33,127 nt of DNA, from assembly GCA_903915735.1 (NCBI GenBank), contig CAIWUA010000047.1, forward strand, positions 1-33,127, read 5' to 3'. Made by a program: the position numbers and the translations under genes. Positions 1 to 33,127 of this stretch are shown here, piece after piece (position 1 is the first letter of the stretch; each line of letters begins with the position of its first letter). The stretch is from Candidatus Adlerbacteria bacterium (GTDB taxonomy: Bacteria; Patescibacteriota; Minisyncoccia; Phycocordibacterales; SBAW01). Below the pieces are notes generated by a model. The model was not told where the DNA came from. It did no database searches and was given only the letters and a program-made list of their open reading frames with translations.

Positions 1-1
1 A

Positions 2-316
2 ATATCGGCCGAGCTGTACCGCCCCCACCTGCAAAAGACCATCTACCTGCTCGACGAGCCGACCGTAGGCTTGCATTACGAAGACGTGCGCAAGCTTATC
101 GACATACTCAACAAGCTGGTGGCGGCGGGCAACTCGGTGGTGCTTATCGAGCACAATATGGATATCATCAAGTCGGCCGACTATCTGCTCGACTTTGGCC
201 CCGAGGGCGGGGTAGGGGGCGGCAACTTGGTAGCCAAGGGCACGCCCGAGGAGGTGGCCAATAACAAGCACTCGCACACCGGCACCTACCTCCGGCGCGT
301 ACTGAAGGGTCGCTAA
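2..316 (+). CDS. uvrA: Excinuclease ABC subunit A, C-terminal fragment (5' end outside window)
   Basis: Frame open from base 2: [70 protein letters not shown]...; Walker B/D-loop and His-loop typical of UvrA. Confidence 0.96.
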
Positions 317-324
317 CCAATCGT

Positions 325-1578
325 ATGACACTCGAGCAATTTAAAAAAAAGGCTGCAAAAATCCCGGATGCGCCCGGGGTGTACTTTTTTTTGGCGAAAA
401 ATAAAAAGATACTGTACATCGGCAAAGCCACTAGCTTGCGTGACCGCGTGCGCAGCTATTTTGCCGGTGATTTGCATCAGGTGCGATCGCCGCTTATTGC
501 CAACATGGTCGAAAAGGCGGCTTCGATAGACTGGCGGCAAACCGACTCGGTGCTCGAGGCGTTGATACTTGAGGCAAATTTAATCAAGACCTACAAACCC
601 GCAGCAAATACTGACCTTAAAGACGATAAAAGCTTTAACTATGTAGTGGTCACGCAAGAGGATTATCCTCGCGTGCTAGTTGTCCGTGGCAGGGATTTGA
701 AAATTGAAAATTTAAAATTGAAAAATATTTTCGGTCCCTTCCCGCACGGGCTGCAGCTGCAGCAGGCGATGAAGTTGGTGCGCAAAATATTCCCATACCG
801 CGACAAATGTTTACCCTGCGAAGCCTTGGCGAAGAAGGGCGTGCGATGCAAACGTTGCTTTAACGCGCAAATAGGCTTGTGCCCCGGCGTGTGCTCGGGC
901 GAAACCAGCAAAGCCGAGTATGCTAAGACGGTGCGGCATATCGTGCTGCTCTTTAAGGGTAAAAAGAAAGAGCTTATAAAAGAGCTCGGCCGCGAGATGA
1001 AGCGCGCCGCTAAAGAAGAAAAGTTTGAAGAGGCCAAGCAGTTGCGTGGGCAGGTGTTTGCGCTCGGTCATATCCAAGACGTGTCTCTTATTAAAGACGA
1101 GTATCGAAACCCTCGGACATCCGATGTCCGAACTTTTAGAATCGAGGCCTATGATGTTGCGCACTTGCGCGGCGGCAGCAATGTCGGCGTGATGACGGTG
1201 GTCGAGGACGGGACGCCAAACAAAAAAGAGTACCGCAAATTTATCATCCGCACCGCCAAAGGTGGTGATGACGTCGGCGCGCTTAAAGAAATTTTGAGTC
1301 GTCGGTTGGGACACAACGAGTGGCCGCTACCGCGCTTGGTGGTGGTAGACGGCGCCACCGCGCAAATAAAGGCAGCCGAAAAGCTGCTTGAGTCGCTGGG
1401 GATAAAAATCCCCGTGGTCGGTGTAGTGAAGGACGAAAAGCATCGCCCGCGCGAGCTGCGCGGCGACAAAACAATAATCAAAGACCGCGAAAGGGATATC
1501 TTGCTGGCCAACGCCGAGGCCCACCGCTTTGCCATTGGCTATCACCGCAAAACCCTACGAAAAAGAGGGTATAATTAA
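325..1578 (+). CDS. uvrC: Excinuclease ABC subunit C, short form (GIY-YIG, UVR and RNase H-like domains; no C-terminal HhH)
   Basis: IPDAPGVYFFLAKNKKILYIGKA (GIY-YIG); RIEAYDVAHLRGGSNVGVMTVVEDG and LVVVDGATAQIKAA (RNase H-like); ends at AEAHRFAIGYHRKTLRKRGYN. Confidence 0.95.
   Translation: MTLEQFKKKAAKIPDAPGVYFFLAKNKKILYIGKATSLRDRVRSYFAGDLHQVRSPLIANMVEKAASIDWRQTDSVLEALILEANLIKTYKPAANTDLKDDKSFNYVVVTQEDYPRVLVVRGRDLKIENLKLKNIFGPFPHGLQLQQAMKLVRKIFPYRDKCLPCEALAKKGVRCKRCFNAQIGLCPGVCSGETSKAEYAKTVRHIVLLFKGKKKELIKELGREMKRAAKEEKFEEAKQLRGQVFALGHIQDVSLIKDEYRNPRTSDVRTFRIEAYDVAHLRGGSNVGVMTVVEDGTPNKKEYRKFIIRTAKGGDDVGALKEILSRRLGHNEWPLPRLVVVDGATAQIKAAEKLLESLGIKIPVVGVVKDEKHRPRELRGDKTIIKDRERDILLANAEAHRFAIGYHRKTLRKRGYN
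696..732 (+). repeat. AT-rich patch (family C) inside uvrC
   Basis: TTTGAAAATTGAAAATTTAAAATTGAAAAATATTTTC; direct repeat AAAATTGAAAA; encodes LKIENLKLKN in GC-rich surroundings. Confidence 0.55.
814..839 (+). repeat. Element family B copy 1: 26-bp interrupted palindrome inside uvrC
   Basis: CCCTGC GAA GCC TT GGC GAA GAAGGG; read in frame as (C)EALAKKG; shares GAAGCCTTGGCGAAGAAGGG with 30804-30829. Confidence 0.8.
1113..1131 (+). repeat. Element family A copy 1: 19-bp palindrome inside uvrC
   Basis: TCGGACATC-C-GATGTCCGA, 9-bp perfect arms; encodes RTSDVR in the linker before the RNase H-like domain. Confidence 0.9.
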
Positions 1579-1581
1579 AAG

Positions 1582-2478
1582 ATGAGAACCGTGGTTGCGG
1601 TGTTGCGCGGCGGGCCGAGTAATGAGTATGACGTATCGCTCAAGACGGGGGCGAGCGTGCTTGGTGCACTCGACAAAGACAAGTACGAGGCGCGCGATAT
1701 TTTTATATCGCGCGGTGGCGTGTGGCACCTGCACGGCATCGAGATACATCCCGAGCGCGCCTTGCGCGGCGTCGACGTGGCCTTTAACGCGATGCATGGT
1801 GAGTATGGCGAGGACGGTGCGGCGCAGCGCTTGCTCGACAGTCTAGGTGTGGCATATACCGGCTCGGGCGCGCACCCGTCGGCGGTGGCTTTTGACAAGC
1901 ATCGCACGCGCGAGGCGGTCAAAAACCTGGGGGTAAAAATAGCCCATGGCAGGGTAGTGGATAATAGCGGCAGTGTCGAGAGTCTGGCGCACGAGCTCTT
2001 TCGTAGCTTCCCGCATCCGGCGATAATTAAGCCGGTCAGTGGCGGCTCATCTATAGGGATAGCGGTTGCAGAAAACTTTCATTCTCTGCAATGGGCTCTT
2101 GAGTGTGCATTCGAAATATCACCGCAGATATTGGTCGAAGAATATATAAAAGGCCGCGACGCAACAGTGGGTGTTATTGATAATTTTAGGAACGAAAAAA
2201 CATACACCACGATCCCGGTGCCGGTCAATTTTACCGAGCAAGAAAAAAATATATTAACCAATACAGCCCGCGCCGTGCACGAGGGGCTTGGGCTGGCGCA
2301 TTACTCGCGTTCTGACTTTATCGTCAGCCCGCGCGGCATCTACTTTTTAGAGGTCAACACCTTGCCGGGGCTTACCACCGAGTCGCTGCTCCCCAAAGCG
2401 CTCGAGGCCGGCGGGACCAAACTGTCGCATTTTCTCGACCATGTCATTTCGTTGGCGCGTGGTAGAAAACAAGCATGA
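1582..2478 (+). CDS. ddl: D-alanine--D-alanine ligase
   Basis: ATP-grasp ligase: VAVLRGGPSNEYDVSLKTG, PAIIKPVSGGSSIGIAVAEN, ILVEEYIKGRDATVGVI, FLEVNTLPGLTTESLLPK. Confidence 0.95.
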   Translation: MRTVVAVLRGGPSNEYDVSLKTGASVLGALDKDKYEARDIFISRGGVWHLHGIEIHPERALRGVDVAFNAMHGEYGEDGAAQRLLDSLGVAYTGSGAHPSAVAFDKHRTREAVKNLGVKIAHGRVVDNSGSVESLAHELFRSFPHPAIIKPVSGGSSIGIAVAENFHSLQWALECAFEISPQILVEEYIKGRDATVGVIDNFRNEKTYTTIPVPVNFTEQEKNILTNTARAVHEGLGLAHYSRSDFIVSPRGIYFLEVNTLPGLTTESLLPKALEAGGTKLSHFLDHVISLARGRKQA

Positions 2479-2807
2479 CCAAGCTGGCTAAAAAAAAGTG
2501 CAAGCCGTGCGAGGGCTGCGTCGACCCGCTGTACCCCGAGCAGTCCGAGGTGCTCTTAAAGCAGCTTAACCCCGAGTGGATGCTCATCGACCAGTGCCGC
2601 ATGCTGGCGCGTACATTTATCTTTAAAGATTTTAAACAGGCGCTCGCCTTTGCCAATAAGGTGGGCGCCATTGCCGAAGAGGAGGGTCACCATCCCGACC
2701 TCACCATAGGCTACGGCAATGTCGGGGTCGAGCTAACCACCCACGCCCTGGGTGGCCTCTCCGAAAACGATTTCATAGTGGCAGCCAAGATAGACGAAAT
2801 AAAATAA
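2475..2807 (+). CDS. 4a-hydroxytetrahydrobiopterin dehydratase (pterin-4a-carbinolamine dehydratase, PCD/DCoH)
   Basis: FKDFKQALAFANKVGAIAEEEGHHPDLTIGYGNVGVELTTHALGGLSENDFIVAAKID. Confidence 0.92.
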   Translation: MTKLAKKKCKPCEGCVDPLYPEQSEVLLKQLNPEWMLIDQCRMLARTFIFKDFKQALAFANKVGAIAEEEGHHPDLTIGYGNVGVELTTHALGGLSENDFIVAAKIDEIK

Positions 2808-2811
2808 CTCA

Positions 2812-2835
2812 GTAGTTAACTACGTAGTTAATTAC
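2812..2835. repeat. Tandem palindromic 12-mers between the PCD gene and tRNA-Ala
   Basis: GTAGTTAACTAC|GTAGTTAATTAC; first unit perfectly palindromic; TTAACTACGTAGTTAA is a 16-bp perfect palindrome across the junction. Confidence 0.75.
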
Positions 2836-2842
2836 ATACTTG

Positions 2843-2915
2843 TGGACCCAACCGGGATCGAACCGGTCACCTCCTCATTGCAAATGAGGCGCTCTACCAA
2901 ATGAGCTATGGGCCC
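2843..2915 (-). tRNA. tRNA-Ala (anticodon TGC)
   Basis: GGGCCCATAGCTCATTTGGTAGAGCGCCTCATTTGCAATGAGGAGGTGACCGGTTCGATCCCGGTTGGGTCCA; loop TTTGCAA; G3:U70; no encoded CCA. Confidence 0.97.
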
Positions 2916-2943
2916 TTATTAGATACTCTACCGTTTTTTGGGC

Positions 2944-2974
2944 AAAATAAAAAGCGCCCCCAGTTGGGGAGCGC
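2944..2974 (-). terminator. Rho-independent terminator of the 2981-3628 minus gene
   Basis: GCGC CCCC agtt GGGG a GCGC with an A-rich flank on + (T tract on -). Confidence 0.8.
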
Positions 2975-2980
2975 GTAATG

Positions 2981-3628
2981 TCAGGCAGGTTCTGGGCCAA
3001 ACGTGCCGCCTTTCGACCGGATGATGCTTTCGGCAGAAGGCATAGCCGGTGTCGGTGGTTCGGCCATGCGATTAAGCGCGGCTAGTACCCGTAGTCGGCG
3101 GAAGTGATGCCGCAACGGGGCCCAGACGAAAACATTCGACAGGCCGACTAATCCCAAAGCCAAAAACAAGTACGCGGACCAGTCATCGAACCCGAACCGC
3201 AGTAATCCGGCAATGCCTAAGACTAGGCAGAATCCGAGACCCGCGACGTCTTTAGGTCTTAAGGATTTTATTTCTGCCCAAGCTGACCATGGTTTTGTCC
3301 GCTCTTTTGCCAACCATATAACGTGTAGTGTTGGAGGATTAAGGAGCGGGTGAAAAGCCATCAACTTTTTGTCGGGTGTGATACCGAGAACGTAATAGAC
3401 CGAACCCCGCATAGGTTTGGGCTCGGCATAGATCACGACCTGATCGAGCAGGTTGCCGTGTTCGGTGAGATTGTAGTTGATGGCAAAGCGGACTTCTGAC
3501 GGCAGTCTGGCAAACTGCGCAAACGAACCGCGGCCACGAAAGGTAAAAGTGCTTTGTTTAAACGGCTCAAGCGCCGCTTGTACCACCGTCGCCTCGTCAT
3601 CGCTCAGGTAGCGCGCTATTTCGGTCAT
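2981..3628 (-). CDS. Hypothetical membrane protein (two predicted TM segments)
   Basis: 215-aa ORF; hydrophobic DVAGLGFCLVLGIAGLLRFG and WSAYLFLALGLVGLSNVFVWAP; SD-like AAAGGGAGA 5' of the ATG; own terminator. Confidence 0.8.
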   Translation of the reverse strand: MTEIARYLSDDEATVVQAALEPFKQSTFTFRGRGSFAQFARLPSEVRFAINYNLTEHGNLLDQVVIYAEPKPMRGSVYYVLGITPDKKLMAFHPLLNPPTLHVIWLAKERTKPWSAWAEIKSLRPKDVAGLGFCLVLGIAGLLRFGFDDWSAYLFLALGLVGLSNVFVWAPLRHHFRRLRVLAALNRMAEPPTPAMPSAESIIRSKGGTFGPEPA

Positions 3629-3716
3629 GGCCGTCTCCCTTTTGTTACAAGTTGCGTCTGCAAAAAGTTAACCACATTTGTCGAGGTTAGACAATGTTTG
3701 CTATGATGCAACCACC

Positions 3717-3790
3717 GCACCTTTAGCTCAGCTGGTTAGAGCGCTGTACTCACACTACAGAGGTCTCAGGTTCGAATCCTGAAAGGTGCA
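3717..3790 (+). tRNA. tRNA-Val (anticodon CAC)
   Basis: GCACCTTTAGCTCAGCTGGTTAGAGCGCTGTACTCACACTACAGAGGTCTCAGGTTCGAATCCTGAAAGGTGCA; loop CTCACAC; no encoded CCA. Confidence 0.95.
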
Positions 3791-3791
3791 C

Positions 3792-3820
3792 TTGACAGGA
3801 ATAGCAAAGGGGTGTATAAT
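3792..3820 (+). promoter_or_regulatory. Perfect-consensus housekeeping sigma promoter
   Basis: TTGACA (3792-3797), 17-bp spacer, TATAAT (3815-3820). Confidence 0.88.
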
Positions 3821-3871
3821 GGCAACACCTCAGTTTGCGCAGTGCAGCTGATGAAATGAAAGGTCTTTCTA

Positions 3872-4033
3872 ATGTTGCCATCAACAAACCAGAGCGGGGC
3901 CTCTGGTAAAACACAGACCCCTAATCCGGCTGTCTGCAACTGTTGCGGTCGTCGCAAGCGTCTGGTCGAAGGGGTTTTGGTCTGCGCAGTCTGCGAGTCG
4001 GACAAGGCGCAGGAACCGGATCGCCAACGGTAG
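3872..4033 (+). CDS. 53-aa putative zinc-ribbon small protein (below the size cut-off of the supplied ORF track)
   Basis: MLPSTNQSGASGKTQTPNPAVCNCCGRRKRLVEGVLVCAVCESDKAQEPDRQR*; CNCC...CAVC pairs; flanked by a consensus promoter, AAAGG upstream and a strong terminator. Confidence 0.72.
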   Translation: MLPSTNQSGASGKTQTPNPAVCNCCGRRKRLVEGVLVCAVCESDKAQEPDRQR

Positions 4034-4087
4034 TCGGGGATAAAAATATTGTAAAAAGTGCGTGATGGCAGGGAGAAACGTCAAACG

Positions 4088-4122
4088 GGGTCGAGCTACT
4101 ATGCTCGACCCTTTCGCTTTTT
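4088..4122 (+). terminator. Rho-independent terminator
   Basis: GGGTCGAGC tactat GCTCGACCC followed by TTTCGCTTTTT. Confidence 0.87.
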
Positions 4123-4148
4123 ATTGCTATATTTGGGCTTACAGATTT

Positions 4149-4219
4149 CGGGCTGTAGTATACCGGTAGTACGCGCGCTTCGGGTGCGTGAAGACTGGGT
4201 TCGATTCCCAGCAGCCCGA
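4149..4219 (+). tRNA. tRNA-Pro (anticodon CGG)
   Basis: CGGGCTG...CAGCCCG acceptor stem; anticodon loop TTCGGGT; CTGGGTTCGATTCCCAG T arm. Confidence 0.92.
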
Positions 4220-4245
4220 CAAGATGATATAGTTTTTTAGTTTAG

Positions 4246-4319
4246 GGGCCCGTAGTTAAGTGGTACAACGCTGCATTCGCATTGCAGAGGCGCGAGTTCG
4301 ATTCTCGCCGGGTCCACCA
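4246..4319 (+). tRNA. tRNA-Ala (anticodon CGC), CCA encoded
   Basis: GGGCCCG...CGGGTCC-A-CCA; anticodon loop TTCGCAT; G3:U70. Confidence 0.95.
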
Positions 4320-5111
4320 TTAGTAGTGTTCGGCTTTTCCGCGCCTAAAGACGCGATATAGGTACAAGTTGTACGCCATTACTATCGGTAAGAGCGGCAC
4401 TATCCCGTAGAGCATAAAGGTTAATGTTTTTGCCGAGGCGGCCGCATCGGTAATGGTTAAGCTGCCGGGGATCAAATAAGGATGCACGCTTAAGGCTACG
4501 ACGCAGGTGTTGACTACAAATGCACTAAGGAGGATGGTGTACAAATGGGTGCGCCAGCCGCGTGTGTTGGATGTTTTTTTAAGCAAATACGCATAGCCCA
4601 TCGCGCTGTACCCGACGATGATCCCCAGGGTGATAAAAAAGGTGAGCGGGGTCACCCAATCAAAAGGGCCGCCGGCAAACTGACCGTTACTAATGGTAAT
4701 GCCGCCCAAGAGTCCGCCGAGCGCTGCGCCTTGGCCGATAATTGCGAGCAAGCTCCCTAACCCAAACAGCAGACTCCAAAACCGCTTGCGCCGCGCAAGA
4801 GCGTGGAACTCAAACGAGGCTGCGCGGATAATAAGCCCAAAGAGTGTGAGCATAACGGGGACATATAGTGCGTTGAGTATGATCGAGTATCCAAGCGGGA
4901 AGGCTCCAAACAGCGTCCCGCCCGCGATAACCAACCAGGTTTCGTTGGCGTCCCAAATAGGGCCGATGGTTTGCATCATGAGCGACCTGCCCGACTCTTT
5001 GTTGGGCAAGAGTGAGAGGAACCCAAGCCCCAGGTCGGCGCCATCGAGCAGCACATACAAAGCCACCTCAAGACACACAATGCCAAACCAAATAGTCGGG
5101 AGGTTTATCAT
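4320..5111 (-). CDS. cydB: Cytochrome bd ubiquinol oxidase subunit II, short form (263 aa)
   Basis: TIWFGIVCLEVALYVLLDGADLGLGFLSLL, IGPIWDANETWLVIAGGTLFGAFPLGYS; overlaps cydA by 4 nt. Confidence 0.95.
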   Translation of the reverse strand: MINLPTIWFGIVCLEVALYVLLDGADLGLGFLSLLPNKESGRSLMMQTIGPIWDANETWLVIAGGTLFGAFPLGYSIILNALYVPVMLTLFGLIIRAASFEFHALARRKRFWSLLFGLGSLLAIIGQGAALGGLLGGITISNGQFAGGPFDWVTPLTFFITLGIIVGYSAMGYAYLLKKTSNTRGWRTHLYTILLSAFVVNTCVVALSVHPYLIPGSLTITDAAASAKTLTFMLYGIVPLLPIVMAYNLYLYRVFRRGKAEHY

Positions 5112-6418
5112 ATTTTTGTCTCAAACTCGGGCCCGGTTTTGACGATGCGGTAGGTAAAATAAATAAACAGCGCGCCGAAAGCCAAATACATAAGCGTAAA
5201 TATGACGGTGGTAGCGGCGACGGTGGCCGGGTTGAGATTGCTCGAGACCCCCGCGCTCGTGCGCATGAGGTGGTAGACCACCCACGGTTGGCGGCCTATC
5301 TCGCGGACCATCCAGCCGGCCTCGGTTGCAACAAACCCAAGCGGCATGGCAAGCACCCATAGCCACAAGAATGCGCGGGTCTGAAGTTTATTTTTGTACC
5401 AGCACCACACGCCTGCGGCCATAAGAAAAAATAATATAAATCCGATACCCACCATCAGGCGGAACGACCAAAAGACTATAGTTGCCTCGGTGTCGATTGG
5501 GCGATCGTCGGCTGCAAAGTCGTTGAGGCCTTGTACGCGGCCGGTCGGGGAGTCGGTGAGCAGCATACTAAGACCGTTTGGTATAGACACCCCAGGCACT
5601 AACACAAGCGGCGCACCTTGGCCTGCCGGGTTGGTGTCAGAGTGCATCTCAAAGGCGGCGACCTTTTGGGGTTGATACTTAATTGCCACCAATCCGCTCA
5701 TGTGGCCGATTGCCAACTGCAGCGGCACCACGGCAATAGCAAGCACTAAACAGTATTTAAACGTATCCAAAAAGAAGTTCTTTTTTGCACTGTCTGCTTT
5801 CGACAAAAGTACGAGCGCGCAAATACCCGCCATCATAAACAAAGTTGTTTCGACGCAGGCGACCCACATGTGTGCAAACGACACGAGCGTGTCGGGGTTA
5901 AATATAGCGGCGCTGTAGTTTGAGACTATAAGTTTGCCGCCTTCGACGACGACGCCAACCGGCACTTGCATCCACGAGTTGGCGGCCATGATCCAAAACG
6001 CCGACAATGTCGCGCCGACAAAAATCATCGCGTTGGCAAACAGGTGCACCCCGCGACTAACCCGCTGCCATCCAAAAACAAAGATGCCAAGAAAAGCGGC
6101 CTCAAGCGCAAAGGCGACGGTCGACTCAAACCCTAGTACGTTGCCAAAAAAGTCGCCCGCTGCGCTGCTAAACGCCGCCCAGTTGGTGCCAAACTCAAAC
6201 TCAAGCGGGATACCACTCACGGTGCCTATGGCAAAAGTCAGGATAAAAATTTTAGTCCAAAAACGCAGTTGCCGATAGTAACGCTCGTCGTTGGTGTACA
6301 GCCACAGCGCCTCCATCACGAGCATAAATAACGACAGGCCGATCGACATAATCGGCCAAAGGATATGAAAAGCCGCTGTGTCGCCAAACTGCAGGCGCGA
6401 AAAAGCTAAGACGTCCAT
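5108..6418 (-). CDS. cydA: Cytochrome bd ubiquinol oxidase subunit I
   Basis: SRLQFGDTAAFHILWPIMSIGLSL, FEFGTNWAAFSSAAGDFFG, ALEAAFLGIFVFGWQR, REIGRQPWVVYHLMRTSAGVS. Confidence 0.97.
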   Translation of the reverse strand: MDVLAFSRLQFGDTAAFHILWPIMSIGLSLFMLVMEALWLYTNDERYYRQLRFWTKIFILTFAIGTVSGIPLEFEFGTNWAAFSSAAGDFFGNVLGFESTVAFALEAAFLGIFVFGWQRVSRGVHLFANAMIFVGATLSAFWIMAANSWMQVPVGVVVEGGKLIVSNYSAAIFNPDTLVSFAHMWVACVETTLFMMAGICALVLLSKADSAKKNFFLDTFKYCLVLAIAVVPLQLAIGHMSGLVAIKYQPQKVAAFEMHSDTNPAGQGAPLVLVPGVSIPNGLSMLLTDSPTGRVQGLNDFAADDRPIDTEATIVFWSFRLMVGIGFILFFLMAAGVWCWYKNKLQTRAFLWLWVLAMPLGFVATEAGWMVREIGRQPWVVYHLMRTSAGVSSNLNPATVAATTVIFTLMYLAFGALFIYFTYRIVKTGPEFETKI

Positions 6419-6427
6419 GTACTGAAT

Positions 6428-6437
6428 ATGCTAGCAT
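6428..6437. promoter_or_regulatory. Palindromic candidate bidirectional -10 between cydA (-) and 6446 (+)
   Basis: ATGCTAGCAT; TAGCAT on each strand, 8 nt (+) and 9 nt (-) before the start codons; no clear -35. Confidence 0.5.
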
Positions 6438-6445
6438 GACCAGCG

Positions 6446-6937
6446 ATGACCTTAACGACCCACGCTATAGTCGGCGCCGCGGCGGCAAGTTTTTTCCCAA
6501 CCATGCCGTACGCCGCGTTTGCCGCGGGGTTTGCAAGCCATTTGTTAATAGACAGTCTGCCGCATTGGGATGAAGGTTCGGCCGTGTTGCGCTCGATGCG
6601 TATCGACCCCCAAGGTCGTCGAGATATGAAGATAGGGAAGAGTTTTGTACTTGATCTTTTGTATTTAGCGGCGGAGAGTTTTGTCGGTTTAGCGGCCGGT
6701 ATTTTATTTTTTTCGGTGTGGCTGCAGGTACCGCTTGCTATCGTGCTTGTTGGTGTAGTGGCCGGCCTTTTACCCGACGCGCTGCATTTTGTATATTTTA
6801 AAACACGGTCAGTGCTTTTGCGCGACTTTGAGCGCTTTCATGCCTATATTCAACACGAGTACACAAACAAACTCTATCTTTTGGTAGAGGCGGCGTTGGT
6901 GGCCGGGGCGGTTGTGCTGCGCGCTGCTATTGGTTAG
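6446..6937 (+). CDS. Membrane-bound metal-dependent hydrolase-like protein (YdjM/DUF457-like)
   Basis: HAIVGAAAASFFPTMPYAAFAAGFASHLLIDSLPHWDEG; GLLPDALHF. Confidence 0.65.
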   Translation: MTLTTHAIVGAAAASFFPTMPYAAFAAGFASHLLIDSLPHWDEGSAVLRSMRIDPQGRRDMKIGKSFVLDLLYLAAESFVGLAAGILFFSVWLQVPLAIVLVGVVAGLLPDALHFVYFKTRSVLLRDFERFHAYIQHEYTNKLYLLVEAALVAGAVVLRAAIG

Positions 6938-7382
6938 AGGCTTGATCAAACAAACTGTGTATATAGGCAGTAAAGGCCGCCGGAGCCTGGGCAAGGTTTG
7001 TCGTGTGCTGCACCAGCACACTTTGGAAGCGAGACGCAAGGTCGCTCGCTCGGGCATCTTCGCCTACTGCTTTAAGCAGGGTTACGCGGTCTGAAATGTG
7101 TTGGACATGTATACGCAGGCTGGTCATGATGTTTTGTTGCGCAGCACTGTCGAGCTTGTCGTGCGAGGCGAGTGCCTGCGCTTCGTCGAGCCGCACGGTC
7201 ACGACCGAAAGATCCCAGTTTGCTTTAGCGTCGCCTCCTTGAGCGAGCACCCCCTCGACGTTTTCGTTAATATCAGTTTTAAAGCCCCACAACGGGTCGC
7301 CGGGGAGCGCATGATCGGCCAGCAAGGCGGTACCACCACCAAGCGCCGCTGCAATAATAAGAGCAATAACTATCGCGGGCAT
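6927..7382 (-). CDS. Secreted or membrane-anchored helical protein, DUF5667-like
   Basis: N-terminal TM/signal then LLADHALPGDPLWGFKTDINENVEGVLA and helical repeats; TATACT 7 nt before the ATG. Confidence 0.65.
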   Translation of the reverse strand: MPAIVIALIIAAALGGGTALLADHALPGDPLWGFKTDINENVEGVLAQGGDAKANWDLSVVTVRLDEAQALASHDKLDSAAQQNIMTSLRIHVQHISDRVTLLKAVGEDARASDLASRFQSVLVQHTTNLAQAPAAFTAYIHSLFDQASNQ

Positions 7383-7425
7383 ACCCTTAAGTATAACTGG
7401 ATATTAAATGGTGGGGATATAGATA

Positions 7426-7453
7426 TTGACTAATTGTGTTGAAGTTGTACTAT
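7426..7453 (+). promoter_or_regulatory. Promoter of the 7487 gene
   Basis: TTGACT (7426-7431), 16 bp, TACTAT (7448-7453). Confidence 0.65.
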
Positions 7454-7486
7454 TCTCTCCAGAATCTTTGACCAAGGGAGGGAAGT

Positions 7487-7990
7487 ATGGCCTATGCATC
7501 GGTTTCGTTCGGCACTACCCGCCTCGTGTTCCTGGTTGGTCCGGTCGCCATTAAGGTGGCCCGTGTCCGATTAGTAAGCCCATTGTGGCGTGCGTACCGC
7601 CTGTTGCGCGAAGGGCGCTTGGCTCAAACTTGCGAGTTGCATCGGGAGGAGCACGGGCATCCGCTGTATGCAGCTCTCATGATATTTATCCTGGGTGGTA
7701 TCAGGGCAAATCTCAATGAGCGAAAAGTGTACAAGGCCTTTCCGCGAGCGGCCTTTGCTCCTACGTACTTTTCGTTCCTCGGCCTGGTCAACGTACAGGC
7801 ACGAGGCGAGCCCATCGAGCCGCAAGAACTCCCGGCAAGTATGCTTGGGATCAATGGCGTAATGATGGATTACTACGATCTCAAGTACTTCAACATGTGC
7901 AAGATCGGCGGCACCCTTTGCCTGATCGATTACGGCGGCGACCGCCTGCAAAGGCACCTGTTTTCGCAGCCAAGTCTTGCATTTGCTTAA
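7487..7990 (+). CDS. Small protein with kinase-like sequence motifs, function unknown
   Basis: SD GGGAGGGAAGT before ATG; VAIKVARV (VAIK-like) and YYDLKYFNMCKIGGTLCLIDYGG (DLKxxN...DFG-like). Confidence 0.75.
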   Translation: MAYASVSFGTTRLVFLVGPVAIKVARVRLVSPLWRAYRLLREGRLAQTCELHREEHGHPLYAALMIFILGGIRANLNERKVYKAFPRAAFAPTYFSFLGLVNVQARGEPIEPQELPASMLGINGVMMDYYDLKYFNMCKIGGTLCLIDYGGDRLQRHLFSQPSLAFA

Positions 7991-7995
7991 GCGTC

Positions 7996-8029
7996 ACTCC
8001 TCCAAAATCCGGAGGAGTTTTTCTTTTTA
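7996..8029 (+). terminator. Rho-independent terminator
   Basis: ACTCCTCC aaaatcc GGAGGAGT then TTTTTCTTTTT. Confidence 0.85.
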
Positions 8030-8053
8030 GTTTGTGTTAAAATGGCCCTAAGT

Positions 8054-8803
8054 ATGGACAAGGGTCTGCATATATCGCTCGCGGCCGAGCGGGTGGGTAC
8101 CTTTTTGGGTTTGCCTATCACTAACACACTTATCACCATGTGGGTGGTCATGGCCGTGCTTATAGTCGTTGCTTTTTTGGTGCGCCGGAGTCTCAACGTG
8201 GTGCCCGGCAAGCTGCAAAACGCCTTCGAGATGCTTATCGAGTACGTACTTGGGATGATGGAGCAGACCTTTGGCAGCCGCGCTACTGCCATACGCTACT
8301 TTCCCCTCATTGCGACTATTTTTGTCTTTATTTTGGCGTCGAACCTCTTTGATTTTATCCCCATCTTTGGCTCCATCGGCTTTCATCGCGGCAGTGAGTT
8401 TGTACCGCTCTTCCACCCCGTTAACGCCGACCTCAACACCACGCTTGCGCTCGCTATCATATCGTTTTTTGTTATCGAGTTCTCCGGCATACTCACCCTA
8501 GGTGTGTTGAAGTACGGCTCAAAATTTGTTAATGTCAGACAAGGCGCGATGATGTTTGTCGTAGGGCTCCTTGAGCTCATCGGGAACCTTGCGCGTCTCA
8601 TCTCGTTCTCCTTTAGGCTCTTTGGGGCCATTTTTGCGGGCGAGGTGCTGCTGATGGTTATCGGCACGTTTGTGCCGTACTTTTTGCCGGTGCCGCTCAT
8701 GGCCTTTGAGGCTTTTATCGGCCTCCTGCAAGCGGGCATCTTTGCGATTCTGACTATGGCGTTCATCAAGATCGCGATAGAAGAGCCGCACGTAGCGCAT
8801 TAA
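8054..8803 (+). CDS. atpB: F1Fo ATP synthase subunit a (ORF track start 8042; ATG 8054 follows a TAAAAT -10)
   Basis: NLFDFIPIFG, ELIGNLARLISFSFRLFGAIFAGEVLL, GLLQAGIFAILTMAFIKIAIEE. Confidence 0.95.
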   Translation: MDKGLHISLAAERVGTFLGLPITNTLITMWVVMAVLIVVAFLVRRSLNVVPGKLQNAFEMLIEYVLGMMEQTFGSRATAIRYFPLIATIFVFILASNLFDFIPIFGSIGFHRGSEFVPLFHPVNADLNTTLALAIISFFVIEFSGILTLGVLKYGSKFVNVRQGAMMFVVGLLELIGNLARLISFSFRLFGAIFAGEVLLMVIGTFVPYFLPVPLMAFEAFIGLLQAGIFAILTMAFIKIAIEEPHVAH

Positions 8804-8829
8804 TTAATTATTAAATTAGTAAGTAGTAA

Positions 8830-9063
<234 letters not shown>

Positions 9064-9066
9064 CTC

Positions 9067-9507
9067 ATGTCGGCGGTTCTCTCTACATTTGGCATAGACT
9101 GGCGGTTGCTGCTTATTAATGCGGTCAACTTTGGAGTGCTTATGCTCGCGCTGTGGTACTTTCTCTACGGGCCTATCACCACAATGCTCGAGGAGCGCCG
9201 CCAAAAGGTAGTCAAGGGAGTTGAGGACGCACAAGCCGCCGCCGTTAAGCTTGCCGAAATAGAGGGTTCGCGCAAAGAGGTGTTGGCCCACGCCGGCAAA
9301 GAGGCCGACGCTATTGTGGCCGAGGCTCGTGCCGCTGCGTTGCAAAAAGAGCACGACATACTTGCCGCCGGCGAAGCGAGAGCCGGGCAGGCGCTTAAAG
9401 AGGCTGCCGCACAAGCGCTTGAGCTTAAAACACAAGCTATAGAGGAGAGCAAACAAGAAGTCGCCAAACTCATCGTCTTGGGGATGCAAAAGGCGATGAA
9501 CAAATAA
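9067..9507 (+). CDS. atpF: ATP synthase subunit b
   Basis: INAVNFGVLMLALWYFLYGPITTMLEERRQKVVKGVEDAQ; position between atpE and the short delta ORF. Confidence 0.92.
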   Translation: MSAVLSTFGIDWRLLLINAVNFGVLMLALWYFLYGPITTMLEERRQKVVKGVEDAQAAAVKLAEIEGSRKEVLAHAGKEADAIVAEARAAALQKEHDILAAGEARAGQALKEAAAQALELKTQAIEESKQEVAKLIVLGMQKAMNK

Positions 9508-9509
9508 CT

Positions 9510-9749
9510 ATGCTTGCTACCGACTACGCCAAAGCGCTATACCAGTTGGGCGAAAAGCAAAATTATTTGCCCGGCCTGCGCGAGGCGCTTAAGCGTCGCG
9601 GGCACGAAAAGTTATTGCCGCAGATTTTTGCAGAGTACAAAAAGTTGGTCTTGGGCGCCGAGCGGTTAGCCGAGCATAAAAAAGTAACTCCCGAAAAAGA
9701 ACAAACGCGCATATTGCTAGAGTTGTACAAAAAATTGATACATGGCTAA
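9510..9749 (+). CDS. atpH: Putative minimal ATP synthase delta subunit (79 aa)
   Basis: Operon position between atpF and atpA; N-terminal [15 protein letters not shown] resembles delta/OSCP. Confidence 0.65.
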
Positions 9750-11304
9750 CTTCATCGAACAATTTAAAAAAGAGATAGAGGGCTTTACGCCGACGACGCG
9801 CCCCGCTAACAGCGGCGTGGTGTTGCGTGTGGGCGACGGTGTCGCCGAGATAGAGGGCCTGCGCGGCGCGGTAATGTCAGAGATGGTGCGTTTTGACACG
9901 GCACACGGCAAAAAGCTTGAGGGCGCCATAGGCACGAGCGAGATTTACGGCGTGGTCCTTAACCTCGAAGAGGAGTCGGTACGCGCGATTATTTTGGGCG
10001 ACACCAGCGCGGTTGCCGAGGGTATGGAGGTGATCCCGACCGGGCAGGTGCTGAGCATCCCGGTGGGGGATGCGCTCTTGGGTCGCGTGGTAAGCCCGCT
10101 CGGCGAGCCGCTGGATGCGCTTGGGCCGATTGCATCAGTAAAACGAAACCCCATCGAGCGCGAGGCCTACGGCGTGATGAGCCGCCAGTCGGTTAACCAG
10201 CCGCTGCACACCGGCATCAAGGCTATCGACTCGATGATCCCGATAGGCCGCGGCCAGCGCGAGCTTATCATTGGCGACCGCTACACCGGCAAGACCACCG
10301 TCGCTATCGACACCATCCTTAACCAAAAAGCCGAACCTAAAGAGTCGCGCCCGATTTGTATCTACGTATCGATCGGCCAAAAAGAAAGTAAGACCGCACG
10401 CCTGGTCGCGCAGCTTAAAGAGGCGGGTGCGATGGAGTACACCATTGTGGTTGATGCCGGTTCGTCGGCGCCGGCCGCGATGCAGTACCTGGCGCCGTTT
10501 GCCGGTGCGGCTATCGGCGAGTACTTTATGGACTCTGGTCGCGACGCGCTCATTATTTATGACGACCTGTCCAAACACGCGGTCGCGTACCGCCAGTTGT
10601 CATTGTTGCTCCGCCGTCCGCCGGGCCGCGAGGCATACCCGGGCGACGTCTTTTACTTGCACTCGCGTTTGCTCGAGCGTGCGGCCAAACTCAACAAAGA
10701 GTACGGCGGCGGCTCGTTGACCGCACTGCCGATTATCGAGACCCAAGAGGGCGACGTGTCGGGCTATATCCCGACCAACGTTATTTCGATTACCGACGGG
10801 CAAATCTTCCTCGAGACCGACCTCTTTAACAAAGGTATGCGCCCCGCGATTAACGCCGGCATTTCGGTATCGCGCGTCGGTTCGTCGGCACAAACCAAGG
10901 CGATGAAAAAGGTGTCCGGTCGCATCAAGCTCGAGTTGGCCCAGTTTAGAGAGCTCGAGGCGTTTATGCAGTTTGCCCAAGACCTCGATCCCGAGACTAA
11001 AAAGCGCATCGACAGCGGCCAGCGCATGATGGCGATTTTGCGCCAAAAAAACGGCCAGCCGATGGCGTTTGAGCGCCAAGCGGTGATTATCTATGCGGCA
11101 GTCAACGGCTACTTGTCGAAGGTATCCGTCGATCGCGTCCCCGAGTACGAAGAAAAGTTGATGACCTATCTCGATACGCACGCACCAGAGGTGCTTGCGA
11201 GCATTGAAAAGGCGCGCGAGATGGCAACCCAAACCGAAGAAGAGTTAAAGGTGCAGTTGGCTAAGTTTGCCGAGACACACCCCGACCTCGTGGCAAACAA
11301 CTAA
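9742..11304 (+). CDS. atpA: ATP synthase subunit alpha
   Basis: [60 protein letters not shown]. Confidence 0.98.
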
Positions 11305-11305
11305 T

Positions 11306-13617
<2,312 letters not shown>

Positions 13618-13619
13618 CT

Positions 13620-13856
13620 ATGCACATAGTGATTGCACAAGTAGACGAAGTGCTCTTTGAGGGCGAGGCACACAGTATGACCGTGCCCGGCGCGGAGGGC
13701 GAGATGACGCTGCTCGGCGAGCACATGCCGCTTATCTCGACGCTTAAAGAGGGCGACATCCGCGTGCACGTGTCCAAAGATACCGAGCCAAAAATATTCC
13801 ACGTCCAAGGCGGCATCCTAGAGGTCCGCGCCGATGGTGCAACGGTTATTCTCTAA
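13620..13856 (+). CDS. atpC: ATP synthase subunit epsilon, beta-sandwich domain only (78 aa)
   Basis: DEVLFEGEAHSMTVPGAEGEMTLLGEHMPLISTLKEGDIRV; ends after GGILEVRADGATVIL. Confidence 0.93.
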   Translation: MHIVIAQVDEVLFEGEAHSMTVPGAEGEMTLLGEHMPLISTLKEGDIRVHVSKDTEPKIFHVQGGILEVRADGATVIL

Positions 13857-13890
13857 ATTTAGGTTTTGTTGTACTATCGTTATTGAGTAA

Positions 13891-13963
13891 GGGCCCGTAG
13901 CTCACTTGGTAGAGCGCTTCCATGGCATGGAAGAGGTAACCGGTTCGATCCCGGTCGGGTCCA
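13891..13963 (+). tRNA. tRNA-Ala (anticodon GGC)
   Basis: GGGCCCG...CGGGTCC-A; anticodon loop ATGGCAT; G3:U70; TACTAT -10 at 13872. Confidence 0.95.
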
Positions 13964-13987
13964 CAAAATCAGCGCCCGTGCTTTTTC

Positions 13988-14016
13988 TTTACATTCGGTG
14001 CGTTTTTTGCGATAGT
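13988..14016 (+). promoter_or_regulatory. Promoter of the 14060 gene
   Basis: TTTACA (13988-13993), 17 bp, GATAGT (14011-14016). Confidence 0.6.
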
Positions 14017-14059
14017 GCGCTTAGACGCTCACCATAGTTCGAATCAAGGAGGAGGCCGC

Positions 14060-14887
14060 ATGAACGGCATTTTGCACGTTGCTATCAAACAGGCACTCTC
14101 GGCACAAAAGCCGCGGGGTCATGTCGATATCGACTATCGCTGGTCGGTCATCAAAGCTGCACTTCGCTCCAACCCTGTGGCGCAAGCCGTGTCCGACTCG
14201 ATCGATCTTAAGACGATCGAAAAGATGCTGCCGGTCTTGTTTGAATTTACGCCTCATATCAAGACTGTCGGCGTGTGCACGGTCGAGTTTGAGTCTCAAA
14301 CGATCAGGAGCAGCGTAAACGAGGCTTGGCTGCTCGACCTTGACCCGTCGACCGATCGTCTGACGTTGCGGGTATGTCTGCATCCCAACGTTATCGCTGT
14401 CGTGCGGTTGCAACTCGGGCCGCGTAACTCGCTTGCACGCTCGAGCCAAGAGCTATGCTCGGCTATGGCGACTATTCGCGGCGCCTTCCCGCCTACGGCG
14501 GTGGCCGACTCGCACACCGAGGTACAAAAGACGCGGCTAGAGGAGAAGGTCCGCCTAGTTGAGGGGCTTTTCGAGCGTTGTCCTAAGGCGACGCTCGAAG
14601 AAAAGATGCTCATGGTCACGTATGTCATGCGCAAGACCGCTCTTCGAAAAAAGACCAAGTTTATGGTCCCGATGAGCTCGTACGTAGATGTGTTTAGGCT
14701 CATCTGCGTCAAAGACCGCCCTTCGCTTAAGGATCTGGATAAGACCCTCGAGATCCTCGAGAGAAACCAAGAGGCCGAGCCCAGGCACCAGTTTGGCGGC
14801 CGAGAGAATAATATCTCGGTACACGTTCTCGAGAAGGGATGGCGCCGCCTCGGCAAACTTTTGTCCGAGAATATTAAGTACGAGTAA
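14060..14887 (+). CDS. Hypothetical protein (275 aa)
   Basis: SD AAGGAGGAGG 4 nt before ATG; starts MNGILHVAIKQALSAQKPRG; own promoter and terminator; no family recognised. Confidence 0.8.
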   Translation: MNGILHVAIKQALSAQKPRGHVDIDYRWSVIKAALRSNPVAQAVSDSIDLKTIEKMLPVLFEFTPHIKTVGVCTVEFESQTIRSSVNEAWLLDLDPSTDRLTLRVCLHPNVIAVVRLQLGPRNSLARSSQELCSAMATIRGAFPPTAVADSHTEVQKTRLEEKVRLVEGLFERCPKATLEEKMLMVTYVMRKTALRKKTKFMVPMSSYVDVFRLICVKDRPSLKDLDKTLEILERNQEAEPRHQFGGRENNISVHVLEKGWRRLGKLLSENIKYE

Positions 14888-14888
14888 C

Positions 14889-14915
14889 CCGCACCGACAA
14901 GGTGCGGTTTTTTTT
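14889..14915 (+). terminator. Rho-independent terminator
   Basis: CCGCACC gacaa GGTGCGG TTTTTTTT. Confidence 0.9.
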
Positions 14916-14931
14916 CTGTTATTATTAGCGC

Positions 14932-15888
14932 ATGGTCGAGGTCTTTGCGCTGGTTATCTATAGTGTGCAGTGGCTTGGCGTCGTACTCGGCGTCGGGGCC
15001 GAGGTCGTGCTCTTGGTGGCACATCTTATAGCGCTGCACCATCGCCAGCCGCAGTGGATAGAGAGCGTGCCCGCGGTGCGCGCGGCGCAGTTTATAGGCT
15101 TGTTGCTTATTGTCGCCTCGGGCGTGGCGGCGGTCGTGTATCAATTTTTAATAGGGGACACGGCGCCTTTGTTTATGGCCGTGTTTGGGTTTAAGTGGGC
15201 GCTTATTATCGCGCTTAGCGTGGCCTATATGCTCGAAAAGAATTTGCTTCGCGGCCACGCGGTGCTCGAGGGCTTTACCGGCGCCACCTGGCTCGCACTC
15301 TTTTTGGTGCATAGCGTTGCGCCCATATCGCCGTGGCTCGACCTTATACTTTTTTATACGGCGTGGATAATTGCCTTCGGCGTTGTGTGGGGCTCGTTTG
15401 TACTGTTGATGAAATATACGGGAAAAGGTTCGATCACAGCTCCGGCGGCGAAACTTCCTGATCAAAAGGTCCCTGGGTTTACTCGTCCTGCGGAAAAGCC
15501 GCAGGCGAGGCCAGACCATTTTGCTCAGAAAGTTTCGCCGCCTCCGCCCCCACCTGTTCCTAAACCTGTGCCCCCACCACCACCGCCTACTCCAATAGTC
15601 GTTTCTGCGCCGCCACCGCCTCCTCCTGCACCTAAACCTACACCTCCACCCGTGCCCTCCATAGCTTTAGCGAAGGAGGGACCGGCACCAGTGCTGGCAT
15701 CTAAGCCTATTAACTTGCCTGTTATAGAGCCGCTCGAGCTTGCCGCGCCGCGTGTTACCCAGGCTGCCAAACCTGCGGTTGCGCGCTACGCGCCCGACTA
15801 TGACCACATGCCTGGGCTTAGGGTGATGCCGCAGCGCGTCGAGGACCTGCATCTGCAAAATCGCGGCCCTGTGGTGCAGGCCGCATAA
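14932..15888 (+). CDS. Multi-TM membrane protein with long proline-rich C-terminal region
   Basis: Hydrophobic N-terminal half then [28 protein letters not shown] 6 nt before ATG. Confidence 0.8.
15444..15542 (+). repeat. 99-bp near-perfect long hairpin in frame inside 14932-15888
   Basis: Terminal 13-bp inverted repeats GGCGGCGAAACTT/AAGTTTCGCCGCC; arms alignable throughout (about 39 matched pairs) to CCTGCGG-AAAAG-CCGCAGG. Confidence 0.88.
15655..15680 (+). repeat. Element family B copy 2: 26-bp interrupted palindrome
   Basis: CCCTCC ATA GCT TT AGC GAA GGAGGG; encodes SIALAKEG. Confidence 0.8.
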
Positions 15889-15896
15889 TATACACT

Positions 15897-16511
15897 ATGC
15901 AATTCTTTGCTGATCACAAAAAGAAAAAGATAGTCATACTGCTCGGCCACCCCGACACCGCCCCCACGCATACCAGCAACTTGGCGATGCTTTACGAGTC
16001 GGCCGCCCGTAAAGCAGGGCATGAGGTGCGGCGCTTTAATATAGGTGAGATGAAGTTTGACCCGATACTCCATCACGGCTACCGCCAAATCCAAACGTGC
16101 GAGCCCGACCTGGTGGCGTTTCAAGAGGCGATTAAATGGTGCGACCATTTTGTGTTGCTGTACCCCAACTGGTGGTGCACCATGCCTGCGTTGCTTAAGG
16201 GTTTGTTTGACCGCGCGTGGATACCGGGGGTCGCCTTTAGGATGCGCAAAGATTGGGTGGGGCAGCACATTGGTGGCTGGTACCGGCTGCAAAAGGGCAA
16301 GACCGCGCGGGTTATTGTATTGTCGGGCACGCATCCGTTTTTAATCTGGATGCTGTTTGGCGACTACACCAACGAGATCAAGCGGGGGATACTGTGGTTT
16401 GCCGGATTTAAAGTCAGGTTGTCGCTCTTTGGCCCGTCCGAAAAAGCCCCGGAGTGGAAGCAAAACGAGTGGCGCAAAAAAGTTATTAGGTTGGGAACGT
16501 TGGGGGAATAA
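15897..16511 (+). CDS. NAD(P)H:quinone oxidoreductase-like flavodoxin-fold protein
   Basis: [46 protein letters not shown]...[30 protein letters not shown]. Confidence 0.85.
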
Positions 16512-16536
16512 AAAAACACCACTCAAACGAGTGGTG
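16508..16536 (-). terminator. Terminator of the small minus-strand gene
   Basis: CACCACTC aaac GAGTGGTG with a + strand A tract (T tract on -). Confidence 0.8.
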
Positions 16537-16546
16537 GTCTTGACCA

Positions 16547-16720
16547 TTAGTGCTTGAAGAGCAGCACAACGACAACGATAAAAAGTGCAACCCAGCCCCA
16601 CGTGTGCCAGTCGAGCGAGAAGGTGCGAGCAGGCGCTTGCCTTGAAGCTGACTCAATTTCATAGGGCATTACGCAAGGTTCATCACTCCGACGGAACGGC
16701 CTTCTGTTGTAGCCGAGCAT
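16547..16720 (-). CDS. 57-aa single-TM small protein (track ORF starts too early at 16819)
   Basis: GGGAGGAAAAAATG start; MLGYNRRPFRRSDEPCVMPYEIESASRQAPARTFSLDWHTWGWVALFIVVVVLLFKH. Confidence 0.75.
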   Translation of the reverse strand: MLGYNRRPFRRSDEPCVMPYEIESASRQAPARTFSLDWHTWGWVALFIVVVVLLFKH

Positions 16721-16756
16721 TTTTTCCTCCCGTTGCGAAAACCAGTCTGAACTGAT

Positions 16757-16764
16757 ATTGTAAT
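16757..16764. promoter_or_regulatory. Candidate overlapping divergent -10s between the small TM gene (-) and ychF (+)
   Basis: ATTGTAAT: TGTAAT (+) 6 nt before the ychF ATG; TACAAT (-) 36 nt before the minus ATG. Confidence 0.5.
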
Positions 16765-16770
16765 TTTTAT

Positions 16771-17721
16771 ATGAGTTTGTCAATCGGGATAGTCGGGCTG
16801 CCCAACGTGGGCAAGTCAACGCTTTTTAACGCGCTCACTAAAAAGAGCGTGCTGGTGGCCAACTACCCGTTTGCCACCATCGATCCGTCGGTGGGCGTCG
16901 TGGCCGTGCCCGACGAGCGGCGCGAGCAATTGGCGAAGTTTAGCCAATCTGAAAAGGATGTACCGGCGGCGGTCGAGTTTGTCGACATCGCAGGGTTGGT
17001 TAAGGGCGCGGCCGACGGCGAGGGCTTGGGCAACCAATTTTTGTCGCATATCCGCGAGGTGGACGCTATTGCCCACGTGGTGCGGATTTTTGAAAATCCC
17101 AACATCACCAACACCCAAGAGCACCTCGACCCCGTGTCGGACATCGAGCTTATCAACACCGAGCTCGAGCTCTTTGACGTCGAGTCCAAAGACAAAACGC
17201 GCCTGCTCGGCAAAAAGCCGGTGCTCTATGTGCTCAACAAAGAGGCGGGCGGCCACAACCTCGATGAGACGCCGAGCGACCCGCGCTGGGTGCACCTGAT
17301 GGATTATTTTCAGAAGACCGGCGCGCAATATGTGATAGTAGACGCGGGTGTTGAGTCTGAATTAAAAGATTTGCACACCGACGACAAGCAGCAGTTTAGG
17401 CAAGAGTACGGCGTGTTTGACGACGGTATCAACGGGCTTATCCGCGGCGGGTACGAGCTGCTTGGGCTTATCTCATTTTTTACCACCGGCAAAGACGAGA
17501 CCCGTGCGTGGACTATTAAACGCGGCTCAACAGCCCCGGTTGCGGGGGCGGCGATCCATACCGACTTTAAAGACAAATTTATCCGCGCTGAAGTAATAAA
17601 CTGGCAAACTCTAATAGAAGCCGGCAGCCGTGCAAAAGCTCGCGACTTGGGACAACTCCGCACCGAGGGCAAAGAGTATGTGGTCAAAGATGGCGACGTC
17701 ATAGAATTTTTGCACGGGTAG
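16771..17721 (+). CDS. ychF: Redox-regulated ATPase/GTPase YchF, short form
   Basis: IGIVGLPNVGKSTLFNALTKKSVLVANYPFATIDPSVGVVAVPDERREQLA; TGS-domain end ALRTEGKEYVVKDGDVIEFLHG-like. Confidence 0.96.
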   Translation: MSLSIGIVGLPNVGKSTLFNALTKKSVLVANYPFATIDPSVGVVAVPDERREQLAKFSQSEKDVPAAVEFVDIAGLVKGAADGEGLGNQFLSHIREVDAIAHVVRIFENPNITNTQEHLDPVSDIELINTELELFDVESKDKTRLLGKKPVLYVLNKEAGGHNLDETPSDPRWVHLMDYFQKTGAQYVIVDAGVESELKDLHTDDKQQFRQEYGVFDDGINGLIRGGYELLGLISFFTTGKDETRAWTIKRGSTAPVAGAAIHTDFKDKFIRAEVINWQTLIEAGSRAKARDLGQLRTEGKEYVVKDGDVIEFLHG

Positions 17722-17739
17722 AGACAGGTGTCGTATAGT
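17710..17739 (+). promoter_or_regulatory. Promoter of the candidate ncRNA
   Basis: TTGCAC (17710-17715), 18 bp, TATAGT (17734-17739). Confidence 0.65.
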
Positions 17740-17745
17740 AGTATT

Positions 17746-17894
17746 GCTCGCTCTTTCGAGGTCATCCGGTAATGGGCACGGCTCGCAAGGCCTCCTTAGG
17801 ATGCAGGCGACTGATTCCTAATTTAGGGACGGCAGGTTGCGCCACGGAGAGTGGGCACTTATTTCTCTCAGTCTTTAATGGCTGAGAGTTTTTT
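17746..17894 (+). ncRNA. Candidate structured ncRNA of about 150 nt
   Basis: Promoter directly upstream; hairpins TTAGGA...TCCTAA and TGCgCCAC-ggaga-GTGGGCA; ends in CTCTCAG...CTGAGAG-TTTTTT. Confidence 0.5.
17865..17894 (+). terminator. Rho-independent terminator
   Basis: CTCTCAG tctttaatgg CTGAGAG TTTTTT. Confidence 0.8.
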
Positions 17895-17950
17895 ATAAAA
17901 ACCACTCCTGTGGTATAGTCCTCGCCAGATAGAACAGAAAGGACCTTTGC

Positions 17951-18631
17951 ATGTTCAAGCATCCTCTGGAGAATCCGTCTCTGGCGCCATACGGGCTCAC
18001 TACGCCGTTGTCCTACCAACGCTTGCAGTACAAGCCAACAACAAACCCGTACTGGGTTAATCAAGAAAAACTGCTGGCCGAAATGTGGGACAAGTGCAAC
18101 CGCGCCGACGCACCGCGCCCGTTGCCAGTGCAGACTATCATCCACGAAATCCTGCCGGGACAAAAGCGGCGCAACCATCTTGCCCAAGGAAACTTCGTTT
18201 TTGAAGGCAAGCCGTATCTGACCCGCGACCTCATGATGCTCTCGAGTATTGTACAGTGGCTTGGCAGCAACGTCGGCAACTGTTTTCTTATACGCGACAT
18301 ATCACAGAAACTTGGCTACAGTCTTGAGCGAGAGTTCTTGACGAAGTATGCCGAGGACTCCAAGATTCACGACATGGTGACGTTTTGGTGCCACATCTGC
18401 ACTCCAAAGTGCAAAGAGCCCACATACTTCAGCCTTATCGGCGAAAGTAATCATCGCTACAACCCGCGGACTGTGACCGATCGGGATGTGGCAGTGGTGG
18501 ATGGGCTATTGCGCTGGTTGGGTCGCCCTGCCGGGCGTGGGTTCCTCTCTCGCTACGAGGCCCGCAGAAAACGTGCCTGGAATATGGTTGATGCTCAAAG
18601 GCAAAAAGCGCGGCACACCAACGCTGCGTAA
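17951..18631 (+). CDS. Hypothetical protein (226 aa)
   Basis: SD GAAAGGACC; extended -10 TGGTATAGT at 17911-17919; terminator downstream; no family recognised. Confidence 0.8.
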   Translation: MFKHPLENPSLAPYGLTTPLSYQRLQYKPTTNPYWVNQEKLLAEMWDKCNRADAPRPLPVQTIIHEILPGQKRRNHLAQGNFVFEGKPYLTRDLMMLSSIVQWLGSNVGNCFLIRDISQKLGYSLEREFLTKYAEDSKIHDMVTFWCHICTPKCKEPTYFSLIGESNHRYNPRTVTDRDVAVVDGLLRWLGRPAGRGFLSRYEARRKRAWNMVDAQRQKARHTNAA

Positions 18632-18640
18632 CCAAAAAAT

Positions 18641-18669
18641 AAGACCTGCCCAATTTGGCAGGTCTTTTT
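18641..18669 (+). terminator. Rho-independent terminator
   Basis: AAGACCTGCC caattt GGCAGGTCTT TTT. Confidence 0.88.
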
Positions 18670-18692
18670 CTATAAATGATATACTAGGGGAC

Positions 18693-19634
18693 ATGGACAC
18701 ACCTAAGACAACCCCTAAGGACTTCTTTCTTTGGGCAGGGGCGATGGTCTCTTTATACGCGGGCGTGATCGCGTTTTTGGCGCTTATATTCGATTATTTA
18801 AACTACGTCTTCCCCGATACGGCGCTTACCTACTATGTCGACCCCTACCAGGGGAGTGTGGCGTATGAGATGGCGACGCTTATTGTGCTGGCACCTGTCT
18901 TCCTTATACTCATGCGGGTTATCCGCCGCGCCATTGCCGCCGACCCCACCCGCAACGAGGTGTGGGTGCGCCGTTGGGGACTCTTTTTGACCGTTTTCTT
19001 TGCGGGGGCGGTTATCGTTGTCGACCTTATCGTGCTTATCTACAGCTTCCTTTCGGGCGAGGAGATAGGCATCCGCTTTTTGCTCAAAGTTGCGGTCGTG
19101 CTGCTGGTGGCATCGGCGGGCTTTATGCACTTTATGGCCGACCTGTGGGGCTATTGGCAAAAAAATCCCAGTTATGCCCGCTATGTTAATTGGGCCACTG
19201 CGTTGCTGGTGGTGCTTACCATCGGCTCGGGCTTTGTAATCATCGGCACGCCGCAAAGTCAGCGTGCGCTGCGCCTCGACCAGCAGCGCGTCAGCGACCT
19301 GCAGTCGATACAGTCACAAATAGTCTACTACTGGCAGCAAAAAGCATCTTTGCCGGCACAGTTGAGTGACCTAAACGATTCGTTGTCTTACTTTACGATA
19401 CCGGTCGACCCCGAGACCAAAGCGGCTTATGTCTACAAGCGCCAAAGTCCGCTCGACTTTAGCATCTGCGCGACCTTTGGCGCCGCGGGCACCGACCAAT
19501 ATGGCAGCCCCGTCGCCCGCCCAGTCGCCTACGGCGCCCCTGCCGACAAATGGGGGCACGCGGCCGGAGAAGTATGCTTTGACCGCTCAATAGACCCCAA
19601 GCTCTACCCGCCGGCTCCTACAAAAGGGCTCTAG
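18693..19634 (+). CDS. DUF5671-like multi-TM membrane protein (start revised from 18486)
   Basis: PKDFFLWAGAMVSLYAGVIAFLALIFDYLNYVFPD...; TATACT 7 nt before ATG. Confidence 0.8.
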   Translation: MDTPKTTPKDFFLWAGAMVSLYAGVIAFLALIFDYLNYVFPDTALTYYVDPYQGSVAYEMATLIVLAPVFLILMRVIRRAIAADPTRNEVWVRRWGLFLTVFFAGAVIVVDLIVLIYSFLSGEEIGIRFLLKVAVVLLVASAGFMHFMADLWGYWQKNPSYARYVNWATALLVVLTIGSGFVIIGTPQSQRALRLDQQRVSDLQSIQSQIVYYWQQKASLPAQLSDLNDSLSYFTIPVDPETKAAYVYKRQSPLDFSICATFGAAGTDQYGSPVARPVAYGAPADKWGHAAGEVCFDRSIDPKLYPPAPTKGL

Positions 19635-19653
19635 TGTGGTATGGTATTTCTGA

Positions 19654-21939
19654 ATGGCTTCAGAATACGACTACAAAAAAATAGAGAAAAAGTGGCAGGA
19701 CACATGGGCTGCTTCTAGCGCCTTTAAAGCCAGCGACGACTCGTCTAAACCTAAAACGTACGTGCTCGACATGTTCCCGTACCCGTCGGGCGAGGGGCTG
19801 CACGTGGGGCACCCCAAGGGCTATATAGCGACCGATATTTACAGCCGCCACATGCGCATGCGCGGCCACAACGTGCTGCACCCCATGGGCTGGGACGCCT
19901 TTGGCCTGCCGGCCGAAAACTTTGCGCTTAAGAACAAAATCCATCCCCGCGCCGCGGTCGAGCAAAACATCGCCAACTTTAAAGAGCAGCTGGCGCACAT
20001 AGGCTTTGACTACGACTGGTCGCGCGAAGTAAATACCACCGACCCTGCGTTTTACAAATGGACGCAGTGGATATTTTTGCAAATGTTTAAAAAGGGTTTG
20101 GCGTACCAAAGCAACGAGCCCATCAACTGGTGTCCGTCGTGCATGACTGGCCTTGCCAACGAAGATTTAGACGGCGATGTGTGCGAGCGCTGCGGCACCA
20201 AGGTCGAGAAAAAGAGTTTGCCGCAGTGGGTGCTCAAAATCACCAACTATGCCGACCGCATGCTCCAAGATTTGGACGCGCTGCAGTGGCCCGAGTATAT
20301 AAAGGAAGCCCAGCGCAACTGGATAGGAAAATCTGAGGGGGCAGAACTAGAATTTTCAATTTCCAATTCTCAATTTTCAATTAAGGTGTTTACGACGCGG
20401 CCGGATACGCTGTTTGGTGCGACGTACATGGTGTTGGCGCCCGAGCACCCACTTGTCGCTCAGTTACAAATAGAAAATCGCGCCGAAGTTGATTCGTACG
20501 TCGTCGCCTCAAAAGCCAAGACCGAGATAGAGCGCGGCGCGGCTAAAGACAAGACAGGTGTTGAGTTAAAGGGGATTAAGGCAATAAATCCGGCCAACAA
20601 AGAAGAGATTCCCGTCTTTGTCGCCGACTACGTGCTGTGGGGTTATGGCACCGGCGCGATTATGGCCGTTCCCGCGCACGACGAGCGCGACTTTGAGTTT
20701 GCCAAAAAGTTTAACTTGCCCGTGCGCGAGATAGAGCTCGAAGATTCTAAAAAGATTGTCGAAAAAGTTGGCGGTACCTGGACAGTTAACTACAAACTCA
20801 AAGACTGGGTGTTTAGCCGGCAGCGCTATTGGGGCGAGCCTATCCCTATTATTCATTGCCCCAAAGACGGCGCTGTAGCCGTGCCCGAGGATCAGTTGCC
20901 TGTACTTTTGCCCGAAGTCGCTTCGTACGAACCGTCAGGTACCGGCGAGTCGCCCTTGGCTACCATTACCGAGTGGGTCAATACCACGTGCCCGACCTGC
21001 GGCGGCCCCGCCAAACGCGAGACCAACACCATGCCGCAATGGGCCGGCAGCAGCTGGTATTACCTGCGCTTTATGGATCCGCACAATACCGAGGCTTTGG
21101 TTGATACAAAAAAAGAAAAGTATTGGGCACCCGTGGATGTATATGTCGGCGGCGACCATGCGGTGCGGCATCTTATTTATGCGCGGTTTTGGCACAAGTT
21201 TTTGTATGACATTGGCGCCGTGAGCACCATCGAGCCTTTTGCGCGGCTCGAGTTTTTGGGCTTTATTTTGGCCGAGGACGGCCGCAAGATGAGCAAACGC
21301 TACGGCAACGTCATCGACCCGACCGATGTTGTCGTGGAGCACGGAGCGGATGTCTTTAGACTCTATGAGATGTTTATGGGTCCGTTCGAAAACACAACCG
21401 CGTGGAACCCGGCCTCGATAAGCGGCGTCGGGCGCTTTGTCGAGCGCGTGTGGAGGGTGGGGACATCCGATGTCCTTAGGACATCGGATGTCCTAGCTTT
21501 GGACACCTTACTCGAGCAGACAGTCAAAAAAGTCGGCGATGACATCGAGTCGTTTAAGTTCAACACGGCAGTGAGCCAGATGATGATACTGCTTAATGCG
21601 ATCGAAAAAGAAAAGATGATAGGCAAGGGACAGTGGCAAAAGTTCCTGAGCATCCTGTTGCCTTTTGCGCCGCACATTGCGTCCGAGTTGGCACAAGTAG
21701 CCGGCATTGATATATCAGCGTGGCCGGCAGTCGACACCGGCAAGTTGGTGGCCGACACGGTGGTTATGGGTGTGCAGGTTAACGGCAAACTCAGGGGCTC
21801 GATAGAACTCGCCCCGACTGCCTCTGAAAAAGAGGCAGTCGCAGCCGCCAAAAACGACCCCAAAATCGCCAAATGGCTGACGGGGGAGCCGACCAAGGTC
21901 GTATATGTCGCCGGCAAGATTCTTAACCTGGTCGTATAG
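19654..21939 (+). CDS. leuS: Leucyl-tRNA synthetase
   Basis: MFPYPSGEGLHVGHPKGY (HIGH), DGRKMSKRYGNVIDP (KMSKS), VQVNGKLRGSIE. Confidence 0.98.
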   Translation: MASEYDYKKIEKKWQDTWAASSAFKASDDSSKPKTYVLDMFPYPSGEGLHVGHPKGYIATDIYSRHMRMRGHNVLHPMGWDAFGLPAENFALKNKIHPRAAVEQNIANFKEQLAHIGFDYDWSREVNTTDPAFYKWTQWIFLQMFKKGLAYQSNEPINWCPSCMTGLANEDLDGDVCERCGTKVEKKSLPQWVLKITNYADRMLQDLDALQWPEYIKEAQRNWIGKSEGAELEFSISNSQFSIKVFTTRPDTLFGATYMVLAPEHPLVAQLQIENRAEVDSYVVASKAKTEIERGAAKDKTGVELKGIKAINPANKEEIPVFVADYVLWGYGTGAIMAVPAHDERDFEFAKKFNLPVREIELEDSKKIVEKVGGTWTVNYKLKDWVFSRQRYWGEPIPIIHCPKDGAVAVPEDQLPVLLPEVASYEPSGTGESPLATITEWVNTTCPTCGGPAKRETNTMPQWAGSSWYYLRFMDPHNTEALVDTKKEKYWAPVDVYVGGDHAVRHLIYARFWHKFLYDIGAVSTIEPFARLEFLGFILAEDGRKMSKRYGNVIDPTDVVVEHGADVFRLYEMFMGPFENTTAWNPASISGVGRFVERVWRVGTSDVLRTSDVLALDTLLEQTVKKVGDDIESFKFNTAVSQMMILLNAIEKEKMIGKGQWQKFLSILLPFAPHIASELAQVAGIDISAWPAVDTGKLVADTVVMGVQVNGKLRGSIELAPTASEKEAVAAAKNDPKIAKWLTGEPTKVVYVAGKILNLVV
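20350..20384 (+). repeat. AT-rich patch (family C) inside leuS
   Basis: GAATTTTCAATTTCCAATTCTCAATTTTCAATTAA; encodes EFSISNSQFSIK; contains the reverse complement of the uvrC AAATTGAAAA core. Confidence 0.55.
21461..21475 (+). repeat. Element family A copy 3 in leuS
   Basis: GGACATC-C-GATGTCC; encodes GTSDVL. Confidence 0.88.
21477..21495 (+). repeat. Element family A copy 4 in leuS, in reverse-complement orientation to copy 3
   Basis: TAGGACATC-G-GATGTCCTA; encodes RTSDVL; TTA separates the two 15-bp cores. Confidence 0.88.
21815..21841 (+). repeat. 27-bp hairpin inside leuS
   Basis: CGACTGCCTCT-GAAAA-AGAGGCAGTCG, 11-bp perfect stem, 5-nt loop. Confidence 0.8.
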
Positions 21940-21986
21940 TCGGTCAGTTTGACATTAAAAGTAGGGCGTGATATACAATACCACAC

Positions 21987-23033
21987 ATGGTAACCCAAAC
22001 AGCGGACAAAACAGGCTTTAAACCCAAGGCAATTGTTAAGCGTCTTATGGTCGCTCTCCCCGAGCGCTCGCGCGCCGTGCTCGAGGCGCGTTTTGGCCTT
22101 GGTACTAATACCGAAAAGGTCACTTTAGAGGCTATCGGCAAGCGCTACGGCATCACCCGCGAGCGTGTCCGCCAGATAGAGAACCACGCTTTGGCGAGCC
22201 TCAAAAAGTCGCCTGCTTTCGAGTCGGCCGACGCGGCCTTTCACGAGCTTGAGCGTATTATCGACAGCCTTGGCGGCATTGTCTGCGAGGACGACCTGCT
22301 CAACTTTATGACCAAGGACAAGTCGATGCAAAACCACATCTACTTCCTCCTGGTGCTTGGCGACCCGTTTAAATACCGCAAAGAGGATGACGAGGTCAAC
22401 CGCTGCTGGTATGTCGACCCCGAGTTGGCCGGCAAGGTTGAGGATGCGCTTAAGCGCCTCTACGGTGGCCTGAGCGACGAGGATTTGATCCCCGAGGGCG
22501 AGATGATAGACCGTTTTCTTAAAGAGCTCCAGACCATCAACGACAAGCACCGCAACGACGAGGTGCTCAAGCGCTGGCTCTCGATCTCTAAAAACATCGG
22601 CAAAAACCCGCTCGGCGAGTGGGGTCAGGCCAGCTCGCAAAACGTTAAGACCAAGGGCGTGCGCGACTATGCCTACTTGGCGGTTAAAAAGCACGGCTCT
22701 CCGCTGCACTTCCGCGAGGTGGCCAACATGATTGAAAAGACCTTTGACCGCAAGGCGCACGTCGCCACCACCCACAACGAGCTTATTAAAGACCCGCGCT
22801 TTGTGTTGGTGGGCCGCGGCATGTACGCGCTGCGCGAGTGGGGGTACACCCAAGGTGTCGTGCGCGACGTCATCCGCGAGGTCCTGCGCCAGAGCGGCCC
22901 GTTGACCAAAGACCAAATAATCGAAAAAGTGCTCAAAGAGCGCCACGTCAAGCCGGGCACGATAGTGGTCAACCTCCAAAATCAAAAATACTTTAAGCGC
23001 GGCAAAGACAGCAAATTTACCCTCGTCAAGTAA
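21987..23033 (+). CDS. Sigma-70 region 4-like HTH protein with probable HARE-HTH domain
   Basis: PERSRAVLEARFGLGTNTEKVTLEAIGKRYGITRERVRQIENHALASLKK (region 4); AYLAVKKHGSPLHFREVANMIEKTF...NELIKDPRFVLVGRGMYALREWGY (HARE-like); no region 2. Confidence 0.85.
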   Translation: MVTQTADKTGFKPKAIVKRLMVALPERSRAVLEARFGLGTNTEKVTLEAIGKRYGITRERVRQIENHALASLKKSPAFESADAAFHELERIIDSLGGIVCEDDLLNFMTKDKSMQNHIYFLLVLGDPFKYRKEDDEVNRCWYVDPELAGKVEDALKRLYGGLSDEDLIPEGEMIDRFLKELQTINDKHRNDEVLKRWLSISKNIGKNPLGEWGQASSQNVKTKGVRDYAYLAVKKHGSPLHFREVANMIEKTFDRKAHVATTHNELIKDPRFVLVGRGMYALREWGYTQGVVRDVIREVLRQSGPLTKDQIIEKVLKERHVKPGTIVVNLQNQKYFKRGKDSKFTLVK

Positions 23034-23034
23034 C

Positions 23035-23060
23035 AAAAAACTCCCGAAAGGGAGTTTTTT
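23035..23060 (+). terminator. Bidirectional terminator between convergent genes
   Basis: AAAAAACTCCC gaaa GGGAGTTTTTT. Confidence 0.88.
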
Positions 23061-23406
23061 AATGCCCGCCGCCTCCACTTTTGCCGGAGGCTAGGCCCCT
23101 CAGCCACGGTATCCACAGGGGAGTAAGTAAAAAGAGTGAGAGCCACAGGTAGGTGAGCGGTACTTGGCCCAAGATGACGCGCAGCACCTCCCACAGGCCA
23201 AGCACAACCATGCACACCAAGAGGCCCCAGACCGCGCGGCCGCGCGCATGGGCCATGTGGTGGTCGTCCTCGCCATAGGTAAACACGTGCCTAAAGCCGC
23301 TGCCAAAGCCCGCCATAAACAACAGCACCCCAAGCGCGCCTAAAAAGGCAAACAGATACTCGAGGTAGCGCAGCGGGTCGTGGTACAACGCCGTGAGGAA
23401 GTCCAT
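23059..23406 (-). CDS. Hypothetical small membrane protein (115 aa, about 3 TM)
   Basis: LEYLFAFLGALGVLLFMAGFGSGF...WGLLVCMVVLGLWEVLRV...TYLWLSLFLLTPLWIPWL; TACAAT 7 nt before ATG. Confidence 0.75.
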   Translation of the reverse strand: MDFLTALYHDPLRYLEYLFAFLGALGVLLFMAGFGSGFRHVFTYGEDDHHMAHARGRAVWGLLVCMVVLGLWEVLRVILGQVPLTYLWLSLFLLTPLWIPWLRGLASGKSGGGGH

Positions 23407-23413
23407 AAAATAT

Positions 23414-23423
23414 ATTGTACAAT
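23414..23423. promoter_or_regulatory. Palindromic bidirectional -10 between divergent genes
   Basis: ATTGTACAAT; TACAAT on both strands, 8 nt before ATG 23432 (+) and 7 nt before ATG 23406 (-). Confidence 0.65.
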
Positions 23424-23431
23424 AGAAATTA

Positions 23432-24808
23432 ATGTTCTTGCATCACGAAGCCGAAGGGATAGACAAGTGGCTTGGCGGATGGGGTATCGAAACCATCATT
23501 GTCGCGCCGGTTGCCATGCTCATATTCGCCTTTGTGGCGATGGGGTACGACCCGGATGCCGTGTCGGCGACCTTTGCCGCGTTTGTGGCCACCTCGCCGG
23601 TGTGGTTGCCGCTCGTGCTCTTTATTATGTTTTGGAGGCGCTGGATGCACTACATCCGTTTTGCGTTTTGGTTTACCCAGCCGATGGTGTTGCTGCACAT
23701 CGAGCTGCCCGCCGAGGTACAAAAGACCCCGCTCGCTATCGAGCTGGTGCTGACAGCACTTTTTAATAGCGGCGGCGAGACCACGTTTATCGCCCGTATT
23801 TGGGAGGGCAAGTTTCGCGCGGTGACCACGCTCGAGATAGCCTCGACCGGCGGCCGCATTGGTTACTATGTGCACCTGCGCCGCGCTTGGAAGGATGTTT
23901 TTGAGGCGCGGCTCTACGGCCAGTTCCCCGAGGCGCAGATTACCGAGGTCGACGACTATGTGACCGCGCTTGGGTATCACCCGAGCACCCACGAGCTGTG
24001 GGGGACCGAGTACAAAAAAAGCTCGCCCGACGCAGTACCTATCCGAAACTATATAGACTGGGGGCTCGACAAAGACCCGGACAAACCCGAAAAGCAGATA
24101 GACCCGCTCACGAGCATACTCGAACTCTTTTCGGTGTTAGGGCCCGACGAGCACATGTGGTTTCAGATAGTGATGAAGGCTCGCAAAAAGGACGAGTGGT
24201 ACGGCTTTTATAAAAAAACCGACAGCTACGTCGAGGGCGGCAAGAAAGCGATTGAGGATATATTTAAAGAGGCGGTCGCGCGCGCTCAGTCGCGGGTTAA
24301 AGACGAACAACAAAAAGAGGCTGCTGCCGGCCGCGGTGTGCAGCTGCTGTCCCAGCCCGAAAAGGATCGCGTCGAGGCTATCGAGCGCAACTTTAGTAAA
24401 CTCATTTTCGAATGCGGTTTTCGCGTTATGTATATAGCCAAAAAAGACAAGTTTGACGGCGCTAAAATAGGCACGATTATCAACTTTTTTGTACCGTTTC
24501 GGTATCCTAACTACAACGCGCTCGGTGTCACGCGCGGCATGCAGATATTTGACTATCCGTGGCAGGACTACAAAGGCATCCGCCGGCGGATGATACAGCG
24601 GCGTATGTTCTTTTGGCACAAGCATCGCGCCTACTTTTATGTCCCGTACGACCAGGTGCCCGTTATGATGACTACCGAGGAGCTGGCCACGCTGTGGCAC
24701 TTCCCAAGCTCGGTAGTTAAGACCCCGGGGTTGGTGCGCGTGGCAAGCCGCGTAGGCGAGGCGCCTCCCAACTTGCCCACCTCGCGCGATGCTTTGCAAG
24801 GCAAATGA
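23432..24808 (+). CDS. Conserved-looking membrane protein (458 aa), function unknown
   Basis: Two N-terminal TM segments then a large soluble domain (LHIELPAEVQKTPLAIELVLTALFNSGGE...FEARLYGQFPEAQITEVDDYV). Confidence 0.8.
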   Translation: MFLHHEAEGIDKWLGGWGIETIIVAPVAMLIFAFVAMGYDPDAVSATFAAFVATSPVWLPLVLFIMFWRRWMHYIRFAFWFTQPMVLLHIELPAEVQKTPLAIELVLTALFNSGGETTFIARIWEGKFRAVTTLEIASTGGRIGYYVHLRRAWKDVFEARLYGQFPEAQITEVDDYVTALGYHPSTHELWGTEYKKSSPDAVPIRNYIDWGLDKDPDKPEKQIDPLTSILELFSVLGPDEHMWFQIVMKARKKDEWYGFYKKTDSYVEGGKKAIEDIFKEAVARAQSRVKDEQQKEAAAGRGVQLLSQPEKDRVEAIERNFSKLIFECGFRVMYIAKKDKFDGAKIGTIINFFVPFRYPNYNALGVTRGMQIFDYPWQDYKGIRRRMIQRRMFFWHKHRAYFYVPYDQVPVMMTTEELATLWHFPSSVVKTPGLVRVASRVGEAPPNLPTSRDALQGK

Positions 24809-25833
24809 ACATCCCAAAATTAAAGCCAGGGTCGCATGTATTCCGCAGCACGGCCGTGTGTGACGAAAACTGCTGGGAGTGCCGCGCCTATGACCGCTTG
24901 CTGCCGCTGGCCTTTTTAGGCGGCGTTTTGCTGTATCTTATTTACTTTTTGACGCTCGGTGCGCCGATAGACTTCCCCATAGGGGCGTACGTGCGTGTTA
25001 AAGACGGCCAAACGCTGGGGCAGGTGGGCGAGCAGCTCAAAGCCAAACATCTTATCCGGTCGGTCGCTATTTTTGAGGGGTTGGTGCGGCTCATTGGCAA
25101 TGACAAAAAGATATATGCGGGTGAGTACTTTTTTTCGGGCAAAGAGAGCGGTTGGCGCGTGGCCGAGCGGCTCGCGTTTGGCGACTTTGAGTTGACGCCT
25201 ATACGCATGGTCTTTTATGAGGGGCTGACCGCTAAAGACATGGCCTCCTTGTTAGCTAAAAAAATACCCGACTTTGACGCCAACGCATTTTTTGCTGCCG
25301 GGCAACCCAAAGAGGGGTACCTGTTCCCCGACACCTACTTTGTCGTACCGGGCGAGGACCCGCTGCTGTTGCTGCGCTCGATGCAAAATAATTTTAGTAC
25401 GCACGTATTTACCGCGTCGAGCACGATAGCCAAGTTTGGCAAGCCGCTGCCCGACATTTTGGTGATGGCGTCGCTCCTCGAGCGCGAGGCTGCCGACAGC
25501 CAGAGCCGCCGCATGATAGCGGGCATTTTGTGGCACCGTATTGCTATCGGCATGCCGCTGCAGGTCGACGCCGTCTTCCCCTACATTATTGGCAAAAACT
25601 CCTTTCAACTGACCAAAGCCGACCTCAAGGTCGACTCGCCGTACAACACCTACACGCATAAAGGCCTCCCGCCCGGCCCCATAGCCAACCCCGGGATGAG
25701 CTCAATCGTGGCGGCCGTGACACCGATAAAGTCAAACTATCTATTTTACTTGTCTGACAAACAGGGCAACTTCCATTATAGTGCCACGTATGCGGGCCAG
25801 CTCGCCAACCAGCGCAAATATCTTGGATACTAA
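24805..25833 (+). CDS. mltG: Endolytic murein transglycosylase MltG (YceG-like)
   Basis: Single TM; FYEGLTAKDMASLLAKKIPDF, EGYLFPDTYFVVPGED, MASLLEREAADSQSRRMIAGILWHRIAIGMPLQVDA, YNTYTHKGLPPGPIANPG. Confidence 0.95.
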   Translation: MNIPKLKPGSHVFRSTAVCDENCWECRAYDRLLPLAFLGGVLLYLIYFLTLGAPIDFPIGAYVRVKDGQTLGQVGEQLKAKHLIRSVAIFEGLVRLIGNDKKIYAGEYFFSGKESGWRVAERLAFGDFELTPIRMVFYEGLTAKDMASLLAKKIPDFDANAFFAAGQPKEGYLFPDTYFVVPGEDPLLLLRSMQNNFSTHVFTASSTIAKFGKPLPDILVMASLLEREAADSQSRRMIAGILWHRIAIGMPLQVDAVFPYIIGKNSFQLTKADLKVDSPYNTYTHKGLPPGPIANPGMSSIVAAVTPIKSNYLFYLSDKQGNFHYSATYAGQLANQRKYLGY

Positions 25834-26884
25834 AGGCAAAAAAGTGTTTGCCGGCCTCTCCGGCGGGGTAGACTCGGCCGTGTCGGCGGCTTTGCTGCAG
25901 CAGCAGGGCTACGACGTGCACGGCGTGTTTATCCGCATCGCGCTGCCGGGCTACCCGTGCTCGGCCGGTGTCGACAAAATAGACGCCATGCGCGTGGCAG
26001 CGCATCTTAAGATTTCTTTTGTCGAGATAGACATGTCCGAGGAGTATGAAAGGGAGGTGTTTAAAACCAGCATGCGCGAGTTTGCAAAGGGTCGCACCCC
26101 TAACCCCGACGCGCTATGCAATCGCGAGATAAAGTTTGGCCTTTTTTATGAGTGGGCCATGAGTGAGGGCGCCGACTTTGTTGCGACCGGCCACTACGCC
26201 CAGGTTGATAGTCGGACATCCGATGTCCGACTATTGGCCGGGGCAGATGAGAACAAAGATCAAAGCTACTTTTTGTGGATGGTACCCGAAACAAAGCTGG
26301 CCAAGACACTCTTCCCCGTTGGGGGGATAAAAAAGCCCGAGGTCCGCGCGCTGGCTAAAAAGTTTAAGCTGCCCAACGCCGAGCGCAAAGACAGCCAAGG
26401 GTTGTGCTTTTTGGGCGAGGTCTCGATAGACGACATGTTGCATCGAGAGATCGAGCTGGTGCCGGGCGACGTACTCAACGAGGCGGGCGAGGTAGTGGGC
26501 GCCCATGAGGGCGCACAGGCCTACACGCTCGGGCAGCGGCACGGCTTTACTCTTTTTAGCCAAACGCCGGACTCGGTGCCGTACTATGTGATAGAGAAAG
26601 ATGTTGAGTTTAATACTATTACCGTGTCGCCCAACAAATTTCCTACCAATGCCGCCAAGACAGAGGTCTTGCTTACTGAAACTAATTGGATAGGTGAGAT
26701 AAAAAATGGTAATTATTTTGCACGCTATCGGTATCGGCAAGAACTAATACCGGCAATCAAAGAGACTGACAACAAAATTACTTTGCTCAAGCCGCATTAC
26801 GTGCCGCTTGGGCAGTCGCTGGTGCTTTATGAGGGGGAGAGATGCTTGGGCGGTGGTATTATTGACCGCGCTATAATAAAGTAA
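25781..26884 (+). CDS. mnmA: tRNA-specific 2-thiouridylase MnmA (start uncertain)
   Basis: VFAGLSGGVDSAVSAALLQQQGYDVHGVF, RTPNPDALCNREIKFG, ENKDQSYFLWMV, KDSQGLCFLGEV. Confidence 0.96.
   Translation: MPRMRASSPTSANILDTKGKKVFAGLSGGVDSAVSAALLQQQGYDVHGVFIRIALPGYPCSAGVDKIDAMRVAAHLKISFVEIDMSEEYEREVFKTSMREFAKGRTPNPDALCNREIKFGLFYEWAMSEGADFVATGHYAQVDSRTSDVRLLAGADENKDQSYFLWMVPETKLAKTLFPVGGIKKPEVRALAKKFKLPNAERKDSQGLCFLGEVSIDDMLHREIELVPGDVLNEAGEVVGAHEGAQAYTLGQRHGFTLFSQTPDSVPYYVIEKDVEFNTITVSPNKFPTNAAKTEVLLTETNWIGEIKNGNYFARYRYRQELIPAIKETDNKITLLKPHYVPLGQSLVLYEGERCLGGGIIDRAIIK
26208..26234 (+). repeat. Element family A copy 5: 27-bp perfect palindrome inside mnmA
   Basis: ATAGTCGGACATC-C-GATGTCCGACTAT, 13-bp arms; encodes DSRTSDVRL. 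Confidence 0.93.
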
Positions 26885-26887
26885 GTC

Positions 26888-27733
26888 ATGTCTATCCTCA
26901 TAGCGAAAGCCGACGGCACCCTAGAGCCTTTTGACGAACGCAAACTGGTCTCGAGTCTTTCGCGCGCCGGTGCCGAGGCCGCCGTTGCTGCACAAATAGC
27001 GCACGACGTGAGTGTTACGCTGCAGCCGGGCACTACCACCGGCGAGATATACCGGCGCGCCTTTGCCCACTTGCGCGAGCACAAGCGCGGCATGGCGGCG
27101 CGCTACAGCCTTAAGCGCGCATTGCTCGACTTTGGTCCGTCCGGATTCCCCTTTGAGTCATATTTGGCTAAGTTGTTCGAGGTCGAGGGGTGGCACACCA
27201 AGGTCGACCAGATAGTGCAGGGGCACTGCGTCGAGCACGAGGTAGACGTCGTCATGACTAAAAAAGACGCCGATAAAGAAAAAACAACCTACGTCGAGGC
27301 AAAATTTCATAACACGGCCGGCTTTAAAACCGATCTTAAAACCGTCTTGTATGTGCAGGCGCGCATAGAGGACATTGCCGCCAACTATCCCAAAGACCCT
27401 ACGCGTACCCGGGGCATGGTCGTCACCAACACCAAATTTACCGCGCCGGCGGTGCAGTATGCCGAGTGTCGCGGGCTCGAGTTGTTGAGTTGGGAGTATC
27501 CGCGCACCAATAACCTGCACGACCGTATCGAGGCGGCCAAGCTCTACCCGGTGACGGCGCTTACCAGTTTGAGTAAACGCGACAAGACCAATTTGCTTTC
27601 GCAGCGGTTGGTGTTGTGTAATACTCTTCCGCAAGAGACGCGGGCTCTGGCGACGGCCGGCATAACCGGTAAAAAAGCCGACGCCGTGCTCGAGGAGGTG
27701 GGGTCATTGTGTATACCCGGCACCGCCGTATAA
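26888..27733 (+). CDS. ATP-cone + PD-(D/E)XK (Mrr-like) nuclease fusion
   Basis: N-terminal IAKADGTLEPFDERKLVSSLSRAGAE...TTTGEIYRRAFAHLRE (ATP-cone-like); FESYLAKLFEVEGWHTKVDQIVQGHCVEHEVDVVMTKKD...TTYVEAKFHN (nuclease-like). Confidence 0.8.
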   Translation: MSILIAKADGTLEPFDERKLVSSLSRAGAEAAVAAQIAHDVSVTLQPGTTTGEIYRRAFAHLREHKRGMAARYSLKRALLDFGPSGFPFESYLAKLFEVEGWHTKVDQIVQGHCVEHEVDVVMTKKDADKEKTTYVEAKFHNTAGFKTDLKTVLYVQARIEDIAANYPKDPTRTRGMVVTNTKFTAPAVQYAECRGLELLSWEYPRTNNLHDRIEAAKLYPVTALTSLSKRDKTNLLSQRLVLCNTLPQETRALATAGITGKKADAVLEEVGSLCIPGTAV

Positions 27734-27743
27734 TAGGGGCATT

Positions 27744-28352
27744 ATGAATACAAACAACGATAATAATAAGCAGACAGGACTTAGTTGGTCGGCACCACAA
27801 AACACACCCAAACCTTTTATGCCGCCGGTAAAACCTGCCGTTGTGCCAGTGACGGTTAAAAGCAACACTAATAATAACGCTGCAAAAATAGTCGGTTGGC
27901 TCGCTGTCGGTGTAGTCGCAGGTGTAGTTATTGCGTGGGGTGCAACATTGCTCTTTAAGCACGGTAACCAAACTCCGGTTAATAGTGCGGTACAAAATGC
28001 CACGTCCACAGCAGCAACCAACACTACATCCAACACCACTTCGACATTAATTGTCCCGACGCCGCAAAAGGCAGGACTCTCGGTCACGATAGAAAATGCG
28101 TCGGTGTCCGCGCCGACCTGGGTCGTAGTGTATGAGAGTCTTGATGGCAAACCGGGCAATGTGCTTGGTGCGGCTATCTTTAGTGCCGATCATAGCTCGG
28201 GCACGGTAGACCTTTTGCGCGGTACTATGGCAGGACAGACCTACTTTGTTACCGAGCAGAGCGACAACGGCGATCGCAGGTTTTCGCTTAAGGACGACAC
28301 GCTCGTTACGGTAGATAGTCAGCCGGTATGGGTCAGCTTTACTGCTAATTAA
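27744..28352 (+). CDS. Membrane-anchored protein with DUF7282-like C-terminal domain
   Basis: Single TM (VGWLAVGVVAGVVIAWGATLLF); VTIENASVSAPTWVVVYESLDGKPGNVLGAA. Confidence 0.65.
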   Translation: MNTNNDNNKQTGLSWSAPQNTPKPFMPPVKPAVVPVTVKSNTNNNAAKIVGWLAVGVVAGVVIAWGATLLFKHGNQTPVNSAVQNATSTAATNTTSNTTSTLIVPTPQKAGLSVTIENASVSAPTWVVVYESLDGKPGNVLGAAIFSADHSSGTVDLLRGTMAGQTYFVTEQSDNGDRRFSLKDDTLVTVDSQPVWVSFTAN

Positions 28353-28361
28353 TTAAAAAAT

Positions 28362-28835
28362 ATGCATCCAATACTCCAGTCAGAGGTAGTGCTTGAGCTT
28401 ATTGTCGCAACCGTGCTCGGCGCTGTGCTCGGGTTTGAGCGCTCGCTTGCAGGCAAACACGCCGGCATGCGCACCTATGCGCTGGTGTCGATGGGGTCGT
28501 GCCTGTTTACCGTCGCGGGGACATTGGCTGCGTTTGAGTTGTCGATATTTTCGGCCATCAATCCGCTGCTCATCGCCTCATCGGTGGTGGTCGGCATCGG
28601 CTTTATCGGTGCAGGGCTCTCGGCTACGCACGGCGAGGGCAACAACCATGCCGAGCTTACTACCGCCTCGGGTATCTGGGTCGCAGCGGGCATTGGTATG
28701 GCGGTTGCGTTTGGTTTTTACAGCATCGCAATCGCAGCCACCCTGCTTGGGCTGCTTACCTTTTCTCTCTTGGCAAACGTCGAACGTCGTTTGCGGCTCC
28801 GTTTTGGCGCAAAATATACCGAGAACAATAATTAA
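28362..28835 (+). CDS. MgtC/SapB family membrane protein
   Basis: LGAVLGFERSLAGKHAGMRTYALVSMGSCLFTV...VVVGIGFIGAGLS...LTTASGIWVAAGIGMAVAFGFY. Confidence 0.93.
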   Translation: MHPILQSEVVLELIVATVLGAVLGFERSLAGKHAGMRTYALVSMGSCLFTVAGTLAAFELSIFSAINPLLIASSVVVGIGFIGAGLSATHGEGNNHAELTTASGIWVAAGIGMAVAFGFYSIAIAATLLGLLTFSLLANVERRLRLRFGAKYTENNN

Positions 28836-28880
28836 GGTAGAATGGCTCTATGAGCCCCGTTGGAGGAGCTCTCCAACAAA

Positions 28881-29747
28881 ATGAGTAAGTTCTACAAGCC
28901 CAACCGTAACCCCGACTACAGCTACGGGGGGCCTCGCTGGACGCTGTCTCGCTCTAAAATTGACCTCTTTATGGAGTGTCAACGGTGCTTTTACCTCGAC
29001 AACAAGCTTGGGGTGGCGCGGCCGCCCGGCTATCCGTTTAACCTCAACTCGGCGGTCGACGCGCTGCTAAAAAAAGAGCTCGACACCCACCGTGCGCAGG
29101 GCACACAGCACCCGCTTGCTAAGCAGTATGGGCTCGACGCTATCCCGCTTAACCATGAGCGCATGGATGAGTGGCGCGATGCGCTTAAGCGGGGAGTCAA
29201 GACGGTGCACCAAGCAACCGGGCTTACGGTGCGCGGCGGTGTCGACGACATTTGGATCAACAAAGACGGCGAGCTTATCGTCATCGACTACAAAGCCACC
29301 AGCAAAGACGCCAAAATAGAGTCACTTGACGAAGAGTGGCACCGCGGCTACAAGCGTCAGCTCGAGGTGTATCAGTGGTTGTTGCGCCAAAACGGGTTTA
29401 AAGTGTCCGACACGGGGTATTGGTTTTATGCCAATGCCACCAAAGACCGCGAGGCGTTTGACGGCAGGCTCGATTTTGAGTTAACGTTGGTGCCCTACAC
29501 CGGCTCGACCGACTGGGTCGATGGCGCCCTGATGCAATTAAAGGCTTGTTTAGACAGCGACACATTGCCCGCCTCCGGCACCGACTGCGACTATTGCCGC
29601 TATCGCGAGGCCGCCGGCAAGGCACTGCTGCCGTTTGGCTCGCGCTCGACACCTGCTGCAGAGTCTGCACCCGGCATCTTGCCCGGCAAAAAAATTGCGC
29701 ATGAAAAAGAAAAGGCAACCGACAACCCGACCGCGCACCTCTTTTAA
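28881..29747 (+). CDS. PD-(D/E)XK nuclease, Cas4/RecB-like (start revised from 28860)
   Basis: LSRSKIDLFMECQRCFYLD, VRGGVDDIWINKDGELIVIDYKAT, QLEVYQWLL, CDYCRYREA. Confidence 0.87.
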   Translation: MSKFYKPNRNPDYSYGGPRWTLSRSKIDLFMECQRCFYLDNKLGVARPPGYPFNLNSAVDALLKKELDTHRAQGTQHPLAKQYGLDAIPLNHERMDEWRDALKRGVKTVHQATGLTVRGGVDDIWINKDGELIVIDYKATSKDAKIESLDEEWHRGYKRQLEVYQWLLRQNGFKVSDTGYWFYANATKDREAFDGRLDFELTLVPYTGSTDWVDGALMQLKACLDSDTLPASGTDCDYCRYREAAGKALLPFGSRSTPAAESAPGILPGKKIAHEKEKATDNPTAHLF

Positions 29748-30003
29748 ATCGTTTAGCGAGCGAGTGTGTTTGGTCGTGGCTAAAATCCCCAAGGGCAAAA
29801 CATTGTCATACAAACAGGTGGCGGCCAAAGCCGGCAACGCCAAAGCGGCGCGCGCCGTCGGTACGATCATGGCACACAACTACAACCCTAAGATCCCGTG
29901 CCACCGCGTCGTGCGCTCAGACGGCGGGGTAGGCGACTACAACCGCGGCGGCCCCATGCGTAAAATGGAACTGCTGATGGAGGAGGCTTACAGTTTGCGG
30001 TAA
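29701..30003 (+). CDS. Methylated-DNA--protein cysteine methyltransferase-like, minimal catalytic domain
   Basis: VVAKIPKGKTLSYKQVAAKAGNAKAARAVGTIMAHNYNPKIPCHRVVRSDGGVGDYNRGG; PCHRV cysteine present. Confidence 0.9.
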   Translation: MKKKRQPTTRPRTSFKSFSERVCLVVAKIPKGKTLSYKQVAAKAGNAKAARAVGTIMAHNYNPKIPCHRVVRSDGGVGDYNRGGPMRKMELLMEEAYSLR

Positions 30004-30012
30004 TATACGCAC

Positions 30013-30504
30013 ATGGACAACACTTTTTTGCACGAGGTTGCTATTACCGCCATTATTATCAAAGATGGCAAATATTTAATTACCCGCCGCTCGCCGAACA
30101 AAAAGCGCTTCCCGGGCATGTGGACGGTCCCCGGCGGTCGGCTCGAGGCCAAAGACTATTTAGCTCTGCCAAAAGATACCGAATTTTATTGGTACAACGT
30201 ACTTGAACGCGTTTTAGAGCGCGAGGTCAAAGAAGAGGTAGGTCTTACCATCAAAAACGTGCAGTACCTCACAAGTCTTGCGACCGTACATAAAGACGGC
30301 AGCCCCTCTATCGTGATCTCGTGCGTGGCAGACTATGACAGTGGCGAGGTGACGCTGCAAAAAGAAGAGACGGATGATTTTGCTTGGGTCACTACTGAAG
30401 AGTCAAAGCAATACCAACTCTTAGACGGTATCTTTGAGGAATTTGTGCAGATAGACAAGTTGAAGAAAACTGGTATTAAACCTCTATGGGAACGGGCGAA
30501 ATAA
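30013..30504 (+). CDS. Nudix hydrolase
   Basis: RFPGMWTVPGGRLEAKD...LEREVKEEVGLTI (Nudix box with internal insertion); TAATAT 6 nt before ATG. Confidence 0.9.
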   Translation: MDNTFLHEVAITAIIIKDGKYLITRRSPNKKRFPGMWTVPGGRLEAKDYLALPKDTEFYWYNVLERVLEREVKEEVGLTIKNVQYLTSLATVHKDGSPSIVISCVADYDSGEVTLQKEETDDFAWVTTEESKQYQLLDGIFEEFVQIDKLKKTGIKPLWERAK

Positions 30505-31169
30505 AACTCGAAGCTTCGTGGAAGGCGGCTTTGGCGGAGGAGTTTGGCAAAGAGTATTTTAAAAATCTTTCTGACTTTGTCCGTGGCGAATACACACACG
30601 GAGTAGTCTACCCGCCGCCCAAAAATATTTTTAGGGCTTTTGATTTGTGTCCGTTCGATAAAGTAAAAGTTGTGATACTCGGCCAAGATCCGTACCACGG
30701 CCCGGGCCAAGCCAACGGCCTCTGCTTTGCGGTGGGTGAGGGAGTTGCCCTGCCGCCGTCACTACAAAACATATACAAAGAACTCGCAGCAGAAACGGGC
30801 GCGCCCTTCGAAGCCTTGGCGAAGAAGGGGGACTTGGAACGCTGGGCTAAGCAGGGAGTGTTGCTTTTAAATGCAACGCTTACCGTGTCGGCCAAGAGCC
30901 CCGGCTCGCATCAAAAAAAGGGGTGGGAGGAGTTTACCGACGCGGCTATTAAAGCGCTGTCAGAGCAAAAAGAGCATCTGGTGTTTATTTTGTGGGGCAA
31001 CTATGCGCGGCAAAAAGGCGCACACATAGACCGCGCCAAACATTGTGTTATCGAGTCGCCGCATCCGTCGCCCTTTTCGGCCTACTCGGGCTTCTTCGGC
31101 TCAAAACCCTTTAGCAAAACCAACGCGTATTTAAAAAAGACGGGCCAAAAACCAATCGATTGGCTTTAG
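30486..31169 (+). CDS. ung: Uracil-DNA glycosylase
   Basis: VVILGQDPYHGPGQANGLCFAV, WAKQGVLLLNATLTV, LVFILWGNYAR, IESPHPSPFSAYSGFFGSKPFSKTN. Confidence 0.97.
   Translation: MGTGEIKLEASWKAALAEEFGKEYFKNLSDFVRGEYTHGVVYPPPKNIFRAFDLCPFDKVKVVILGQDPYHGPGQANGLCFAVGEGVALPPSLQNIYKELAAETGAPFEALAKKGDLERWAKQGVLLLNATLTVSAKSPGSHQKKGWEEFTDAAIKALSEQKEHLVFILWGNYARQKGAHIDRAKHCVIESPHPSPFSAYSGFFGSKPFSKTNAYLKKTGQKPIDWL
30804..30829 (+). repeat. Element family B copy 3: 26-bp interrupted palindrome inside ung
   Basis: CCCTTC GAA GCC TT GGC GAA GAAGGG; encodes FEALAKKG. Confidence 0.85.
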
Positions 31170-33122
31170 TTACCAAATTTCGGCGCGGGTTTTGGGGTCG
31201 CGATAGAGCTTGTCGCCTTTTTTAAGATTGAAGGCTTTATAAAACGGCTCAAAGTTAGAGAGCGGGCCGTTGATGCGCCACACGGGGTTTGCGTGTGGGT
31301 CGGTAAGTGCGAGCAACTTTTTAATCTCAGGACGAGATGTTTCTTGTTCTGCCTGTGCAAAGCCGAAGAAAAACCGCTGTTCGGGCGAAAGGCCGGCAAT
31401 AGTTTTTCGCTCATGCTTGGCAAGATAGCGTTGGTAAGCCTCGTAGCCGATTACCAGCCCGCCCATGTCGGCGATATTTTCGCCCAAGGTCAACTGGCCG
31501 TTGAGCTTGACGCCCGGCTCGACCTCAAACGTGTTGGCTTGCGCGACAAAGCGTTTGGCCTTGAGCATGAACCGTTTGCGGTCCGCGGCAGTCCACCAAC
31601 TTTTCATGTTGCCTTTGCCGTCAAACTTTGAGCCCTGGTCGTCAAAGCCGTGGGTTATTTCGTGACCAATCACCGCGCCAATGGCTGCATAGTTAACGGC
31701 CGCATCGGCCTTAGGGTCAAAAAAGGGCCATTGCAGTATTGCCGCGGGGAAGACAATTTCGTTCATGTTAAAGCTGCAGTAGGCGTTGACGGTTTGCGGC
31801 GTCATGAGCCACTCGTTGCGGTCGATAGGCTTGCGCAGTTTGGCCATCTGCTTGCGGTGGTGCCACTCCTCGGCGCGCAGCATGTTGCCAAAGTGGTCGT
31901 CGGGATTCAGCACAAGCCCGCGGTACTGCTCCCACTTGTCGGGGTAGGCTATTTTGCGATTCATGGCGTGCAGCTTGAGTATCGCCTTGCGCTTGGTTGC
32001 TGCCGACATCCAGTCGAGCTGCTTGATGCGCGCTTCGTACGCGTCAAAAAGATCGGTGACCAGCGCGCCCATGGCGCGCTTAGACTCGGCGGGGAAGTAG
32101 CGCTCGACATACAGCTTACCGAGCGCCTCGCCCACAGCGCCGGTTGCCCCAAGCGCGCGGCGCCACAGCGGGCGCATCTTTTTTTGGCCGGTCAGCACCT
32201 GGTTGTACGAAAAGTTTTCTTTAATAAACCGCTCCGACAGTAAACCCGACAGGTCGCTTATCACATGCCACTCCATATACAACTTCCAATCCTCGAGCGG
32301 GATGGTTTTGATCATCGCGCTCACCGCTTTAAAAAAGTCTGGTTGCCCGACCACCAGCTCTTTAATACCGGCGGCGTGGGTGTGTGCCGCATACTGTGCC
32401 CACTTAATCTCGGGCGCGAGCTTTTGGAGTTGGGCGAGCGTGTATTTGTGATAGACCTTTTCGGCGTCGCGGGTGTCCTCTTTGCGCATAGCGGCTTTGG
32501 CCAGCTTGGTCTCTATGCGCATCACGGCAGTTTGCATGGCTGACACTTCTGCGGCGCCAAGCCCTGCAAGCTTAAGCAGCCGGCCCATGTGCGCCACATA
32601 GGCGTCGCGCACGCGCTTTTGCTCGGGCGTATCAAGCAGGTAGTAGTCGCGCTCCGGCATGCCTATCCCGCCTTGCCACAGGTGCAATAAATAGCGCTCG
32701 GAGTTTTTAGCGTCTTGGTCAATAATCGTGCCCCAGCACACCGAGACACCAAGCACATGCAGCTTGGCGATGGTTTTAAGCAACTCGTCTTTGGTGCTGA
32801 TGTCGCGCACCATCAAACGCCAGGGCGCCATCGGGCCGATGCCGAGCTTGTTGCGCGCCGGCAAATCGGCGGCGGCAACATACGCGTCGTGCACCAGCTG
32901 CGCGGGCGAGCCGGGCTTAAACTTTTTTTGCTTCAGCAATTCTTGCACCAACGTGCGCAGCTGGGTGTCTGTTTTATACCGAAGCACGATAAATGCACCC
33001 CAGCGCGACTCCTCGGCCGGTATTTTGACTTTTTTGAGCCAGCCGCCGTTAGCATAATTAAAAAAATCATCCTGCGGCCGCAATTTTTTATCTATATTTT
33101 TTATATCGAAGCCCCAATACAT
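31170..33122 (-). CDS. M13 family metallopeptidase (neprilysin/PepO-like)
   Basis: VNAYCSFNMNEIVFPAAILQWPFF, IGAVIGHEITHGFDDQGSKFD (HExxH), LTLGENIADMGG. Confidence 0.95.
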   Translation of the reverse strand: MYWGFDIKNIDKKLRPQDDFFNYANGGWLKKVKIPAEESRWGAFIVLRYKTDTQLRTLVQELLKQKKFKPGSPAQLVHDAYVAAADLPARNKLGIGPMAPWRLMVRDISTKDELLKTIAKLHVLGVSVCWGTIIDQDAKNSERYLLHLWQGGIGMPERDYYLLDTPEQKRVRDAYVAHMGRLLKLAGLGAAEVSAMQTAVMRIETKLAKAAMRKEDTRDAEKVYHKYTLAQLQKLAPEIKWAQYAAHTHAAGIKELVVGQPDFFKAVSAMIKTIPLEDWKLYMEWHVISDLSGLLSERFIKENFSYNQVLTGQKKMRPLWRRALGATGAVGEALGKLYVERYFPAESKRAMGALVTDLFDAYEARIKQLDWMSAATKRKAILKLHAMNRKIAYPDKWEQYRGLVLNPDDHFGNMLRAEEWHHRKQMAKLRKPIDRNEWLMTPQTVNAYCSFNMNEIVFPAAILQWPFFDPKADAAVNYAAIGAVIGHEITHGFDDQGSKFDGKGNMKSWWTAADRKRFMLKAKRFVAQANTFEVEPGVKLNGQLTLGENIADMGGLVIGYEAYQRYLAKHERKTIAGLSPEQRFFFGFAQAEQETSRPEIKKLLALTDPHANPVWRINGPLSNFEPFYKAFNLKKGDKLYRDPKTRAEIW

Positions 33123-33127
33123 GTGTG

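Follow-up and report, generated by a model that had tools for sequence, protein, structure and literature searches.

Palindromic elements with a dispersed core and locus-specific arms inside genes of a small-genome bacterial genus, and a possible origin of the arms in host DNA

Introduction

How does a near-perfect 99-bp hairpin come to lie in frame inside a bacterial membrane protein gene, and where do its two arms come from? The question arises in a 33,127-nt stretch of Candidatus Adlerbacteria DNA (the window), which belongs to a 682,096-base draft genome of 74 contigs; the other genomes of the genus measure 0.5–1.3 Mb and are mostly multi-contig drafts. An initial annotation had proposed a dispersed element resembling Rickettsia palindromic elements (RPEs) or a MITE, with sharp 13-bp termini. 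We asked whether the hairpin has relatives, which of its parts they share, and what the remaining parts resemble.

Results

The window hairpin and its host gene

The inverted repeat is present at 15444–15542, as the initial annotation noted, and folds as a single long hairpin of 40 pairs (MFE −59.8 kcal/mol). Weighing this energy against shuffles, which the annotation had proposed, gave −29.8 ± 3.9 for the shuffles (z = −7.65), and 0 of 200 equalled the native value. The hairpin is indeed in frame and free of stops within the ORF of a membrane protein whose tail is proline-rich, and a diverged palindrome (family B) does follow in the same linker, 112 bp further on (Table 1). The supposed sharp termini fared otherwise: the 13-bp ends vary from copy to copy, and because their sequences differ they are not the termini of the element.

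Orthologues of the host gene occur in 32 of the 35 genus genomes, and their proline-rich linker is very variable in length. The protein family encoded at 14932–15888 has no Pfam match. An Rfam scan of the window at gathering cut-offs returned tRNAs only and left the hairpin unmatched; at four loci, a relaxed threshold of E up to 1 yielded one tRNA and, on another hairpin, one match below threshold. The consensus strand, which we call K, is the minus strand in the window copy, antisense to the host gene. Since the right outer arm continues into the following proline codons, it is possibly the native side, and the left outer arm possibly its inverted copy.

Table 1. Features of the hairpin and its host gene, in window coordinates
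Feature	Position	Strand	Remarks
Host ORF, 318 aa	14932..15888	+	about four membrane helices, proline-rich linker, conserved C-terminal motif
CGGAG tag, element 3' end (K orientation)	15440..15444	-	read from sequence
Whole hairpin copy, family A	15444..15542	-	covariance-model E 7.2e-21
Left outer arm GGCGGCGAAACTT	15444..15456	.	locus-specific
Left inner arm CCTGATCAAAA	15457..15467	.	partly conserved family-wide (AAAA adjoining core)
Core	15468..15517	-	minus strand: GGTCTGGCCTCG-apical hairpin-CGAGTAAACCCAGGGACC
Variable apical hairpin within core, CCTGCGG-AAAAG-CCGCAGG	15487..15505	.	
Right inner arm	15518..15529	.	
Right outer arm AAGTTTCGCCGCC	15530..15542	.	
CGGAG tag, element 5' end (K orientation)	15542..15546	-	read from sequence
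Short separate palindrome, family B, CGNAG-stem-CGNAG type	15655..15680	+	

A dispersed family with a conserved core

Queried with the 99 bp, BLAST returned one further copy from the hairpin's own genome; in eight other genomes of the genus it hit mainly short stretches of the conserved centre. From 10 copies we built a covariance model, which located 8 copies in the genome of the window and gave matches in 29 of the 35 genus genomes; beyond the genus, 7 of the sampled genomes from other families in the order also matched. Our compilation holds 129 copies, so the family numbers at least 129. Because further copies lie in its own genome, in the genus and in the order, the window hairpin is one member of a dispersed mobile family, here named family A. 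A contig scan with the arm motif GGCGGCGAAACTTNCTGA instead returned 50 unrelated genomes, since the arms are not conserved.

Read along K, the consensus core consists of GGTCTGGCC, a variable apical hairpin and GGAGAtCCGAGGACC. It is adjoined by AAAA(T)/TTTT, then by about 10 weakly conserved nucleotides with a GA-rich internal loop, and finally by outer arms that pair well and have nearly no sequence in common, the whole element measuring ~70–120 bp. Covariation was detected at 18 of 30 base pairs. The arms show a weak consensus, being purine-rich with AAA ~15–17 nt from the core. Tags of the form CGNAG, in the same sense and 20–22 nt from the core, lie at both ends in 40 of the 129 copies, at one end only in 40 more and at neither end in 49; at least one GNAG-like tag at the expected distance is thus found in 80 of the 129.

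An ordinary RPE or MITE, meaning a fixed element whose terminal inverted repeats are conserved, would share the size of family A, its in-frame positions in housekeeping genes and its empty sites. We nevertheless think this reading very improbable, and the 13-bp termini of the proposed MITE have to be given up: the outer arms are locus-specific, and conserved termini, looked for between copies, were not found. Nor do the end tags represent a target-site duplication, as their variable base agrees in 14 of 40 copies when 12.9 are expected. No cognate transposon of the MITE kind was seen in a search covering Y1 genes.

The tags bear on a different proposal, in which a Y1 (HUH) REP-associated tyrosine transposase moves a single-stranded hairpin by recognising CGNAG, and the arms vary through single-strand insertion or repair. 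Tags at one or both ends of most copies favour it, as does their resemblance to the GTAG tag of REPs; REPs tagged in this way are linked to such transposases and can lie within genes for replication and repair (PMC3733652). Y1 transposase genes occur in 26 of the 35 genus genomes, three of them in the window's own genome, and one Y1 scores 66.9 bits on the REP-associated transposase model NF047646, whose cut-off is 80. The presence of Y1 genes tracks that of the element (P = 0.027, Fisher's test, genomes counted regardless of kinship). However, no family A copy lies within ~1.5 kb of 30 Y1 genes (in loci of up to 3.3 kb), five element-bearing genomes gave no Y1 hit, the tags are missing from the 49 copies noted above, and REPs retain their stem sequence whereas family A stems vary. 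We therefore hold REP-type movement to be a tentative possibility, on the doubtful side.

Insertion into genes and empty sites

Judged by a codon-usage score, both flanks are clearly coding, and on one strand, in 71 copies. The reading frame is kept across 68 of these (P = 6e-29 against 1/3), and 67 of the 68 contain no stop. All six frames and both orientations are represented, with 43 copies antisense and 25 sense to the gene (P = 0.04). Host genes, identified by inspecting translations, include recG, recJ, argS, ileS, lepA, polA, dnaE, tsaD, mnmA, pgk and a parB-like gene; certain copies are intergenic. The genus has small genomes, and the host genes are ordinary ones, often essential; the inserts are probably translated, to judge from their frames.

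Among the genus genomes examined, the window gene carries the element in the window's species only, and the site is empty in the sister species G002. The linker of recG is empty in several species and filled elsewhere, in either orientation and with differing arms; in G019, G023 and G034 it holds other palindrome families. The recJ linker is empty in 20 of 31 genomes, and all 11 filled sites carry a core-like insert. The same architecture with unrelated cores recurs at the same sites. In the closest pair of genomes, G016 and G019, we found empty sites at tgt, pnp and the lepB promoter, where the native arm is indistinguishable. The initial annotation had stated that a locally evolved hairpin would have neither a second copy in a related genome nor an empty site in orthologues; both exist. 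Its proposal of a dispersed, RPE-like in-frame element is upheld by further copies in the window's genome and genus, by both orientations and all six frames, and by these empty sites.

Chimeric amplification can generate inverted duplications, and most of the genomes are multi-contig drafts, so foldback reads introduced by amplification or assembly have to be considered. Such an artefact is extremely improbable, given the kept frames, the near-complete lack of stops and the recurrence of the same sites and cores across many independent genomes.

Outer arms are locus-specific and self-complementary

We compared the arms of 39 same-genome pairs (38 copies) whose core identity was at least 0.9. 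In these near-identical-core pairs the inner 10 nt were 76% identical, whereas outer-arm identity was 0.42 against a background of 0.34–0.36. Each copy's arms were complementary to one another (0.84), compared with 0.42 for left versus right arms taken from different copies. At positions 13–21 from the core, Watson–Crick pairing was 0.83–0.90 and sequence conservation at most 0.6 bits. The clearest example is the pair L160 and L072 in G022, in which the 57-nt cores are identical and the arms differ. Thus, because near-identical cores share arms barely above background while each copy is self-complementary, within the genus the outer arms are not carried along with the core.

One pair in another family behaves differently: in G039, copies L385 and L392, on different contigs and with different flanks, share the same 25-nt arms, and arms can therefore travel. 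Two copies, L161 in tsaD of G022 and L076 in a protease gene of G014, additionally have an arm directly repeated ~25–35 nt away; no other copy has extra arm sequence within 45 nt of the element. Perfect inverted repeats numbered 153 against 18 in a Markov control, an excess that is no proof because the sample is biased towards element loci.

Could the arms instead be inherited with the core and diverge fast by compensatory change, the hairpin being selected as RNA or DNA? The covarying pairs agree with such a history, as do the weak arm consensus, the two G039 copies with common arms, and the recG copies of G000 and G014, which occupy the same site and differ by several compensated changes. 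For the outer arms it is disfavoured by the near-identical cores, whose arms are hardly more alike than those of unrelated copies although each remains complementary, and by the recJ arms described below, which match native conserved codons. We consider it unlikely.

A native arm and its inverted copy in recJ

RecJ has a conserved motif, TDHH-(5–9 residues)-LPPAFAVINPK, at which the native sequence can be recognised. In recJ of G025, QLPPA is encoded natively by the downstream arm, GCAACTTCCTCCGGCGC, which the upstream arm repeats in inverted form without a mismatch (17/17 nt). Inverted copies of native sequence were also found in recJ of G030 (14/14 nt), G027 (24 nt, one missing base) and G024 (13 nt, one missing base). 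These inserts have cores of three unrelated families, namely A in G030 and G027, D in G024, and G in G025, where core G occurs again in lepA with other arms. One native arm plus an inverted copy is therefore clear in four recJ cases. The argS copies of G022 and G027 suggest the same pattern with the upstream arm native. At most sites, including the window copy, the linker is too variable to tell the native arm.

The filled and empty recJ sites also bear on whether cores insert into the loops of palindromes that already exist. Perfect hairpins with no recognised core do occur in linkers (lepA of G000, L312, and of G002, L340; recG of G006, L109), and for YPAL elements insertion at or next to sites of dyad symmetry has been reported (PMC2229807). 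Against this, no palindrome is present at any of the 20 empty recJ sites, and every one of the 11 filled sites has a core-like insert. In recG of G008 the arms of G000 flank no full core, but the core's edge is kept, so this site looks like a deletion. Prior palindromes are quite an improbable source of the arms.

Other palindromes in the window and genus

Several further palindromes were recorded. Family B occurs in the window at 814–839, 15655–15680 and 30804–30829 as CGAAG-CCTTGG-CGAAG flanked by CCTT/AAGG, with CGNAG tags as in family A. A palindrome GGACATC(C/G)GATGTCC (family C) has four window copies, at 1104–1140, 11943–11969, 21461–21499 and 26198–26244. Family D has a core with AGTCCTCGCGCCGTCGCGC and a second hairpin, has locus-specific arms and lies in frame in lepA, recG and recJ (L190:1090–1191, L331, L333, L334, recG of G023 and G034, recJ of G024 at L372); a family D palindrome, GGAPQHDGARIEQFSSKK, also lies in the proline-rich linker of the window gene's orthologue in G007 (L142). 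Family F (L071:2133–2233 and L166:1838–1940) has the core GTCTAGGCGGGGGCG... between AAAAGTC/GACTTTT inner arms and locus-specific outer arms. Family J has a core coding for LQGDIPRPSAES and differing arms in tgt of G034 (L399) and pnp of G019 (L402). In recJ of G005 (L202) and G020 (L071), 18-nt in-frame tandem repeats of the native LPP segment adjoin the element. Small palindromes such as CGGAGGACCGACCTCCG or CTTCAAGGTTCGACCTTGAAG lie near the Y1 genes of L246, L253, L259 and L267, and one of the CTTCAAGGTTCGACCTTGAAG type is also present in recG of G011.

Discussion

The reading we favour, and judge to be reasonably probable, is that a dispersed core acquires site-specific arms by fold-back copying of the host flank. 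The spreading unit would be the core of ~20–75 nt with ~10 inner nucleotides on each side. Once this unit lies beside host DNA, its ends may pair and so place a 3' end next to the flank; that end would then be extended by copying the adjacent host strand, by fold-back or template switch, at or soon after insertion. The product would be ~13–25 nt of native flank present as an inverted copy across the core, and each insertion would therefore be a long hairpin with arms specific to its site. Copies that keep the frame in protein linkers would be tolerated and translated. The core itself may be moved by template switching or by a REP-type Y1 transposase; REP-type movement is compatible with host-copied arms, and the dispute concerns what moves the core. 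Template switching is known to homogenise the arms of inverted repeats and can invert the spacer (PMC8604942), and spacer inversion could lie behind the two orientations seen at one recG site.

Four observations run counter to fold-back copying. The 25-nt arms of G039 are shared on different contigs; the arms have a weak consensus, purine-rich with AAA ~15–17 nt from the core; about a third of the copies have CGNAG at both ends at a fixed 20–22 nt, which free-running synthesis would not predict; and the clear cases are limited to the four recJ copies.

Should the arms be copies of target sequence, insertion would create a long inverted repeat in a single step, and an element could be mobile without bringing terminal repeats of its own. 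Fold-back copying would also offer an origin that can be tested for the perfect palindromes found within genes, a question open since the Rickettsia elements, and would imply that bacteria with small genomes withstand repeated insertion of hairpins into single-copy replication, repair and translation genes. On the broader claim we are evenly divided: that these are a class of mobile DNA consisting of a hairpin core only, which builds its inverted repeats from the target by self-primed fold-back synthesis, exists as several unrelated core families in parallel and enters essential genes without breaking them. There is a real chance that the arm origin is new; the kind of element, coding palindromic elements, is already known.

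Several known systems resemble parts of this picture. The GC clusters of yeast mitochondria are short, mobile and rich in GC, with a debated mode of amplification, and the available part of that account makes no mention of host-derived arms (PMC4478555). In quasipalindromes, fold-back copying likewise equalises the arms and may invert the spacer (PMC8604942), but known events act on short repeats already present, whereas family A seems to gain its repeat around a dispersed core. Coding palindromes in Nematomorpha mitochondria are also perfect inverted repeats in protein genes, for which template switching has been proposed (PMC6649704); there both arms encode conserved protein, whereas family A has a dispersed core between its arms and one native arm in the resolved cases.

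GTAG/CGTC-tagged REPs and REPINs with RAYT transposases share with the tagged copies of family A an unpaired GNAG-like tag at the hairpin base, the location of some REPs in replication and repair genes (PMC3733652) and, in this genus, the presence of Y1 genes. REPs measure 20–40 bp and have a family-specific stem and a tag at one end (PMC3733652), whereas family A elements of 70–120 bp have a locus-specific stem and, where doubly tagged, tags in the same sense at both ends. The RPEs and their Wolbachia counterparts are likewise hairpins, of ~105–146 bp, that lie open in frame in conserved proteins and also between genes (PMC2229807). No sequence relation to RPEs or known RNA families was found in the Rfam comparison. 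RPEs have defined terminal inverted repeats of 12 bp (PMC2229807), whereas family A conserves the core only. Family A thus behaves like an RPE but departs from it, and from MITEs, in the defining feature, the conserved ends.
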